From: Faecalibacterium prausnitzii
GTDB lineage: Bacteria > Bacillota > Clostridia > Oscillospirales > Ruminococcaceae
Assembly (NCBI RefSeq): GCF_003287405.1
Contig: NZ_PRLD01000001.1
Span: 310,001 to 374,000, forward strand
Length of the DNA: 64,000 bases
Direction of reading: 5' to 3'
Shown: positions 1 through 64,000 of the stretch, one piece after another
Layout: every line of letters starts with the position of its first letter
Numbering within the stretch: position 1 is the first letter of the stretch
The notes under the pieces: model-generated
What the model was told of the DNA's origin: nothing
Seen by the model: only the letters and a program-made list of their open reading frames with translations
Databases searched by the model: none
Program-made: the position numbers and the translations under genes

Positions 1-126
1 AGTGGTCTTGCCCGCGCCATTGTGCCCGATAAAGGCGCACAGCTCCCCCGGGCGGATGTGCAGGCAAAGGTCCTGCACGGCGGGTTTGCCGCCGTAGGTT
101 TTGGTCAGATGTTCTATCTTTAACAT
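1..126 (-). CDS. ABC transporter ATP-binding protein, N-terminal part (runs off the window)
   Basis: Only the first 42 codons are present; the gene continues beyond base 1. The start ATG is at 126-124, preceded by a GGAGGCAG ribosome-binding site. The protein opens MLKIEHLTKTYGG, the usual first strand of an ABC ATPase, and reaches the Walker A motif GHNGAGKTT at residues 34-42, so it binds ATP and should energise a membrane transporter. The Q-loop, signature and Walker B motifs lie outside the window, so substrate and direction are unknown. The style (LKIEHLTKTYG) is common in drug or peptide exporters of the BcrA/CcmA type. It sits behind a MerR-type promoter at 158-188. Confidence 0.9.
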   Translation of the reverse strand, partial: MLKIEHLTKTYGGKPAVQDLCLHIRPGELCAFIGHNGAGKTT

Positions 127-157
127 GAGCTGCCTCCTTGCTTTCAGTTTTGAGCCA

Positions 158-188
158 AGTATACACCTTCCGGCGGGGGGAAGGTCAA
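158..188 (-). promoter_or_regulatory. MerR-type promoter and operator of the ABC gene
   Basis: Read on the minus strand, TTGACC (188-183) and TATACT (163-158) are separated by 19 bp. This over-long spacer is diagnostic of promoters activated by MerR-family regulators. The spacer contains the dyad ACCTTCC-N7-GGAAGGT at 165-185. The same 21-bp architecture recurs at 34232-34252 in front of a MerR gene. Confidence 0.75.
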
Positions 189-206
189 GCATTTCTCCGG
201 TTTTTC

Positions 207-235
207 TTGCGTTTTGTAAGGGGCTGTGCTATACT
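207..235 (+). promoter_or_regulatory. Promoter of the cobalamin operon
   Basis: TTGCGT at 207-212 and TATACT at 230-235 are separated by 17 bp. A TG dinucleotide at 227-228 makes this an extended -10. Transcription would begin near 242, just upstream of the riboswitch, so this is probably the main promoter for the genes from 647 to 20152. Confidence 0.65.
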
Positions 236-257
236 TTTTGTCGAACTGAACAGAAAA

Positions 258-458
258 CAACAGGTGCGTTCCGTCACTTTGCCCCATCGGGCGGCGGCAG
301 GAACGTTAAAAGGGAAGCGGGTGCAAATCCCGCACGATCTCGTCACTGTGATAAGGGAGTCTACTGTCAGGGTGCTTTTGCACCGGTCACTGAGCCATCC
401 GGCTTGGGAAGGCGGCAGCGGGCGTTGAGCTTTGAGTCAGGAAACCTGCCTGCTGTTG
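258..458 (+). promoter_or_regulatory. Cobalamin (B12) riboswitch
   Basis: The leader carries the hallmarks of the cobalamin aptamer. There is a GGTGCAAATCCC core at about 319-330, a CACTGTGATAA segment, and the B12 box GAGTCAGGAAACCTGCCT at 434-451. CAACA (258-262) and TGTTG (454-458) can close the outer P1 stem. A strong intrinsic terminator follows at 520-567, so control is expected by premature termination when adenosylcobalamin or a related corrinoid binds. The downstream genes are corrinoid uptake and synthesis genes, which agrees. Confidence 0.95.
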
Positions 459-519
459 GTACCGGGGCTTTGCCGCCCCAGATCACGAGGAATTGGTTGT
501 ACCAAAAAGCCTGTAAAAT

Positions 520-567
520 ACGGGGCCTTTTTGCTTTGCCATTTCGCAAGCAAAAGGCCCCGTTTTT
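520..567 (+). terminator. Riboswitch expression-platform terminator
   Basis: ACGGGGCCTTTTTGCTT pairs with its complement ending at 562 (GCAAAAGGCCCCGT), followed by TTTTT at 563-567. It lies 60 nt after the B12 box and 80 nt before the first gene, the expected place for ligand-controlled termination. Confidence 0.85.
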
Positions 568-568
568 G

Positions 569-583
569 CAGATACACCCTAGG
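569..583 (+). repeat. Dispersed motif CAGATACACCCTAGG, copy 1
   Basis: This 15-mer follows directly on the T-run of the riboswitch terminator. The motif recurs at 23802-23816 and 41344-41357 and in a variant inverted form at 23650-23665. Its function is unknown; see the finding on the palindromic element. Confidence 0.6.
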
Positions 584-646
584 TTCTCTTTCCTGTACCC
601 TTCTGTTCGGTGCCGTATTTTACCCACATCAGGAAAGGAAAACAAG

Positions 647-1882
647 ATGAAAAAACGCAACATCCGCAAAACGGCGGCCGCTCTGACCGCTCTGGCTCTG
701 TGCGCCGGTGTACTGACCGGCTGCGGCGGGGCTGCATCCAGCACGGCTTCCTCTGTTGCTGCCAGTTCTGCCGCCAGCAGCGAAGCTTCCGGCGCAGACG
801 CTGACGCACTGGCCGCACAGAACGTGGCAGACCTGATCGACGCCATCTATGTGCAGCAGCGCACCGATGACACCGACGCCCAGTGCGAAGCTGCAAAGGC
901 CGCTTGGGACGCTTTGACCGATGCCCAGAAGGAGCTGGTGGAGGGCGAGAACGCCGACCCCGACTACTTTGGCCGCGACACCGGCGATGCTTCCAAGGAC
1001 GATGCCCGCAACGCCGATGAGATCGGCGAGAACGAGCTGCTGGTGGTGTCCTTCGGCACCTCCTTCAACGACAGCCGCGCTGCCGACATCAAGGGCATTG
1101 AGGACGCTTTGCAGGCCGCTTACCCCGACTGGAGCGTGCGCCGCGCCTTTACCGCACAGATCATCATCAACCATGTGCAGGCTCGCGATGGAGAGAAGAT
1201 CGACAATATGCAGCAGGCACTGGATCGCGCTGTGGCAAACGGCGTGAAGAACCTGATCGTGCAGCCTACCCATCTGATGCACGGTGCAGAGTATGACGAG
1301 ATGAACGAGATGCTGGACCAGTACCGCGACAAGTTCGAGAGCGTTGCTGTGGCTGAGCCCCTGCTGGGCGAGGTCGGCGCGGATGCTTCCGTCATCAATG
1401 CAGATAAGGAAGCTGTTGCCAAGGCTGTTACCGCTGCCGCTGTGAAGGAAGCCGGTTACGACAGCGCCGCCGCTGCCGCTGCCGACAAGACCGCTTTCGT
1501 CTTTATGGGTCACGGCACCTCCCACACCGCTAAGGTGAGCTACAGCCAGATGCAGACCACCATGCAGACCTTGGGCTACGACAACGTGTTCATCGGCACG
1601 GTGGAGGGCGAGCCCGAGGAGACCTCCTGCGAGGCTGTCATCGAGGCCGTGAAGGCTGCCGGTTACACCAAGGTCATCCTGCGCCCGCTGATGGTGGTGG
1701 CAGGCGACCACGCCAACAACGACATGGCCGGTGAGGATGCCGACAGCTGGCTGAGCCAGTTTACCGCCGCAGGCTGCTTTGAGGATGTGGACTGCCAGAT
1801 CTCTGGTCTGGGCCGCATTGCGGATGTCCAGCAGCTGTACATTGCACATACCAAGGCCGCTATGGATCTTCTGAACGGCTAA
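647..1882 (+). CDS. cbiK: CbiK-type sirohydrochlorin cobaltochelatase-like lipoprotein
   Basis: The 411-residue product begins with a lipoprotein signal: basic MKKRNIRK, a hydrophobic stretch, and lipobox LTGC with Cys26. A Ser/Ala-rich linker follows, then a class II chelatase-like region from about residue 125 (ELLVVSFGTSFNDSR) to the end. The His-containing segments QPTHLMHGAEYDEM and FMGHGTSH match the metal-binding regions of CbiK. Cytoplasmic CbiK inserts Co2+ into sirohydrochlorin. A lipid-anchored form would act outside the membrane, as known for the P. gingivalis chelatase-like hemophore IhtB, so this could handle tetrapyrroles or metal at the surface instead. I chose ATG 647 (AGGAAAGG ribosome-binding site) over an upstream in-frame start because it gives a clean signal peptide. 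It is the first gene after the riboswitch. Confidence 0.85.
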   Translation: MKKRNIRKTAAALTALALCAGVLTGCGGAASSTASSVAASSAASSEASGADADALAAQNVADLIDAIYVQQRTDDTDAQCEAAKAAWDALTDAQKELVEGENADPDYFGRDTGDASKDDARNADEIGENELLVVSFGTSFNDSRAADIKGIEDALQAAYPDWSVRRAFTAQIIINHVQARDGEKIDNMQQALDRAVANGVKNLIVQPTHLMHGAEYDEMNEMLDQYRDKFESVAVAEPLLGEVGADASVINADKEAVAKAVTAAAVKEAGYDSAAAAAADKTAFVFMGHGTSHTAKVSYSQMQTTMQTLGYDNVFIGTVEGEPEETSCEAVIEAVKAAGYTKVILRPLMVVAGDHANNDMAGEDADSWLSQFTAAGCFEDVDCQISGLGRIADVQQLYIAHTKAAMDLLNG

Positions 1883-1891
1883 TGGATTCAG

Positions 1892-1936
1892 AAGCCCTCT
1901 CCGGCGCTGCCCTGCACACGGAGAGGGCTTTCTTTT
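1892..1936 (+). terminator. Intrinsic terminator after cbiK
   Basis: AAGCCCTCTCCG pairs with CGGAGAGGGCTT, followed by TCTTTT. It lies inside the cobalamin gene run, so it probably lowers expression of downstream genes relative to cbiK, or there is a second promoter before 2028. Confidence 0.75.
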
Positions 1937-2027
1937 ATGGGCGCATTCCCCGCACGAGGAGAAAACGCCCCCACCCCGGCAGTTTAGATGCCGGGCAAAA
2001 AATTTAGGATACTGAGGTATTTATTTT

Positions 2028-2873
2028 ATGCGCTGCAAACAGTTTATCTTCGTTTCTCTGGCCGGTGTGGTGCTGGCTGCTTCTCTGGCAGGCTGCGGCG
2101 GGGCTGCCCCCGCCTCATCCGCTGCGGCAAGCTCTGTGGCTGCTTCTTCCGTGGTGGTTTCCTCTGCCGCTGCCGAAGCTGCCCTGCCGGACGGCGTATA
2201 CACCGCTGACTTTGAGACCGACAGCAGTATGTTCCACGCAAGCGAAGCCTGCAACGGCAAGGGCACTTTGACCGTGGAAAACGGCGTGATGACCTTCCAC
2301 GTCAGTCTGGCTTCCAAAAAGATCGTAAACCTCTACCCCGGCCTTGCCGCCGATGCCGAGGCCAACAAGACTGCATGGCTCATCCCCACCGTGGACACCG
2401 TTACCTACGCGGATGGCACCACCGAGGAGGTGTACGGTTACGACATCCCGGTGGAAGCACTGGACACCGACTTTCAGCTGGCTTTGCTGGGCACCAAGGG
2501 CAAGTGGTACGACCACACCGTAAGCGTGCGCAACGCCGAGCCTAAGACGGAGCAGGCTGCTGAGACCCCCGCAGACGGTGCATACACCGCTGCCGTGGTG
2601 CTGGAGGGCGGCTCTGGCCGCGCCACCGTGGAAAGCCCCGCTGCCCTGACCGTGGCAGATGGCAAGATGACCGCTACCATCGTGTGGAGCAGCCCCAACT
2701 ATGACTACATGGTCGTGGACGGCGAGAAGTATCTGCCCACCAACACCGAGGGCAACTCCACCTTTGAGATCCCGGTAGCTGCTCTGAGCACCCCGCTGGC
2801 TGTTACCGCCGACACCGTTGCCATGAGCAAGCCCCACGAGATCGAATACACCCTGACCTTTACCTTGGAGTAA
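2028..2873 (+). CDS. Lipoprotein with two tandem NEAT-like domains
   Basis: A lipoprotein signal (LAGC, Cys23) and a Ser/Ala linker are followed by two related beta-rich repeats, about residues 47-165 and 180-281. Each starts DGxYTA, contains a GxxTV...DGxMT strand pair, and has IPVxAL near its end. The second repeat has the SSPNYDYMVVDGEKYLP stretch, which resembles the tetrapyrrole-binding face of NEAT domains of Gram-positive haem uptake. This is pattern recognition, not a profile match. Gene position, between a chelatase-like lipoprotein and a corrinoid ABC importer, suggests that it captures corrinoid or another tetrapyrrole at the cell surface. The specific ligand is inference. Confidence 0.6.
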   Translation: MRCKQFIFVSLAGVVLAASLAGCGGAAPASSAAASSVAASSVVVSSAAAEAALPDGVYTADFETDSSMFHASEACNGKGTLTVENGVMTFHVSLASKKIVNLYPGLAADAEANKTAWLIPTVDTVTYADGTTEEVYGYDIPVEALDTDFQLALLGTKGKWYDHTVSVRNAEPKTEQAAETPADGAYTAAVVLEGGSGRATVESPAALTVADGKMTATIVWSSPNYDYMVVDGEKYLPTNTEGNSTFEIPVAALSTPLAVTADTVAMSKPHEIEYTLTFTLE

Positions 2874-2879
2874 CCTTCC

Positions 2880-4022
2880 ATGAAGCTGACCCGCGCTCAA
2901 TTTTTAAAGGCTCTGCCTGCCGCCGCGCTGGTGCTTGCAGGCTGCACGGCCGCGCCCACCGCACCCGCCGATACGGACGAGCTGGTGTTTGACCACGCCT
3001 ATCCGCTGGACTATGCCACCCAGTTTACCGCCGACTGCTACGCGGACGGCTCTACCCTGCTGACCATCCCGGATGCGCAGGCAAAGTTCCTTGTCCGTCC
3101 GGAGGGCGCTGCCACTCTGCGCACCGTACCCGAGGGCGTGACCGTTTTGCAGCAGCCGGTGCAGAATATCTATCTGGTGTCCACCTCTGCCATGGATTTA
3201 TTCCTCCATCTGGACGCGCTGGACAGCATTGCCCTTTCCGGTACCCGCGCCGAGGGCTGGTATCTGGACGAGGCAAAGCAGGCCATGCAGGCCGGGCTCA
3301 TTGCCTACGCGGGCAAGTACAGCGCCCCGGACTACGAGCGCATCCTGACCGCAGAATGCGGCCTTGCGGTGGAAAATACCATGATCTACCACACCCCGGA
3401 GGTGAAGGAGCAGCTGGAGCGGTTCGGCATTCCGGTGCTGGTGGAGCGTTCCAGCTACGAGAGCAGCCCGCTGGCGCGGATGGAATGGATCAAGCTGTAC
3501 GGCATTTTGCTGGGCAAAGAAGCCCTTGCCGAGGAGGTTTTTGCGCAGCAGGCACAGCGCATTGCGCCGCTGCTGGAACAGCCCTCCACCGGCAAACGCT
3601 GCGCGTTTTTCTCTATTACATCAAGCGGCCTTGCCACTGTGCGCAAAAGCGGAGACTATGTGGCGCAGATGATCGGCATGGCCGGGGGCGAATATGTTTT
3701 TGCAGACCTTGCCGACAGCGGCAACAGCCTTTCTACCATGAATATCCCGCTGGAGGACCTTTACGCCGGAGTCAAGGACGCCGATGTGCTCATCTACAAC
3801 GGCACCATCGAAGGCACCATCTCCACAAAAGAAGAGCTGCTTGCCCGCTGCGCGTTGCTGGCAGAATGCAAGGCGGTGCAAAGCGGGAATATCTGGTGCA
3901 CGACGCCCAGCTTTTTCCAGCAAAGCATGGCACTGGCAGATTTTATGCTGGACCTCCATGCCGTTTTTACCGGGGCAACTGCCGACCCCGACACCCTGCA
4001 TTTTTTGACTAGGATCACCTGA
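2880..4022 (+). CDS. btuF: Corrinoid/iron-siderophore-type ABC substrate-binding lipoprotein
   Basis: The 380-residue product starts MKLTRAQFLK and has a lipobox LAGC with Cys22. The rest fits the class III periplasmic-binding fold (BtuF/FhuD type). It includes a segment around LFLHLDALDSIALSGTR in the first lobe, a long linking helix around residues 185-215, and a C-terminal lobe with DVLIYNG. It delivers substrate to the permease encoded 10 bp downstream. The riboswitch and the surrounding cobalamin genes argue for a corrinoid ligand rather than a siderophore, though sequence alone cannot separate them. Confidence 0.8.
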   Translation: MKLTRAQFLKALPAAALVLAGCTAAPTAPADTDELVFDHAYPLDYATQFTADCYADGSTLLTIPDAQAKFLVRPEGAATLRTVPEGVTVLQQPVQNIYLVSTSAMDLFLHLDALDSIALSGTRAEGWYLDEAKQAMQAGLIAYAGKYSAPDYERILTAECGLAVENTMIYHTPEVKEQLERFGIPVLVERSSYESSPLARMEWIKLYGILLGKEALAEEVFAQQAQRIAPLLEQPSTGKRCAFFSITSSGLATVRKSGDYVAQMIGMAGGEYVFADLADSGNSLSTMNIPLEDLYAGVKDADVLIYNGTIEGTISTKEELLARCALLAECKAVQSGNIWCTTPSFFQQSMALADFMLDLHAVFTGATADPDTLHFLTRIT

Positions 4023-4032
4023 GGAGCCGCTT

Positions 4033-5049
4033 ATGACCAGCCGCAAACGCCTTGTTTTATCTTACTGCTGCCTTGCCCTGCTACTGGCGGTGCTGTTTGC
4101 CGTGAGCCTGTTCTGGGGCAGCGTTGCGCTCACCCCGCAGGCCGTGCTTGCCGCTTTGACCGGACGCGGGCAGGACGCGCTGAGTGTGGGCATCATTACC
4201 CAGCTGCGCCTGCCCCGCGCGGTGATGGCCGCATTGCTGGGCGCAGCACTCTCGGCGGCGGGCTACCTGCTGCAGACCTTTTTTGCAAACCCCATTGCCG
4301 GCCCTTTCGTGATGGGCATTTCCAGCGGGGCTAAGCTGGCGGTGGCGCTGGTGATGGTGCTGTTTTTGAACTACGGCCTGCTGACAAGTTCTGCCGTGCT
4401 CATTCTGGCGGCCTTTGCGGGCGCTATGGCGGCTATGGCCTTTGTGCTGGCCGCTGCCCGCCGGGTGCAGCGCATGAGCATCCTTGTAATATGCGGCGTA
4501 ATGATCGGTTACATCTGCTCTGCCATCACCGAGTTTGTGGTGGCCTTTGCGCAGGACAGCAGCATCGTCAACCTGCACAACTGGTCGCAGGGCAGCTTTT
4601 CCGGCATGACGTGGAGCAATGTGCGCACGGCGGCGCTGGTGGTGCTGCCTGCGCTGGCGGCGGCCTTCTGCCTTGCAAAGCCCATGGCCGCTTACCAGAT
4701 GGGTGAAGCCTACGCCCGGAGCGTGGGCGTGGATGTGCGGCGGTTCTCCCGGCTTTTGGTGCTGCTTTCCAGCCTGCTGGCCGCCTGCGTTACCGCCTTT
4801 GCGGGGCCGATCTCCTTTGTGGGTATCGCCGTGCCGCACCTTGTCAAGCAGCTGCTGGGCAGCGCCCGCCCGCTGTATGTGCTGCCGGGTTGCTGTCTGG
4901 GCGGGGCGGCGTTCTGCCTGCTGTGTGATTTAATTGCCCGCAGCCTGTTTGCGCCCATGGAGCTTTCCATCAGCGCGGTCACCGCTGTATTCGGTGCACC
5001 GGTGGTCATTGGGCTGCTGCTGCGCCGCAACCGGGAGGATGTGCGATGA
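4033..5049 (+). CDS. btuC: FecCD/BtuC-family ABC permease
   Basis: This 338-residue polytopic protein shows about ten hydrophobic segments. Family landmarks include LRLPRAVMAALLGAALSAAG near residue 55, the NPIAGPFVMGISSGAK loop, and GPISFVGIAVPHLVKQLLG near residue 255, which contacts the ATPase. It forms the membrane channel of the importer. Its end overlaps the start of the next gene by four bases (ATGA), so the two are translationally coupled. Substrate is inferred from the operon to be a corrinoid. Confidence 0.88.
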   Translation: MTSRKRLVLSYCCLALLLAVLFAVSLFWGSVALTPQAVLAALTGRGQDALSVGIITQLRLPRAVMAALLGAALSAAGYLLQTFFANPIAGPFVMGISSGAKLAVALVMVLFLNYGLLTSSAVLILAAFAGAMAAMAFVLAAARRVQRMSILVICGVMIGYICSAITEFVVAFAQDSSIVNLHNWSQGSFSGMTWSNVRTAALVVLPALAAAFCLAKPMAAYQMGEAYARSVGVDVRRFSRLLVLLSSLLAACVTAFAGPISFVGIAVPHLVKQLLGSARPLYVLPGCCLGGAAFCLLCDLIARSLFAPMELSISAVTAVFGAPVVIGLLLRRNREDVR

Positions 5050-6959
5050 AAAACTCCGTTGAAACCAAAGCCCTTGCCATCGGCTACGGCAAAGCTGCCC
5101 TTGCACGGGATATCGCGCTGGGTGCTGCCAAGGGGCAGGTGCTGGCGCTCATCGGCCCGAACGGCGCGGGCAAATCCACCCTGCTCAAAACCTTGGCGGG
5201 GCAGCTTACCCCTTTGGGCGGCGCAGTGCTGCTGGACGGGCAGGAGCTTGCCCGCATCCCCGGCAACGCCCGGGCGCAAAAGCTGGCGCTGATGCTGCCC
5301 CACACACGCCGCACAGAATTGACCACCTGCTTTGAATTTGCGGCGGCGGGGCGCATTCCCTACACCGGGCGGTTGGGCATCCTTTCTGCCGAGGACAAAA
5401 AACAGGTGCAGAATGCGCTGGAACTGGTGGGCGCGGCACATCTGGCCGACCGGGACTTCAACTGCGTCAGCGATGGGCAGCGGCAGCGCATTTTGCTGGC
5501 GCGGGCGGTCTGTCAGCAGCCGCAGGTGCTATTGCTGGACGAGCCCACGTCATTTTTAGATGTAAAAGGCAAGATAGAGCTGCTGACCATTCTACAAAAA
5601 CTGGCGCATACGCAACAGCTTGCGGTCATTGTTACCCTGCACGAGCTGGACATGGCGCAGAAGATCGCGGACGCGGTGGTCTGCGTTTCGCCGCATGGCG
5701 TCTCTGCCCCCATGCCCCCGGCGCAGGCCTTTGCCCGGGAAAATATCAAGGCGCTCTACGGCCTGACGGAAGAACAATACAGCGCTGTTTTTGACTCGCC
5801 GAAGCCGGAAAAGCCTCAATTCGAGCACTATGTGCGCAGCGGGCAAAAGCTGCTGCGCTGCGGCTACACCACCGGCACCTGTGCGGCACTGGCAGCAGCC
5901 GGGGCTGCCCGATTGCTGCTGACCGGCATTGCGCCGGAAACCGTTGCTCTGCGCACGCCCAAGGGCATCGTGGTGGAGGTAGCTCCCCTGTTCTGCCGTA
6001 CCTCTACAAACGGCGCGGAATGCGCCATTGAAAAGGACGGCGGCGATGACGTGGACGTGACCACCGGTCTGCCGGTGACCGCCACGGTGACGCTGCTGCC
6101 CGGCACACCCGGGGTACGCATTACCGGCGGCGCGGGGGTAGGCCGGGTGACAAAACCCGGGCTGGACCAGCCGGTCGGGCAAGCCGCCATCAACCATGTG
6201 CCCCGGCAGATGATCACCGAAGCGCTGCGCCGGGAGGCAGAAGCCGCCTGCTACCCCGGCGGCTTTGCCGTGACCATCTCCATCCCCGGCGGTGAGGAGG
6301 TAGCCCGGCGCACCTTCAATCCCCATATCGGGGTGGAGGGCGGGCTGTCGGTGCTGGGCACCAGCGGCATCGTAGAGCCTATGAGCCAGCAGGCCATTCT
6401 GGACACCATCCAATTGGAGATGAATCAGGCGGCGCTGCGGGCAAAAAGCCACCGGCGGCTCATCCTTGCCCCGGGCAACTACGGGCTGGACTATCTGCAC
6501 GAAACCTACCCGCAGTTTGCCGCCATCCCGGTGGTCAAGACCTCCAACTTTATCGGGGATACACTGGACATGGCGGCAGCGGCACACTTTGAGCAGGTGC
6601 TGCTGGTGGGGCACGTCGGCAAGCTGTGCAAGCTGGCGGGCGGCATTATGAACACCCACTCCCACACGGCAGACTGCCGCACGGAGCTGTTTTGCACCCA
6701 CGCCGCCCTGTGCGGTGCCGACCGGGAGGTTTGCACCGCGCTGTACAATGCCGCCACCACAGACGCCTGTCTGGAGATTCTGGACACTGCCGGGCTGCGG
6801 GAACCGGTGCTGCAAAGCCTGCTTGCCGCCATCCAGCTGCATCTTGACCGCCGCGCGGGCGGGGCGTTCCGGGTGGGCGCGGTGCTGTTTTCAAACCAGT
6901 TCGGCCCGCTGGGACAGACCGAAACTGCCGCCCGCCTGCTGAATGAATGGAAGGAGTAA
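5046..6959 (+). CDS. Fusion: BtuD-type ABC ATPase with cobalt-precorrin-5B C1-methyltransferase (CbiD)
   Basis: This is one continuous 637-residue reading frame with two complete parts. Residues 1 to about 250 form an ABC ATPase: Walker A GPNGAGKSTL, signature-region VSDGQRQRILLARA, Walker B VLLLDEPTSFLD, and an H-loop in VTLHELDMA. Residues from about 260 to 637 match CbiD from its N-terminal RCGYTTGTCAALAA to the end, including HVGKLCKLAGG and HSHTAD. CbiD methylates C1 of cobalt-precorrin-5B in the anaerobic pathway, using S-adenosylmethionine. No stop, start or frame break separates the halves. Fusion ties corrinoid import energetics to ring synthesis in one polypeptide, which I have not met as a standard arrangement. 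Confidence 0.9.
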   Translation: MKNSVETKALAIGYGKAALARDIALGAAKGQVLALIGPNGAGKSTLLKTLAGQLTPLGGAVLLDGQELARIPGNARAQKLALMLPHTRRTELTTCFEFAAAGRIPYTGRLGILSAEDKKQVQNALELVGAAHLADRDFNCVSDGQRQRILLARAVCQQPQVLLLDEPTSFLDVKGKIELLTILQKLAHTQQLAVIVTLHELDMAQKIADAVVCVSPHGVSAPMPPAQAFARENIKALYGLTEEQYSAVFDSPKPEKPQFEHYVRSGQKLLRCGYTTGTCAALAAAGAARLLLTGIAPETVALRTPKGIVVEVAPLFCRTSTNGAECAIEKDGGDDVDVTTGLPVTATVTLLPGTPGVRITGGAGVGRVTKPGLDQPVGQAAINHVPRQMITEALRREAEAACYPGGFAVTISIPGGEEVARRTFNPHIGVEGGLSVLGTSGIVEPMSQQAILDTIQLEMNQAALRAKSHRRLILAPGNYGLDYLHETYPQFAAIPVVKTSNFIGDTLDMAAAAHFEQVLLVGHVGKLCKLAGGIMNTHSHTADCRTELFCTHAALCGADREVCTALYNAATTDACLEILDTAGLREPVLQSLLAAIQLHLDRRAGGAFRVGAVLFSNQFGPLGQTETAARLLNEWKE

Positions 6960-6964
6960 TGCAC

Positions 6965-7723
6965 ATGGTACATTTTGTGGGCGCCGGGCCCGGCGCACCG
7001 GATCTGATCACCCGGCGCGGTGCAGCATTTTTACAAGCCGCAGACTGCATTATTTATGCGGGCAGTCTGGTCAACCCGGCGCTGCTGGGGCTGGCAAAGC
7101 CGGACTGTACCATCTACAACAGCGCCGAGATGACGCTGGAGCAGGTACTGGACGTGATGCGCCGGATGGAAGCCGCAGGTAAGACCACCGTGCGTCTGCA
7201 CACCGGCGACCCCTGCCTGTACGGTGCCATCCGAGAACAGATGGATGCACTGGACGCAGACGGCATTTGTTACGATGACACCCCCGGTGTTTCCAGCTTT
7301 TGCGGCGCTGCCGCTGCACTGAACGCCGAGTATACCCTGCCCACAGTCAGCCAGACGGTCATCATCACCCGCATGGAGGGACGCACCCCCGTGCCGGAGC
7401 GGGAAAGGCTGGCAAGCCTTGCCGCACACGGTGCGACCATGGTGATCTTTCTGTCCATCGGGCTGATCGATAAGGTGCAGGCGGCGCTTTTGCAGGGTGC
7501 GTACAAACCGGGCACTCCCGCCGCCGTGGTGTACAAGGCCAGCTGGCCGGAAGAAAAAATCGTGCGGTGCACGGTTGGTTCTCTGGCAGAGAGCACCCGC
7601 GCGGCAGGCATTACCAAGACGGCGCTTATCGTAGTGGGAGATTTTCTCGGCACACAGTACGAGCGCAGCAAGCTGTACGACCCCGCCTTTACCACCGAGT
7701 TCCGCAAAGGAGAGCCGGTATGA
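6965..7723 (+). CDS. cbiF: Cobalt-precorrin-4 C11-methyltransferase
   Basis: The 252-residue product has the SAM-dependent tetrapyrrole methyltransferase fold. It opens HFVGAGPGAPDLIT, continues with ADCIIYAGSLVNP, has LHTGDPCLYGA in the SAM site, and TPGVSSFCGAAAAL. CbiF methylates C11 of cobalt-precorrin-4. I chose ATG 6965 because AAGGAG (6951-6956) lies 8 bp upstream; ATG 6959 would sit too close. The stop overlaps the start of cbiG. Confidence 0.93.
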   Translation: MVHFVGAGPGAPDLITRRGAAFLQAADCIIYAGSLVNPALLGLAKPDCTIYNSAEMTLEQVLDVMRRMEAAGKTTVRLHTGDPCLYGAIREQMDALDADGICYDDTPGVSSFCGAAAALNAEYTLPTVSQTVIITRMEGRTPVPERERLASLAAHGATMVIFLSIGLIDKVQAALLQGAYKPGTPAAVVYKASWPEEKIVRCTVGSLAESTRAAGITKTALIVVGDFLGTQYERSKLYDPAFTTEFRKGEPV

Positions 7724-8718
7724 TCTGCGCCTACCTTGCCTTTACGGATACCGGCCTTGCACTGGCAAAGCGCCTTGCCGCTGCCCTGCCCGGCAGCGTT
7801 GCCCGGTGCGGGCAGGATGGCACTTCTCTTGCAAAATGGACAGGCGTGCAGTTTGTGCAGTCGGATGCGCTGATATTTGTAGGCGCTGCGGGCATTGCGG
7901 TGCGGGCTATCGCGCCCCACTGCAAGAGCAAGACCACCGACCCCGCTGTGGTGGTGGTGGATGAATGCGGGCGGTTTGCCGTGCCCATTTTGTCCGGGCA
8001 TCTGGGCGGCGCAAATGATCTGGCGCGGATCATTGCTGCTGTATGCGGTGCTGTGCCGGTGATCACCACCGCTACCGATGCCCATGGCATTTTTGCAGTG
8101 GACGAGTGGGCAAAGCACCAAAACTGCATGGTGCTGGAACCGGAGCGTATCAAGCTGGTCAGCGGCAAGTTACTGGCAGGACAGCCGGCCTATTACTGGG
8201 CAGATATCACTGTAACGGGCACTGCGCCCGCCGGGTTATTCCCGGCAGAAGCCCCGGAAAAAGCCGACCTTGCACTCACCCTCTGCCCCACCGGACAGGC
8301 ACTGCATCTTGTGCCGCGCATCGGGGTGCTGGGCATCGGCTGCAAGCGGGGCACAAGCGCTGACACGCTGGAGGCCGCTTTTGCCGCCTTCTGCGCCCGG
8401 CACGGCCTTGCTGCGCAGACAGTTACCGCCGCCGCAAGCATCGACCTGAAGCAGAACGAGCCGGGCTTGCTGTCCTTTTGTCAGGCACACGGCTGGCCGG
8501 TGCGGTTTTACACTGCCGCACAGCTGCGCAGCGCGCCCGGGCAGTTCACCCCCTCCCCTTTTGTACAGAGCGTGACCGGGGTGGACAATGTCTGTGAGCG
8601 GGCAGCGGTGCTGGACGCAGGCGGTCGCCTGTTTTACCCCAAATTTGCCTGTAGCGGCGTAACCTTTGCGCTGGCGTGCAGGCCCTTTGCCCCGGACTGG
8701 AGGTGGCAGAATGGTTGA
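7720..8718 (+). CDS. cbiG: Cobalt-precorrin-5A hydrolase
   Basis: The 332-residue product shows the CbiG N-terminal domain (DALIFVGAAGIAVRAIAPH, then PILSGHLGGANDLA) and the C-terminal domain (LGIGCKRGTSADTLEAAF). It opens the delta-lactone of cobalt-precorrin-5A and releases acetaldehyde, the ring-contraction step of the anaerobic route. The start overlaps the cbiF stop by four bases. Length is normal for the family. Confidence 0.93.
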   Translation: MICAYLAFTDTGLALAKRLAAALPGSVARCGQDGTSLAKWTGVQFVQSDALIFVGAAGIAVRAIAPHCKSKTTDPAVVVVDECGRFAVPILSGHLGGANDLARIIAAVCGAVPVITTATDAHGIFAVDEWAKHQNCMVLEPERIKLVSGKLLAGQPAYYWADITVTGTAPAGLFPAEAPEKADLALTLCPTGQALHLVPRIGVLGIGCKRGTSADTLEAAFAAFCARHGLAAQTVTAAASIDLKQNEPGLLSFCQAHGWPVRFYTAAQLRSAPGQFTPSPFVQSVTGVDNVCERAAVLDAGGRLFYPKFACSGVTFALACRPFAPDWRWQNG

Positions 8719-9478
8719 CGTGATGGAAATTGATATCGACCGTCCCGAGAAGGTGGTCTATGTCGTGGGGCTTGGCCCCGGCGAGCCTTTTTATATGACC
8801 CAGCAGGCTGCGAACACGCTGGAAAGCGTTGACGCCATCTGTGGGTATAAGGTCTATCTTGACCTCATCCGCGATGAATTCCCCTGCGAGGAATACTATT
8901 CTACCGGCATGACGCAGGAAATCGACCGCTGCCGCTGGGCGCTGGAAAAAGCAAGCACCGGCAAGCGGGTGGCGCTGGTCTGCTCCGGCGATGCCGGGGT
9001 GTACGGCATGGCAAGTCCCCTGCTGGAGCTGGCCCCGGATTACCCGGACGTTGCCGTGGACATCGTGCCCGGACTGACCGCTGCCCTCAGCGGCGGGGCG
9101 GTGCTGGGTGCGCCGCTGGCGCACGATTTCTGCGTTATTTCCCTTTCCGACCGGCTGACCCCGTGGGAGGTCATTGAGAAACGGTTGGCCTGCGCCGCCA
9201 TGGGGGATTTCTGCGTTGCGCTGTACAATCCCTCCTCCAAGGGCAGGCCGGACTATCTGGCAAAGGCGGTGCGCATCCTGCTGGAAAACGGCAAAAGCGC
9301 CGACACCGTCTGCGGCCTTGTGCGCAACATCGGCCGGGATGGTCAGACCGCCCGTGTTCTGTCCCTTGCGCAGCTGGAAAGTACAGCGGTGGATATGTTC
9401 ACCACCGTTTACATCGGCAACACCGCCACAAAGCAGCTGGGCGGTAAAATGGTCACCCCACGGGGGTACCGCAGATGA
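8711..9478 (+). CDS. cbiH: Cobalt-precorrin-3 (C17) methyltransferase
   Basis: The 255-residue product belongs to the tetrapyrrole methyltransferase superfamily. VVYVVGLGPGEPFYMTQQA is the N-terminal glycine motif. CSGDAGVYGMASP lies in the SAM site, and VALYNPSSKGRPDYL is typical of CbiH/CobJ. CbiH methylates C17 and drives ring contraction. The start is in the last eight bases of cbiG; the stop overlaps the next start. Confidence 0.93.
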   Translation: MVDVMEIDIDRPEKVVYVVGLGPGEPFYMTQQAANTLESVDAICGYKVYLDLIRDEFPCEEYYSTGMTQEIDRCRWALEKASTGKRVALVCSGDAGVYGMASPLLELAPDYPDVAVDIVPGLTAALSGGAVLGAPLAHDFCVISLSDRLTPWEVIEKRLACAAMGDFCVALYNPSSKGRPDYLAKAVRILLENGKSADTVCGLVRNIGRDGQTARVLSLAQLESTAVDMFTTVYIGNTATKQLGGKMVTPRGYRR

Positions 9479-10212
9479 AGGCAGTGGTTTTCAGCGGCAC
9501 CACCGAGGGGCGGGTGTTCTCCCGGCAGCTGGCGGCACTGGGCGCACAGGTGCTGGTCAGCGTAGCCACCCCGCTGGGTGCGGAGGAGCAGGGCGAAGCG
9601 GACGGCATCACTGTGCACTGCGGGCGGCTGACCCCCGAGGAAATGACCGCCCTTTTGCAGGGCGCTGCCCTGTGTGTAGACGCCACCCACCCCTACGCGG
9701 TGGACGCCACCAAAAACATCCGGGCTGCGTGCGCCGCTGCCGGGGTGGAGTATCACCGGCTGCTGCGGGAAGAAAGCCTGCTGCCCGCCGGGAGCATGGT
9801 GTTTGCCACCGCCGCCCACGCAGCTGCGTTTCTGGCCGGGTGCAGCGGCAATGTGCTGCTGACCACCGGCGCAAAAGAACTTGCCGCCTTTGCGCCGCTC
9901 AGCCCGGAGCGGCTGTTCCCCCGGGTGCTGCCCACGCGGGAGGGCATTGCCGCCTGCGAGACCGCCGGTGTCCCACACAGGAACATCATTGCCATGCAGG
10001 GGCCTTTCAGCTATGCGCTGAACTGCGCCTTGATGAAGCAATTCTCCATCCGGTATCTAGTCACGAAAGACGGCGGTGCTGTGGGCGGCTTTGCCGAAAA
10101 GGCACAGGCCGCACAGGACACCGGCGCACAGCTGATCGTGGTGCGTCGTCCGGCTGAAAATGGACAAACTGCCGCACAAATTCTGGCACGCTGCAAGGAG
10201 GTTCTGGTATGA
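9475..10212 (+). CDS. cbiJ: Cobalt-precorrin-6A reductase
   Basis: The 245-residue protein has the CbiJ/CobK pattern. VVFSGTTEGRVFSRQL is at the N-terminus, VDATHPYAVDATKNIRAAC lies near residue 63, and IRYLVTKDGGAVGGFAEK lies near residue 195. It reduces the macrocycle of cobalt-precorrin-6A with a nicotinamide cofactor. It is coupled to both neighbours by four-base overlaps. Confidence 0.93.
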   Translation: MKAVVFSGTTEGRVFSRQLAALGAQVLVSVATPLGAEEQGEADGITVHCGRLTPEEMTALLQGAALCVDATHPYAVDATKNIRAACAAAGVEYHRLLREESLLPAGSMVFATAAHAAAFLAGCSGNVLLTTGAKELAAFAPLSPERLFPRVLPTREGIAACETAGVPHRNIIAMQGPFSYALNCALMKQFSIRYLVTKDGGAVGGFAEKAQAAQDTGAQLIVVRRPAENGQTAAQILARCKEVLV

Positions 10213-11405
10213 TCTCTCTGATCGGAATGGGCTCCGGCTGCCCGGAAAGCCTGACCGCACAAGGGCTTGCCGCACTGCAAGGCGCAGGACTGATTCTTGG
10301 GGCAAAGCGCCTGTTGGAACATTTACCGGCGGGGTGCACTGATAACTGCAAAGCCGTGTATAAACCAGAGGAAATCCTTGCGTGTCTTGCTGCGCAGCCG
10401 GATACCGACACCGCTATTTTGTACAGCGGCGACACCGGGTTTTACTCCGGTGCGGCAAAGCTGCTGCCCCTGCTGCGGACTATGGGCTACTCTGTCCGGG
10501 TGCTGCCCGGGCTTTCCAGTGTGCAGCTTTTAGCCGCAGCTGTGGGACGCCCTTGGCAGGACTGGAAGCTGGTATCTGCCCATGGCCGTGTCTGCGACCC
10601 CGTGACCGAAGTTTTGTCGCATCCACAGGTATTTTTTCTTACCGGCGGCGGGGACTCCCCTGCCACTCTCTGCTCGAAGTTGACCGCCGCCGGGCTGGGC
10701 GCTGCTCACGCCCTTGTGGGCGAAAACCTTGGCACCCCGGCAGAAGCCATCCGCTTTGGCCTTGCCCGGGAGCTGGCAGCGCAGAGTTTTGCACCGCTGA
10801 GCGTATTGCTTATCGAGCGGGAAGCCCTGCCGCCCCGCCGCACGCCCGGCCTGCCGGACGATGCTTTTATCCGGGGCGCTGTGCCCATGACAAAGCAGGA
10901 GGTGCGCGCCGCCGCGCTGGCAAAGCTGGCGGTGACTCCAACGGACAACCTATGGGACGTGGGCGCGGGCACTGGCAGCGTAAGCGTGGAGCTGGCGCTT
11001 TCCGCTCATGCCGGACAGGTATATGCCGTAGAGTGTGACCCGAAAGCCTGTGCACTCATCCAGCAAAACCGGGAGAAATTTGCAGCCTATAATCTGACCG
11101 TGATTGAGGGTAAAGCGCCCGAAGCCTTGGACGCACTGCCTACACCGGATGCTGTATTCATCGGCGGCACAAAGGGCAATATGGACACCGTTATAAACGC
11201 TGTGCTGCACAAAAATCCAGCCGTGCGGCTGTGCATCGCCGCCATTGCGCTGGAAACACTCAGCGTCGCCGTGGCTGCTCTGACCGCCCACGGCCTTGCC
11301 GCCGAGGTGACACAGATTTCTGTCAGCCGCACAAAAACGGCGGGCAGTCTGCATCTGCTGATGGCCAACAACCCGGTATTCCTCATTACGGGGGCACGGA
11401 CATGA
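10209..11405 (+). CDS. cbiET: Fused cobalt-precorrin-7 C5-methyltransferase / C15-methyltransferase decarboxylase (CbiE-CbiT)
   Basis: The 398-residue protein joins two enzymes. Residues 1 to about 205 are CbiE-like (ISLIGMGSGCPESLT, YSGDTGFYSGAAKLLPLL). Residues from about 215 are CbiT-like (PMTKQEVRAAALAKLAV, then LWDVGAGTGSVSVELA as the SAM-binding motif I). Together they methylate C5 and C15 and decarboxylate the C12 acetate chain. This fusion is the known CobL arrangement, so it is not unusual. Confidence 0.93.
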   Translation: MISLIGMGSGCPESLTAQGLAALQGAGLILGAKRLLEHLPAGCTDNCKAVYKPEEILACLAAQPDTDTAILYSGDTGFYSGAAKLLPLLRTMGYSVRVLPGLSSVQLLAAAVGRPWQDWKLVSAHGRVCDPVTEVLSHPQVFFLTGGGDSPATLCSKLTAAGLGAAHALVGENLGTPAEAIRFGLARELAAQSFAPLSVLLIEREALPPRRTPGLPDDAFIRGAVPMTKQEVRAAALAKLAVTPTDNLWDVGAGTGSVSVELALSAHAGQVYAVECDPKACALIQQNREKFAAYNLTVIEGKAPEALDALPTPDAVFIGGTKGNMDTVINAVLHKNPAVRLCIAAIALETLSVAVAALTAHGLAAEVTQISVSRTKTAGSLHLLMANNPVFLITGART

Positions 11406-12742
11406 TGCAGTTTCTCATCGCCGCGCCGCGCTCCGGCAGCGGCAAGACCACCGTTACCTGTGCCGTGCTGACCGCGCTGCAGCGGCGCGGAGCTGACCCC
11501 TGCGCCTTCAAATGCGGTCCGGACTACATCGACCCTATGTTCCACCGCAGTGCGCTGGGGGTGGAAAGCCACAATTTAGACCTCTACCTCTCTGCCCCGG
11601 ATACGGTGCGCACACTTTATGCCCGGTATGCTGCTGGGCACGGCGCTGCCGTATGCGAGGGTGCCATGGGCTTTTACGATGGGCAGGGGCTGACCACCCG
11701 CGCAAGCGCATGGGAACTGGCCGACACGCTGGCACTGCCGGTGCTGCTGGTGGTGCAGCCAAAGGGGGCAAGCATCACCCTTGCCGCCGAGCTGCAGGGG
11801 CTTTTGCAGTTCCGCACACCCAGCCATATCGTGGGCATTCTGCTCAATGATTGCTCTGAAGCCTTGTACAAAACGCTGCGCCCGATGCTGGAAGCCGAGG
11901 CCGGTCTGCCGGTGGTGGGGTATCTGCCCCATCTGCCGGGGTGCGCCATTGAGAGCCGTCACCTTGGGCTGAAAACCGCCGGGGAGATCGTTGACTTGCA
12001 GCAAAAGCTGTTGCAATTAGCCGATGCCCTTGTACTGGACTGGGCACAGCTGGCGGCGCTGACCGACCGCCCTGCCCCGGCTGCGCCGCCGCTTCCTACG
12101 CCGTGTGCACCTGCTGTGCGCATTGCCGTGGCGCGGGACGAAGCCTTCTGCTTTGCCTACGCCGAAACGCTGGATGCCTTGCGGGATGCGGGTGCGGAAC
12201 TTGTGTTTTTCAGTCCGCTGCGGGACGCCGCTCTGCCGGAAAATATCGGCGGGCTGTATCTGCCCGGGGGCTACCCGGAGCTGTACGCCCGGCAGCTGAG
12301 CGAAAACTGCGCCCTGCGTGCTGCTATCCGGGACGCCGTGCAAGAGGGGCTGCCCACTGCTGCCGAGTGCGGCGGTTTTCTGTACCTAGGGCAGGCGTTG
12401 GAGGGTGTGGACGGCAAGGTTTACCCCATGGCGGGTGTGCTGCCGGGCAGCGGGCACAACGCCGGGCGGCTGGTACGCTTTGGCTATGCCGCTATGACGG
12501 CAAAGGCCGACAGTATGCTTTTCCGCGCCGGAGAAGCGTTTCCCATCCATGAATTCCACCACTGGGATTCCTCTGAGAATGGTGCAGACTTTTCTGTGCG
12601 CAAAACCGAAAAAAGGCATTGGGAATGCGGCTTTGCAAACACGCATTTGTATGCCGGTTTCCCGCATCTTTACTGGGCGGGCACTGCCCTGCCCCGCCGC
12701 TTTGTGCAGGCGGCGCAGCACTTTTTGAAACACAAAGGATGA
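11402..12742 (+). CDS. cbiA: Cobyrinate a,c-diamide synthase
   Basis: The 446-residue product has an ATP-binding P-loop (APRSGSGKTT) at the N-terminus. A glutaminase-like C-terminal domain carries the nucleophile Cys in AAECGGFLYLG and a late His in FPIHEFHHWDSS. It amidates the a and c side chains with glutamine and ATP. The start is ATG 11402, overlapping the cbiET stop; an in-frame ATG three bases on is equally possible. Confidence 0.93.
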   Translation: MMQFLIAAPRSGSGKTTVTCAVLTALQRRGADPCAFKCGPDYIDPMFHRSALGVESHNLDLYLSAPDTVRTLYARYAAGHGAAVCEGAMGFYDGQGLTTRASAWELADTLALPVLLVVQPKGASITLAAELQGLLQFRTPSHIVGILLNDCSEALYKTLRPMLEAEAGLPVVGYLPHLPGCAIESRHLGLKTAGEIVDLQQKLLQLADALVLDWAQLAALTDRPAPAAPPLPTPCAPAVRIAVARDEAFCFAYAETLDALRDAGAELVFFSPLRDAALPENIGGLYLPGGYPELYARQLSENCALRAAIRDAVQEGLPTAAECGGFLYLGQALEGVDGKVYPMAGVLPGSGHNAGRLVRFGYAAMTAKADSMLFRAGEAFPIHEFHHWDSSENGADFSVRKTEKRHWECGFANTHLYAGFPHLYWAGTALPRRFVQAAQHFLKHKG

Positions 12743-12747
12743 CGAAA

Positions 12748-13812
12748 ATGACCGAAGCTGAACTGATGCAGCTGCTTGCTGCCATCACCCCGCCGGACGA
12801 AGCCGCCCGCGCCGCCGCCCACGCCCACTGGGCAATCCTTGCCAAGCCCTTGGGCGGGCTGGGTGCGCTGGAGACGATGCTGGAGGATGCCGCCGCGCTG
12901 ACCGGCACGGCGCAGTTTGATTTTTCCCGCCGGGCGGTGGCGGTGCTCTGCGCGGACAACGGTGTGGTGGCGCAGGGTGTAAGCCAGACCGACCAGAGCG
13001 TGACTCGCACCGTAGCCGAGAACCTTGCCGCACGGCGCACCAGCGTCTGCCGGATGGCGCAGGCGGCGCACTGCGATGTGCTGCCGGTGGATATGGGCAT
13101 CGCCGGTGCACCGGTGCCCGGCGTGCTGGACCACCGCATTGCTGCCGGAACTGCGGACTTTACCAAAGGCCCCGCCATGACCCGCGCCGAAGCGGTGGAT
13201 GCCATAGGCCGGGGCATCGCCCTGACCTGGCAGCTTGCCGCCGAGGGTTACGGGCTGGTGGCTACCGGCGAGATGGGCATTGGCAACACCACCTCCTCCA
13301 GCGCCGTGGCTGCCGTGCTGCTGGCACAGCCGGTGCAGACCATGACCGGGCGCGGTGCGGGGCTTTCCGATGCAGGGCTTGCCCGCAAGGTGGACGCCAT
13401 CCGGCGGGGTATTGCCTGCAACAATCCCGACTCTGATGACGCCTTGGACGTACTGAGCAAGCTGGGCGGTTTTGATATCGCCGGGCTGTGCGGGATGTTT
13501 CTGGGCGGGGCGCTGGCGGGTGTGCCAGTGCTGATGGACGGCTTCATCAGCGGGGTGGCGGCGCTGTGCGCCGTGCGGCTGTGCCCGGCAGCAGCCAAGG
13601 CCGTGTTTGCCAGCCACTGCTCCACCGAGCCCGCCGCCCGGCTGGTGCTGGACACGCTGGGCAAAACACCCCTGCTCACCGCCGGGCTGCATCTGGGCGA
13701 AGGCACCGGCGCAGTGGCCAGCATCCCGCTGTGGGACATGGCGCTGGCGGTGTACGAGGGGTGCTATTCCTTTGCGGAGGGCGGCATTGTGCCGTATACG
13801 CCCCAATGCTGA
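12748..13812 (+). CDS. cobT: Nicotinate-nucleotide:dimethylbenzimidazole phosphoribosyltransferase
   Basis: The 354-residue protein shows the CobT landmarks. VLCADNGVVAQGVSQT lies near residue 67, GEMGIGNTTSSSAVAA near residue 173, and the catalytic Glu is in HLGEGTGA near residue 315. It makes alpha-ribazole phosphate for the lower ligand. I chose ATG 12748 because AGGA lies 8 bp upstream; an in-frame ATG at 12739 is possible. No gene for making dimethylbenzimidazole is seen in the window. Confidence 0.92.
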   Translation: MTEAELMQLLAAITPPDEAARAAAHAHWAILAKPLGGLGALETMLEDAAALTGTAQFDFSRRAVAVLCADNGVVAQGVSQTDQSVTRTVAENLAARRTSVCRMAQAAHCDVLPVDMGIAGAPVPGVLDHRIAAGTADFTKGPAMTRAEAVDAIGRGIALTWQLAAEGYGLVATGEMGIGNTTSSSAVAAVLLAQPVQTMTGRGAGLSDAGLARKVDAIRRGIACNNPDSDDALDVLSKLGGFDIAGLCGMFLGGALAGVPVLMDGFISGVAALCAVRLCPAAAKAVFASHCSTEPAARLVLDTLGKTPLLTAGLHLGEGTGAVASIPLWDMALAVYEGCYSFAEGGIVPYTPQC

Positions 13813-14327
13813 CGCTGGTGCTGGGCGGCGCTGCCAGCGGCAAAAGTGAATACGCCGAAGCCCTTGTGCTGCACTGCGGTTTGCCGCGGTACTATCTGGC
13901 TACCATGCAGGTGTGGGATGCCGAGTGCATTGCCCGGGTGGAAAAACACCGCAAAATGCGCGCTGCAAAGCAGTTTGAGACCCTCGAGTGCCCGCTGCAT
14001 TTAGAGACGGTGCATTTGCCCCGCAGGGGTACCGCACTGCTGGAGGACTTGGGCAACCTGACCGCCAACGAGCTGTACGACCCCGCCGGGGCGGGCGATG
14101 CCGCCGCCGAGCACATTTTGCAGGGGCTGGAGAGCCTTGCCGCGCAGTGCGAAAACTTGATCGTAGTTTCCAACGAGGTATTCAGCGGCGGCGCGGACTA
14201 TGCCGGGGATACCGACCGCTATCTGCTGGCGCTGGCACGGGTGAACAACGCCCTTGCCGCCCGGGCAGACGCCGTAGTGCGGGTGGTGTGCGGCATCCCT
14301 GTCTATTATAAAGGAGTGGAAAAATGA
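13806..14327 (+). CDS. cobU: CobU-family adenosylcobinamide kinase/guanylyltransferase, divergent
   Basis: The 173-residue product starts MLTLVLGGAASGKSEYAEAL, the CobU P-loop, and ends with VVCGIPVYYKG. CobU phosphorylates adenosylcobinamide and transfers GMP. The segment that is normally NEVG-x-G-I-VP in CobU reads SNEVFSGGADYAGDTDRY here, so that loop is not conserved. A second short CobU-like gene at 15073 keeps that loop. It is coupled to cobT and cobS by overlaps. Confidence 0.85.
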   Translation: MLTLVLGGAASGKSEYAEALVLHCGLPRYYLATMQVWDAECIARVEKHRKMRAAKQFETLECPLHLETVHLPRRGTALLEDLGNLTANELYDPAGAGDAAAEHILQGLESLAAQCENLIVVSNEVFSGGADYAGDTDRYLLALARVNNALAARADAVVRVVCGIPVYYKGVEK

Positions 14328-15076
14328 TCGTTTTGCAGACCATTGCGGTGGCCTTTGCCATGTTTTCGGCGGTGCCGGTGCCGCAGTTTGCGTGGAACGA
14401 AAAGAATATGCGGTACGCGCTATGCGCCTTTCCGCTGGTGGGGCTTTTATGCGGGGCGCTGTGGTGCGTGTGCGGGGTGCTGCCCCTGCCTGCCCCAGCG
14501 CGGGCGGCAGGGTTCTGCCTTGTGCCGGTATGGGTGACCGGCGGCATCCATCTGGATGGCTACGCCGACACCTGTGACGCCCTTGCCAGCTACGGCGACC
14601 GGGAAAAGAAGCTGGAAATTTTAAAAGACCCGCACTGCGGTGCCTTTGCCGTTATCCGGCTGTGCAGCTATTTTGCGGCTTATCTCTGCCTTGCCGCCTG
14701 CGTGCAGTTCACGCCCCGGGTGGGCGCGCTGTGGACGTTGGCGCTGATTTTGGAACGGGCACTTTCCGGCCTTGCGGTGGCGGCCTTTCCCATGGCGAAA
14801 AACACCGGTCTTGCCCACACCTTTGCCACTGCCGCCGACCGCACCGCTGTGCGCAATGTACTGGCAGTGCTGGTGATCCTGCTTTGCGGGGCGCTGCTGG
14901 CTTTAGGCGGCGGGGCACTGGCAGCAGTTGCAATTTTGCTGTTCTTGTGGTATCACCATGTAGCTGTGCAGCAGCTGGGCGGCATTACCGGCGATCTTGC
15001 CGGGTGGTTTTTGCAAAAGACTGAGCTTTGGATGCTGGCGGCGCTGTGCGCCTGCCAATGGGGAGGGCTGTTATGA
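14324..15076 (+). CDS. cobS: Adenosylcobinamide-GDP ribazoletransferase
   Basis: This 250-residue membrane protein has about six hydrophobic segments. The metal-binding motif HLDGYADTCDALAS near residue 75 is characteristic of CobS. It joins adenosylcobinamide-GDP to alpha-ribazole (phosphate) at the membrane, the last assembly step. The start overlaps the cobU stop; the end overlaps the next start. Confidence 0.93.
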   Translation: MIVLQTIAVAFAMFSAVPVPQFAWNEKNMRYALCAFPLVGLLCGALWCVCGVLPLPAPARAAGFCLVPVWVTGGIHLDGYADTCDALASYGDREKKLEILKDPHCGAFAVIRLCSYFAAYLCLAACVQFTPRVGALWTLALILERALSGLAVAAFPMAKNTGLAHTFATAADRTAVRNVLAVLVILLCGALLALGGGALAAVAILLFLWYHHVAVQQLGGITGDLAGWFLQKTELWMLAALCACQWGGLL

Positions 15077-15399
15077 TCCTGATCACCGGGCCGCTTTACA
15101 GCGGCAAGCGTACCTTTGCCCGCACCCTGCCCGGCCGCTGCATTGCAGACGTGCAGCAGCTTGCCGCCGGGTGCAAAGACAAAGCCGAACTTGAGAAACT
15201 CGCGGACAAATTATCCGCTTATGATATCGTGCTGTCCACCGAGGTGGGCGGCGGTGTGGTGCCCATAGACCCGGCCGAGCGTGCCGCACGGGAAAACGCC
15301 GGGCGGCTGGCCTGTCTGCTGGCGGCGCGTGCTGCGTGTGTGGTGCAGATGTTCTGCGGCATCCCCACCGTTTTGAAAGGAGAATTGCCGGAATGCTGA
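15073..15399 (+). CDS. Short CobU-like P-loop protein
   Basis: The product has 108 residues, against about 180 for CobU. It has a P-loop GPLYSGKRT at residues 6-14, then goes almost directly to STEVGGGVVPIDPAERAAREN and VQMFCGIPTVLKG. These match the CobU C-terminal half better than the 173-residue CobU encoded at 13806 does. The middle of the fold, including the guanylylated His region, is missing. It may be the kinase subunit of a split activity or a remnant kept in frame by overlap with both neighbours. Confidence 0.7.
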   Translation: MILITGPLYSGKRTFARTLPGRCIADVQQLAAGCKDKAELEKLADKLSAYDIVLSTEVGGGVVPIDPAERAARENAGRLACLLAARAACVVQMFCGIPTVLKGELPEC

Positions 15400-15992
15400 T
15401 CTATTTATTGCGTCACGGCCTGACTGAATACAACGCCGAAAAGCGCTATCAGGGGCAGCGGGATATCCCGCTTTCTGCCGCCGGGCGCGCTATGCTGTGC
15501 CGGGCAGACATTTCCCCCAAGACCGTGTACATTACCCCTCTTTGCCGTACCCGGCAGACCGCCGAGGTACTGTTTCCGGGCGCAAGGCTCGTGGAGATAG
15601 ACGACCTGAAGGAGATGTGCTTTGGCAGCTTTGAGGGGAGAAACTATATTGAAATGGAGCACGACCCGGACTACCTTGCATGGGTAGCCGCCAACTGTGA
15701 AAGCCCCTGCCCGGACGGCGAGACCAAGGCCGCGTTTTGTGAGCGCATTTGTGCGGCCTTTTCTGCACTGGTGGACAAAGCCCTTGCAAGCGGCGAGGAG
15801 ATGCTGGTCATCTTAGCCCACGGCGGCACCCAGATGGCTGCCATGGAGCGCTACGCCCTGCCCCACAAGGATTACTACGAATGGTGCGCCCCCAACGCCG
15901 GCGGCTTTGTGCTGGACGCTAAGGACTGGGCGGCAAAGCGGGTACTGCATTTGATAAAAACCGTGCAGTACACAAAGGAGGCGCAGGCATGA
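15393..15992 (+). CDS. cobC: Alpha-ribazole phosphatase (histidine phosphatase family)
   Basis: The 199-residue product starts MLIYLLRHGLTEYNAEKRYQ, the RHG phosphatase signature with the catalytic His. It later has MLVILAHGGTQMA with the second His. In this operon CobC, which removes phosphate from alpha-ribazole phosphate or cobalamin phosphate, is the natural reading. The start overlaps the preceding stop by seven bases. Confidence 0.85.
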   Translation: MLIYLLRHGLTEYNAEKRYQGQRDIPLSAAGRAMLCRADISPKTVYITPLCRTRQTAEVLFPGARLVEIDDLKEMCFGSFEGRNYIEMEHDPDYLAWVAANCESPCPDGETKAAFCERICAAFSALVDKALASGEEMLVILAHGGTQMAAMERYALPHKDYYEWCAPNAGGFVLDAKDWAAKRVLHLIKTVQYTKEAQA

Positions 15993-16939
15993 TCGGCTAC
16001 GCGGTACTGGGCGGCTTTGTACTGGATGCCGTTTTCGGCGACCCTGCGTGGCTGCCGCATCCGGTAGTGTACATGGGCAAGGCCATCTCTGCGCTGGAAA
16101 AGGGACTGCGTACCCGCCTGCCCAAAACGCCGGAGGGCGAGCTTTGGGGCGGGCGCATCTTGGCCTTTTGCTTACCGGTGGGCACCTTTGCGCTTGCAAG
16201 CCTTGTCTGCATGGGAGCCGCCGCCCTGCACCCGCTGCTGGGGCTGACAGTACAGATGTTCTGGTGCGGGCAGGCACTGGCGGCAAAGGGGCTGGTGCAG
16301 GAGAGCATGAACGTCTACCGGGAGCTGACAAAGCCCGACCTGCCTGCCGCCCGCATTGCCGTGAGCCGCATCGTGGGGCGGGATACGCAGGCACTGACTG
16401 CGGAAGGCGTGACCAAAGCCGCTGTGGAAACGGTTGCCGAAAACGCCAGCGACGGGGTGATCGCACCGCTGTTGTATATGCTGCTGGGCGGCGCACCTCT
16501 GGCGCTCACTTATAAAGCCATCAACACCATGGACAGCATGGTGGGCTATAAAAACACGCAGTATCTTTATTTTGGCCGTGCAGCGGCAAAACTGGACGAT
16601 GTTGCAAACTACCTGCCCAGCCGCATTGCCGCTTTGCTGTGGGTGGCGGCTGCTGCCCTGACCGGCAACGATGCCCGCAATGCGTGGCGCATCTGGCGGC
16701 GGGACCGCCACAACCACGCCAGCCCCAACAGCGCCCAGACCGAGAGCGCCTGCGCCGGTGCGCTGAACGTGCAGCTTGCCGGGCCCGCCTATTATTTTGG
16801 TGAATACTACCCTAAGCCCACCATCGGCGATGCCGTGCGTCCCATTGAGCCGGAGGATATCCGCCGCGCAGACCGCATGATGTATGCCGAAAGCCTGCTG
16901 GCGCTGGCGCTTGGGCTATTGATACGAGGTATTTTATGA
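15989..16939 (+). CDS. cbiB: Adenosylcobinamide-phosphate synthase
   Basis: This 316-residue membrane protein begins with DAVFGDPAWLPHPVVYMGK, the CbiB signature. It also has ETVAENASDGVIAPLLY near residue 150 and INTMDSMVGYKN near residue 180. It attaches aminopropanol phosphate to adenosylcobyric acid. It is coupled by overlap to cobC and to cobD, which makes its substrate. Confidence 0.94.
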   Translation: MIGYAVLGGFVLDAVFGDPAWLPHPVVYMGKAISALEKGLRTRLPKTPEGELWGGRILAFCLPVGTFALASLVCMGAAALHPLLGLTVQMFWCGQALAAKGLVQESMNVYRELTKPDLPAARIAVSRIVGRDTQALTAEGVTKAAVETVAENASDGVIAPLLYMLLGGAPLALTYKAINTMDSMVGYKNTQYLYFGRAAAKLDDVANYLPSRIAALLWVAAAALTGNDARNAWRIWRRDRHNHASPNSAQTESACAGALNVQLAGPAYYFGEYYPKPTIGDAVRPIEPEDIRRADRMMYAESLLALALGLLIRGIL

Positions 16940-17988
16940 TGCAGCTGGTACATGGCGGCGACTGGGCAGGTTACCGGGCGCAGTACGGACAGGATGCGCT
17001 GGACTTTTCGGCCAATGTCAGCCCGCTGGGATTGCCGGAGGGGGTGGCAAAGGCCATTACTGCCGCGCTTGCCACCGCCGACCGCTACCCCGACCCTCTC
17101 TGCCGCGCTTTGCGGGCAAAGCTGGCAGTGCACGAGAAGGTGCCCATGGAGCACATCCTCTGCGGCAACGGCGCGGCAGACCTCATCTTCCGTCTGGTGT
17201 GGACGGCAAAGCCCCGCACGGCGCTGCTGCCCGCCCCTACCTTTGCGGAGTATGCCGCCGCGCTGGAAACGGCAGGCTGCACCGTCCGGCGGCATTTTCT
17301 GCAGGAAAAAGAAGATTTTGCAGTGACGGAAGCGTTTGTTTCCGCAGTGGACGAGGACACCGACATGGTATTCCTCTGCCAGCCCAATAACCCCACCGGG
17401 CAGCTGACGCCGCTGCCGCTGGTGGAAGCGCTGCTGCGCCGGTGCGAACGCTGCGGTGCGCTGCTGGTGGTGGACGAGTGCTTTCTGGACTTTCTGCCGC
17501 AAAGTGAGGTGCTGTCTGCCAAAAAGCTGCTGGCAAGCCCGAACCTCATCATCCTGAAAGCCTTTACAAAGCTGTACGGCATGGCCGGGGTGCGGCTGGG
17601 CTACTGCCTGTGCAGCAACACCGCTCTGCTGGAGAAAATGCAGACAGCCGGGCAGCCGTGGGCTGTCTCCAGCCTTGCACAGGCGGCGGGGCTGGCGGCG
17701 CTGGACGAGACTGTCTATGTAGCCCGGGTGCAGGCGCTTATCGCGCAGCAGCGTCCTGTTTTGCGGGACGGCTTGCGTGCGCTGGGGCTGCGGGTGCTGG
17801 ATGGTAGCGCGAATTATCTGCTGTTCCAGGCACCGGAAACGCTGGGCAACATCCTGCGGCAGCGCGGTATCGTGCTGCGCAGCTGCGGCAACTACCCCGG
17901 ACTGGACGGCAGCTGGTACCGCACTGCCGTGCGCACCGCGCCGGAAAACCAGCAGCTTATAGAAGCCTTACGGGAGGTGCTTGCATGA
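16936..17988 (+). CDS. cobD: L-threonine-O-3-phosphate decarboxylase
   Basis: This 350-residue class I/II aminotransferase-fold protein has FSANVSPLGLPEGV near the start and CQPNNPTGQLTPL in the PLP pocket. The PLP-binding Lys is in AFTKLYGMAGVRLGY near residue 215. It makes (R)-1-amino-2-propanol phosphate for CbiB. Histidinol-phosphate aminotransferase is the close alternative, but the position between cbiB and cbiP settles it. Confidence 0.9.
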   Translation: MMQLVHGGDWAGYRAQYGQDALDFSANVSPLGLPEGVAKAITAALATADRYPDPLCRALRAKLAVHEKVPMEHILCGNGAADLIFRLVWTAKPRTALLPAPTFAEYAAALETAGCTVRRHFLQEKEDFAVTEAFVSAVDEDTDMVFLCQPNNPTGQLTPLPLVEALLRRCERCGALLVVDECFLDFLPQSEVLSAKKLLASPNLIILKAFTKLYGMAGVRLGYCLCSNTALLEKMQTAGQPWAVSSLAQAAGLAALDETVYVARVQALIAQQRPVLRDGLRALGLRVLDGSANYLLFQAPETLGNILRQRGIVLRSCGNYPGLDGSWYRTAVRTAPENQQLIEALREVLA

Positions 17989-19481
17989 GCCGGGCAAAAT
18001 GTATCATGGTACAGGGCACGATGAGCGGTGCGGGCAAAAGTCTGCTGTGCACCGCGCTGTGCCGTATTTTTGCACAGGACGGCTACCGGGTAGCCCCCTT
18101 TAAAAGCCAGAACATGGCGCTGAACAGCTTTGTCACCCGAGACGGGCTGGAAATGGGCCGGGCACAGGTGGTGCAGGCACAGGCCGCCGGCATGGAGCCG
18201 GATGTGCGCATGAATCCCATTCTGCTCAAACCCAGCAGCGATGTGGGCAGTCAGGTCATCGTGAACGGCGAGGTGCGCGGACAGATGCCCGCAGCCACCT
18301 ATTTCAAGCTGAAAAAGAGCCTGATCCCGGATATTTTAGCCGCGTACAATAGTCTGGCCGAAGAGGTGGATATCATCGTTATTGAGGGCGCAGGCAGCCC
18401 GGCAGAGATCAATTTAAAAGCGGACGATATCGTCAACATGGGTCTGGCAAAGCTGGTGGATGCACCGGTGCTGCTGGCTGGCGATATCGACCGGGGCGGC
18501 GTGTTTGCACAGCTGTACGGCACGGTGGAGCTGCTGGAACCCGCCGAGCGGGCACGCATCATGGGTCTGGTCATCAACAAATTCCGGGGCGATGCCGCCA
18601 TCCTGAAACCCGGCCTTACCATGCTGGAAGAAAAGACCCATCTGCCGGTGCTGGGCGTTGTGCCCTACCTGCGGGTGGATATCGAGGACGAGGACTCCCT
18701 CTCCTCCCGGCTGGAAAGCAGCAGCGCCGTCAAGCCGCTGGATGCTGCCATTCTGCGGCTGCCGCATATCTCCAATTTTACGGATTTCATGCCGCTGGAA
18801 CAGCACCCGCTGCTGAGCGTGCGGTATGTGCAAAGCCCCCGGCATCTGGGCGCACCGGATGTGGTCATTCTGCCGGGTACAAAAAACACCATCGATGACC
18901 TGCTCTGGCTGCGGCAGTGCGGGCTGGAAGCTGCGGTGCAAAAGCTGGCGGCTTCCGGCACGCCGGTGCTGGGCGTGTGCGGCGGCTACCAGATGCTGGG
19001 CGATACTCTCGCCGACCCGGAGGGCACTGAGAGCGGACGCAGCCAGACCGTGCGCGGGCTGGGGCTGCTGCCCACCCAAACCGTGTTTACGGACGCAAAG
19101 CACCGCACGCAGGACGCCGCAACCGTCACCGCGCCACAGCTGGCGGGGGCAGCGCTGACCGGCTACCAGATCCATACCGGGCGCACTGCCGTGCAGGGTG
19201 TTCCCTTCTGCCGCCTTGCGGACGGCAGCGCCGAGGGCTGCGTACAGGGCAACGTGGCGGGCACTTATCTGCACGGCCTGTTCGATACCGGAGAGCTGAC
19301 CGAAAAGCTGGTGCAGCTGCTGTGCAGCCGCAAGGGCATCTCCCCTGCCGATGCGCCGCTGCTCTCCATGGCAGAGTACCGGCAGCAGCAGTTCGACCTG
19401 CTGGCCGACGGCGTGCGCCGGGCGCTGGACATGAACGCCCTGTACGCCGCCATGGGACTGGAAAGGAGGAACACCCTATGA
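17985..19481 (+). CDS. cbiP: Cobyric acid synthase
   Basis: The 498-residue product begins IMVQGTMSGAGKSLLCTAL (P-loop) and continues with APFKSQNMALNSFVT. Its glutaminase-like domain has the nucleophile in VLGVCGGYQMLG and the His in AGTYLHGLFD. It amidates the b, d, e and g side chains with glutamine and ATP. Size and domain order are normal. The start overlaps the cobD stop. Confidence 0.95.
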   Translation: MSRAKCIMVQGTMSGAGKSLLCTALCRIFAQDGYRVAPFKSQNMALNSFVTRDGLEMGRAQVVQAQAAGMEPDVRMNPILLKPSSDVGSQVIVNGEVRGQMPAATYFKLKKSLIPDILAAYNSLAEEVDIIVIEGAGSPAEINLKADDIVNMGLAKLVDAPVLLAGDIDRGGVFAQLYGTVELLEPAERARIMGLVINKFRGDAAILKPGLTMLEEKTHLPVLGVVPYLRVDIEDEDSLSSRLESSSAVKPLDAAILRLPHISNFTDFMPLEQHPLLSVRYVQSPRHLGAPDVVILPGTKNTIDDLLWLRQCGLEAAVQKLAASGTPVLGVCGGYQMLGDTLADPEGTESGRSQTVRGLGLLPTQTVFTDAKHRTQDAATVTAPQLAGAALTGYQIHTGRTAVQGVPFCRLADGSAEGCVQGNVAGTYLHGLFDTGELTEKLVQLLCSRKGISPADAPLLSMAEYRQQQFDLLADGVRRALDMNALYAAMGLERRNTL

Positions 19482-20152
19482 CCCCGCAGCACCATCTGCC
19501 CGCCGACATCGAGCGGACGAGCCTTTCTATTATCACCGCAGAGCTGGACGCAATGGGTCTGACCCCGCCGCCGGAGACTGCCGCTGTGGTCAAGCGGGTG
19601 ATCCACACCACCGCAGATTTCGACTACGCCCGCAACCTGCGCTTTACCCCCGGTGCGGTAGCGGCGGGCGTGGCGGCGCTGCAAGCCGCTGCACCCATTG
19701 TTACCGACACCAACATGGCGCTTTCCGGCATTACAAAGCCGGGCCTTGCGCGGCTGGGCGGCACAGCGCTGTGCTACATGGCAGACCCGGAGGTAGCCGC
19801 GTTGGCAAAGGCCAACGGCACCACCCGGGCGGTGGCGTCCATGCAAAGAGCCGCCGCCGAGCATCCCGGTGCCATCCTTGCAGTGGGCAACGCCCCCACG
19901 GCGCTGCTGACCATTGCCGATCTGATCGAAACCGCCGGGCTGCGCCCTGCGCTGGTCATCGGGGTGCCGGTGGGCTTTGTGAACGTGGTGGAGAGCAAGG
20001 AGCGGCTGTTTGAGGTGTGCACCGCCCACGGCGTGCCCGCCATTGTTGCCATGGGGCGTAAGGGCGGCAGCAATGTTGCTGCTGCCATCTGCAACGCGCT
20101 GGTGTATTCCGCCGCCGGGATGCTGGACCCCACCGACCGGGGGTGGAAATAA
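19478..20152 (+). CDS. cbiC: Cobalt-precorrin-8 methylmutase
   Basis: The 224-residue product has RVIHTTADFDYARNLRF with the catalytic His near residue 43. It also has TDTNMALSGITKPGL and GVPVGFVNVVESKE. It moves the methyl group from C11 to C12 to form cobyrinic acid. It has a GGAGG ribosome-binding site, and its ATG overlaps the cbiP stop. It is the last gene of the unit, followed by a strong terminator. Confidence 0.94.
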   Translation: MTPQHHLPADIERTSLSIITAELDAMGLTPPPETAAVVKRVIHTTADFDYARNLRFTPGAVAAGVAALQAAAPIVTDTNMALSGITKPGLARLGGTALCYMADPEVAALAKANGTTRAVASMQRAAAEHPGAILAVGNAPTALLTIADLIETAGLRPALVIGVPVGFVNVVESKERLFEVCTAHGVPAIVAMGRKGGSNVAAAICNALVYSAAGMLDPTDRGWK

Positions 20153-20167
20153 TATTTTTATGGTTCG

Positions 20168-20206
20168 CGTTCAAAGTGCTCTGCGGCGCACTTTGAACGC
20201 TTTTTT
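20168..20206 (+). terminator. Terminator of the cobalamin operon
   Basis: GCGTTCAAAGTG pairs with CACTTTGAACGC, followed by TTTTTT. It lies 15 bp after the cbiC stop. Confidence 0.9.
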
Positions 20207-20300
20207 CAGCCAATTCTCCCCTAGAGGGGTATTCTTTTATTGGCTGGTATGGTATACTCGGCTTAGTTCAACAAATCGAAATTTATAAGGAACTGATAAT

Positions 20301-20840
20301 ATGAAAGGATTTGAGCGAAAAAATCAATTATTTTCCCTTTGCGGATTGAATTGTGGGTTATGCCCTATGTTTTTAGGAAAGCACTGTGGCGGTTGCGGGA
20401 ATGGTAATCAATCGTGCGGAATTGCTAAGTGTAGCCTTGAACATGGTAAAATTGAATATTGTTATGAATGTGAAAGTTATCCATGTGAAAAATATCGGTA
20501 TATTGATAAATATGATTCTTTTATAACTCATAAACGCCAAAAAGCAGACTTGAAAATGATACAGGACATTGGTGTTGAACAGTATAATCTTCAACAACGG
20601 GAAAAAATGCAAATTCTTTCTCATTTACTTGCTAACTATAATGACGGTCGCAGAAAAAATTTCTTCTGTGTAGCAGTCAATTTATTAGAGCTTTCAGAAT
20701 TACAAGAAGCTATGAAACAAATACAACAAAATGATGAATTGTCTGTCTTGTCCGTCAAAGAACAATGTTCATATATAGTTGATATACTTCAAAAAATTGC
20801 TGATAGAAGAAATATAGAGCTAAAACTTGTTAAAAAGTAG
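20301..20840 (+). CDS. DUF3795-like cysteine-rich protein
   Basis: The 179-residue product opens with a cysteine cluster: LCGLNCGLCPMF, then GKHCGGCGNGNQSCGIAKC, and CYECESYPCEKY. This is typical of DUF3795 proteins, which probably bind metal or zinc; their function is unknown. The gene is much more AT-rich than its neighbours. It stands alone between two terminators with its own extended -10 (TGGTATACT at 20250-20258), which suggests recent acquisition. Confidence 0.75.
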   Translation: MKGFERKNQLFSLCGLNCGLCPMFLGKHCGGCGNGNQSCGIAKCSLEHGKIEYCYECESYPCEKYRYIDKYDSFITHKRQKADLKMIQDIGVEQYNLQQREKMQILSHLLANYNDGRRKNFFCVAVNLLELSELQEAMKQIQQNDELSVLSVKEQCSYIVDILQKIADRRNIELKLVKK

Positions 20841-20883
20841 TTTGTAAATTTCAGTTTGCCGCACTCATTATTTTCTTTCTCGT

Positions 20884-20931
20884 AAAAACGGGATACCGGC
20901 GCGTCCGCAGACGCGCCGGTATCCCGTTTTT
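20884..20931. terminator. Bidirectional terminator
   Basis: AAAAACGGGATACCGGCGCG and its exact complement are separated by a short loop, with A-run and T-run on the two sides. It separates the DUF3795 gene from the convergent rhomboid gene. Confidence 0.9.
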
Positions 20932-20949
20932 ATCTATAATTTTTCTCTT

Positions 20950-21501
20950 TTATCTGCGTCCGCGCGCCGGGCGGCGGTGGAGGGCGCAGTAATAGCCGAA
21001 GGCGGTACCGCACAGGCCGCCTACGATGTGCATAAAGTTTGCCACGTTATCGTGCACAAAGATGATATCATACACCTGCTGGCCGAAGTACAGCGCCGCC
21101 ACCAGCAGCATGGTGACCGGGATGCCGCCGGAAAAGCCTGCCAGTGAGGACAGCATGATGAGCATGAACACGATGCCGGACGCACCCAACAGCCCCGTGT
21201 GGGGGAACAGGATGCATTGCAGCACGCCGGTGACCAGCGCGGTGAACAGAATCCCCTTGAGCAGCGGGATGCTGCCGTATTTTTCCTCCATGGGCGGGCC
21301 CACTACCAACAGCAGCAGCATATTATTGAGAAAATGCTCCCAGTTGGCATGGCCCAGCACATGACCGAACAGCCGGATGTAGCCCAGCGGGTCCCGCCAC
21401 GAGGAGCGGTACACGCAGAAAAGGTTCATGGTGCTCCAGCCGTTCGTCCAGCCGTCTGCCAGCAGCACCAGCATGGACAGCAGAAAAAAGGTAAGGATCA
21501 C
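20950..21501 (-). CDS. Rhomboid-family intramembrane serine protease (start uncertain, possible frameshift)
   Basis: About six membrane segments carry the rhomboid landmarks: HANWEHFLNNMLLLLVVG, the catalytic-Ser motif GLLGASGIVF, and a later His in NFMHIVGGLCGTAFGY. It should cleave substrates within the membrane. The listed start is GTG 21501, but no ribosome-binding site precedes it. The frame is open 16 codons further upstream with family-like sequence. ATG 21556 lies in another frame and would join it if one T of the five at 21539-21543 were removed. So the true product is probably longer, or the gene is frameshifted. Confidence 0.75.
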   Translation of the reverse strand: MILTFFLLSMLVLLADGWTNGWSTMNLFCVYRSSWRDPLGYIRLFGHVLGHANWEHFLNNMLLLLVVGPPMEEKYGSIPLLKGILFTALVTGVLQCILFPHTGLLGASGIVFMLIMLSSLAGFSGGIPVTMLLVAALYFGQQVYDIIFVHDNVANFMHIVGGLCGTAFGYYCALHRRPARGRR

Positions 21502-21578
21502 CGGCGAGTTATACTGGAGTTCCAGTTTCAGCTTGATCTTTTTCGTAAACAGTCATTCCCTTCACAGTATTGTCGGCG

Positions 21579-22067
21579 TTATCCTCTGGTTTGTGCCCAG
21601 TATGCGCCCATGCTCTGGCCGGGCTGGTTCGTCACTTCATCGTTGAGGTATGCCGCAAGGCCGCAGGCCGCAGGCTGCCAGCGGAGCGCGGCTTCCACCG
21701 TGGGGTACTCCACCTCGGCGTACCAGAACGCTGTAGGCAGGCCCTCGTCCACATGGTTCACCTCCAGCACCGCACCATCCGGCAAGCGGTAGCTCCGGCG
21801 CACCTTTTTGATCAGGGGCTTGCCGATGATCTTCTCTTCCAGCTGCACAAACAGGTCTTTATCGATGCTGCGCTCGATCTCCTCCCGTGCCAAGCCCCCT
21901 GCGGACTTGAAGCAGAGGATATAGTCGGTACTGCCGCCGGTCAGTGCTTCCTCCCGGATGCGCACCGTGGGCTGCACGCTGATATAGCCCTGCCGCATGG
22001 TGAATTCTTCCTCAAGGGGCAGCCCCACCGGCCAGCCGGTCACCATCCATTTGCGTTCGATCTCCAT
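21579..22067 (-). CDS. CYTH-domain protein
   Basis: The 162-residue product starts MEIERKWMV, the ExExK motif that names the CYTH/TTM fold. Further charged strands such as TVRIREEA and SYRLPDGAVLEVNHVDEG would line the tunnel that binds triphosphate and divalent metal. Bacterial relatives are inorganic triphosphatases or adenylate cyclases; which applies cannot be told here. I chose ATG 22067 (GGAAGGAAG upstream) so that the motif is at the extreme N-terminus. It is probably co-transcribed with the rhomboid gene. Confidence 0.85.
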   Translation of the reverse strand: MEIERKWMVTGWPVGLPLEEEFTMRQGYISVQPTVRIREEALTGGSTDYILCFKSAGGLAREEIERSIDKDLFVQLEEKIIGKPLIKKVRRSYRLPDGAVLEVNHVDEGLPTAFWYAEVEYPTVEAALRWQPAACGLAAYLNDEVTNQPGQSMGAYWAQTRG

Positions 22068-22177
22068 AGCGTTTTCTTCCTTCCGCAAAATTTTGTATTT
22101 ATTCTACCATATTTTTATGTTATGATAAAGAGCAGAACGAGCATCATTTTGCGCATTCTTAGTTGAAGGAGCATTTT

Positions 22178-23407
22178 ATGAAAAGCGAACGCACTTATCC
22201 TGTATATAAAGTCAATAAGCACGCCGAGGGTCTTTTGGTGGGCGGGCATCCATGGGTATACGAGAACGATATTCTGGAAGCCCCCGGCACCGAGCCGGAA
22301 AACGGCACGCTGGTGGATGTGGTCAGTCCCAAGGGCGCATACCTCGGCACCGGTTTTCTCTCGCTGCAAAGCAAGATCCGGGTGCGGCTCATTTCCCGCA
22401 ACGCCAACGATACCTTTGATACCGCCTTCTGGCGGCGCCGGGTGGAGTACGCATGGGCTTACCGTAAGACCGTGCTGGAGCCTGCCGACCTTTCCGCCTG
22501 CCGCTTCATCTTTGGCGAGGCGGACCAGTTCCCCGGCCTGACGGTGGACCGGTTCAACAACGTTCTGGTCACCCAGACTTTGAGCGTGGGCATGGAAAAG
22601 CTGAAGCCGGTGCTCTTCCCGCTTTTGGCTGAGGTGCTGCGGGCAGACGGACAGACCATTGACGGCATCTACGAGCGCAACGATGAAGCCCTGCGCGCCA
22701 AGGAGGGGCTGGAACAGAACAAGGGCTGGTTTGCCCTGCCCGGCGAGAGCCACCCGGAAACCACCCAGACCGAGATCTGTGAAAACGGCGTGTACTACCA
22801 TGTGGACTTTGAAAACGGCCAAAAGACCGGCTTTTTCCTTGACCAGAAATATAACCGCCGGGCGGTGGCGCGCCTTGCCGCCGGGCACACCGTGCTTGAC
22901 TGCTTTACCCACACCGGCAGCTTTGCCCTGAACGCCGCCAAGGGCGGTGCTGCCCGGGTGACCGCCGCCGACATCAGCGCCGAAGCCATTGCCATGGCAA
23001 AGCGCAACGCCGACCGCAACAACCTCGACAACATGGATTTCCTCTGCGAGGACACCTTTGCCCTGCTGCCCCGGCTGGAAAAGGAGGGCCACCCCTACGA
23101 CTTTATCATTCTGGATCCCCCTGCCTTTACCAAGGCGCGCCGCACGGTGGAGAATGCCATGCGCGGCTACAAGGAGATCAACTACCGCGCCATGAAGCTG
23201 CTGCCCCGGGGCGGGTATCTGGCCACTGCCAGCTGCTCCCACTTTGCCACCGAGGAGTTGTTCATCAAGATGCTGCGCGCTGCCGCTAAGGACGCCCACC
23301 GGCAGCTGCGGCAGATCGAGGTAAAGCAGCAGGCACCGGATCATCCCATTCTGTGGGGCGTGCCGGAAACGAATTACCTCAAGTTTTTCCTGTTTCAGGT
23401 CATCTGA
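22178..23407 (+). CDS. rlmI: Class I SAM-dependent rRNA methyltransferase, RlmI type
   Basis: The 409-residue protein has an N-terminal PUA-like domain (GHPWVYENDIL) and a Rossmann methyltransferase domain. Motif I is VLDCFTHTGSFALNAA, motif IV is ILDPPAFTKARR, and SCSHFATEELF carries the catalytic Cys region. RlmI makes m5C1962 in 23S rRNA. A GAAGGAG site is 6 bp before ATG 22178, and an extended -10 (TGTTATGAT, 22118-22126) lies upstream. The target position in this organism is inferred. Confidence 0.85.
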   Translation: MKSERTYPVYKVNKHAEGLLVGGHPWVYENDILEAPGTEPENGTLVDVVSPKGAYLGTGFLSLQSKIRVRLISRNANDTFDTAFWRRRVEYAWAYRKTVLEPADLSACRFIFGEADQFPGLTVDRFNNVLVTQTLSVGMEKLKPVLFPLLAEVLRADGQTIDGIYERNDEALRAKEGLEQNKGWFALPGESHPETTQTEICENGVYYHVDFENGQKTGFFLDQKYNRRAVARLAAGHTVLDCFTHTGSFALNAAKGGAARVTAADISAEAIAMAKRNADRNNLDNMDFLCEDTFALLPRLEKEGHPYDFIILDPPAFTKARRTVENAMRGYKEINYRAMKLLPRGGYLATASCSHFATEELFIKMLRAAAKDAHRQLRQIEVKQQAPDHPILWGVPETNYLKFFLFQVI

Positions 23408-23452
23408 TGCTTTTACAATAAGAACAATTGCCGCGCGCTGCGCACCTTTCAG

Positions 23453-23486
23453 CCGAAGAAAGCCGTCCTGAATGGGGCTTTTTCGG
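23453..23486 (+). terminator. Hairpin after rlmI, possible terminator
   Basis: CCGAAGAAAGCC can pair with GGCTTTTTCGG with one bulge. No T-run follows, so termination would be weak. Confidence 0.4.
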
Positions 23487-23560
23487 TACAAAAGTCATAC
23501 TAATCGCGGTTGTTCCAAAAATCCGGGATCGTGTTTGTACAGAATCGTCAGTTTTGTCAA

Positions 23561-23589
23561 TTGCCTTTTTTGCCCGCAAAGACTATAAT
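23561..23589 (+). promoter_or_regulatory. Promoter upstream of glnN
   Basis: TTGCCT at 23561-23566 and a perfect TATAAT at 23584-23589 are 17 bp apart. The start of transcription would be near 23596, immediately before the attenuator-like hairpins. Confidence 0.7.
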
Positions 23590-23599
23590 CTAGCCATAG

Positions 23600-23647
23600 A
23601 CAGCAACGGCGCTGTGGGTCACCTCCTGACTCGCAGCGCCGTTTTTG
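23600..23647 (+). promoter_or_regulatory. Attenuator-like leader: hexaloop hairpin overlapping a terminator
   Basis: Two mutually exclusive structures share bases 23605-23614. Hairpin A is ACAGC (23600-23604) with GCTGT (23611-23615) and the six-base loop AACGGC, with A at loop position 1 and G at position 4, as in ANTAR-protein RNA targets. Hairpin B is a terminator: AACGGCGCTG with CAGCGCCGTT (23634-23643), followed by TTTTT. Within the terminator loop, GTCA and TGAC can present CCTCC. Only one hexaloop hairpin is evident; known ANTAR targets have two. A short RNA of about 50 nt ending here is the alternative. Confidence 0.5.
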
Positions 23648-23649
23648 TT

Positions 23650-23816
23650 AAGGTGTATCTGAAAACAAAGAAAATGACGAATATTTCGCAAGCACAAGCG
23701 GGATTTAAGGCAAATAGCCGCTGGAATCCTTTGTGGATTTCAAGGCTGTTTAACGCAAAATCCGGCTGTGCTTGTAGAAATAGACTAAATTTTCGACTTT
23801 TCAGATACACCCTAGG
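23650..23816. repeat. 166-nt imperfect palindromic element in the glnN leader
   Basis: The two halves are inverted copies of each other, centred near 23731. The outer ends are AAGGTGTATCTGAAAA (23650-23665) and the complement within 23798-23816. Further in, GAAAAT-N6-TATTTC, AAGCACA, GGATTT and GGAATCC are matched in order by complements on the other arm. It can fold into one long stem in the leader RNA. Such features fit a small non-autonomous mobile palindrome. The remaining 81 bp before glnN show only its ribosome-binding site. Confidence 0.7.
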
Positions 23817-23897
23817 ATGTAAGCAAGCTTTGGGTTTCTGCATTGCGGCAGACCCAAGGCGAAAGAAAAAAGTAAGATCAAGTAAGGAGTAGGATTT

Positions 23898-25985
23898 ATG
23901 GCAGCAAATGTTATGGAGATCTACGGCAGCAAGGTCTTTAATGAGCACGTTATGAAGGAGCGCCTGCCCAGCGCTACTTACAAGAGCTTGAAGAACACCC
24001 TGCACAAGGGTGCTCCGCTGGATATTGAGGTGGCAAACGTTGTCGCCAGCGTGATGAAGCGCTGGGCTATGGAGCTGGGTGCTACCCATTACACCCACTG
24101 GTTCCAGCCCCTGACCGGCATCACCAGCGAGAAGCACGATGGCTTCGTCAGCCCTGTGGGCGACGGCACCGCCATCATGGAGTTCTCCGGCAAGGAGCTG
24201 GTACGCGGCGAGCCCGATGCTTCCTCCTTCCCCTCCGGCGGTCTGCGCGCTACCTGCGAAGCACGCGGCTACACCGCATGGGATCCCACCAGCTACGCCT
24301 TTGTGAAGGATGACGTGCTGTGCATCCCCACCGCATTCGTCAGCTACACCGGCGAGGCTCTGGATAAAAAGACCCCCCTGCTGCGTTCCATGAACGCACT
24401 GTCCGGTCAGGCCGTCCGCATCCTGAAGCTGTTCGGCAAGGATGTGGACTACGTCTCCACCACCGTTGGCCCCGAGCAGGAGTACTTCCTGGTCAAGAAG
24501 GAGGACTACGAGGCACGTCAGGATCTGATCCTCACCGGCCGCACCCTGTTCGGCGCTCCCTCTGCAAAGGGTCAGGAGCTGGAAGAGCACTACTTCGGCG
24601 TCATCCGTCCCGAGGTTTCTGCGTTCATGAAGGAACTGGACGAAGAGCTGTGGAAGCTGGGCGTACCCGCCAAGACCAAGCACAACGAGGTTGCTCCCTG
24701 CCAGCACGAGCTTGCTCCCATTTACGACACCACCAACGTGGCCATTGACCACAACCTGCTGACCATGGAAATGATGCGCAAGATCGCCCCCAAGTACGGC
24801 CTGATCTGCCTGCAGCACGAGAAGCCCTTTGAGGGCGTGAACGGCAGCGGCAAGCACAACAACTGGTCGCTGTCCACCACCGAGGAGAACCTGCTGGATC
24901 CCGGCGACACCCCCATGGAGAACCTGCAGTTCCTGATCTTCCTGGCCGCTGTCATCAAGGCTGTGGATGAGTACGCTGATCTGCTGCGCACCTCTGTGGC
25001 TACGCCGGGCAACGATCACCGTCTGGGTGCCAACGAGGCACCTCCGGCCATCATCTCTATCTTCGTGGGCGAGGAGCTGGAAGCCGTCATCGATGCCATT
25101 GCATCTGATTCTCCCTATGCCGGCCCCGTCAAGATGAAGATGGATCTGGGCGTGGACGTCCTGCCCAAGTTCAGCAAGGACACCACCGACCGCAACCGCA
25201 CCTCTCCTTTCGCCTTCACCGGCAACAAGTTCGAGTTCCGTATGCCCGGCTCTTCTCAGAACCTGAGCGACTGCGATACCATTCTGAACACCGCTGTCGC
25301 CAAGGAACTGAAGAGCTACGCCGACGAGCTGGAGGGCGCTGAGGACTTTACCAGCGCAGCCATCGCTCTGGTCAAGCGCACCATCCGTGACCATCGCCGC
25401 GTTATCTTCAACGGCAACGGTTACACCGCCGAGTGGGAGGCCGAGGCAGCCAAGCGCGGCCTGCCCAACAAGAAGAATACCCCCGCTGCTCTGCCCGCAC
25501 TGGTCGAGCCCAAGAACATCGCCCTGATGGAAGAGTTCGGCGTGCTGACCAAGGTGGAGATGGAAAGCCGCTACGAGGTGGAGATGGAGCATTACTCCAA
25601 GATCATCAACATCGAGGCTCTGACCATGCTGGAGATGGCACGCAAGCAGCTGCTGCCCGCCATCAACGCCTACATGAGCGAGGTTGCCAATACCGCCGCC
25701 TCCAAGCTGGCTGTCAGCGAGCACATCAGCGTGCGCAGCGAGACCAAGACTTTGGAAAAGCTTTCTTCTGACGCCGATGCTATGAGCGATGCCATCGACA
25801 CCCTGCAGGATGCCGTGAATGCCGCAAAGGCACTGTCCACCGAGAGCGAGAAGGCTGTTGCCTTCCACGATAACGTTCTCCCGGTGATGGACGCCCTGCG
25901 CGCCGCTGCCGACGATGCCGAGACCATCTGCGGCGAGGATTACTGGCCTCTGCCCAGCTACAGCAAGATGCTTTACTACGTCTGA
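23898..25985 (+). CDS. glnN: Glutamine synthetase type III
   Basis: At 695 residues, it has the size and motifs of [52 protein letters not shown]-like metal and substrate residues, and [22 protein letters not shown] in the ATP/glutamate site. It makes glutamine from glutamate, ammonia and ATP as a dodecamer. AAGGAG lies upstream of ATG 23898. It is followed by a second, type I glutamine synthetase and an ANTAR regulator, so this is an ammonium-assimilation cluster. Confidence 0.96.
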
Positions 25986-26067
25986 TAATCTCCTGACCGC
26001 GTAAAAAATAAGCATCCGCCGGCTGCCGGATCAATTAGCCATTCTCCTTTTCCTATTTCTTACACCA

Positions 26068-26112
26068 GCCCAAAGACCTGCTCCCTTTTTGAGGGCAGGC
26101 CTTTGGGCGTTT
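26068..26112 (+). terminator. Terminator between glnN and glnA
   Basis: GCCCAAAG (26068-26075) pairs with CTTTGGGC (26101-26108), with an inner CCTGC/GCAGG stem, followed by a short T-run. It could end glnN transcripts or act as an attenuator for glnA. Confidence 0.7.
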
Positions 26113-26147
26113 TACTTGAAATGAATTTTTTGTAAGGGGGGTTATTT

Positions 26148-27467
26148 ATGAGCTATTCCACCCAACAGGATATTCTGGATTTCGTGGAGGACAACAACGT
26201 CAAATTTGTGCGCTTTGCCTTCTGTGATATTTTTGGCACCCAGAAGAACATTGCCGTGCTGGCCAGCAATCTGTCCAAGGCGCTGGAAGAGGGCGTATGC
26301 TTTGACGGCAGCTCTATTGCGGGCTTTATGCACGTTGAGGAAAGCGACCTTGTGCTGCGGCCGGATCTTTCCACCGTGACCATCCTGCCGTGGCGTCCCA
26401 CCGAGGGGCGGGTGATGCAGTTCTTCTGCGATGTGGAAAAGCCGGACGGCGCATCCTTTGGCGGCAACTGCCGGGGCTTTTTGCGGGATGTGAACCGCAA
26501 GTTCAAAAAGCTGGGGCTTACCTGCAACGTGGGCACTGAGTGCGAGTTTTATCTGTTTGAAAAGGACGACCGCGGCCGTCCCACCTGCATTCCCATCGAC
26601 TTTGGCGGATATTTTGACGTTGCGCCGCTGGATGCGGGCGAGAACCTGCGCCGGGACATCTGCCTGACCATGGAGCAGATGGGTATGGCACCCCAGCACA
26701 GCCACCACGAGAGCGGCAACGGCCAGAACGAGATCGACTGCCGCTACGCAGGGCCGCTGAAAACCGCCGACAACGTAATGACCTTTAAGCAGATCGTCCG
26801 TGCCATTGCCATGCGCAACGGCCTGCACGCCAGCTTTCTGCCCAAGCCCCTGCCCCAGCAGGCCGGCAGCGGGCTGCACATCAACCTCTCGCTTTACATG
26901 GACGGCAAAAACCTGTTTGAGGGCGATATTGCCCCGGACAGCGTAGCAGGCAGCTTTATGGCCGGTGTGCTGGCACACAGCCGGGAACTGACCGTGTTCA
27001 CCAATCCCCTGCCCAACAGCTACCAGCGCTTTGGCTGTGACGAAGCGCCCCGCTATGTGAGCTGGAGCCGCCAGAACCGCAGCCAGCTGGTGCGCATCCC
27101 CATGGTCAAGGGCGACAGCTGCCGCATGGAGCTGCGCAGCCCGGACCCCGCCTGCAACCCGTATCTGGCCATTGGCCTGATTCTTGCCGCCGGACTGGAC
27201 GGCATTGAAAAGCGCATGGTGCTGCCCCCGCCGGTGAACCGCAACCTGTTCGATGCCGCCGAGGCCGAAGGACTGGGCCTTGAGACCCTGCCCGCCACCC
27301 TTGAGGAGGCGGTGCAGGTAGCCGAGGAGAGCGAGTTTTTGCGCAAAGTGCTGCCGGAGGGGCTTTCTAAGCGCTATTTCTCGGAGGAACTCAAGCGCTG
27401 CGCCGCATTGCGGAATGCGCCTGACCAGGCCGAGCACGAGCGCGTCTACTATTTTAACGCCATCTGA
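26148..27467 (+). CDS. glnA: Glutamine synthetase type I
   Basis: The 439-residue protein shows FDGSSIAGF near residue 52, the metal site in GTECEFYLFEKD, NGQNEIDCRYA, and KPLPQQAGSGLHINLSLY in the ATP site. NPLPNSYQRFGCDEAPRYVSWS lies near the glutamate site. No adenylylation Tyr motif is obvious. It overlaps functionally with GlnN; which enzyme serves which ammonium level is unknown. An ANTAR gene follows 33 bp downstream, probably in the same transcript. Confidence 0.95.
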   Translation: MSYSTQQDILDFVEDNNVKFVRFAFCDIFGTQKNIAVLASNLSKALEEGVCFDGSSIAGFMHVEESDLVLRPDLSTVTILPWRPTEGRVMQFFCDVEKPDGASFGGNCRGFLRDVNRKFKKLGLTCNVGTECEFYLFEKDDRGRPTCIPIDFGGYFDVAPLDAGENLRRDICLTMEQMGMAPQHSHHESGNGQNEIDCRYAGPLKTADNVMTFKQIVRAIAMRNGLHASFLPKPLPQQAGSGLHINLSLYMDGKNLFEGDIAPDSVAGSFMAGVLAHSRELTVFTNPLPNSYQRFGCDEAPRYVSWSRQNRSQLVRIPMVKGDSCRMELRSPDPACNPYLAIGLILAAGLDGIEKRMVLPPPVNRNLFDAAEAEGLGLETLPATLEEAVQVAEESEFLRKVLPEGLSKRYFSEELKRCAALRNAPDQAEHERVYYFNAI

Positions 27468-27500
27468 TCCCTGCCAGCGCAGGAGAAAGGAGTGCGGAAA

Positions 27501-28079
27501 ATGGGACGCGCACTGATCGTAAGCGCCGGTGCCAACTCCAACGAGTATATCGCCGCACGGCTGTCCGAGATGGGTTACAGCCGCCCGGTGATCATTCCCA
27601 GCGGAGCCGAGGCGCGGCGCAGAATGTCGGAATCTGATTTTGAGTTGATCGTGGTCAACGCTCCCCTGCCCGATGAGTTCGGGCACGAACTGTGCATCAC
27701 CGCTGTGGAGCAGACCGATGCCGGTGTGGTCTTTCTGGTAAAGGCTGCACAGGCCGAGCAGCTGCTTGCCCCCTTGAACGAGCAAGGGGTGCTGCTGCTG
27801 AGCAAGCCCTTCACCACCCCGTTGTTTTTGCAGGCCATGCACATGGCGGCTGCCGGCAACCACCGCCTGCAGCGTCTGCGGCAGGAGAATGCCCGCCTGC
27901 AGGACAAGATCGGGCAGCTGCGGCTGATCAGCCGGGCAAAGTGCTGTCTGGTAGAGCACGCCCACATGACCGAGGCCGAAGCGCACCGCTACCTTGAAAA
28001 ACAGGCCATGGACACCCGCCGCGACCGCGCCGAGGTGGCGCAGGAGGTGCTGGAGGAGTACGCTGACAGAAGCGAATAA
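27501..28079 (+). CDS. ANTAR-domain antiterminator with pseudo-receiver domain
   Basis: The 192-residue protein has an N-terminal receiver-like domain (residues 1 to about 115), a coiled-coil linker (RLRQENARLQDKIGQLRLI), and a C-terminal ANTAR domain (SRAKCCLVEHAHMTEAEAHR, then YLEKQAMDTRRDRAEVAQ). ANTAR proteins bind hairpin pairs in leader RNAs and prevent termination, often for nitrogen genes. The phospho-acceptor Asp position reads VVNAP, so Asn replaces Asp and control may not be by phosphorylation; the later Lys (SKPF) is kept. ATG 27501 is 8 bp after AAAGGAG. Confidence 0.88.
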   Translation: MGRALIVSAGANSNEYIAARLSEMGYSRPVIIPSGAEARRRMSESDFELIVVNAPLPDEFGHELCITAVEQTDAGVVFLVKAAQAEQLLAPLNEQGVLLLSKPFTTPLFLQAMHMAAAGNHRLQRLRQENARLQDKIGQLRLISRAKCCLVEHAHMTEAEAHRYLEKQAMDTRRDRAEVAQEVLEEYADRSE

Positions 28080-28178
28080 TAAGCAGGGCTTCGCCCCGCA
28101 CCCGCCGGGAAAGGGGTGCGCCGGGAGTGAGCCTTTTATAGGAGAGTTTTATTTTACGACAGAGGAAGGTATATTTTT

Positions 28179-29810
<1,632 letters not shown>

Positions 29811-29826
29811 CAGCATAATATAACGG

Positions 29827-29866
29827 GCAAGGCCGCAGCACAAATACCGTGCTGCGGCCTTGCTTT
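29827..29866. terminator. Terminator between pyrG and the convergent cyclase gene
   Basis: GCAAGGCCGCAGCAC and its complement flank a seven-base loop. The T-rich side is short, so efficiency may be moderate in both directions. Confidence 0.75.
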
Positions 29867-29879
29867 GTGTAAGACAATT

Positions 29880-31733
29880 TTAAATGCCTTCCGCGCCGTC
29901 CTGTCTGGCGTGGTTTTTCTGCTTATTCTCGTACATCCGCTGATCGGCGATGTAGCACACCTGCTGTACATCAATGCTTTCGGCGGGGTACAAGGCATAG
30001 CCGCAGCTGGCACCTACGCTTACGGCGTTACCGTCGATCTCGTAGGGCACGGCGATCATCTCACAGATCATGTCCATCTTGCGGGCGCAGGTCTCCTGCG
30101 TCATCGGGCCGAGCAGCAGCAGGGCGAACTCGTCGCCGCCCAGACGGAAAGCGTAGTCCCGGCTGCGGATGCATCCCTGCAGCCGCTGGGCAACGCCCTT
30201 CAGCAGCTCATCGCCCACATCATGACCGTAGGTATCGTTGACCGGCTTGAAGCGGTCCAAGTCCATATAGAACAGCGCAAAGGGCTGGCAGTGCTGTTCC
30301 AGCACTGTCAGCACCCGGTCAAAATAGCGCTTGTTCAGCAGGCCGGTCAGGCCATCGGTGTTGGCAAGGCTTTGCAGCAGGTGCTGCTCTCCCATATCCT
30401 GCACGATCATCATCACGCGGGTCAGGCGGTCGCCCTTCCACGCCATGGGAACCACCGTCATCATGAAAAATGCACTCTTATCGCGGGCGGCGTATTCCAG
30501 CTTGAGGGAGTCGTTGTCCGTTTTGATCTGCCTGCGCAGGTTCTCCGGGGCCAGCATCTGGGGGATCTTGGCGTTTTCGCTGTCGGTCAGCACCACATAC
30601 TTGCGCGATATCTGCTCCAGCAGCTGCTGGTAAGAGCCCTCCGGCGGGTACAATGCTTCTCCGTGCCGCTCGTAGTACTGGTAGCGGTCACGGTCCAGAT
30701 CGCACACTGCAAAACGCTCCACAACGCGCGCCATGCCCGCAAACATCATATCACTCTTTTCCCGGCGGCGCTCCAGCTCCCTGCGGCGGTTGCGCTCGGC
30801 GTCACGCTGGATCTTTACCACGCCTGCCATGATCAGAAGCCCCAGCAGCGCAATGACTAAAATGGTAGCGTTTTGCACCCGGCGCATCCCGGCATCCACC
30901 ACCCCGGTGGGCACGATGCCGATGATGCCCCAATCCAGAATGCCCAGCGGCTGATAGATCAGGTAATAGCTCTGTTTATTCAAGGTGTACAGCGCACAGC
31001 CCTCGCCGCCCTGCGGCAGGGTCTGCACCATGGTGTCAAAGTAAGGCTGATCCACCTTGGCGTTCTGGCTCAGATAGTCAAAAAGGTTAGTCATCTGCTC
31101 GGGGATCTCGGTCTTTGTCTCGGTGGAAAGCACCACATCGCCGTTTGAGCGCACAATATAGCAATCGCTCTGTCCCTCATAGACCATGCTGCCCAGCAGC
31201 TTTTCCAGCACGGCGTTGTCGTAGCTGACCGCCAGCGCCGTATAGGTGGTGTCACCCAGCTGCAAGGGCTGTTCCATAGGCATGGCAAACATGATCTTGC
31301 GGACGCCCTGACTAGAGGTGTAGCTGGTGATCATCGGCTCGTTTGCAGTATACAGCTCCTCAAAAGCCGCCCTCATATGCTCTGCCGTGCCCTGCCGCCC
31401 GGCGGTGGTCCAAAACTCGCACTGCTCGTTGAACAGATAAAAATCAGTGTACTGCCAGGTAGCCTTTTGGGCGATATACTCCTGCCACTGCCCCTCCTGT
31501 TCTCCCCGCTCCGCAAGGGTGCCCAGGTAGCTGTCCCAGTCGGTCAGGATGTTCCAGTTGCGCTGCGCAAACATGGTAAAGGTCTTGGCAGACTGCCCAT
31601 AGGTGGAAAGCAGGTTTTCCGTGCTTTCCTGATAGATCTGCTCCTGCGTATAATCAGTGTAAACAAGGATGCCGACCAGCAGTGCCAGCAGCATCCCCGC
31701 TATGAGCAGGATATTTTTTCGTTTCTTCTTCAT
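29880..31733 (-). CDS. Membrane diguanylate cyclase (GGDEF)
   Basis: The 617-residue protein has a membrane segment near residues 8-26, an extracytoplasmic sensor region of about 250 residues, a second membrane segment (ATILVIALLGLLIMAGVV), a coiled linker, a PAS-like region, and a C-terminal GGDEF domain (TDGLTGLLNKRYF; RLGGDEFALLLLG). The RSRD sequence five residues before GGDEF is an inhibitory-site RxxD. It should make cyclic di-GMP in response to an external signal. ATG 31733 has a GGGGGA site 8 bp upstream. A promoter is at 31884-31912. Confidence 0.92.
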   Translation of the reverse strand: MKKKRKNILLIAGMLLALLVGILVYTDYTQEQIYQESTENLLSTYGQSAKTFTMFAQRNWNILTDWDSYLGTLAERGEQEGQWQEYIAQKATWQYTDFYLFNEQCEFWTTAGRQGTAEHMRAAFEELYTANEPMITSYTSSQGVRKIMFAMPMEQPLQLGDTTYTALAVSYDNAVLEKLLGSMVYEGQSDCYIVRSNGDVVLSTETKTEIPEQMTNLFDYLSQNAKVDQPYFDTMVQTLPQGGEGCALYTLNKQSYYLIYQPLGILDWGIIGIVPTGVVDAGMRRVQNATILVIALLGLLIMAGVVKIQRDAERNRRRELERRREKSDMMFAGMARVVERFAVCDLDRDRYQYYERHGEALYPPEGSYQQLLEQISRKYVVLTDSENAKIPQMLAPENLRRQIKTDNDSLKLEYAARDKSAFFMMTVVPMAWKGDRLTRVMMIVQDMGEQHLLQSLANTDGLTGLLNKRYFDRVLTVLEQHCQPFALFYMDLDRFKPVNDTYGHDVGDELLKGVAQRLQGCIRSRDYAFRLGGDEFALLLLGPMTQETCARKMDMICEMIAVPYEIDGNAVSVGASCGYALYPAESIDVQQVCYIADQRMYENKQKNHARQDGAEGI

Positions 31734-31883
31734 ATGGTCGTTTCCCCCTGACTGCCCCGTAGCCAAGTTTCTTCCCGTATACGCTTTCCCTGATCCTTAC
31801 ATCAAAGCCAGGCGCACAAAGCTTTAAAATATGCACAAATACCGTGTGTCAGTTTCCGCATAAAATGACACCTTTCCCTTAAA

Positions 31884-31912
31884 ATTATACCATTCTGAAA
31901 AAAGCCGGTCAA
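31884..31912 (-). promoter_or_regulatory. Promoter of the diguanylate cyclase gene
   Basis: On the minus strand, TTGACC (31912-31907) and TATAAT (31889-31884) are 17 bp apart. The leader of about 145 nt contains a GTGTCA/TGACAC hairpin but no recognisable riboswitch. Confidence 0.75.
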
Positions 31913-31993
31913 CACATTCCCGGGGCGTTTCGTGTCATTTAAAGGGCGTTTCGTGCCATTTTTCTCTGCCGCTTTTCAGCGCACATAAAAAGC

Positions 31994-32044
31994 AAAAGAC
32001 CCGCAGGCCGCACTTGAACCTTTCAGGGCTGCTGCGGGTCTTTT
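31994..32044 (-). terminator. Terminator after tRNA-Leu(TAG)
   Basis: AAAAGACCCGCAG pairs with CTGCGGGTCTTTT. It lies just past the 3' end of the minus-strand tRNA. Confidence 0.8.
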
Positions 32045-32047
32045 AGC

Positions 32048-32130
32048 TGGTGCAGAAGAAGGGACTTGAACCCTCACTCACTAGGAACTGGTGCCTAAAA
32101 CCAGCGTGTCTGCCATTCCACCACTTCTGC
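32048..32130 (-). tRNA. tRNA-Leu (anticodon TAG), CCA encoded
   Basis: Read on the minus strand it starts GCAGAAG and ends CTTCTGC-A-CCA. The anticodon stem CTGGT/ACCAG encloses loop TTTAGGC, giving anticodon TAG. A long variable arm and the GGTTCAAGTCC T-loop fit a class II leucine tRNA. Confidence 0.96.
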
Positions 32131-32135
32131 TCATA

Positions 32136-32167
32136 GAAAAAAGGCAAGTCAAAAACCGACTTGCCTT
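32136..32167 (-). terminator. Terminator between the two tRNA genes
   Basis: On the minus strand AAGGCAAGTC pairs with GACTTGCCTT, followed by a T-run. It would end the upstream tRNA-Leu(GAG) transcript before tRNA-Leu(TAG), unless read through. Confidence 0.8.
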
Positions 32168-32168
32168 C

Positions 32169-32252
32169 TGGTGCGAGGGAGGGGACTCGAACCCCCAAGG
32201 ATAAACCACACGCACCTCAAACGTGCGCGTCTGCCAGTTCCGCCACCCTCGC
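32169..32252 (-). tRNA. tRNA-Leu (anticodon GAG), CCA encoded
   Basis: On the minus strand it starts GCGAGGG and ends CCCTCGC-A-CCA. The anticodon arm CACGT-TTGAGGT-GCGTG gives anticodon GAG. A long variable arm and GGTTCGAGTCC T-loop are present. Confidence 0.96.
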
Positions 32253-32314
32253 ATACCTGTTGTACAGTTCTCCGGTTTTTGAGGTAGAAAACCGTTGGTG
32301 CGGACTGCTTGCAT

Positions 32315-32343
32315 ATAGTAACACATTTCCGGCAATTCGTCAA
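32315..32343 (-). promoter_or_regulatory. Promoter of the tRNA-Leu genes
   Basis: On the minus strand TTGACG (32343-32338) and TACTAT (32320-32315) are 17 bp apart, with the start of transcription about 55 bp before the tRNA. Confidence 0.75.
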
Positions 32344-32501
32344 GTGGTTTCTTTGTTTCTCATAAGTTTTTTTAAGTTTCATATCTATAATAGCAGCGCA
32401 GAGTGCGCGCAAAGGCAGCTTTCCGGGCAATTTCACAGGTCATTTGTGCGCGGAAAGCCTGCCTGCGGCGCTGCGCCCAGAGCAAAGGAGGGGGTTCGTG
32501 T

Positions 32502-33353
32502 ATGAAACTTTTTGTGCGGCGCACCGGCGGGCGCATCGGACTATGGGGCGGGCTGCTGGCAGCAGCACTGGCAGCGTTTGCGGCGGGGTGGCTGATGCCG
32601 GTACGCGCACCGGCGGGCTGCAAGCTGAACGAGCTGACCGCCGCACCAGATTTTTCGCCCTTTTCTCCTGCCGCACCGGTTGTTGCTGCATCCGATACCG
32701 GTGCGCCCGCCGCTCCTTCCCTGCCGGAAAAATGGGTCTGCCTGACCTTTGACGATGGTCCCAGCAAGACCACCCCGGAGGTGCTGGCGGCTCTGGATGC
32801 CGCCGGGGTGCACGGCACCTTTTTTGTGGTAGCTACCGGCTACAACGAGAAATATCTGCCTTTGCTCACGCAGGCCGCTGCCGCCGGGCACCAGATCGCG
32901 CTGCACTCTGCCTCCCACGAATACAGCGACATCTACCGCAACAGCGCCGCCTACTGGAAGGATATCGCCCTGCTGAAGGAGCGCATTGCCCCCTATGTGG
33001 ATGCAGAGAGCATCCGATACCTGCGCTTTCCCGGCGGCAGCACCAACACCGTGAGCCGCCGTTACGGCGGCAAGGGGCTGATGCAGCAGTTAAAAACCGA
33101 GGTAGAGCAGCGCGGCTGGCAGTGGGTGGACTGGAACGTCTGCGCCGAGGACGCCGTGGGTGGGCACCCCAGTGCGGATACCATCTACCGCAATGTGGTG
33201 CGGGAAACCGGCGAGCAGACCCATTGCGTGGTGCTGATGCACGACTCTGCCACCACCCGCACCACCGCCGAAGCACTGCCGGATATCATCCGGTGGTATG
33301 CGGACAACGGCTATGCCTTTTTGACCGTAGCCGAGGCGCTGCCGCTGGGGTAA
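32502..33353 (+). CDS. Polysaccharide deacetylase (NodB domain), membrane-anchored
   Basis: The 283-residue protein has an N-terminal membrane segment or signal anchor (residues 13-30). The NodB catalytic domain follows: VCLTFDDGPSKTTPEV (metal and catalytic Asp), HSASHEY (metal His pair), RFPGGSTNTVS, WNVCAEDA, and VLMHDSATT near the end. It should remove acetyl groups from peptidoglycan or another surface glycan. AAAGGAGGGG lies upstream of ATG 32502. It is separate from the tRNA genes, which run the other way. Confidence 0.92.
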   Translation: MKLFVRRTGGRIGLWGGLLAAALAAFAAGWLMPVRAPAGCKLNELTAAPDFSPFSPAAPVVAASDTGAPAAPSLPEKWVCLTFDDGPSKTTPEVLAALDAAGVHGTFFVVATGYNEKYLPLLTQAAAAGHQIALHSASHEYSDIYRNSAAYWKDIALLKERIAPYVDAESIRYLRFPGGSTNTVSRRYGGKGLMQQLKTEVEQRGWQWVDWNVCAEDAVGGHPSADTIYRNVVRETGEQTHCVVLMHDSATTRTTAEALPDIIRWYADNGYAFLTVAEALPLG

Positions 33354-33359
33354 CGCGCC

Positions 33360-34205
33360 TTACAGCCACCTTTCAAGGCAACGCCCTAGCAGCACCCCGG
33401 CAGAGACCAGCACCGCAAGCCAGAGCCAGCCTGCACCGCCGGTGACCACCCACCCTGCCGCCAGAATGGCGGAAAAGGTGCACACCGGCGGCATAGCGAT
33501 CCGCAGGATGCGCAGCAGCTTCTCCCGCCGGGGCGGCAGTCCTGCGTCCAGCTGCTCGGGGTGCATGGCATCGCAGCAGATCTCGTCCCGGTACTTGCCC
33601 GGGTTGCGGTAGGCTTTATACGCGATGCCGTCCAGCGAAAACTCCGGGTACATTCCCTCTTTGGTCAGGGCGAATTGCATTCCCTTTTCCTCTGCATAAG
33701 CCTGCAACGCCGCTGTAAACTCCTGCGGGGTGTTGATGCTGCCCTGCGGGATAAAGAAAAAGTGCTTCTGATGCTGCACCTGCGCCAGCGTGCAGTAATC
33801 CTGCAGCCAGCCGGAGAAGAACCCCTGCTGCGGGGCGGGGCTTTCCATGCGGGTCAGACAGGCGTCCACGTCCAGTGTGTCCATCTGCGGAGCCTGCCGG
33901 GCAAGGTCGGCGCAGAACTGCATGGCTACCGCCAGCTGCGCCGCCTGCTGCTCCAGCACGGTCTGCTGGGCTTGCAGCGCCTGTTGCAGGGGCTGTTCCC
34001 CGCGCAGTACCGCCTTGATGGTAGGCAGCGGCACATCCAGCATCCGCAGCATACGGATAAGTTTAAGCGTGCGGACATCCCCGGCGGTGTAATCGCGGTA
34101 GTCATTGCCCTGCCTGCGTGCCGGTGTGAGAAGCCCTTCTTTTTCGTAAAAGCGGATGTTCGGGGCGGACACGCCGCTTTGTTCGGAAGCCTGTTTGATG
34201 TTCAT
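33360..34205 (-). CDS. MerR-family regulator with C-terminal membrane segments
   Basis: The 281-residue protein starts with the MerR helix-turn-helix (MNIKQASEQSGVSAPNIRFY, then YEKEGLL and NDYRDYT). A coiled-coil dimerisation helix follows, then a middle domain of about 100 residues that I do not recognise. It ends with two hydrophobic segments (residues about 235-275). A membrane-tethered MerR would sense a membrane-level signal such as a lipophilic or cationic compound; that is inference. The start is chosen from GGAGGTG 6 bp upstream. Its own promoter carries a MerR dyad. Confidence 0.85.
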   Translation of the reverse strand: MNIKQASEQSGVSAPNIRFYEKEGLLTPARRQGNDYRDYTAGDVRTLKLIRMLRMLDVPLPTIKAVLRGEQPLQQALQAQQTVLEQQAAQLAVAMQFCADLARQAPQMDTLDVDACLTRMESPAPQQGFFSGWLQDYCTLAQVQHQKHFFFIPQGSINTPQEFTAALQAYAEEKGMQFALTKEGMYPEFSLDGIAYKAYRNPGKYRDEICCDAMHPEQLDAGLPPRREKLLRILRIAMPPVCTFSAILAAGWVVTGGAGWLWLAVLVSAGVLLGRCLERWL

Positions 34206-34224
34206 TTGCTTCACCTCCGCCCTT

Positions 34225-34255
34225 ACATTACACCTTAAAGCCGGTTGAAGGTCAA
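34225..34255 (-). promoter_or_regulatory. MerR-type promoter and operator, autoregulatory
   Basis: On the minus strand TTGACC (34255-34250) and TAATGT (34230-34225) are 19 bp apart. The dyad ACCTT-N11-AAGGT occupies 34232-34252. This matches the layout at 158-188. Confidence 0.7.
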
Positions 34256-34266
34256 GGCTTTTGCGC

Positions 34267-34314
34267 AAAAAAACCGAGCCGCCGCACAAAAATGTGCAGG
34301 CAGCTCGGTTTTTT
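34267..34314. terminator. Terminator of the minus-strand aminopeptidase operon
   Basis: AAAACCGAGC and GCTCGGTTTT flank inner CCGCACA/TGTGCAGG pairing, with A- and T-runs on the two sides. Confidence 0.85.
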
Positions 34315-34342
34315 AATGCAAAATATCCGTCAGCGCGGGGAA

Positions 34343-35746
34343 TCAGTCAGCAGACTGGCAGAACACAGAGAAGGTGCGGTAAGCCATGTACAGGTCGGTC
34401 TTGTGGATGACCTCAAAGGGAGAGTGCATGGACAGCACAGGCACACCCATATCCAGCACCTTGATGCCGCGGTTTGCCACATACTTGGCAATGGTGCCGC
34501 CGCCGCCCAGATCCAGACGGCCCATCTCGCCGATCTGCCATGCCACGTTGTTGGCATCCAGCATACGGGTGATGTCGCCCAGCAGCTCGGCGTTGGCATC
34601 GCTGGCAGAGCTCTTGCCGCGGCTGCCGGTGTACTTGAAGATGGCAATGCCGCGGCCGGCGTAGGTGCCGTTCTGCTTCTCAAAGGCGCTTGCCCAGGAG
34701 GGGTCGAAGGCGGCGGTCACGTCCGCAGACAGGCACACGCTGTTGCGGAAGGCCAGAATGTCGTCCTGGCCGGCAGCGCGGCAGAGCAGCTGCATAAAGT
34801 GGAACACATACATACTCTGCATACCGGTCACGCCGTCGGAGCCGATCTCTTCCTTATCGGTCAGCACGCAGATGGTGGTGTGCACAGGGTCCTTGGTCTC
34901 GATCTCGGCCAGCAGTGCGGGGTAAGCATCCACGCGGTCGTCGTGGCCGTAGGCACCGATCATGGAGCGGTCAAAGCCCACGTCGCGTGCCTTGGCAGCG
35001 GGCACCACCTCGATCTCGGCGCGGGTGAAGTCGCGCTCGGTAATGCCGTACTTCTGGTTCAGCAGGATGAGGGTGTTCAGCTTGACAGCCTCCTTGACGT
35101 CCTCTTCCTCCACGGTGTCAGAGCCGATGAGCACGTTCAGCTCCTCGCCCTTGATGCCCTCGCTGAGCTTGCGCTCGTTCTGCTCGGCACCCAGATGGGG
35201 CAGCAGGTCGGTGATGCAGAACACGGGATCGTTCTCGTCCTCACCAATGGCAAAGTTGACACTGGAACCGTCGGCGCGGGTGAACACGCCGTGGATGGCC
35301 AGCGGGATGGTAGCCCACTGGTACTTGCGCACACCGCCGTAGTAGTGGGTGCGGAAGTAGCTCATGTGGTCAGACTCGTACAGGGGGTTGGGGCGCAGAT
35401 CCAGACGGGGGCAGTCGATGTGGGCGATGACCAGACGGAAACCCTCCTCATAGGGCTTCTGACCGATGGTAGCCGCCACAACGGCCTTGTTCTCCTGAAT
35501 GAAGTAGACCTTCTCGCCGGGGGCATAAGCCTTTTTGGGCTCAAAAGCCTTGTAGCCGGCAGCCAGCAGCATCTGCTCGCTGACAACGGCAGCCTCGCGC
35601 TCGGTCTTGGCGCTGTCCATAAATTTCTTGTAGCCCTCAGCAAAGGCAGCAGCCTTTTCCTTTACATCTGCCTGCTTGTCGGCAGCGTATTCGGGGGTGT
35701 AGAGCAGCTTTTCGGCGTACTCTTTTGCAGTAAGTTTCTCACTCAT
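34343..35746 (-). CDS. apeA: M18-family zinc aminopeptidase
   Basis: The 467-residue protein has M18 landmarks. LVIAHIDCPRLDLRPNPLY carries the first metal His and Asp. VLTDKEEIGSDGVTGMQS carries the catalytic Glu, SADVTAAFDPSW the next ligands, and VPVLSMHSPFEVIHK the last His. M18 enzymes remove acidic or neutral N-terminal residues from peptides in the cytoplasm as large tetrahedral oligomers. It is the last gene of the minus-strand unit that starts at 39491. Confidence 0.94.
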   Translation of the reverse strand: MSEKLTAKEYAEKLLYTPEYAADKQADVKEKAAAFAEGYKKFMDSAKTEREAAVVSEQMLLAAGYKAFEPKKAYAPGEKVYFIQENKAVVAATIGQKPYEEGFRLVIAHIDCPRLDLRPNPLYESDHMSYFRTHYYGGVRKYQWATIPLAIHGVFTRADGSSVNFAIGEDENDPVFCITDLLPHLGAEQNERKLSEGIKGEELNVLIGSDTVEEEDVKEAVKLNTLILLNQKYGITERDFTRAEIEVVPAAKARDVGFDRSMIGAYGHDDRVDAYPALLAEIETKDPVHTTICVLTDKEEIGSDGVTGMQSMYVFHFMQLLCRAAGQDDILAFRNSVCLSADVTAAFDPSWASAFEKQNGTYAGRGIAIFKYTGSRGKSSASDANAELLGDITRMLDANNVAWQIGEMGRLDLGGGGTIAKYVANRGIKVLDMGVPVLSMHSPFEVIHKTDLYMAYRTFSVFCQSAD

Positions 35747-35770
35747 GATTTTTTGCTCCTTAACTTTTTA

Positions 35771-36436
35771 TCATTGACCTGCGTACAGACGCTGATAGGT
35801 CTGGTAGCAGGCGGTGATCTTGTTGACGTAGTGGTGCATCTGGTTATAGGGAAAGCCCTGCAGGGTCTCCCCGTCTGCGGAGTGTTCCTCCATTTGCAGC
35901 AGCTGATCCACCGTGCCCCAGCCGCTGTGGTAAGCCGCTGCCGCCGTGGATACATCCCCTTTGTAGCGCACCATGCAAAGGTGCAGGTAATAGCACCCAA
36001 AGCGAATGGCGGTGTCGGGGCTGTAGAGGTCGGCAAAGGTCAGCGGCTCCTCCGGGGCGATCTTGCTGCGCATCCAGAGAAAGGTCTCCTCGGTCATCTG
36101 CATCAGACCGCGGGCGTCCACGCTGGAAGTAGCCTGCGGGTCAAAGCCGCTTTCGGTGCGGATAAAGGCGTAGACTAAAAGCGGATCCAGCTCGTAGGCG
36201 GCTGCCCATTTTTCCACCAGCTGCTCGTACTTGCGGGGGTACAAAAGCCGCTCTGCCCGGTTGCACAGGGGCGGCACGGCACACACCGTAAGCACCACTG
36301 CCAAGCACAAAGCGACCAGTCTCCGCACCATCCGGCGGCGGCGCTGCTGTTTGCGGCGATGCAGTTTTTCCCGCGCGGCGCGGCGCTCCCGGGCGGCGAT
36401 AGGGTCGTAGACTTTTTCATAATTTTGTTCGTTCAA
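35771..36436 (-). CDS. Membrane-anchored lytic transglycosylase (SLT domain)
   Basis: The 221-residue protein has a very basic N-terminus (RRKQQRRRRMVRR), one membrane segment (LVALCLAVVLTVCAVP), and an SLT catalytic domain. The catalytic Glu is in FIRTESGFDPQATSS, followed by ARGLMQMTEETF and AAYHSGWGTVDQ. It should cut peptidoglycan between MurNAc and GlcNAc. Its start overlaps the coaE stop by four bases. Although such genes may occur in spore formers, a general wall role fits as well. Confidence 0.9.
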   Translation of the reverse strand: MNEQNYEKVYDPIAARERRAAREKLHRRKQQRRRRMVRRLVALCLAVVLTVCAVPPLCNRAERLLYPRKYEQLVEKWAAAYELDPLLVYAFIRTESGFDPQATSSVDARGLMQMTEETFLWMRSKIAPEEPLTFADLYSPDTAIRFGCYYLHLCMVRYKGDVSTAAAAYHSGWGTVDQLLQMEEHSADGETLQGFPYNQMHHYVNKITACYQTYQRLYAGQ

Positions 36437-37050
36437 AGCGCTGCCGTCACGCCCCCTTCTGCCTGCAGCCGCTCACACAGGCGGGCGGCTGCGGCTTGCA
36501 GCGCCTCCAGCCCGGCGTCGTTGTGCAGGGTGTAGTCCGCCTGTGCGGTCAGGGTCTGTTCCGGGGTCTGGGCGTTCAGTCGGCGGGCAGCCATCTCCGG
36601 CGAGATGCCGTCCCGCGCCACGATGCGCGCCACGCTGATTTCAAAGGGTGCAGTGACCACGCACAGGCGGTCGCACTCGGCCTGCGCCGCCGTGCCCACG
36701 ATGACCGCCCCGTCCAGCACAAAAAGGGACGCTCCGGCGGCCTGTGCCGCCTGCTTTGCCGCGCGGATGCGTGCCACGATGGCGGGGTGGGTCAGGCTGT
36801 CCAGCGCGGCCTTGCCCTCCGGGGTGGCAAAGGCACGGTCAGCCAGCAGGCGGCGATCCAGCGTACCGTCCGGGCGGAGGATCTCCCCGCCGAACCGTGC
36901 CGCAAGCTGCGGCAGCAGCGGCGAGCCGGGCAGCAAGATCTCCCGGCTGAGCTGGTCGGCGTCTGCCAGCGGCACGCCGTGGGCGGCAAATACCGCCGTA
37001 ACCGTGGACTTGCCGCAGCCGCTGCGCCCCGTGATGCCTAAAGTTATCAT
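36433..37050 (-). CDS. coaE: Dephospho-CoA kinase
   Basis: The 205-residue product starts ITLGITGRSGCGKSTVTAVF, the P-loop. It continues with DADQLSREILLPGSPL and LTHPAIVARIRAAK, the LID and acceptor-site signatures. It phosphorylates dephospho-CoA, the last step of coenzyme A synthesis. ATG 37050 overlaps the stop of the sua5 gene, so the two are coupled. Confidence 0.95.
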   Translation of the reverse strand: MITLGITGRSGCGKSTVTAVFAAHGVPLADADQLSREILLPGSPLLPQLAARFGGEILRPDGTLDRRLLADRAFATPEGKAALDSLTHPAIVARIRAAKQAAQAAGASLFVLDGAVIVGTAAQAECDRLCVVTAPFEISVARIVARDGISPEMAARRLNAQTPEQTLTAQADYTLHNDAGLEALQAAAARLCERLQAEGGVTAAL

Positions 37051-38081
37051 AGGTCGATCACCCGGAAGGCGGCGGCGCGGATCAGGCGGTTGTACACCGC
37101 CATGGACAGGCCATCCTTTTGCGGGCAACGGGCGTAGACCACGCCATCGCCCTGCTCATCCAACGCCCGCAGGGAGCGGAAGATGTGCTTTGCCTGATCG
37201 GCACCGTCCCCCTCGCGGCCGTATTCCACGCAGGGCACATCCAGCTTTGCGCTTTCGCCGGTAAAGCACAGGCAGCTGGGGTTCTCGTTTTTATGGGCGT
37301 CCACATAGGCCTTGAACTGCTCAAAGGTGCCGTTGAGCAGGGTCACATCGGCCTTGGGGGCGTAGTGCTTATACTTCATGCCCGGGCTGCGCACCACGGC
37401 GCCCTCCGGCAGCTTTTCCAGAATGGCCTTGGACACCTCTACCTCTTCGCCGAGGGCGCGTTCCAAGTCCTCCAGCGTGATATGGCCGGGGCGGAACAGG
37501 GTGGGTTTCTCCCCCACCACCGACACCACGGTGCTCTCCACACCCACATCGCACTCGCCGCCGTCCAAGATCAGCGGCAGGCGGCCGTCCATATCGGTGA
37601 ACACGTCCTGCGCGTTGGTGGGGCTGGGCTTACCGGAAAGGTTGGCGCTGGGGGCGGCAAAGGCGCAGCCGCTCTGCTGGATGACTGCCCGCGCCACCGG
37701 GTGGCTGGGCATACGGATGCCCACGGTATCCAGCCCGGCGCAGCATTCATCTGCCACCTCCGACCCGCGCGGCATGATGATGGTCAGCGGTCCGGGGCAG
37801 AAAGCTGCCATCAGCAGCTGGGCACGCTCCGGCACCTCGCTGACAAGACCCGGCAGCATCTCCGGCCCTGTGACGTGGACGATGAGGGGGTTATCCTGCG
37901 GGCGTCCCTTGGCTACAAAGATATCGCGCACCGCCGCGCCGTTGCGGGCATCGGCGGCAATGCCGTAGACCGTCTCGGTGGGCAGGGCTACAAGCTGTCC
38001 CTGCCGCAGCAGCTGCGCGGCTTCGGCGACTCCTGCTTCATCGGCAGGCAAAACTCTGGTTTTGATTTTCATACGAATCAT
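37047..38081 (-). CDS. tsaC: Threonylcarbamoyl-AMP synthase (Sua5 type)
   Basis: The 344-residue protein has the YrdC catalytic domain (LVALPTETVYGIAADA, FVAKGRPQDNPLIVH, APSANLSGKPSPT). It also has the C-terminal Sua5 domain (SPGMKYKHYAPKADV onwards). It makes threonylcarbamoyl-AMP for the t6A modification of tRNA. Its presence next to prfA is a common arrangement. An in-frame ATG at 38072 is an alternative start. Confidence 0.94.
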   Translation of the reverse strand: MIRMKIKTRVLPADEAGVAEAAQLLRQGQLVALPTETVYGIAADARNGAAVRDIFVAKGRPQDNPLIVHVTGPEMLPGLVSEVPERAQLLMAAFCPGPLTIIMPRGSEVADECCAGLDTVGIRMPSHPVARAVIQQSGCAFAAPSANLSGKPSPTNAQDVFTDMDGRLPLILDGGECDVGVESTVVSVVGEKPTLFRPGHITLEDLERALGEEVEVSKAILEKLPEGAVVRSPGMKYKHYAPKADVTLLNGTFEQFKAYVDAHKNENPSCLCFTGESAKLDVPCVEYGREGDGADQAKHIFRSLRALDEQGDGVVYARCPQKDGLSMAVYNRLIRAAAFRVIDL

Positions 38082-38163
38082 CGTTCTTTCTATCTGTAAA
38101 GTATAGTTGCTTGTCAGACTTTTCTATCGTTTTACGGTCATTCTGCATCTGCTGAACCGGCGC

Positions 38164-39249
<1,086 letters not shown>

Positions 39250-39299
39250 CCTTGCAGTTCTCCTTACAAATTCGTTCCGGTTCGGGTGCGTTGGCTGCG

Positions 39300-39491
39300 C
39301 TACTGCGCGCTGCCGGGCTTTATCACCTTTTTGATGTTCTTTTCAATTTTGGCGCGGGGCAGCATGACCTCGCGTCCGCAGCCGGTGCAGCGGATCTTAA
39401 AATCCATGCCCACCCGCAGCACCTCGAAGCTGGATGCCCCGCAGGGGTGCTTTTTGCGGGTGAGGATGGTATCGCCCACAGCGATGTCCAT
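39300..39491 (-). CDS. DUF951 small protein
   Basis: The 63-residue product begins MDIAVGDTILTRKKHPCG and has CTGCGREVMLPRAKIEKNIK, the zinc-ribbon-like pattern of DUF951. Its function is unknown; a nucleic-acid or ribosome role is often guessed. A GAGAGG site lies upstream of ATG 39491. It heads the operon with prfA. Confidence 0.85.
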   Translation of the reverse strand: MDIAVGDTILTRKKHPCGASSFEVLRVGMDFKIRCTGCGREVMLPRAKIEKNIKKVIKPGSAQ

Positions 39492-39587
39492 ATTTATCCG
39501 ACCTCTCCCTTCTTTTCTGCCGCGCAGACGCCCGGCAGAGCCAGTGTGTGCCGCCGCCCGCATAGCGGGTGCTGCGCATACAGATAT

Positions 39588-39616
39588 AGTATAATGCAAA
39601 GCCGCACAAAATGCAA
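39588..39616 (-). promoter_or_regulatory. Promoter of the DUF951-prfA operon
   Basis: On the minus strand TTGCAT (39616-39611) and TATACT (39593-39588) are 17 bp apart. Confidence 0.65.
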
Positions 39617-39692
39617 ATATCTGCGCACACTGCTGCATATCGTTGTAGCATCGCACAGAGACCCGAAAACTATATAGAAAGAGGAATGAAAC

Positions 39693-40628
39693 ATGATGCA
39701 AGCTTATCGTACCGAAAACAGTTACCGTTCTGCCGCCCGCCTGTCCCCTGCCGAACTGCGGGCTGCCATGGCCAGCGGCGAGATTTTGCAGGCCACCGCC
39801 CTTGCCTTTGATACCCGGCGGCAGCTGCGGTTTGAGTTAGGCGGCGTAAAGGCGGTAATGCCCTTTGCCCAGTGCGCAGACGGTGCCGAGACCGGCACTG
39901 TGCGGGATATTGCGGTGCTGACCCGGGTGGGACGCCCCACCTGCTTTGTCATCGAGGGGCTGGAAACGGACGAGGACGGTGCGCCCTGCTACCGGCTATC
40001 CCGCGCCAAGGCGCAGCAGCTGTGCAAGGCAGAGTATCTGGACACTCTCTCGCCCGGGGACATCCTGCCCTGCACAGTGACCCACATCGAGCCGTTCGGC
40101 GCGTTTTGTGACGTAGGCTGCGGCATCAGCGCCCTGCTGCCCATCGACTGTATGTCGGTAAGCCGCATCTCCTCCCCTGCCGACCGGGTAAGCGTAGGGC
40201 AGCAGATCTTGTGCGCCATCAAAAACCGGGACGCACAGGGGCGCTTTGTGCTGACCATCCGGGAGCTGCTGGGCACATGGGCGGAGAATGCCGCCCGGTT
40301 CACCGTAGGCGAAACGGTGGTGGGCATCGTGCGCAGCGTGGAGGAATACGGCACCTTTGTAGAGATCGCGCCGAACCTTGCCGGCCTTGCGGAAAGCTGC
40401 ACCGGTCTTGCTCCCGGGCAGGCGGTAAGCGTCTACATCAAAAACATTTTGCCGGAGAAGATGAAGATCAAGCTGGTCATCGTGAACCACGCCCTGAGCC
40501 AGTCCCACCGGTTTGAGCTGCGGTACTTTGTCACCGAGGGGCATCTGGACCGGTGGGTGTACTCCACACCGGAATGTCCCAAGCGCATTGAGACAGATTT
40601 TGCCGTTGCGGCTTGCAATCCGGGCTGA
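39693..40628 (+). CDS. S1-domain RNA-binding protein
   Basis: The 311-residue protein has two S1-like OB folds. The first is at about residues 120-190 (GDILPCTVTHIEPFGAFCDV, then LTIRELLGTW); the second is at about 200-265 (VGETVVGIVRSVEEYGTFVEI). The first 110 residues form a region that I cannot assign. A role in RNA binding or translation is inferred from the S1 folds; it is shorter than ribosomal protein S1. It is divergent from the prfA operon. Confidence 0.8.
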   Translation: MMQAYRTENSYRSAARLSPAELRAAMASGEILQATALAFDTRRQLRFELGGVKAVMPFAQCADGAETGTVRDIAVLTRVGRPTCFVIEGLETDEDGAPCYRLSRAKAQQLCKAEYLDTLSPGDILPCTVTHIEPFGAFCDVGCGISALLPIDCMSVSRISSPADRVSVGQQILCAIKNRDAQGRFVLTIRELLGTWAENAARFTVGETVVGIVRSVEEYGTFVEIAPNLAGLAESCTGLAPGQAVSVYIKNILPEKMKIKLVIVNHALSQSHRFELRYFVTEGHLDRWVYSTPECPKRIETDFAVAACNPG

Positions 40629-40736
40629 AAGCCTTTATACTAATAGAAAGAGTTTTTGTCTGCCCGCTGCCCGCCCTTTCCGCAGCGGCGCAGGCCTTTG
40701 ATACCATGTGAAAGCGCAAGGGGGATGTAAGGAACG

Positions 40737-41288
40737 ATGAGCGCCAATGATGCTTTTACCGCCGGTGTCCGTCCCGGCGGCCTGACCAGCAGCACCGAGA
40801 TCCGGCTGCTGCTGTGTTATCTGGTGAAAAACGCCGGTCCCATTACCCGGCAGGAGATTGAGAACGCCCTGATGGAGGAAGCCCTTGTCAACTATTTTGA
40901 GATTGGCTCCTGTCTGGACGATATCACAAAGCAGGAGCTGGTCACCCTGACCGGCGACAGCTATGCCATTACTGACAAGGGCCGCAAGGTGGCGCAGGAG
41001 CTGGCCTACGATCTGCCCCGCACCGTGCGGGAGCGGGCGGTGGCCGCCGTGCTGCGCTGCCAGACATGGGCCCGCAAGGAGGCCAAATACAGCGCCCGCA
41101 TCACCGAAAAGGCAGACGGTCACTGCACCGTGCGCTGCACCGTAAAGGGGCTGGACAGCGAACTGTTCTGCCTGGAACTGGGCGCGCCCGACCGGCTGAG
41201 CGCCGAACTGGTGAAAAAGCAGTTCATCCTGAAGGGCAACGAGATCTATCAGCTGCTGATCAACAAGCTGACCGAGGAAGAAAAATAA
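40737..41288 (+). CDS. DUF4364 protein, probable winged-helix regulator
   Basis: The 183-residue product begins with a DNA-binding-like segment (STEIRLLLCYLVKNAGPITR, then NYFEIGSCLDDITKQELV and YAITDKGRKVAQEL), which reads as a winged helix. A beta-rich C-terminal part follows. This matches the DUF4364 family of Clostridia. The target is unknown. It follows the S1-domain gene by 108 bp and ends at a strong terminator. Confidence 0.78.
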   Translation: MSANDAFTAGVRPGGLTSSTEIRLLLCYLVKNAGPITRQEIENALMEEALVNYFEIGSCLDDITKQELVTLTGDSYAITDKGRKVAQELAYDLPRTVRERAVAAVLRCQTWARKEAKYSARITEKADGHCTVRCTVKGLDSELFCLELGAPDRLSAELVKKQFILKGNEIYQLLINKLTEEEK

Positions 41289-41298
41289 AGCAGAACGA

Positions 41299-41343
41299 TC
41301 CCCGCCCGCCGCAAGCAGAACTTACGGCGGGCGGGGATTTTTT
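41299..41343. terminator. Terminator between the DUF4364 gene and spoIVA
   Basis: TCCCCGCCCGCCG pairs with CGGCGGGCGGGGA, followed by TTTTTT on the plus strand. Confidence 0.88.
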
Positions 41344-41357
41344 CAGATACACCCTAG
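41341..41357 (+). repeat. Dispersed motif TTTCAGATACACCCTAG, copy near spoIVA
   Basis: It follows immediately on the terminator T-run, as does the copy at 569. The CTA inside it (41354-41356) is the complement of the spoIVA stop codon TAG, so the motif forms the end of that gene. Confidence 0.6.
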
Positions 41358-42847
41358 ATCAGGATACAGATCAGCCCGGTGCAGCCCTCGTTGATGACCC
41401 GTTCCAGCGTTTCCTGCAGGCGGGTGCGGGCTTCCTGCGGGATGTGCAGCAGCTTGTTCTGTAGCCCGTCGTTCACCAGCTCGTGCAGGCTTTTGCCAAA
41501 GATGTTGGACTCCCACAGCTGCACCGGGTCGTCCGCAAAGTCGGCCAGCAGGCTCTGCACCAAGTCCTCGCTCTGCTTCTCGGTGCCCACGATGGGGCTG
41601 AGCTCCGTGTGGATGGTGGCTTTCATCATCTGGATAGAGGGCGCACAGGCTTGCAGCCGGACGCCGCAGCGCCCGTCCTGATGCACGATCTCCGGTGGTT
41701 CCAGATGCAGCTCGTCGATGGAGGGCATCACGATGCCGTAGCCGGTGGCTTCCACCTGCTCCAAGGCACTGCGCACCTTCTCGTAGGCGCGCTTTGCCCG
41801 GGCAAGTTCCATGATGCAGGGCATCAGCCCGGCTTCATCCCCGATGTCCAGCCCGGTCTGCTCACTGAGCACCTGATAAAAGATCTCCGGCTTCAGCTCC
41901 ACGCTCACCCGCACACTGCCGGCGGCAAGGTCTGCCCCTGCCACCGCCGAGCGCTGCACAGCCTCGCATTCCAGCGCAGGAGCGTCCGTTCCGGCGGGCA
42001 GATCCTTCATGCGGGACACCCGCTCTGCCAGCTGCATGGCGGCTGCGTATACCTGCGTTTGCAGCCAGTGCCCGGATTCCAGCATGGTCACCCAGCGGGG
42101 CAGAGCAAAATCCAGCTCCTGCACAGGGAACTCGTACAGCACCCGCCGCAGGATCTCCCCCAGCATGGCGGCGTCCAAGTCCACACAGCTCACCGGCAGC
42201 ACGGTGCGGCGGTAGTCCCGCGCCATGCCCTCAGCCAGCTGCCGGGTCTCCGGCGCGTCCGGGTGGGTGCTGTTGAGCAGGATGATATAGGGCTTGCCCA
42301 GCGCTTCCAGTTCGGTGATGACCCTCCTTTCCGCTTCTGCGTAGCCCGCCCGGGGGATGTCGCTGACCGAACCGTCGGTGGTGACCACTACCCCGATGGT
42401 GGAGTGCTCACAGATCACCTTGCGGGTGCCGGTCTCTGCGGCAAGGTCAAAGGGCACCTCCTGCTCGAACCACGGGCTTTTGACCATGCGGGGCTTTGCG
42501 TCCTCCTCGTGCCCCATGGCACCCTCCACCATGTAGCCCACGCAGTCGATCAGCCGCACCCGGCACGCCCCGCCGCCCTCCAGCTGCAGGGGCACGGCGG
42601 TCTCCGGGATGAATTTTGGCTCAGTGGTCATGATGGTGCGCCCCGCTGCCGACTGCGGCAGCTCGTCCCGGGCACGCTCCCGGGCAGCGGCAGAGCCGGA
42701 CATTGCGGGCAGCACCAGCTGCTCCATGAACCGCTTGATAAAGGTGGATTTGCCGCTGCGCACCGGGCCCACCACACCGATGTAGATATCCCCGCCGGTG
42801 CGTGCGCCGATCTCGCGACAGATGCTGTTCTGTTCCTGTTTCTCCAA
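41354..42847 (-). CDS. spoIVA: Stage IV sporulation protein A
   Basis: The product is 497 residues, the same size as Bacillus SpoIVA. It has the P-loop in GVVGPVRSGKSTFIKRFME near residue 24, TEPKFIPETAVPL, LIDCVGYMVEGAMGHEE, and the conserved C-terminus GLICILI. SpoIVA is an ATPase that polymerises on the forespore to found the spore coat. The start is TTG 42847 with GGAGAAGGA just before; no ATG fits. No other sporulation gene is visible nearby, and the inferred genus is not known to sporulate. Confidence 0.93.
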   Translation of the reverse strand: MEKQEQNSICREIGARTGGDIYIGVVGPVRSGKSTFIKRFMEQLVLPAMSGSAAARERARDELPQSAAGRTIMTTEPKFIPETAVPLQLEGGGACRVRLIDCVGYMVEGAMGHEEDAKPRMVKSPWFEQEVPFDLAAETGTRKVICEHSTIGVVVTTDGSVSDIPRAGYAEAERRVITELEALGKPYIILLNSTHPDAPETRQLAEGMARDYRRTVLPVSCVDLDAAMLGEILRRVLYEFPVQELDFALPRWVTMLESGHWLQTQVYAAAMQLAERVSRMKDLPAGTDAPALECEAVQRSAVAGADLAAGSVRVSVELKPEIFYQVLSEQTGLDIGDEAGLMPCIMELARAKRAYEKVRSALEQVEATGYGIVMPSIDELHLEPPEIVHQDGRCGVRLQACAPSIQMMKATIHTELSPIVGTEKQSEDLVQSLLADFADDPVQLWESNIFGKSLHELVNDGLQNKLLHIPQEARTRLQETLERVINEGCTGLICILI

Positions 42848-42989
42848 GGTCCTTCTCCCCTTCCTGTTGCGCTGCGCACCGCGCCCGTAGGGGTGGGTGT
42901 GCTCGTTGTATCGTATGAAAAGGGAGCGCTTATTATGCCGGAACGATCTTAAATGCCCTCCGCTTTGCTCTGGGCATAAGGGCAGCATC

Positions 42990-43127
42990 CTCGCCCTCTC
43001 CGTCACCTACGGTGACACCTCTCCCAAAGGGAGAGGCCTTGGCAAAGAGATGAACTTTGCGTGGACTGCCAAGGGCTCCCACTTTGGGGGAGCTGGCAAA
43101 TCCGAAGGATTTGACTGAGAGGGCGAG
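42990..43127. repeat. Structured 138-nt inverted-repeat element (MITE-like)
   Basis: The ends CTCGCCCTCTC (42990-43000) and GAGAGGGCGAG (43117-43127) are perfect inverted repeats. Inside are five nested or serial hairpins: GTCACC/GGTGAC, CCTCTCCC/GGGAGAGG, CCTTGGCA/TGCCAAGG, GCTCCC/GGGAGC and AAATCC/GGATTT. It lies in the gap between spoIVA and aspS. From memory, similar repeats are frequent in Oscillospiraceae genomes. Apart from this element, I see nothing in 42848-42989. Confidence 0.7.
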
Positions 43128-43149
43128 CCAGCCAAAATTATAGTATCTA

Positions 43150-43184
43150 TAAAAAAGAGCTGCCGTGCAAAACACAGCAGCTCT
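43150..43184 (-). terminator. Terminator of aspS
   Basis: On the minus strand AGAGCTGC pairs with GCAGCTCT, followed by TTTTT. Confidence 0.8.
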
Positions 43185-43202
43185 CGGAAAGGTTTTATAA
43201 AA

Positions 43203-44537
43203 TCACGGGGTCAGGCGGTTGGGGCCACGGAACAGGAACTCGGCGTCCTTGATGCTCAGGCCGCACAGCAGCATGGTCAGGCGGTCGATGCCCAGACCGA
43301 AGCCGCCGTGGGGCGGGCAGCCGTACTGGAAGAACTCCAGATAGAACTTGACATCCTCGGCCAGACCCTTCTCCTCGGCCTGCTTCTTCAGCACTTCATA
43401 GCGGTGCTCACGCTGGGCACCGGTGGTGATCTCCACGCCGCGCCAGATCAGGTCGTAGCCCTGCGGCACACCGTTCTCATCACGCATATGGTAGAAAGCA
43501 CGCTTCTCGGCAGAGTAATCAGTGATGAACAGGAACTCGTGGCCGTAGTGCTTCTTGACCCAGTCGTAGCTCAGACGCTCGGCTTCAGTGGTCAGGTCGC
43601 CCTTCTCGCTCTCGTCCACAGTATAGCCGAACTCTTCCTCCAGAGCCTTGTACAGGTCTGCCAGCTTGACCACCGGGAACGGGGTGGTGGGCACGATGAC
43701 TTCCTGCCCGAACAGCTCCTTGATCTGCTCGCCGTAGTTATCTTTAACGGCCTGCAGACCGGCGGTCAGCAGCTCCTCTTCCATCTTCATCACGTCCTTG
43801 AAGGAGGTGATGTAGCTGAACTCCAGATCGAAGCCGGAGAACTCGGTAGCGTGCTTGTTGGTATAGCTCTTCTCGGCGCGGAACACGGGACCGGTCTCGA
43901 AGATACGCTCAAAACCGGCAGCCATAGCCATCTGCTTGTAGAACTGAGGGCTCTGTGCCAGATAGGCGTTGCGGTCGAAGTAGTCCACCTTGAACACCTC
44001 AGAGCCGCTCTCGCTGGCAGCAGCGATCAGCTTGGGGGTGTGGATCTCGATGAAGTTGCGGTCCAGCAGGAACTTGCGCATGGCGTTGACAAAGCAGCTC
44101 TGTGCCTTGAACATCAGCTGGTTCTCGTCGGTGCGCAGGTCGATCCAGCGGTAGTCGATGCGCTGGTCGATGCTGGAGCGCTCCACAGCCTTCTTTTTCT
44201 TGGTGGCTGCGATCTCCTTGCGGACGATGGGCAGTGCATCGGCGGTGCTCTCCACCTCAATGCTCTCGGGGATCATCTCCACGCCGCCCATCTTGACGTA
44301 ATCGTTCTCCATCACCTTGCCGGTAACGGTGATGACAGAGTCCGGGGTGAGCTGGTCGATGATATCCACCAGTTCGGGGTGGTCGGCCTTTTCCACCGTG
44401 ATCTGCAGCTTGCCGGTAATATCCTTCAGCACGATAAATGCCATATACTTGCTGTTGCGCAGGTTCTCGATAAAGCCCTGCACCTTCACCGTGCCGCCGA
44501 TGGCCTTTTGAGCCTCATTGATATAGGTGCGTTCCAT
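43203..44537 (-). CDS. aspS: Aspartyl-tRNA synthetase, archaeal type (probably non-discriminating)
   Basis: This 444-residue class IIb synthetase has an OB-fold anticodon domain (residues 1 to about 105) and a catalytic domain. The latter has IEIHTPKLIAAASESGSEVF, YLAQSPQFYKQMAMAAGFER, GPVFRAEKSYTNKHATEFS (motif 2), and GGFGLGIDRLTMLLCGL (motif 3), ending GPNRLTP. The compact size and the ending point to archaeal-type AspRS rather than AsnRS. Such enzymes often also charge tRNA-Asn for later amidation, which would need GatCAB elsewhere. Confidence 0.85.
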   Translation of the reverse strand: MERTYINEAQKAIGGTVKVQGFIENLRNSKYMAFIVLKDITGKLQITVEKADHPELVDIIDQLTPDSVITVTGKVMENDYVKMGGVEMIPESIEVESTADALPIVRKEIAATKKKKAVERSSIDQRIDYRWIDLRTDENQLMFKAQSCFVNAMRKFLLDRNFIEIHTPKLIAAASESGSEVFKVDYFDRNAYLAQSPQFYKQMAMAAGFERIFETGPVFRAEKSYTNKHATEFSGFDLEFSYITSFKDVMKMEEELLTAGLQAVKDNYGEQIKELFGQEVIVPTTPFPVVKLADLYKALEEEFGYTVDESEKGDLTTEAERLSYDWVKKHYGHEFLFITDYSAEKRAFYHMRDENGVPQGYDLIWRGVEITTGAQREHRYEVLKKQAEEKGLAEDVKFYLEFFQYGCPPHGGFGLGIDRLTMLLCGLSIKDAEFLFRGPNRLTP

Positions 44538-44575
44538 ATACAGGAATCCTCCTTTAACGTCTTGTGTACTGTTTT

Positions 44576-44603
44576 ATTATACGCTTTTCAGGGGATAAAT
44601 CAA
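44576..44603 (-). promoter_or_regulatory. Promoter of aspS
   Basis: On the minus strand TTGATT (44603-44598) and TATAAT (44581-44576) are 16 bp apart, about 39 bp before the start codon. Confidence 0.72.
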
Positions 44604-44644
44604 GAGATATCCTGATTTCAGTCTGCCCCTGCCGCGCATACCGC

Positions 44645-44682
44645 AAAAAGGGCCGCTGCACAAAACACTGTGCAGCAGCCTT
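44645..44682 (-). terminator. Terminator of prfB
   Basis: On the minus strand GGCTGCTGCACA pairs with TGTGCAGCGGCC, followed by TTTTT. Confidence 0.85.
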
Positions 44683-44710
44683 TCTGCCAAATCTGTAAAA
44701 GAGCGGGCGC

Positions 44711-45832
44711 TTATGCGTCCTGCAGCTCGCCGCGGCTGGCGGCCTTGAGGTAGGCGAAGATGAACTCATCGATATCGCCATCCATCACGGCATCCACGTT
44801 GCCGGTCTCGTAATTGGTGCGGTGATCTTTGACCATGGTGTAGGGCATGAACACATAGCTGCGGATCTGGTGACCCCATGCGATCTCGTTCTGCACGCCC
44901 TTGATGTCGTCGATCTTATCCATGTGCTGCTGCTTGGCGATCTGGTAGAGCTTTGCCTTCAGCATTTCCATGGCGTAGTCGCGGTTCTGGAACTGGCTGC
45001 GCTGGGTCTGGCAGCTGACCACGACGCCGGTGGGCTTGTGGATCAGACGGACAGCAGAAGAGGTCTTATTGATGTGCTGGCCGCCGGCACCGGAGGAGCG
45101 GTACACCTGCATCTCGATATCCTCGGGGCGGATGTCCACCTGAATGGTATTGTCCAGCTCCGGCATGACTTCCAGAGAAGCAAAGCTGGTCTGGCGGCGG
45201 GCATTGGCGTCAAAGGGAGAGACACGCACCAGACGGTGCACGCCGTTCTCGCTCTTGAGCAGGCCGTAGGCGTTGGCGCCCTTGACCATCATAGAAGCGC
45301 TCTTCAGGCCGGCTTCGTCGCCGTCCTGATAGTCCAGCACCTCCACGGTCATGCCGTGTGCCTGTGCCCACTTATTATACATACGGTACAGCATCTCGGC
45401 CCAGTCCTGTGCTTCGGTGCCGCCGGTGCCTGCGTGGAAGGTAAGGATGGCATTGCTGTGGTCGTACTCGCCGTTCAGCATGGTCATCAGCTGCAGCTCC
45501 TCCACAGCCTTGCCCACAGTATTCACAGCCTCCTCGGCTTCAGGGATCATGGCGGGGTCGTACTCCTCGTCCAGCATTTCCAGCATGGTCTCGGCGTCGT
45601 CGTACAGACCCTGCAGCTTTTCAAAGCGGTTCAGCTTACCCTTCAGGTCGCCGACCTCGTCAAACACCTTTTTGCTCAGCTCTGCATCATCATAAAAGCC
45701 GGGGCGGGACATGGTGTGCTCCAGCTCCTGCACGCGCTTGCGGCTTGCTTCAATGGCCAGTGCTTCTTCCAGGTCCTTAACGGCCTTGGCGTGCTCGGCC
45801 AGCTGCACCTTCAGTTCATCAGTCGTGATCAT
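44711..45832 (-). CDS. prfB: Peptide chain release factor 2
   Basis: The 373-residue protein has the RF2 tripeptide SPF in HRLVRVSPFDANARRQTSF and the catalytic GGQ in SGAGGQHINKTSSAV. It reads UAA and UGA. Its reading frame is continuous from MITTDELK to the end, so there is no internal UGA needing programmed +1 frameshift, unlike many prfB genes. It lies alone between a promoter and a terminator. Confidence 0.95.
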   Translation of the reverse strand: MITTDELKVQLAEHAKAVKDLEEALAIEASRKRVQELEHTMSRPGFYDDAELSKKVFDEVGDLKGKLNRFEKLQGLYDDAETMLEMLDEEYDPAMIPEAEEAVNTVGKAVEELQLMTMLNGEYDHSNAILTFHAGTGGTEAQDWAEMLYRMYNKWAQAHGMTVEVLDYQDGDEAGLKSASMMVKGANAYGLLKSENGVHRLVRVSPFDANARRQTSFASLEVMPELDNTIQVDIRPEDIEMQVYRSSGAGGQHINKTSSAVRLIHKPTGVVVSCQTQRSQFQNRDYAMEMLKAKLYQIAKQQHMDKIDDIKGVQNEIAWGHQIRSYVFMPYTMVKDHRTNYETGNVDAVMDGDIDEFIFAYLKAASRGELQDA

Positions 45833-45939
45833 TCTCTAAGTTCCTCTCGTTCAAGGGTTTCCGTCATAGCAGATAATGTCCCGGCGGCGTGCATTTTCAG
45901 CCCCGCCAAAAGACACAGTTTATACACAGATACTTCATT

Positions 45940-45968
45940 AGTATACCGAGAATCTGTGATAAAGTAAA
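45940..45968 (-). promoter_or_regulatory. Promoter of prfB
   Basis: On the minus strand TTTACT (45968-45963) and TATACT (45945-45940) are 17 bp apart. Confidence 0.55.
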
Positions 45969-46070
45969 GAGGAAAAATACTATCTTGCCGGATTTTTAAA
46001 GATTTTCACCTTTTCTTTTCATTCCCGGGGGAGTATAATACCAGTATGATCGATTTCACAGGAGGATATC

Positions 46071-47060
46071 ATGCCGAAATATTATGGCTGTCCCTGTGAG
46101 GGCTGCGGCAAGCCGCTGACCCTTCAGGACGACATCGTGGTCTGCCCGGACTGCGGTGCACCCTACCACCGCACCTGTTACGAAAAAATGGGTCTGTGCA
46201 TCCACGCCCCTGCCCATGGCGCAGGCTACGAGTGGAAGTTCCCTTATCAGGATGCCCAGCTGCGCACCTGCCCCGCCTGTGGGGAGCGTACCCTGCGCAG
46301 CGAGAGCGTCTGCCGCTGCTGCGGCGCTGCCCTGCCCCCCGAGAGCGCAGAGCAGCCCAACGACCGCGCTGCCGCCAGCGCCGAGCAGAACCGGGATTTT
46401 GATTACAGCGGGATGTACCGGGACGAAATGTACCGCAGCTTTACCGAAAAAGTCATCGACCCGGTGCACCGCAACGTGCGCGCGGCCTTTGGCAAGGACG
46501 AGCTGATCGATGGTGTCCCTTATCAGGACTGGGTGGATTATATCGGCACGGCTGCACCGGTCTATCTGAATGATTACAGCCAGATGCAGCTGCGCCATTC
46601 CAAGATCTCCATGAGCTTTTCGGCGCTGCTGTTCGGCCCGTTCTACTTTTTCTACCGCAAGGCGTGGAAGCCCGCTTTCGGCTTTCTGGCCGCAGAGCTG
46701 CTGCTGTTCGTCCCTACTTTGATCAGTATGATGCAGACCACCGGCAGCCCGCTGACCGCCGGCATCAGTGCTTCCGCACTGGTGGCGCTGAGCCGCATCA
46801 TGTCTTTCCTCAGCTTTGCACTGATGCTGGTGCGGGGGCTGTACGGCAAATGGTTCTACCGCCGCAGCGCTGCGGCACGCATCCGCCGCATCCGTGCCGA
46901 GTTCCCGGATCCGGAGCAGCGCCGCGCTGTGCTGAACGCACAGGGCGGTGTCAGCATTGCAGCCTGCATTGGCGCGTTCATCCTGCTGATGATCGTAGGC
47001 AGCCTTTGCTCCATGCTGCTGGGGCCGGACCTGAACGCACTGGTAGGCACCTTTATCTGA
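46071..47060 (+). CDS. Membrane protein with RING-like zinc finger and DUF2628 region
   Basis: The 329-residue protein begins with a Cys/His cluster (CEGCGKPLTLQDDIVVCPDC, then HRTCYEKMGLC), a prokaryotic RING-like finger. A second zinc ribbon follows (CPACGERTLRSESVCRCCG). The C-terminal half has four hydrophobic segments, including SALLFGPFYFFYRKAW, the DUF2628 pattern. Function unknown; similar proteins are common in Clostridia. A possible -10 TATAAT is at 46034-46039. It precedes galU by 78 bp and may be co-transcribed. Confidence 0.78.
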   Translation: MPKYYGCPCEGCGKPLTLQDDIVVCPDCGAPYHRTCYEKMGLCIHAPAHGAGYEWKFPYQDAQLRTCPACGERTLRSESVCRCCGAALPPESAEQPNDRAAASAEQNRDFDYSGMYRDEMYRSFTEKVIDPVHRNVRAAFGKDELIDGVPYQDWVDYIGTAAPVYLNDYSQMQLRHSKISMSFSALLFGPFYFFYRKAWKPAFGFLAAELLLFVPTLISMMQTTGSPLTAGISASALVALSRIMSFLSFALMLVRGLYGKWFYRRSAAARIRRIRAEFPDPEQRRAVLNAQGGVSIAACIGAFILLMIVGSLCSMLLGPDLNALVGTFI

Positions 47061-47138
47061 CCATGGTTCACGCAGGATGGGGATCCTGCTGAAAAGCGCG
47101 GTTCGCCGTGCATAAAATGAGAATATGGGAGAATCATT

Positions 47139-48014
47139 ATGAAAAAAGTCACCAAGGCCGTTATTCCGGCTGCGGGTCTTGGCACCCGTGTGCTGCCCGC
47201 TACCAAGGCAATGCCCAAGGGAATGCTGCCCCTCGTAGACAAGCCCGCCATTCAGTATCTGGTGGAGGAGGCCGTCCGCTCCGGCATTACCGATATCCTG
47301 ATCATTCTGGGCCGCAACCAGAGCATTATTGAGGATCACTTTGACCGCAGCCCCGAGCTGGAGGAAAAGCTGGCTAAGCCCGGCAAGGAAAAAATGCTGG
47401 AGGAGTGTCTGGGCATTGCAAATATGGCCAACATTCTGTTCGTGCGCCAGAAGGAGACGCTGGGTCTGGGTCACGCAGTCAACACCGCCAAAGCCTTTAC
47501 CGGCGATGATCCCTTTGTGGTCATCTACGGCGACGACGTGATCTGGGGCGAGGATCCGGTCTGCGCCCAGCTGATCCGCGCCTACGAGGAGTTCGGCCGC
47601 CCGGCTGCCGGCGTATCCGCTGTGCCTTGGGAGGACGTGAGCCGCTATTGTAGCTTAAAGACCACTCCCCTCCACGACAACTACTTCTTTGTGGATGATA
47701 TGATCGAGAAGCCCAAGAAGGGGCAGGAGTTCAGCAACTATTCCATTCTGGGCCGCGTGCTGCTGACCCCGGAGATCTACGAGATCCTTGCCCACACCAA
47801 GCCCGGTGCCGGCGGCGAGATTCAGCTGACCGATGCTATGGCAGAGTATGCCCGCACCCGCGGCGGCATGACCGCTGTGGAGTTTACCGGCAAGCACTAC
47901 GATATGGGCAACAAGCTCAAGGTTGTGGAGGCTCAGGTGGAGCTGGCACTGCAGCATCCCGAGATCGGCGAGGAGTTCCGCGCCTACCTGAAGGAGTTCT
48001 GCAAAACGCTGTAA
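47139..48014 (+). CDS. galU: UTP-glucose-1-phosphate uridylyltransferase
   Basis: The 291-residue product opens AVIPAAGLGTRVLPATKAMP, the nucleotidyltransferase signature. It has DKPAIQYLVEEA, VIYGDDVIWGED (metal Asp) and EKPKKGQEFSNYSILGRVLL. It makes UDP-glucose from UTP and glucose-1-phosphate, for surface glycans and galactose use; galK is at 58218. GGGAG lies 7 bp before the ATG. Confidence 0.95.
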   Translation: MKKVTKAVIPAAGLGTRVLPATKAMPKGMLPLVDKPAIQYLVEEAVRSGITDILIILGRNQSIIEDHFDRSPELEEKLAKPGKEKMLEECLGIANMANILFVRQKETLGLGHAVNTAKAFTGDDPFVVIYGDDVIWGEDPVCAQLIRAYEEFGRPAAGVSAVPWEDVSRYCSLKTTPLHDNYFFVDDMIEKPKKGQEFSNYSILGRVLLTPEIYEILAHTKPGAGGEIQLTDAMAEYARTRGGMTAVEFTGKHYDMGNKLKVVEAQVELALQHPEIGEEFRAYLKEFCKTL

Positions 48015-48032
48015 ATATGCTGCGCAAATAAT

Positions 48033-48078
48033 AAAAACGGGGCTGCTGCACGAAACCATGTGCAGCAGCCCCGTTTTT
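48033..48078. terminator. Bidirectional terminator after galU
   Basis: An 18-bp perfect stem AAAAACGGGGCTGCTGCA and its complement flank a ten-base loop. Confidence 0.92.
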
Positions 48079-48092
48079 GCATATACTCAGAT

Positions 48093-48134
48093 GAAAAAGG
48101 GGTTCAGAAACGCCCGCAGACGTTTCTGAACCCC
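48093..48134 (-). terminator. Terminator of the antiporter gene
   Basis: On the minus strand GGGGTTCAGAAACG pairs with CGTTTCTGAACCCC, followed by TTTTT. Confidence 0.88.
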
Positions 48135-48149
48135 AAATACAAATCTGAT

Positions 48150-49343
48150 TTATTTTGCCTGACTGGGATGCGGCACGGGCGGGCGCTTGGTGAACATGGC
48201 CTTGAGTGCCAGCGGGGTGGCCACGCTGGACACCACGATCAGCAGGATCACAGCGGTGAAGTAGACCGGGTCTACCACGCCGATAGCCAGGCCCTTCTGT
48301 GCCACGATCAGTGCCACCTCGCCGCGGGTCATCATACCAACGCCAACCTTCAGGGAATCGTCCCAGTTGAAGCGGCAGATCTTTGCAGCCAGACCGCAGC
48401 CGATGATCTTGGTGATCAGTGCCACCACCACGAAGCAGACGCAGAACAGTAAGATCTCCGGAGTCAGGCCGCTGATATCGGTCTTGAGACCGATGGACGC
48501 AAAGAAGATCGGCGCAAAGATAACGTAGTTGCTGATATCCACCCGGCGCTCCACATAGGGTGCGTCATCCATGGTGCACAGCACGATGCCTGCAATGTAA
48601 GCACCGGTGATATCGGCGATGCCGAAGTATTCCTCTGCAATGTAGGCCATAGCAAAGCAGAACGCCATACTCACGATGGTAATGCGCTGGGTGTGGGGAT
48701 TGCGCTGATCCAGCCACTTCATGGCGTAGTGCACCACAAGGCCAACGCCCAGTGCGGTGGCAAAGAACAGCAGGGTGTTGAACAGCACCTTGCCCAGACC
48801 CGTACCGGTACCGCTGCTGGCACCCAGCACGCAGGTGAGCACCACGATGCCGATGACATCATCAATGACAGCGGCGCTGACGATGGTGGTGCCCAGAAAG
48901 CTCTTCAGGTGTCCAAGCTCCTGCAGGGTAGCCACCGTGATGGACACGCTGGTGGCGGTCATGATAGTGCCGATGAACAGCGCACGGTAGAACTCCGGGC
49001 TGCCCACTGCGGCAAAGCCGTAGAACGCACCATATAATAAGGTGCCGCCCACCAAAGGCACAGCCACACCAACGGTGGCGATCAGGGTGGCGATGGGGCC
49101 TGCCTTGATCAGCTCTTTCAGGTTGGTGCCGAGGCCGGTGGTGAACATGAGCATCACAACGCCGATCTCTGCAAAGATGGAGATGGAGTCGCTGGTCTGC
49201 ACCAGGTTCAGCAAACAGGGGCCGATGAGCAGGCCGGCGATGATCTCACCCACCACCTGCGGAGCCTTGCACTTACGCGCCACCAGTCCGAAGAATTTCG
49301 CGCTCAGGATTATGATCGCCAGATCTCGAAACAACGAATACAT
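48150..49343 (-). CDS. Cation/proton antiporter (CPA2 family)
   Basis: This 397-residue membrane protein has about eleven to twelve hydrophobic segments. VVGEIIAGLLIGPCLLN lies near residue 30 and TATSVSITVATLQELG near residue 130. The ion-binding Asp pair is in VSAAVIDDVIGIVVLT. It lacks the C-terminal TrkA-N domain of KefB, so it is closer to NapA-like Na+/H+ or K+/H+ exchangers. GGAGG precedes ATG 49343. The promoter is at 49424-49452. Confidence 0.9.
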   Translation of the reverse strand: MYSLFRDLAIIILSAKFFGLVARKCKAPQVVGEIIAGLLIGPCLLNLVQTSDSISIFAEIGVVMLMFTTGLGTNLKELIKAGPIATLIATVGVAVPLVGGTLLYGAFYGFAAVGSPEFYRALFIGTIMTATSVSITVATLQELGHLKSFLGTTIVSAAVIDDVIGIVVLTCVLGASSGTGTGLGKVLFNTLLFFATALGVGLVVHYAMKWLDQRNPHTQRITIVSMAFCFAMAYIAEEYFGIADITGAYIAGIVLCTMDDAPYVERRVDISNYVIFAPIFFASIGLKTDISGLTPEILLFCVCFVVVALITKIIGCGLAAKICRFNWDDSLKVGVGMMTRGEVALIVAQKGLAIGVVDPVYFTAVILLIVVSSVATPLALKAMFTKRPPVPHPSQAK

Positions 49344-49423
49344 GGATTATCCTCCTTTAATTTTTCCCACTTCCCTGCCACTGCCGGAGCCCCGGCCCTG
49401 CCATAATACAGGAAAGCGTATAC

Positions 49424-49452
49424 ATTATAGTCCTTTTTACCAAAAAATGCAA
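49424..49452 (-). promoter_or_regulatory. Promoter of the antiporter gene
   Basis: On the minus strand TTGCAT (49452-49447) and TATAAT (49429-49424) are 17 bp apart. Confidence 0.7.
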
Positions 49453-49485
49453 AACATTTTTTATCGCGCTTTTTGTCAAAAAAGC

Positions 49486-49514
49486 TTGACAGAAGCGAAG
49501 AAGCTTGCTATAAT
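49486..49514 (+). promoter_or_regulatory. Consensus promoter of rpsF-ssb-rpsR
   Basis: TTGACA at 49486-49491 and TATAAT at 49509-49514 are 17 bp apart: both hexamers match the consensus perfectly. Confidence 0.9.
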
Positions 49515-49539
49515 AAATTGCTGTCTGAACAGACACGCC

Positions 49540-49567
49540 ACACAGGCCGCGATGCCGCAGCCTGTGT
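49540..49567 (+). promoter_or_regulatory. Putative S6:S18 autoregulatory leader hairpin
   Basis: ACACAGGC (49540-49547) pairs with GCCTGTGT (49560-49567) around a 12-base loop containing GATGCCG. Leaders of rpsF operons commonly carry a hairpin with an exposed CCG bound by the S6:S18 complex; position and the CCG agree, but details are unverified. Confidence 0.5.
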
Positions 49568-49623
49568 ACCCTTGGCCTTGCAGATCCGCAGGGCCCTCAA
49601 GTCCAAAAGGAGGTGCTACAAAA

Positions 49624-49908
49624 ATGGCAAAGTACGAAACCATGCTGATTACCAGCGCCGCTCTCGATGAGGAGGCTTCCGCCGCTCTGGTGGGTAAGTT
49701 CAAGTCCCTGATCGAGGCTAACGGTACGATCGATTCTATCGACGAGTGGGGCAAGCGCCGTCTGGCCTACCCCATCAACGACGAGGAAGAGGGCGTCTAC
49801 ACCGTGATCAACTTCACCAGCGAGCCCAGCTTCCCCGCTGAGCTGGACCGTGTGTACAAGATCACTGAAGGCGTTATGCGCAGCCTGATCATTGCTCACG
49901 AGGAGTAA
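49624..49908 (+). CDS. rpsF: 30S ribosomal protein bS6
   Basis: The 94-residue product (MAKYETMLITSAALDEE, then DEWGKRRLAYPINDEEEGVY) is a typical bS6. It binds S18 on the small-subunit platform. AAAAGGAGG lies 8 bp before ATG 49624. It is the first gene of the classic rpsF-ssb-rpsR operon. Confidence 0.97.
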   Translation: MAKYETMLITSAALDEEASAALVGKFKSLIEANGTIDSIDEWGKRRLAYPINDEEEGVYTVINFTSEPSFPAELDRVYKITEGVMRSLIIAHEE

Positions 49909-49938
49909 TTCTTCTGTGACAGAAAGGGAGACCGTACT

Positions 49939-50418
49939 ATGTTGAATGTTGTTGCTATCATGGGCCGCCTTGTGGCAGACCCGGAACTGCGTACCACTAC
50001 GCAGGGAACCAATGTGTGCAGCTTCCGCATTGCCTGCGACCGCAATTTTGCGCGTCAGGGCGAGCAGCGTCAGGCCGATTTCATTGATATCGTTGCATGG
50101 CGTCAGCAGGCGGAGTTTGTGAGCAAGTATTTCCAGAAGGGCAGCCTGATCGCCATTGAAGGCAGTCTGCAGTCCCGTCAGTATCAGGATAAGAACGGCA
50201 ACAACCGCACCGCAGTAGAGGTTGTGGCAAACAACATCAACTTTGCAGGCCCCAAAAGCAGCAATGCAGGCAACGGAAACGGCTATCAGAATGCCGCTCC
50301 GTCCTACCAGAACGCAGCGCCTGCCCGCCCGGCCGCCGTGGAGGCAGCTCCCAGCTATTCTGCCGGTAATGCAGACGACTTCGCCGTCATTGATGACAGC
50401 GATGACCTGCCGTTCTGA
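49939..50418 (+). CDS. ssb: Single-stranded DNA-binding protein
   Basis: The 159-residue product has an OB fold from MLNVVAIMGRLVADPELR to about residue 110, with FIDIVAWRQQAEFVSKY. A low-complexity Asn/Ala/Pro tail follows, with the acidic C-terminal tip DDSDDLPF, which recruits replication and repair partners. It acts as a tetramer. It lies between rpsF and rpsR, 30 bp after rpsF. Confidence 0.97.
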   Translation: MLNVVAIMGRLVADPELRTTTQGTNVCSFRIACDRNFARQGEQRQADFIDIVAWRQQAEFVSKYFQKGSLIAIEGSLQSRQYQDKNGNNRTAVEVVANNINFAGPKSSNAGNGNGYQNAAPSYQNAAPARPAAVEAAPSYSAGNADDFAVIDDSDDLPF

Positions 50419-50464
50419 CACGAAACGGTCCATCCGTTAAAAATCCAATAGGAGGTAATAAGCA

Positions 50465-50722
50465 ATGGCTTTTGAAAGAACCGAAGGCTCTCGCCCCGCA
50501 CGCCCCATGCGTCGCGGCCGCAAGAAGGTTTGCAGCTTCTGTGTCGATCGCATCGACACCATCGATTACAAGGACGTTCCCCGTCTGCGTAAGTACGTCT
50601 CTGAGCGTGCTAAGATCATTCCCCGCCGTGTGACCGGCACCTGCGCTTACCATCAGCGCGCACTGACCATCGCCATCAAGCGTGCTCGTCACGTTGCTCT
50701 GATGCCCTACGTCAGCGACTAA
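50465..50722 (+). CDS. rpsR: 30S ribosomal protein bS18
   Basis: The 85-residue basic product has [20 protein letters not shown] with a CxxC pair, then [20 protein letters not shown] and a final Cys/His. The four-ligand pattern suggests the zinc-binding form of bS18. GGAGG precedes ATG 50465. It ends the operon before a strong terminator. Confidence 0.97.
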
Positions 50723-50763
50723 TCTTTAAAAAACCAACCCGATCAAAATAATCAGCAATCAGC

Positions 50764-50802
50764 AAAGCGCTCTCACCGATGACAAGGTGAGAGCGCTTTT
50801 TT
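50764..50802 (+). terminator. Terminator of the rpsF operon
   Basis: AAAGCGCTCTCACC pairs with GGTGAGAGCGCTTT, followed by T-run. Confidence 0.92.
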
Positions 50803-50939
50803 GCTGCGCTTTGGGGGCAGCAGCTCCCCTGCCCCGTTGACTTGACTCTATCTGCGGCGCAATGCGGTGTCCGCTTCGCCTTTTTGCGCAGCAGCTCCCG
50901 CATCACGGCTGTTCAGAATGCAGTGCCGGAGCATTTTTC

Positions 50940-50951
50940 GGGAACGTTTCC
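50940..50951. promoter_or_regulatory. Possible distal LacI-family operator
   Basis: GGGAACGTTTCC is a near-palindrome with the central CG of LacI-family sites. Its inverse form GGAAACGTTCCC lies at 51192-51203, 252 bp away, so looping is conceivable. Confidence 0.5.
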
Positions 50952-50995
50952 GCTGCTTTGTTCTTGTATACAAATTACAAATTCTCTACTAGTGT

Positions 50996-51088
50996 CGTGC
51001 AAAAAGTTACAAAGCGGTACGATAATTTCCGGTCTTTTCTGACTTGTACCGGTAATTATCGGTATTTTCGGTTTTGCTGCTTTGCACG
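50996..51088. repeat. 93-nt imperfect palindrome upstream of the LacI gene
   Basis: The outer arms CGTGCAAA (50996-51003) and TTTGCACG (51081-51088) pair exactly. The inner arms CGATAATTTCCGGT (51020-51033) and ACCGGTAATTATCG (51048-51061) match in 13 of 14 positions. No T-run follows, so it is not a terminator. It occupies much of the 524-bp gap between rpsR and the LacI gene. Confidence 0.65.
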
Positions 51089-51153
51089 CAAATCAAACTG
51101 CACAAATGCGAGGGGCAGCATTGCACACCTTGTACAAAGTTGAATTAACCTTA

Positions 51154-51182
51154 TTGATTTTTTATACAGAATGTGCCATACT
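51154..51182 (+). promoter_or_regulatory. Promoter of the LacI-family regulator
   Basis: TTGATT at 51154-51159 and CATACT at 51177-51182 are 17 bp apart, directly upstream of the operator at 51192. Confidence 0.6.
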
Positions 51183-51191
51183 AATGTCACT

Positions 51192-51217
51192 GGAAACGTT
51201 CCCGACAACGTTCCCGA
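51192..51217. promoter_or_regulatory. Probable LacI-family operator overlapping the transcription start
   Basis: GGAAACGTTCCC at 51192-51203 is followed by a second ACGTTCCCGA at 51208-51217 (the first copy is 51196-51205). Position just after the -10 predicts repression, probably autoregulation. Confidence 0.6.
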
Positions 51218-51246
51218 AACACTTTCAGAAAGCGAGGCTCGCCGAC

Positions 51247-52254
51247 ATGGCAAATCTGACCATCAAGGATATCGCACGGATCAGCGGCTGTTCCGTCAGC
51301 ACCATCTCCCGTGTGATCAACGACAGGCCGGATGTTCGCCCGGAGACCAAGGAGCACGTTCTGAAAGTGATGCGGGAGGCCGGGTTCGTGCCCAACACCA
51401 ACGCCCGACAGCTGAAGATCCAGCAGTCCCGCAGCCTTGTGTTTGTGGTAAAGGGCACCCGGAACATCTTCTTTTCCGATTTTCTGGTGCAGCTCCAGCG
51501 TGCCGCCACCCTGTACGGGTACAACGGCATCGTCTCTTATCTGGACGAGAACGCCAACGAGATCGACGCCGCCGAAAAGATTCTACGGGAGATCAAACCC
51601 AAAGGCATCATCTTTCTGGGCGGCAGCGTGGCCAACTTCCAACGGGGCTTTGACAGCATCAATGTCCCTTCGGTACTCACCACGCTGGTCACAGATGAGC
51701 TGAACTTTCCCAACCTTTCCATGGTGGGCGTGGATGACCGAGCAGCGGCCTATACCGCTGTGGACTACCTCATCCGGCAAGGGCACCGCAAGATCGCCGT
51801 TCTGGGCGGTCCGGTGACCAGCTACCCTAGCTTGATGCGCCGCAAGGGCGCACAGCAGGCCATGGAGAATGCAGGCATCCTGTTCAACGACAAGCTGTAC
51901 GGCCTGTCCAACTACGATTTCGAGTCCGCCTACCACGCCATGAACAGCCTGCTGGCCCGCCGGGCAGATTTCACCGCCCTGTTCGCCATGAGCGACGTCA
52001 TCGCCTTTGGTGCCATCCGGGCGCTGGTAAGTGCCGGGTTCCGGGTGCCGGAAGATGTTTCGGTGATCGGCTTTGACGGCATCACGATGTCCCGCTACTG
52101 CGTGCCGGTGATGACCACTATCGTCCAGCCCAGTGAGCAGATCGCGCTACAAAGCATCGAGCTGCTGGTACGGCAGATCGAGCATGGCTCCCCTGCCCAG
52201 ACCGTGACCCTGCAGCCGGAATTGCAGCAGGGCGAAAGCGTAAGGGCAATTTAA
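51247..52254 (+). CDS. LacI-family transcriptional regulator
   Basis: The 335-residue product starts MANLTIKDIARISGCSVSTI, the LacI helix-turn-helix, with the hinge helix VPNTNARQLKIQQS. A sugar-binding periplasmic-fold domain follows (GIIFLGGSV, VGVDDRAAAYTAVDYLI, SVIGFDGI). It should respond to a maltodextrin-type sugar or derivative and control the ABC operon that follows 75 bp downstream. The start is placed at ATG 51247 so that the helix-turn-helix is N-terminal; its ribosome-binding site is weak. Confidence 0.93.
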   Translation: MANLTIKDIARISGCSVSTISRVINDRPDVRPETKEHVLKVMREAGFVPNTNARQLKIQQSRSLVFVVKGTRNIFFSDFLVQLQRAATLYGYNGIVSYLDENANEIDAAEKILREIKPKGIIFLGGSVANFQRGFDSINVPSVLTTLVTDELNFPNLSMVGVDDRAAAYTAVDYLIRQGHRKIAVLGGPVTSYPSLMRRKGAQQAMENAGILFNDKLYGLSNYDFESAYHAMNSLLARRADFTALFAMSDVIAFGAIRALVSAGFRVPEDVSVIGFDGITMSRYCVPVMTTIVQPSEQIALQSIELLVRQIEHGSPAQTVTLQPELQQGESVRAI

Positions 52255-52328
52255 ATTTTGTATTCCCTCCGTCGAAGGACGGAGAGTATATAGTTGATCT
52301 GTAATTTTAATAAGAAGGAGAACTTATT

Positions 52329-53669
52329 ATGAAAAAGATGATCACTCGTCGTAACTTCCTGAAGGCCGCTGGCGTTTCTGCCGCTGCTCTGGGTCTGGCT
52401 GCCTGCGGCGGCTCTTCCAGCAGCACCGCTTCTTCTGCTGCCAGTTCTACCGCTGCTTCCAGCACCGCTGCAAAGGCAGACGGCAAGGTCTACTACCTGA
52501 ACTTCAAGCCCGAGCAGGATCAGGATTGGCAGGATCTGGCCGCTGAGTACACCAAGGAGACCGGCGTGCCCGTGACCGTTGTCACCGCCGCTTCCGGCCA
52601 GTACGAGACCACCCTGATGAGCGAGATGGAGAAGAGCGAGGCTCCCACCCTGTTCCAGGTGAACGGCCCTGTTGGTCTGGCAAACTGGAAGGATTACTGC
52701 TACGATCTGTCCGGCAGCCAGCTGTACGGCGAGCTGACCAGCGATTCCTTTGCACTGAAGGATGGCGACGCTGTTACCAGCATTGCATATGTCATTGAGA
52801 CCTACGGCATCATCTACAACAAGGAACTGCTGACCGCTGCCGGTTACAAGCAGGAGGACATCAAGGGCTTTGCCGACCTGAAGAAGGTCGCTGATGACAT
52901 TCAGGCCCGTAAGGCTGAGCTGGGCGTGGACGGTGCTTTCACCTCTGCCGGCATGGACGGTTCTTCTGACTGGCGCTTCAAGACCCATCTGGCAAACCTG
53001 CCCATCTACTACGAGTACAAGGCAGACGGCATTGGCTCCACCGACGCCATCAAGGGCACCTATCTGGACAACTACAAGCAGATCTGGGATCTGTACATCA
53101 CCGATTCCACCTGCGACCCCAAGCTGCTGGCTTCCAAGACCGGCAACGACGCTGTGGCTGAGTTTGTGGGCAAGAAGGCCGTGTTCTATCAGAACGGCAC
53201 TTGGGCTTACAATGATGTGAAGGATCTGGGCGACGACAATCTGGGTATGCTGCCCATTTACATCGGCGTGGACGGCGAGGAAAATCAGGGTCTGTGCACC
53301 GGTTCCGAGAACTTCTGGTGTGTCAACAACACCTCTTCCGAGGCTGACATTCAGGCTACTCTGGACTTCCTGTACTGGTGTGTCACCTCTGAGGCCGGCA
53401 CCAGCGCGATGGCTGACAAGATGGGCTTCGTCATCCCCTTCAAGAAGGCCAAGGACTCCACCAACCCCCTGATCACCATTGCAAACCAGTATGTGGCCGA
53501 CGGCAAGACCAGTGTTGACTGGTGCTTCTCCACCATGCCTTCCGAGGAGTGGAAGAACGGCGTGGGCAGCGCTCTGACTGCATACGCAGCAGGTACCGGC
53601 AAGTGGGACGACGTTGTCACCGCATTTGTGGACGGCTGGGCCAAGGAGTACAAGCTGGCCAACGGCTAA
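52329..53669 (+). CDS. Carbohydrate ABC transporter substrate-binding lipoprotein (family 1)
   Basis: The 446-residue product has a Tat-like motif TRRNFLKAAG followed by a lipobox LAAC (Cys26), so it may be a Tat-exported lipoprotein. A Ser/Ala linker leads to a MalE-type fold (FLYWCVTSEAGTSAMADKMG near residue 350). It should bind malto-oligosaccharides, judging from malQ at the end of the operon. AGAAGGAG precedes the ATG. A CTCCGTC/GACGGAG hairpin (52267-52284) lies between it and the regulator. Confidence 0.9.
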   Translation: MKKMITRRNFLKAAGVSAAALGLAACGGSSSSTASSAASSTAASSTAAKADGKVYYLNFKPEQDQDWQDLAAEYTKETGVPVTVVTAASGQYETTLMSEMEKSEAPTLFQVNGPVGLANWKDYCYDLSGSQLYGELTSDSFALKDGDAVTSIAYVIETYGIIYNKELLTAAGYKQEDIKGFADLKKVADDIQARKAELGVDGAFTSAGMDGSSDWRFKTHLANLPIYYEYKADGIGSTDAIKGTYLDNYKQIWDLYITDSTCDPKLLASKTGNDAVAEFVGKKAVFYQNGTWAYNDVKDLGDDNLGMLPIYIGVDGEENQGLCTGSENFWCVNNTSSEADIQATLDFLYWCVTSEAGTSAMADKMGFVIPFKKAKDSTNPLITIANQYVADGKTSVDWCFSTMPSEEWKNGVGSALTAYAAGTGKWDDVVTAFVDGWAKEYKLANG

Positions 53670-53697
53670 GTCTTTGACCGGAGATCTCCCTAGGAAT

Positions 53698-53742
53698 TAA
53701 AAAGGGAGGCGGGCGAAAAGTTCGCCCGCCTCCTTTCCTTTT
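53698..53742 (+). terminator. Intercistronic terminator after the binding-protein gene
   Basis: AAAGGGAGGCGGGCGAA and its near-complement TTCGCCCGCCTCCTTT form a strong stem followed by TTTTTT. Partial termination here would keep the binding protein in excess over the permeases. Confidence 0.85.
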
Positions 53743-53772
53743 TTATCAGACAGCTCCCTCAGGAGGTATATC

Positions 53773-54624
53773 ATGCAAAAAGCCATTAGTAAATACTGGC
53801 CGATATTTGTGCTTCCTACTCTGGTCGCCTTTATCATCGGCTTCATCTGGCCCTTTATCTGGGGCGTTTACCTGTCCTTCCAGCGGTTCACTACCGTTTC
53901 CAAGACCACCTTTGTAGGCATCCAGAACTACCTCTCGGTATTTCAGGATTCCACCTTCCTGCACGCCTTTGGCTTTACGGCGGTGTTTACCGTGGTAAGC
54001 ACCGTGCTCATCAACGTGTGCGCCTTTGCCATTGCACTGGTGCTGACCCGTGGCATCAAGGGCACCAACATCTTCCGTACCGTGTTCTTTATGCCCAACC
54101 TGATCGGCGGCATCCTGCTGGGCTACATCTGGCAGATCCTGCTCAACGGTGTGCTGGCAAACCTGCAGAAGCCCCTGCTGGCTCTGGATGCCAAGGCCGG
54201 TTTTGTCGGTCTGGTCATCCTGATGTGCTGGCAGCAGATCGGCTACATGATGATCATCTATGTGGCCGGACTGCAGAGCGTGCCCGGCGACCTGATCGAG
54301 GCCGCTAAGATCGACGGTGCCAACGACCGCGAGATCCTGTTCAAGATCAAGATTCCCATGGTCATGCCCAGCGTGACCATCTGCACCTTCCTGACCCTGA
54401 CCAACAGCTTCAAGCTGTTCGACCAGAACGTGGCCTTGACCGCAGGCGAGCCCGCCAACGCAAGTGAAATGCTGGCTCTGAACATCTACAACACCTTCTA
54501 CGGCCGCTCCGGTGCGCAGTGGAAGGGCATCGGTCAGGCTAAGGCTGTTGTGTTCTTCCTGATCGTTGTGGTCATCTCGCTGATCCAGCTCCACTTTACC
54601 CGCTCTAAGGAGGTGCAGCAGTAA
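53773..54624 (+). CDS. Sugar ABC transporter permease, MalF type
   Basis: The 283-residue protein has six membrane segments. The ATPase-contact loop is in LIEAAKIDGANDREILFKIK near residue 175, the EAA motif of binding-protein-dependent permeases. It pairs with the second permease encoded immediately downstream. No ATPase gene is present in the operon, so a shared MsmK-type ATPase encoded elsewhere is likely. GGAGGT precedes ATG 53773. Confidence 0.93.
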   Translation: MQKAISKYWPIFVLPTLVAFIIGFIWPFIWGVYLSFQRFTTVSKTTFVGIQNYLSVFQDSTFLHAFGFTAVFTVVSTVLINVCAFAIALVLTRGIKGTNIFRTVFFMPNLIGGILLGYIWQILLNGVLANLQKPLLALDAKAGFVGLVILMCWQQIGYMMIIYVAGLQSVPGDLIEAAKIDGANDREILFKIKIPMVMPSVTICTFLTLTNSFKLFDQNVALTAGEPANASEMLALNIYNTFYGRSGAQWKGIGQAKAVVFFLIVVVISLIQLHFTRSKEVQQ

Positions 54625-55466
54625 TGTCGAAACAGAAAAGAACTTGGGATGTCATCCTTGCTGTTGTAATGGTGCTTCTCTGCCTGCTGTGGATCTACCC
54701 CATCGTGCTGATCCTGCTGAACAGCTTGAAAACCGAGGGCAGCTTTACCACCTCCACGGTGTTCCGTCTGCCCACCGCCGAAACTTTTGCCGGACTGCGC
54801 AACTACGTTTATGGCGTGACCAAGATGGACTTTCTCTCCAGCATGGGTTACAGCCTTCTGATCACCGTTACCAGCGTGGTGCTGATCCTGCTGTGCTGCT
54901 CCATGACCGGTTGGTACCTGACCCGTGTGAACAACAAGCTGAGCAAGTTCATGAACCTGCTGATCGTGTTCTCCATGGTCGTCCCCTTCCAGATGGTCAT
55001 GTTCACCCTGTCCAAGACCGCTGACCGGCTGAAGCTGAACAACCCTTGGAACATCTGCATCATCTATCTGGGCTTCGGCGCCGGTCTGGCCGTGTTCATG
55101 TTCACCGGCTTTATGAAGAGCGTGCCCATGGAGATCGAGGAAGCAGCCATGATCGACGGCTGCAACCCCATCCAGATCTTCTTCAAGGTCGTGTTCCCCA
55201 TCCTGAAGCCTACCATGATCTCCACCGCTATTCTGGAGACCATGTGGGTATGGAACGACTATCTGCTGCCCACGCTGGTGCTGGATATCAAGAAATACCG
55301 CACCATCCCCATGGCCATCCAGTATTTCCGCGGCGGCTACGGCCGCGTGGAGCTGGCTCCCATGATGGCCTGCATCATCATTGCAATCATCCCCATTATT
55401 ATCCTCTACATGACCTGCCAGAAGTACATCATCGAGGGTGTCGTGGCCGGTGCTGTAAAGGGCTAA
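54624..55466 (+). CDS. Sugar ABC transporter permease, MalG type
   Basis: The 280-residue protein has six membrane segments and the EAA motif in MEIEEAAMIDGCNPIQIFFK near residue 175. It forms the translocation channel with the MalF-type partner. Its start shares one base with the preceding stop. The downstream gene is malQ, which supports maltodextrin as substrate. Confidence 0.93.
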   Translation: MSKQKRTWDVILAVVMVLLCLLWIYPIVLILLNSLKTEGSFTTSTVFRLPTAETFAGLRNYVYGVTKMDFLSSMGYSLLITVTSVVLILLCCSMTGWYLTRVNNKLSKFMNLLIVFSMVVPFQMVMFTLSKTADRLKLNNPWNICIIYLGFGAGLAVFMFTGFMKSVPMEIEEAAMIDGCNPIQIFFKVVFPILKPTMISTAILETMWVWNDYLLPTLVLDIKKYRTIPMAIQYFRGGYGRVELAPMMACIIIAIIPIIILYMTCQKYIIEGVVAGAVKG

Positions 55467-55479
55467 GGAGGTGCACGGT

Positions 55480-56952
55480 ATGCGTGCAAGCGGCATTTTG
55501 ATGCCGGTGTTCAGCCTGCCGGGGCCTTTTGGCATCGGTACGCTGGGCAGTGAAGCGACCGCATTCGTTGATTTTCTGGCCGAGGCAAAGCAGACCTATT
55601 GGCAGATCTTGCCCATCGGCCCTACCGGCTACGGTGACAGCCCCTACCAGAGCTTTTCCGCCTTTGCCGGAAACCCCTACTTTATCGATTTCCGTTTACT
55701 GGCGGCAGACGGCTATCTGACCGCCGAAGAGCTCCCCGCCGCGCAGCCGGTGGACACCGTCGACTACGGTGCGCTGTACAACCAGCGCCCGGTGCTGCTG
55801 AAAAAGGCTGTTGACCGGCTGTTGGCGGCTCCCTCCCCTGCTTACGAAGCCTTCTGCGCAGCGCAGAGCTTCTGGCTGGAGGACTACGCCCTGTTCATGG
55901 CGGTAAAGGCCGAACAGGGGCAGGCTGGCCTTGCCGACTGGCCGGACGCCCTGCGCTGCCGGGAGCCGGAAGCCATTGCCGCCGCAAAGGCACGGCTGGC
56001 TGACCAGATCAGCTACCACAAGGCAGTACAGTTCTTCTTCTACACCCAGTGGAACGCGCTGAAGTCCTACGCCAACCGCAAGGGTGTCCTGCTTGTGGGC
56101 GATATCCCCATCTACGTCAGCCCGGATTCCAGTGACCTGTGGACCCACCCGGAGCTGTTCCAGACTGACGGACAGATGCACCTGACCCATGTAGCCGGCT
56201 GTCCGCCGGATGCCTTTGCGGCAGACGGTCAGCTGTGGGGCAACCCGCTGTACGACTGGCCCACCCACAAGGCCACCGGCTTTGGCTGGTGGAAGCAGCG
56301 CATGAAGCACGCCACCTCCATCTACGATGTGGTACGCATCGACCACTTCCGCGGCTTTGAGAGCTACTATTCCATCCCCGCCGGAAGCACCACGGCTGCG
56401 GGCGGTCACTGGGAAAAAGGCCCTGACCGGGACTTTATCCACGCCATGCAGCAGACGCTGGGCGGCGGCAATATCATCGCCGAGGATCTGGGCTACCTGA
56501 CCCCGGAGGTGAAGGCCATGCGGGCCGAGAGCGGTTATCCGGGCATGAAGATCATGCAGTTCGCTTTCGACAGCCGGGAATCGGGCAATTATCTGCCCCA
56601 CACCTACCCCCGCAACAGTGTGGTGTACACCGGCACCCACGACAACGTGACCACCGAGGGCTGGCGCAGCAACGCCAGTGCCGAGGATGTGGCCTACGCC
56701 TGCCGGTATCTGCGCTGCACACCGGAGACCCTGACCGAGGGCATGATCTGCGCCTGCCTTGCCAGCGTTTCGGATACCGCCATCATCCCGCTGGCAGATT
56801 GGCTGCATCTGGGCAGCGAGGCCCGCATCAATACCCCCAGCACACAGGGTGCAAACTGGCGCTGGCGGCTGACGCAGCCCCTGCCCGCAGCATTGGCCGG
56901 GCACATCGCTGCGTTGACCACGCTGTATGAGCGTGTACCGGAAAAGCGTTAA
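55480..56952 (+). CDS. malQ: 4-alpha-glucanotransferase
   Basis: The 490-residue GH77 enzyme begins SGILMPVFSLPGPFGIGTLG and has QILPIGPTGYGDSPYQSFSA. The catalytic nucleophile Asp is in VVRIDHFRGFESYY, the acid/base Glu in IIAEDLGYLTPEV, and the third acid in TGTHDN. It rearranges maltodextrins inside the cell. ATG 55480 has AAGGAG 9 bp upstream and lies 13 bp after the permease gene, so it completes the operon. Confidence 0.95.
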   Translation: MRASGILMPVFSLPGPFGIGTLGSEATAFVDFLAEAKQTYWQILPIGPTGYGDSPYQSFSAFAGNPYFIDFRLLAADGYLTAEELPAAQPVDTVDYGALYNQRPVLLKKAVDRLLAAPSPAYEAFCAAQSFWLEDYALFMAVKAEQGQAGLADWPDALRCREPEAIAAAKARLADQISYHKAVQFFFYTQWNALKSYANRKGVLLVGDIPIYVSPDSSDLWTHPELFQTDGQMHLTHVAGCPPDAFAADGQLWGNPLYDWPTHKATGFGWWKQRMKHATSIYDVVRIDHFRGFESYYSIPAGSTTAAGGHWEKGPDRDFIHAMQQTLGGGNIIAEDLGYLTPEVKAMRAESGYPGMKIMQFAFDSRESGNYLPHTYPRNSVVYTGTHDNVTTEGWRSNASAEDVAYACRYLRCTPETLTEGMICACLASVSDTAIIPLADWLHLGSEARINTPSTQGANWRWRLTQPLPAALAGHIAALTTLYERVPEKR

Positions 56953-56989
56953 ACGCCCACTCCCCTTTTGCTTTCTATCCTGCAAAGCC

Positions 56990-57056
56990 ACAAGGCATCT
57001 GCTTTCCCTGCTGTATCCTGCGCAGCGGGCACGGGCAGATGCCTTTGTTGTTTTTT
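56990..57056 (+). terminator. Terminator of the maltodextrin operon
   Basis: ACAAGGCATCTGC pairs with GCAGATGCCTTTGT around a long partly structured loop, followed by TTTTTT. Confidence 0.78.
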
Positions 57057-57204
57057 ATTTTTACGGTCCTGCTTTCCTCTACAACATTTTTTCACTGTGA
57101 TAAAAACGGTTGTTTTTTGTATTTATATCGTATCACAGTCTATTTTGTAAATGCTCATCACAATATATTCACAAATGTATCATGATTTTTAAACCCGCGC
57201 TCTC

Positions 57205-57233
57205 TTGTCATTTTTGTGCAGATATGCTACAAT
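57205..57233 (+). promoter_or_regulatory. Promoter of the double-glycine-leader protein genes
   Basis: TTGTCA at 57205-57210 and TACAAT at 57228-57233 are 17 bp apart. The upstream 57057-57204 is AT-rich and holds an inverted repeat ACTGTGATA (57094-57102) / TATCACAGT (57131-57139). A GAACT..CCCC / GGGG.AGTTC hairpin (57247-57267) is in the leader. Confidence 0.72.
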
Positions 57234-57291
57234 TCAGTTACTAGATGAACTGCCCCTTGGGGAGTTCTGTGTGCGAAAGGAGTTTTCCATC

Positions 57292-57759
57292 ATGGATCAT
57301 ACATATCAGCGCCCTCTGCAGCTGCCTGCCGGCTACGCTGTGCTCTCTGCCGAGGAGATGACCTACACCGAGGGCGGTGCTCTTTCCATCAATATCACCC
57401 CGCAGCAGGTCATGGCCTTTGGCATGACCGTTACTGTAAATCTGCTGGGCATGATGGGCCGTTATGCATTCCAAGGCGCTGTCTCCGGTATGCAGAATGC
57501 CTTGAACGATGGTTTGGACGTTGGTGATGCCGTGGGGCACTACTGGGGTCAGCTGAACACCTGGAGCAAGGTAGCTTCTATCGGTCTGGCCGGTCTGGGC
57601 GGCTACTACGCCTATATTCAGGCCCGCAGCATCTATCTCTCCGTCAAGAATCTGGTAACTGCCATCAAGGAGTCCATTGACGAGTATAAGGCCAACAAGA
57701 ACGCTGCACAGGAGACCGAGCAGCAGAACTGCCTGCCTACGCTGGTAGCCCTGTGCTAA
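57292..57759 (+). CDS. Small protein with double-glycine leader, MAM-like
   Basis: The 155-residue product has a leader ending in Gly28-Gly29 (LPAGYAVLSAEEMTYTEGG). Cleavage there would leave 126 residues with two hydrophobic stretches (about 44-60 and 106-120) and a charged C-terminal tail ending in Cys residues. From memory, the F. prausnitzii anti-inflammatory protein MAM has a very similar leader (MPANYSV..NEMTYVNGG). Such leaders are normally cut by a C39-peptidase ABC exporter; none is encoded here. AAAGGAG precedes ATG 57292. A second such gene follows 34 bp on. Confidence 0.7.
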   Translation: MDHTYQRPLQLPAGYAVLSAEEMTYTEGGALSINITPQQVMAFGMTVTVNLLGMMGRYAFQGAVSGMQNALNDGLDVGDAVGHYWGQLNTWSKVASIGLAGLGGYYAYIQARSIYLSVKNLVTAIKESIDEYKANKNAAQETEQQNCLPTLVALC

Positions 57760-57793
57760 GTTTTTATCGTACCTGAAAGGAGTGTTCCTCTTT

Positions 57794-58159
57794 ATGAAAA
57801 AGCTTCAGCTGCCTGCTTCCTATGCAGCGCTTTCTCCAGAAGAGCAGCGCACTGCCTTTGGCGGAAGCGAATTCGGCGATGCTGTCGGCAGCTTTTTTGA
57901 TAACCTGCACTTCGGTGATTTCTTCTGGGAGGGCGGGCTGCTCTCGTTCTCCTTCACCTTTGTGCCCATGCTGTTTTTCCGCATGATCAAGGTAGGCGTA
58001 CAGACCGGCATCAAGCTGTACCAGCAGTTCGCCCGTTTGCTTGGTGTGACCAGCGAAGCCGCCACCACTACCGTCCAGTATCTGGACAGTATCCAACAGC
58101 AGAGAAAGGATCGTCCCGTTACAAACTCTCTCCCCCAGCCCTTTTCTCTGCAGCAGTAA
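57794..58159 (+). CDS. Second small protein with double-glycine leader
   Basis: The 121-residue product has the leader LQLPASYAALSPEEQRTAFGG, homologous to that of the preceding gene (LQLPAxYAxLSxEE...GG), with cleavage expected after Gly24. The mature 97 residues begin SEFGDAVGSFF, include a hydrophobic stretch (GGLLSFSFTFVPMLFF), an amphipathic helix region, and a polar tail. The two mature parts do not look alike, which suggests a two-component pair such as class IIb bacteriocin partners. That is inference. ATG 57794 follows AAAGGAG by 11 bp. Confidence 0.68.
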   Translation: MKKLQLPASYAALSPEEQRTAFGGSEFGDAVGSFFDNLHFGDFFWEGGLLSFSFTFVPMLFFRMIKVGVQTGIKLYQQFARLLGVTSEAATTTVQYLDSIQQQRKDRPVTNSLPQPFSLQQ

Positions 58160-58164
58160 GCCAT

Positions 58165-58211
58165 AAAAAAGCCGTGCATCCCGGAGCTTTCCGGCCATGC
58201 ACGGCTTTTTT
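58165..58211. terminator. Bidirectional terminator between the leader-protein genes and galK
   Basis: AAAAAAGCCGTGCAT and its complement flank a 17-base loop, with A- and T-runs on the two sides. Confidence 0.9.
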
Positions 58212-58217
58212 TTATGT

Positions 58218-59510
58218 TCAGATCACCCGGACTGCACCCTGTTCCCGCAGGCGCAGCACATAGCAGCTGCCCTGCCCGAACACCTGCTCGATGGCTGTAT
58301 GGTACCGCTTGAGTAGCCGCCCGGGCACATAAGCCTGAATGGTACCTGCAAAGCCGCCGCCCTGCACCCGCCATGCGCCCTCACTGCCCTGCAGGATGCT
58401 CTGGCTCAGAGCCAGAGCCACCGACAGCCCCTGATGCCGCACATCCGCTGTGCAGTACACGTTCTGGCACAGCGCAAAGGAAGCTTGTCCGCTCTGTTTG
58501 ACCAGCTCTGCAAACACCGGGAATCGCCTTGCATAAAGCGCCTCCCGCTGCGCTAGTGTACGGGCGTTCTCTTCAAAATAATGGATCGCCCGCAGCACCG
58601 CACGGTCTCCGCAGCGGCTGCGCAGGGCAGGCAGTGCCGCCCAGAACGCACTCTCTTCCACCTGACCCAGCAGCGGCTTGCCAAAGCAGGCAGCCACCTG
58701 CTCCATTTCCTGCCGGATGGCTGCAAACTCGCCGGTCAGCTCGCTGTGGCTGCCCCGGGTATCGGTGACGCAGAGGAACATCCCCTCCGGCAGCAGACCG
58801 TCCGCATGGAGCTTTTCGATCTTTGGGGCACGCGGATCGGCAAAATCTGCAAAAATAATACCGCCCACCGCACTGGTCAGCTGATCCAGCAGTCCGCTGG
58901 GCTTGCCGAAATAGGTGTTTTCCGCATACTGGCAGATGCCGGCCAGCTCTGCCGGGGTCAGCCCGGTGCTGTATTCCTCGTTCCAGATGGAGGCCATGCC
59001 CATCTCAAATGCCGCCGAGCTGGACAGCCCGGAGCCGCGCAGCACATCGCTGGCGGTATAGGCGTCAAAGCCGCCGATCTGCCTGCCCACCGCGCGGAAG
59101 CCCTCGGCAATGCCGCGGATCAGGCTGGCCGAGTGGGTGCTCTCCCCTGCCTGCGGCTCTGCGGTGGCAAGATCAATGACATCCAGCTTGTTGAAGCCCC
59201 GGGACTTGACCCGCACATAGCCATCCGTACTGCGGGCTGCCACCGCCACCAGATCCAGCGTGACCGCAGCCGCAAGACCGCAGCCGCCCTGATGATCCGT
59301 GTGGTTGCCGCCCAACTCTGCCCGCCCGGGTGCAGAGTACACCTGCACCTGCCGTCCGGGACCGAAATATAACTCGAACTGCTCCAGCGCTGCCGCATAA
59401 CGCCCGCGCTGCCGCTGCAGTACCGCCGGGTCTGCCCCGTAAAGTGCAGCAAGTGCGGCGTCCCAGCTGCCCTGCAGGATCTGTTTTCTGAGTTGTGCAC
59501 TGGTGGCCAT
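58218..59510 (-). CDS. galK: Galactokinase family protein
   Basis: The 430-residue GHMP kinase has the sugar-recognition motif SAPGRAELGGNHTDHQGG near residue 65, the ATP-binding motif RGSGLSSSAAFEMGMAS near residue 165, and GGGFAGTIQAYVP near the C-terminus. It should phosphorylate galactose, feeding galactose-1-phosphate to the pathway that galU supports. It is longer than E. coli GalK by about 45 residues at the N-terminus, and a related sugar is possible. GGAGGAG precedes ATG 59510. It is divergent from an AraC regulator. Confidence 0.88.
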   Translation of the reverse strand: MATSAQLRKQILQGSWDAALAALYGADPAVLQRQRGRYAAALEQFELYFGPGRQVQVYSAPGRAELGGNHTDHQGGCGLAAAVTLDLVAVAARSTDGYVRVKSRGFNKLDVIDLATAEPQAGESTHSASLIRGIAEGFRAVGRQIGGFDAYTASDVLRGSGLSSSAAFEMGMASIWNEEYSTGLTPAELAGICQYAENTYFGKPSGLLDQLTSAVGGIIFADFADPRAPKIEKLHADGLLPEGMFLCVTDTRGSHSELTGEFAAIRQEMEQVAACFGKPLLGQVEESAFWAALPALRSRCGDRAVLRAIHYFEENARTLAQREALYARRFPVFAELVKQSGQASFALCQNVYCTADVRHQGLSVALALSQSILQGSEGAWRVQGGGFAGTIQAYVPGRLLKRYHTAIEQVFGQGSCYVLRLREQGAVRVI

Positions 59511-59643
59511 GACAGCTCCTCCCCTCAAGAATGAACGATTCTGCTTTTTTGCCTATTGTAATGCATTTCGGGCGATTTTTCAATTTATTTGCCTTAAAAA
59601 TCCAAATTTCGGCGTCAGGCGCAAAGAATAAGATGTACTTTTG

Positions 59644-59673
59644 TTGAATTTGCAGGGTGTTCTATGGTATACT
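59644..59673 (+). promoter_or_regulatory. Promoter of the AraC-family regulator
   Basis: TTGAAT at 59644-59649 and TATACT at 59668-59673 are 18 bp apart, with TG at 59665-59666 (extended -10). Confidence 0.62.
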
Positions 59674-59709
59674 GGGTGCAGAATGTGACAGGACGGAGGT
59701 AAAGCTGCC

Positions 59710-60570
59710 ATGCCAGACGTTTATAAGCAATCCTTTAAGCAGAATTACACCAACAACATTGAATTGTCCATCTTCAACTGCGGCCTGGAGCGGTGCGCTC
59801 CGGGGCAGACATGGGGTCCCGGCATCCGTGACCACTACCTGATCCATCTGGTGGTATCCGGCAAGGGCATCTTTGAGGTGGGCGGCCGCACTTGGGAGGT
59901 GAGCGAGGGCGATCTGTTCTTCGCCCGTCCCAGCCAGCTGATCCGCTATACCGCCGACGAGCAGCAGCCGTGGGAGTACAGCTGGGTAGGCTTTAACGGT
60001 GCCTGTGCCCACAAGCTTGCCGCGCAGCTGCCCTTTACGGACGATGCCCCTGTGCACCACACCAGCGACCCGGACGGGATGCGGGCAGCCCTGAACAACA
60101 TCTACTCCTCCCGCGGGCTGCAGCCGCAGGACGAAGCCGCCATGGTGGGGTATCTGTACCTGTTCATCGCCGCTCTGATGCGGGAGACCAGCGCAGGCAA
60201 GCCCCACACGGCCTCCTCCTCCAGCCAGTATGTGCTGAACGCCATCAAGTACATCCAGTTCAACTACTCCCACGACATCTCCATTGACGACGTAGCCAAG
60301 AGCGTGGGTGTTTCTCGCAGTCATCTGTACCGGGTGTTCATGCTGAACGTGGGCAAAAGCCCCATTGACTACCTGACCGAGTACCGCATCAACGAAGCCT
60401 GCAAGCTGCTGCGCGCCGGCAGCCTTTCCATTGCAGAGGTAGCGGTGTCGGTAGGCTTCTTCGACCAGTTCTACTTCTCGCGGGTGTTCAAGCGCGCCAA
60501 AGGCGTGCCGCCCAGCAAGTATTTTGCCGCCCAGCAGGACGCCGACCCGGCAGACCCTGCCCAACTGTAA
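59710..60570 (+). CDS. AraC-family transcriptional regulator
   Basis: The 286-residue protein has an N-terminal cupin sensor domain (YLIHLVVSGKGIFEVGGRTW, then EVSEGDLFFARPSQ). The C-terminal double helix-turn-helix has ISIDDVAKSVGVSRSHLYRV, then LSIAEVAVSVGFFDQFYFSR. It should bind a sugar and control galK, which starts 200 bp away on the other strand, though other targets are possible. GGAGGT lies upstream of the ATG. Confidence 0.93.
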   Translation: MPDVYKQSFKQNYTNNIELSIFNCGLERCAPGQTWGPGIRDHYLIHLVVSGKGIFEVGGRTWEVSEGDLFFARPSQLIRYTADEQQPWEYSWVGFNGACAHKLAAQLPFTDDAPVHHTSDPDGMRAALNNIYSSRGLQPQDEAAMVGYLYLFIAALMRETSAGKPHTASSSSQYVLNAIKYIQFNYSHDISIDDVAKSVGVSRSHLYRVFMLNVGKSPIDYLTEYRINEACKLLRAGSLSIAEVAVSVGFFDQFYFSRVFKRAKGVPPSKYFAAQQDADPADPAQL

Positions 60571-60597
60571 CCTGAGCCCATCACACAAGGAGAAACC

Positions 60598-62247
60598 ATG
60601 CCTTTACAGAAAAACCAGATCCTGACCCTGCGCATCGAGCGCCTTTCCAGCGACGGCAGCGGCGTTGCCCACAGTGCCGATGGCGAGGCCGTATTCGTGC
60701 CCGGCACTGCCCCGGGGGACGAAGCCCGGGTGCGCATCGTGAAGGACTGCGGCCGGTATGCCTTTGGCATTCTGGACGAGCTGCTCACTCCCTCGCCGGA
60801 TCGTATTCCGGTGGACTGCCCGGTGGCAGGTCCCTGCGGCGGGTGCAGCCTGCGGCATCTGGCCTACACTGCCGAGCTGCGCGCCAAACAGGAAAGCGTG
60901 CTGGACGCCTTCCGCCGCATCGGCGGGCTGGAGGTTCCGGTGCTGGATATCCTACCCTCCCCGGAGGTGGACCGCTACCGCAACAAGGTGCAGTTCCCTG
61001 TGGGCGTGGACAAGAACGGCGTACCCTGCATCGGCTTCTACGCCGGACGTACCCACCGCATCGTCCCCTGCCCGGACTGCAAGCTGCAGCCCGGCGTGCT
61101 GAACGAGATCGGCAACGCACTATGCGCTTTTTTTGCACAGCAGGGCATCCGCCCTTACGACGAGCAGAGCGGCAAGGGGCTGGTGCGGCACATCTTCCTG
61201 CGGCGCGGTGCGCACAGCGGGCAGATCATGGTGTGTCTGGTATGCACCCGGGCAAAGCTGCCCCATGCAGAGCAGCTTTGCACCGCACTGCGGGAGCAGT
61301 TCCCTGCCATCAGCACCATCCTGCTCAACGTCAACGCCAAAAACACCAACGTCATTCTGGGCAGTGAGAACCATATCCTGTACGGCCCGGGCTACATCGA
61401 GGACACTCTTTGCGGCGTACCGGTGCGGTTGGGGCCGCTGTCCTTCTATCAAGTCAACACGCTGGCTGCCGAGCGGCTGTACGGGGTTGCCGCGCAGTAC
61501 GCGCAGCTGACCTCGGATGACGCGCTGCTGGATCTCTACTGCGGCATGGGCACCATCGGCCTTTCCATGGCAGATCAATGCCGGGAGCTGATCGGCGTGG
61601 AGATCGTGCCGGAGGCTATCGAGAGCGCCAAGGCCAACGCCGCCCGCATGGGCGAGGCTGTAGCTGCCAAGAGCCGCTTTTTCTGCGCCGATGCCGGACA
61701 GGCTGCCACCCAGCTGGCCGCCGAGGGCTTGCACCCGGATATCGTAATGCTGGACCCGCCCCGCAAGGGCTGCGATGAAGCCACGCTCTCCGCTGTGGTG
61801 CGCATGGCCCCCCGCCGGGTGGTGTATGTCAGCTGCAACCCCGCCACCGCCGCCCGAGACGCCGCATGGCTGGAGCAGAAGGGATACCATGCAGAGAAGG
61901 TACAGCCGGTGGATCTGTTTCCAAGGACGAAGCATGTGGAGACGGTTGTCTTGCTTTCCAAGGGAGAAATCGACTCGAAGAAGGTTCGTGTGGAGTTCTC
62001 ACTGGAGGATATGGATATGTCCGGGTTCCAGAAGGGGGCGACCTACGAGCAGATCAAGGCGTATGTGTTGGAGCATACTGGCTTGAAGGTGTCTTCCCTC
62101 TACATCTCGCAAATAAAGCGCAAGTGCGGGCTGGATGTGGGGCAAAATTATAATCTGTCAAAGAAGGAAGATGCTAAAGTGCCAAAATGTCCGCCGGAGA
62201 AGGAAGCGGCGATCAGGGATGCGTTGAAATATTTTCAGATGATTTAA
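60598..62247 (+). CDS. rlmD: 23S rRNA (uracil-C5) methyltransferase, RlmD/RumA type, with C-terminal extension
   Basis: The 549-residue protein has a TRAM-like N-terminus and Fe-S cluster Cys residues (CPVAGPCGGCSLRH and CPDCKLQPG). The methyltransferase core has LLDLYCGMGTIGLSMA, MLDPPRKGCDE and the catalytic Cys in VVYVSCNPAT. The core ends near residue 455. About 90 further residues (KKVRVEFSLEDMDMSGFQKG onwards) are not part of the standard enzyme, and codon use there is more AT-rich. AAGGAG precedes ATG 60598. From memory, rumA 3' ends are known insertion sites of integrative elements. Confidence 0.9.
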   Translation: MPLQKNQILTLRIERLSSDGSGVAHSADGEAVFVPGTAPGDEARVRIVKDCGRYAFGILDELLTPSPDRIPVDCPVAGPCGGCSLRHLAYTAELRAKQESVLDAFRRIGGLEVPVLDILPSPEVDRYRNKVQFPVGVDKNGVPCIGFYAGRTHRIVPCPDCKLQPGVLNEIGNALCAFFAQQGIRPYDEQSGKGLVRHIFLRRGAHSGQIMVCLVCTRAKLPHAEQLCTALREQFPAISTILLNVNAKNTNVILGSENHILYGPGYIEDTLCGVPVRLGPLSFYQVNTLAAERLYGVAAQYAQLTSDDALLDLYCGMGTIGLSMADQCRELIGVEIVPEAIESAKANAARMGEAVAAKSRFFCADAGQAATQLAAEGLHPDIVMLDPPRKGCDEATLSAVVRMAPRRVVYVSCNPATAARDAAWLEQKGYHAEKVQPVDLFPRTKHVETVVLLSKGEIDSKKVRVEFSLEDMDMSGFQKGATYEQIKAYVLEHTGLKVSSLYISQIKRKCGLDVGQNYNLSKKEDAKVPKCPPEKEAAIRDALKYFQMI

Positions 62248-62260
62248 GAGTCTATTGAGC

Positions 62261-62298
62261 AAAAAAGCAGTAAATCAATTTCAGATTTACTGCTTTTG
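62261..62298. terminator. Terminator after rlmD
   Basis: AAAAGCAGTAAATC pairs with GATTTACTGCTTTT around a seven-base loop. Confidence 0.85.
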
Positions 62299-62389
62299 CT
62301 GGCCGGGCCGGTGAGCTACGAGCATTCATGACTTTTTGATAACTTGTTCCATACTGATATATTAAGCGGAAAGTTGTGGCCCTGTATTT

Positions 62390-62674
62390 TCAGAGGGAAA
62401 CGAATGCTCCTTGAATATATCCCACAAAATATGCCATCGCTATACTCAGTGCAATGCAACATATACATAGTATTTCAGCAATTACCTTTTTTTCGATTAT
62501 TTCATTTATGGACTTTCCGTAATCAATAGTAGACCATACCATTGAAAGCAAAAATAGAATTGAAATCCATTGAGTATGAAATGATAGTCCCATGCTAACA
62601 AATACATAGTTTGAGATGATGTAAAAAGCGCTTCTGACTACAACTTCTGTCACTTTTACAATCCGATTTCTCAT
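62390..62674 (-). CDS. Small membrane protein of unknown function
   Basis: The 94-residue product has three hydrophobic stretches (SAFYIISNYVFVSMGLSF, WISILFLLSMVW, AEILCICCIALSIAMAYFVG). I do not recognise a family. AGGGAG lies upstream of ATG 62674, which supports real translation. The gene is AT-rich, unlike the bulk of the window, and belongs to the accessory right end. Confidence 0.55.
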   Translation of the reverse strand: MRNRIVKVTEVVVRSAFYIISNYVFVSMGLSFHTQWISILFLLSMVWSTIDYGKSINEIIEKKVIAEILCICCIALSIAMAYFVGYIQGAFVSL

Positions 62675-62701
62675 AGAATTCTCCCTCTCTGATAATACTG
62701 T

Positions 62702-62835
62702 GGGCGGCAGCACTCCTTGCTGTCGCCCCTTGATTGCCTATCTGCAAAGGCGGGCGGGGCTGTCAACGGCGGCGCTTGCGCCGTTCATCTTGACCGTTGA
62801 CTGGCTCGGCTGGCTTTGCTATTCCGTGATCTCTT
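62702..62835. other. GC-rich intergenic block with hairpin in AT-rich surroundings
   Basis: GGGCGGCAGCA (62702-62712) can pair with TGCTGTCGCCC (62718-62728). The following GGCGGCGCTTGCGCCG-type stretch is also self-complementary. No open frame of interest is seen. From memory, similar GC-rich blocks occur inside clostridial integrative elements. Confidence 0.4.
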
Positions 62836-63279
62836 TCAGTTATTGTCAAAGGAAATGTAGATAGTTAGACTATTGGGTATGTAGCTGATACTTAACCACT
62901 TTTCGTCGTTTGATAAAAGTGTCCCGATAGAAACATAGTTTTCTCCCTCGATTTCCTCTGACACATTTTCAATTACGGAAAAGCCTTCTTGGTTCAAAAG
63001 CTCCATATACTCGTTATAGTCGTTTTCGCTAATACCGGTAAGGTTGATATTACAATTCTCATGTTCTGTATCAAGTGTAGCCCATGCAACCGTACCAGGC
63101 GCAACAGGAAGCCCCTCTGTGTACTCATTCTCAGGCCAAACACCCTCGTCCAATTTTGTAACACTATTAGATTGCGTATTGTTCTCATTGCTTGTCGGTG
63201 TAGATGAGGTATTTTGATTAGAACACGCAGCCAAAAAAATCATAATCATGATTGTGAATACAGAAATATATTTCTTCAT
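62836..63279 (-). CDS. Lipoprotein of unknown function
   Basis: The 147-residue product has a lipoprotein signal (MKKYISVFTIMIMIFLAAC, Cys19). A Ser/Asn/Thr-rich linker and an acidic mature part (GTVAWATLDTEHENCNINLT, then ENDYNEYMELLNQEGFSVIE) follow. I do not recognise the domain. GGAGGTAACC lies just before the ATG. It follows a DUF1700 gene by 3 bp, so the two are probably one transcript. Confidence 0.7.
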   Translation of the reverse strand: MKKYISVFTIMIMIFLAACSNQNTSSTPTSNENNTQSNSVTKLDEGVWPENEYTEGLPVAPGTVAWATLDTEHENCNINLTGISENDYNEYMELLNQEGFSVIENVSEEIEGENYVSIGTLLSNDEKWLSISYIPNSLTIYISFDNN

Positions 63280-63282
63280 TGG

Positions 63283-63741
63283 TTACCTCCTGTTTTTGTG
63301 TATGGTTCGGATAATTAACAAAAGAGCAATAGCTGTTGCTGCAAACCCAATAGCCAAAAGGATTTGCGAAATATCAAAGGCAAACGCGCCCTCAATCTGT
63401 ATATTTGTTGTCGCGTCGGCTTGTCCGATTGCTCCTTCTGGTACTTTTCCTGATTGTGTAACAGCATATACCGAAAAGGCAGCAGCCGCGATAACAAGCG
63501 CAGCAAGAGTAGAAATGATACCGTTCCGTTTTTTCGATTTGGTGTTATCAATGCCAAACTGTTCTGCGGTGCTGTCTGCAAATTCTTTTGGCGTCCCCAA
63601 ACGCTGGATAATCTGCTGCTCTGTTTCTCCATGCTCCATAGCAGACGCAAAAACTTCATTCAAGTCACGTACAACCTCTTTTTTCATTTTGCGTGGTAAA
63701 GATAGTTCCTTTTCAACCTGTTTGATATATTGTTCTTTCAT
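63283..63741 (-). CDS. DUF1700-like (HAAS) membrane protein
   Basis: The 152-residue protein has an N-terminal helical domain (YIKQVEKELSLPRKMKKEVV, then IIQRLGTPKEFADSTAEQF), typical of HAAS/DUF1700 proteins. Two membrane segments follow (ISTLAALVIAAAAFSVYAV and ILLAIGFAATAIALLLII). These proteins are often encoded after a PadR regulator and are thought to be partners of membrane sensing or transport. Its start overlaps the PadR stop by four bases. Confidence 0.82.
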   Translation of the reverse strand: MKEQYIKQVEKELSLPRKMKKEVVRDLNEVFASAMEHGETEQQIIQRLGTPKEFADSTAEQFGIDNTKSKKRNGIISTLAALVIAAAAFSVYAVTQSGKVPEGAIGQADATTNIQIEGAFAFDISQILLAIGFAATAIALLLIIRTIHKNRR

Positions 63742-64000
63742 TTGGATACCCTCGCTTGTTGATAACTTTCTATAAAGCCGTTTACGCAGTTTTCATAGCT
63801 TGACCAAAATAAGATTAGTTCATCAAGTACATTCCTGCCTTTATCCGTTAAAGAATAATACTTTTTTGAGCCGCCATTTGCCGCAGCCGGAGCCAATCGG
63901 CATTTGATTAGTTCTGCTTCCTGCAAACGATACAAAATGGGGTAAATGGTTCCCTCTTTCGCATATCCCAAAACAGACGCACTATTGTTCAATTCAGTTA
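63738..64000 (-). CDS. PadR-family regulator (N-terminus outside the window)
   Basis: The frame is open to the window edge, so the start lies beyond base 64000. The visible 87 residues contain EGTIYPILYRLQEAELIKC, the recognition helix and wing of PadR, and GGSKKYYSLTDKGRNVLDEL. It should repress its own operon (DUF1700 and lipoprotein genes) and respond to a small molecule or membrane stress. The effector is unknown. Confidence 0.85.
   Translation of the reverse strand, partial: TELNNSASVLGYAKEGTIYPILYRLQEAELIKCRLAPAAANGGSKKYYSLTDKGRNVLDELILFWSSYENCVNGFIESYQQARVSK

What the first reader, a model, noticed from the sequence alone, without database searches (positions are those of the whole stretch)
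57292..58159. Tandem pair of MAM-like proteins with homologous double-glycine leaders
Two adjacent genes share a leader pattern LQLPAxYAxLSxEE...GG, while their predicted mature parts (126 and 97 residues) are unrelated and both hydrophobic/amphipathic. The leader of the first closely resembles, from memory, that of the F. prausnitzii anti-inflammatory protein MAM. A tandem pair suggests a two-component secreted system exported by a C39-peptidase ABC transporter not encoded nearby. This is the strongest candidate here for an undescribed system.
Basis: partly seen in the sequence, partly recalled or inferred. Interest (0 to 1): 0.8.

Follow-up and report, generated by a model that had tools for sequence, protein, structure and literature searches.

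The report
Paired MAM-leader export proteins of Faecalibacterium
Two neighbouring genes encode small proteins carrying an export tag very like that of a known anti-inflammatory protein of the gut bacterium Faecalibacterium, which suggests that this protein is one of a larger set exported by a single transporter.

Summary
Window 57292-57759 (155 aa) and 57794-58159 (121 aa) are a conserved tandem pair with double-glycine leaders. A leader matrix built without them ranks these leaders first and second of 78,817 20-mers in the window. Adjacent orthologues occur in 26 of 31 genomes of the genus; all 52 proteins keep the leader spacing and GG. The genes are under purifying selection but diverge faster than three neighbours compared. 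The genome's only detected C39-peptidase ABC transporter (PCAT) is on another contig and carries the published MAM-PCAT signature. The leader profile matches 3-8 times in 27 of 31 genomes, before at least five cargo families: gene 1, gene 2, MAM, tandem arrays, a short protein. Gene 1's mature part is remotely similar to MAM; gene 2's is not. In four genomes outside the genus with this leader, it lies 1.5-6.1 kb from a C39 domain. Most likely the pair are core substrates of the MAM exporter that join the cell envelope; cleavage, localisation and partnership are inferred. A two-component bacteriocin is unlikely. Six library searches found no description of the pair.

The parts
57205..57233 (+). 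possible sigma-70-type promoter, TTGTCA - 17 nt - TACAAT with TG before the second hexamer
   Evidence: 10 of 12 consensus matches; 2 promoter-like sites found in the region against 0.9 expected, so weak on its own
57276..57282 (+). ribosome-binding-site-like AAAGGAG upstream of gene 1
   Evidence: read directly from the sequence
57292..57759 (+). gene 1: precursor of 155 aa, MAM-type leader plus a 126-aa cargo remotely similar to MAM
57292..57378 (+). gene 1 leader (29 aa), ends in GG
57379..57756 (+). gene 1 predicted mature protein (126 aa, starts ALSINITP)
   Evidence: cleavage site inferred
57776..57782 (+). ribosome-binding-site-like AAAGGAG upstream of gene 2
   Evidence: read directly from the sequence; favours ATG at 57794 over the GTG at 57782
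57794..58159 (+). gene 2: precursor of 121 aa, same leader type plus a 97-aa cargo of a family found only in Faecalibacterium in these searches
57794..57865 (+). gene 2 leader (24 aa), ends in GG
57866..58156 (+). gene 2 predicted mature protein (97 aa, starts SEFGDAVG), with a conserved core around SFTFVPxLLF
   Evidence: cleavage site inferred
58165..58211 (+). strong intrinsic terminator closing the two-gene unit
   Evidence: -29.9 kcal/mol, z -8.1, 0 of 200 shuffles fold as well; not among the sites listed by the simple scan

Best explanation
The pair is a two-gene operon encoding two precursors that are substrates of the Faecalibacterium MAM exporter. The single PCAT, encoded elsewhere in the genome with an HlyD-type adaptor, recognises the shared leader (Pro at -18, Tyr at -15, hydrophobic at -12, Glu at -8, Gly-Gly at -2/-1), cuts after the double glycine and exports the cargo. 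The mature proteins, probably helical, then join the cell envelope with MAM and the other leader-bearing cargoes. Gene 1 is probably a remote MAM paralogue in its mature part. Gene 2 is an unrelated small protein, encoded just downstream in every genome where the pair was found. Shown here: the leader, its genus-wide conservation, the gene arrangement, one PCAT with intact motifs in the own genome, and leader-PCAT linkage in four genomes outside the genus. Inferred: cleavage, export, envelope location, and any partnership of the two products.
For: Held-out leader test. Adjacent orthologues in 26 of 31 genus genomes; GG and spacing in 52 of 52 proteins. One C39 protein detected in the own genome and in each of 26 of 31 genus genomes, 25 of them in an open frame of 776-846 aa; Cys, His and Asp motifs aligned with PCAT1; the published PCAT motif GIE[TL][VI]K is present as GIETVK. 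Four genus genomes without such a PCAT have 0, 0, 0 and 1 (E 0.525) leader match. Outside the genus, leaders lie 1.5-6.1 kb from a C39 domain in 4 of 4 genomes that have them. Gene 1 cargo against MAM: hhalign probability 54.8, E 1.2e-4; matching controls at most 0.8 (20 column shuffles), 1.6 (reversed) and 1.1 (18 PCAT windows). dN/dS 0.15-0.21. MAM itself is reported as the most abundant envelope protein of F. duncaniae, and its leader was missing from the LiCl extract and seen once elsewhere (PMC12184118).
Against: The pair and the PCAT are unlinked. Co-absence of PCAT and leaders in four genomes is not independent: all four branch at the base of the genus tree. G025 (77% complete) has the pair but no detected PCAT; in G028 (one contig, 97% complete) the PCAT is split over two reading frames near residue 207 although pair and leaders are present, which is either an error or a broken exporter; G024 (79% complete) has PCAT and a MAM but no pair. 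Gene 2's leader scores far lower than the others (9.2 bits here, 2.6 in the lowest orthologue) and lacks the MTY block. Gene 1's leader has low dN but also low dS, so its dN/dS is not lower than that of the mature part in 2 of 3 comparisons. The MAM similarity of gene 1 is moderate, and other controls reached 58 and 26 (families against their own reversal) and 11.7 (a shuffled MAM - short family pair). No protein data were examined, and both models are of low confidence.
Confidence: 0.7

Rival explanations
1. A two-component bacteriocin-like pair secreted against competitors through the shared PCAT.
For: Two adjacent genes with double-glycine leaders and a PCAT in the genome; fast divergence between species while neighbouring genes stay conserved.
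Against: The pair is present in 26 of 31 genus genomes, beside malQ in 12 of 14 named loci, rather than in a variable cluster. No gene for immunity lies between malQ, the pair and the terminator. The cargoes are 126 and 97 aa, much longer than class IIb peptides (about 30-50 residues, recalled). No Pfam or NCBIfam bacteriocin family matches.
Confidence: 0.12
2. Gene 1 alone is a MAM-type structural envelope protein, and gene 2 is its dedicated anchor or assembly factor (a more specific form of the best explanation, so the odds overlap).
For: Gene 2 lies directly downstream in all 26 genomes, has a very conserved core SFTFVPxLLF and a shorter cargo, while gene 1 aligns with MAM.
Against: Nothing links the two products physically; gene 2's highest hydropathy window (1.57) stays just below a usual membrane-helix threshold.
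Confidence: 0.3
3. The leaders are relics; the products stay in the cytoplasm or inner membrane and no longer use the PCAT.
For: Pair and PCAT are unlinked; gene 2's leader departs from MAM's; G028 keeps the pair although its PCAT frame is interrupted; gene 1's leader is not under lower dN/dS than its mature part in 2 of 3 comparisons.
Against: GG and its spacing are kept in 52 of 52 proteins, and leader dN is below mature dN in all six comparisons (0.000-0.057 against 0.108-0.143).
Confidence: 0.1

Closest known systems
Microbial anti-inflammatory molecule (MAM) of Faecalibacterium (PMC8836110, PMC12184118)
   Same: Leader spacing (Pro to GG 18 residues), Glu at -8, GG end; gene 1 cargo remotely similar; the same genome carries a MAM on contig C29 and a PCAT on C11.
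   Different: Neither leader fits the published motif MMMPANx(8,11)VxGG; gene 1 has a longer N-terminal extension before the leader core; gene 2 cargo is unrelated; the locus lies between malQ and a galactokinase-type gene, not beside the PCAT.
PCAT1 (solved structures 4ry2, 6v9z; substrate CtA, Clostridium thermocellum, per PMC12184118)
   Same: Best-scoring solved relative of the own-genome PCAT, with catalytic motifs aligned; double-glycine leader logic.
   Different: The Faecalibacterium PCAT has an insertion between the His and Asp motifs of the C39 domain and would serve several unlinked substrates (inferred).
Class IIb two-peptide bacteriocins (recalled)
   Same: Two adjacent double-glycine precursors.
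   Different: Larger cargoes, no immunity gene or transporter in the operon, locus common to most genomes of the genus.

Membership tests
MAM family | Leader motif MMMPANx(8,11)VxGG (motif from PMC12184118) | tested here: not met
   Neither P0001 nor P0002 contains MMMPAN; the own-genome protein at L012:7115-7564 fits it.
MAM family | Homology of the mature protein to MAM | tested here: inconclusive
   Gene 1: hhalign probability 54.8, E 1.2e-4, above its own controls. Gene 2: probability 0.1, no similarity, so not met for gene 2.
MAM family | Gene beside a PCAT (certain strains in PMC8836110; most species in PMC12184118) | tested here: not met
   Pair on contig C18, PCAT on C11; the own-genome MAM is on a third contig, C29.
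MAM family | Anti-inflammatory activity and envelope abundance | not testable with these tools
   No assay or proteome data could be searched.
PCAT (C39) double-glycine substrates | Leader with hydrophobic -12, Glu -8, hydrophobic -7 and -4, Gly-Gly -2/-1 (consensus quoted in PMC12184118) | tested here: met
   Gene 1: L-12, E-8, M-7, T-4, GG. Gene 2: L-12, E-8, Q-7, A-4, GG, so the -7 position is not met. GG in 52 of 52 orthologues.
PCAT (C39) double-glycine substrates | A PCAT with intact motifs in the genome | tested here: met
   One PCAT of 794 aa, Cys, His and Asp motifs aligned with PCAT1, transmembrane and ATPase domains present.
PCAT (C39) double-glycine substrates | Cleavage after Gly-Gly and export | not testable with these tools
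   Needs biochemistry or mass spectrometry.
Class IIb two-peptide bacteriocin | Immunity gene and dedicated transporter in the operon (recalled) | tested here: not met
   Flanks are malQ (Glyco_hydro_77) and a galactokinase-type gene; no other likely gene before the terminator.
Class IIb two-peptide bacteriocin | Short cationic mature peptides (recalled) | tested here: not met
   126 and 97 aa; K+R 7 and D+E 8 in each.

The most novel reading that the evidence does not exclude
The Faecalibacterium PCAT is the hub of a genus-specific surface-assembly pathway. One leader and one exporter deliver at least five small cargo families (gene 1, gene 2, MAM, tandem arrays, a short protein) that build a composite envelope layer. 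MAM is only one component of it, and the window pair is a widely kept core of the layer with a job of its own. If so, some host effects credited to MAM may belong to the whole set.
Probability: 0.35. Interest if true: 0.78.

Novelty: new variant of a known kind. Interest (0 to 1): 0.6.

Why it matters
Faecalibacterium is a major human gut commensal, and MAM is a key effector and major envelope protein of it (PMC12184118, abstract and sections 18 and 22). If the same exporter also delivers this pair and at least two further families, MAM studies have looked at one of about seven candidate substrates per genome (median 7 leader matches in 27 genomes). The published leader motif does not fit the pair. 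It makes an open question directly testable: what the PCAT exports, and what the unusual F. duncaniae envelope is made of. F. duncaniae itself appears to carry the pair (genome G003, whose MAM contains the peptide printed in PMC12184118), so existing mass spectrometry data could settle much of it.

Tried and rejected
Rejected: class IIb bacteriocin filing (no immunity gene, wrong size, locus common to most of the genus). Rejected: a transporter dedicated to the pair (one C39 protein detected in the genome). Rejected as independent proof: the PCAT/leader co-absence, because the four genomes all branch at the base of the genus.

Led nowhere: Pfam and NCBIfam on both proteins (one hit each for gene 1, far below the curated cut-offs, none for gene 2). 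Solved-structure profile searches (four antibody chains at E 0.56-0.98 for gene 1, none for gene 2). AlphaFold models at pLDDT 56.8 and 58.6, so no fold search was run. Literature searches beyond the two MAM papers (two searches returned only those two). A gene-2 profile match in one other genus (G036, E 2.6e-4, 42 profile positions) is probably chance. Upstream regions of own-genome leader genes were printed; no shared promoter element was looked for by computation.

Dropped rows and limits: the cargo clustering used only loci fetched so far, merged identical mature parts, and holds 24 of 26 gene-1 orthologues, because two (G004, G010) lie in very long open frames that the script did not scan; 100 of its 150 sequences lie outside the two window families. 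The gene-1 and MAM profiles rest on 24 and 23 sequences. Twenty-five PCATs served as decoys; G028's was not picked up. In the tree 28 of 31 genomes were used; G009 and G024 were fragmentary and G025 had no match. The first tree was wrong, because antisense frames were picked up, and was replaced. The script stopped on an error after the leader test; the rest was rerun. One search found relatives through a single peptide pattern, so it is not exhaustive. Match lists are capped.

Full report
Anatomy. Both genes lie exactly where reported. Gene 1 (57292-57759) and gene 2 (57794-58159) are on the + strand, 34 nt apart, each behind an AAAGGAG. One promoter-like site lies upstream on the same strand (57205-57233), and a very strong terminator lies downstream (58165-58211, -29.9 kcal/mol, z -8.1). 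They sit between malQ and a convergent galactokinase-type gene. The anatomy is that of a two-gene transcription unit; transcription itself was not tested.

Is it more than chance? Yes. A leader matrix trained on 65 distinct leaders of other families, without gene 1 or gene 2, ranks the two leaders first (54.3 bits) and second (9.2 bits) among 78,817 20-mers in the window; the third scores 0.7. The same held-out matrix gives 38.1-59.6 for 24 gene-1 and 2.6-38.3 for 26 gene-2 leaders, so gene 2's leader is the looser fit. In the genus set of 31 genomes, gene 1 matches in 27 (the G024 match is only a MAM, so 26 orthologues) and gene 2 in 26. In all 26 the two lie on the same contig, next to each other, in the same order and strand (coordinates; spacings printed for 24 of them, 23-111 nt). 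The 18-residue Pro-to-GG stretch is kept in 52 of 52 proteins. Rates against three close relatives give dN/dS of 0.15-0.21 for the two genes; against two of them malQ and galK give 0.07-0.08 and a neighbouring binding protein 0.02. The genes are real and constrained but evolve faster than these neighbours. Leader dN is below mature dN in all six comparisons (0.000-0.057 against 0.108-0.143). For gene 1, however, leader dS is also low, and leader dN/dS exceeds the mature value in 2 of 3 comparisons (0.31 and 0.29 against 0.19 and 0.15); for gene 2 it is lower in all three (0.05-0.08 against 0.21-0.23).

The exporter. The own genome (70 contigs, 99.6% complete) has one detected C39-peptidase transporter, on contig C11. 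It is 794 aa with C39, transmembrane and ATPase domains, and is followed by a 151-aa protein, an HlyD-type adaptor and a Big_2-domain protein. HlyD-type and Ig-domain neighbours are described near mam and its PCAT in F. prausnitzii A2-165 (PMC8836110, passages). The best-scoring solved relatives are PCAT1 entries, and the Cys, His and Asp motifs align. It carries GIETVK, a form of the motif that PMC12184118 uses to recognise the MAM PCAT.

One leader, several cargoes. The leader profile finds 3-8 matches (median 7) in 27 of 31 genus genomes (E up to 1; that profile includes leaders of the pair). Three of the other four have none and one has a single match at E 0.525. Those four also lack a full PCAT (G020 has a weak 293-aa C39 frame). 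A C39 match of the PCAT type is present in 26 genomes, in an open frame of 776-846 aa in 25. In the 26th, G028, the gene is split over two reading frames near residue 207. G025 (77% complete) has pair and leaders but no detected PCAT; G024 (79% complete) has PCAT and leaders but no pair. The tree of a housekeeping gene (28 genomes) puts the four leaderless genomes at the base, so this co-absence counts as about one event. A better test lies outside the genus. In a sample of 297 family genomes, 8 have the leader at E up to 1e-4, four of them outside Faecalibacterium. In these four, leader genes lie 1.5-6.1 kb from a C39 domain on the same contig in 4 of 4 (G086, G209, G273, G321; G209 has a second C39 protein elsewhere). 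Of 15 other family genomes outside the genus searched in the same call, 5 have a C39 protein, so PCATs without this leader also exist.

Cargo families. Clustering 150 distinct leader-bearing sequences by mature part (BLAST E up to 1e-4) gives five families in Faecalibacterium: tandem arrays (57), gene 2 (26), gene 1 (24 of the 26), MAM (23) and a short family of 49-54 aa (10). The remaining ten are two related proteins of G273 and eight singletons, two of these in Faecalibacterium (L145, L179). Profile comparison of mature parts gives gene 1 against MAM a probability of 54.8 (E 1.2e-4, 64 columns). Controls for this pair: column shuffles at most 0.8 (20), one side reversed at most 1.6, PCAT windows at most 1.1 (18). 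The other nine family pairs stay below 10 (highest 9.5, gene 1 with the short family). Other controls did score higher: gene 2 against its own reversal 58, the array family against its own reversal 26, and one shuffled MAM - short family comparison 11.7. I therefore read gene 1 as a probable, not certain, remote MAM paralogue, and gene 2 as a separate family.

Distribution. Named relatives of gene 2 were found only in Faecalibacterium (14 of 14 loci, one peptide pattern), and a family-wide profile search (396 genomes) found it in six genomes of the genus plus one doubtful match elsewhere. malQ lies upstream in 12 of 14 named loci and in 19 of 25 short loci of the genus set (in some of the rest the contig or flank is short). 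The galactokinase-type gene is the same in five of the 14 named loci; six others have a 42-43% identical gene in the other orientation. The F. gallinarum locus shares none of the eight flanking genes tested, so the pair lies elsewhere there, and the short Candidatus F. intestinavium contig shows none either.

Mechanism. Shown: leader, GG, genus-wide pairing, gene arrangement, one PCAT with intact motifs in the own genome, leader-PCAT linkage in four other genomes. Inferred: cutting after GG, export through the trans-encoded PCAT, and incorporation in the envelope. The last step rests on MAM, reported as the most abundant envelope protein of F. duncaniae; in the LiCl extract its first 21 residues were the only part missing, and a leader-bearing peptide was seen in one of four replicates of another extraction (PMC12184118: abstract, passages and sections 18 and 22). 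Two structure models are mostly helical but of low confidence and prove little.

Known or new. [quoted passage not shown] the pair does not fit it. PMC8836110 (passages) describes strains with two mam genes. Six searches of the paper library listed no paper that by title or abstract start describes this pair or a wider set of PCAT substrates in Faecalibacterium; most subscription papers and preprints are not held, and supplementary files could not be read.

Verdict. A genuine, conserved and, as far as searched, undescribed pair of MAM-leader proteins. It extends a described export system rather than being a new kind of system.

Noticed in passing
L010:7580-7909 and 7983-8417 (- strand; own genome contig C6): A second tandem pair with the same leader; its family (57 proteins in the sample) often lies in arrays of 2-3 genes. 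The one member tested has no Pfam or NCBIfam match.
   Followed up: partly
L011:7113-7469 (- strand; own genome contig C38): Short leader-bearing protein, mature part about 52 aa, of the smallest cargo family (10 members), just downstream of a gene whose product begins like a secreted protein.
   Followed up: partly
L012:7115-7564 (own genome MAM, contig C29) and L009:7161-9545 (PCAT, contig C11): MAM and PCAT lie on different contigs here and hundreds of kb apart in the one-contig genomes G017, G029 and G030, although print describes them as adjacent in most species; in G003 they are about 2 kb apart.
   Followed up: partly
L009, PCAT residues about 99-134: Insertion rich in Lys and Glu between the His and Asp motifs of the C39 domain; the Pfam match is split into two stretches in all 26 PCATs of the genus set.
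   Followed up: no
G028:C1:1947568-1948062 (L074): The PCAT of this one-contig genome is split over two reading frames near residue 207, while the pair and other leaders are present.
   Followed up: partly
gene 1 C-terminus, orthologues: 19 of 24 gene-1 proteins end in Ala-Ala (0 of 26 gene-2, 2 of 23 MAM), while four from the window's own clade end TLVALC. It resembles a ClpXP-type degron (recalled) that could remove unexported precursor.
   Followed up: no
L145 (99 aa, genome G009) and L179 (146 aa, genome G008): Two leader-bearing Faecalibacterium proteins whose cargoes fall in none of the five families.
   Followed up: no
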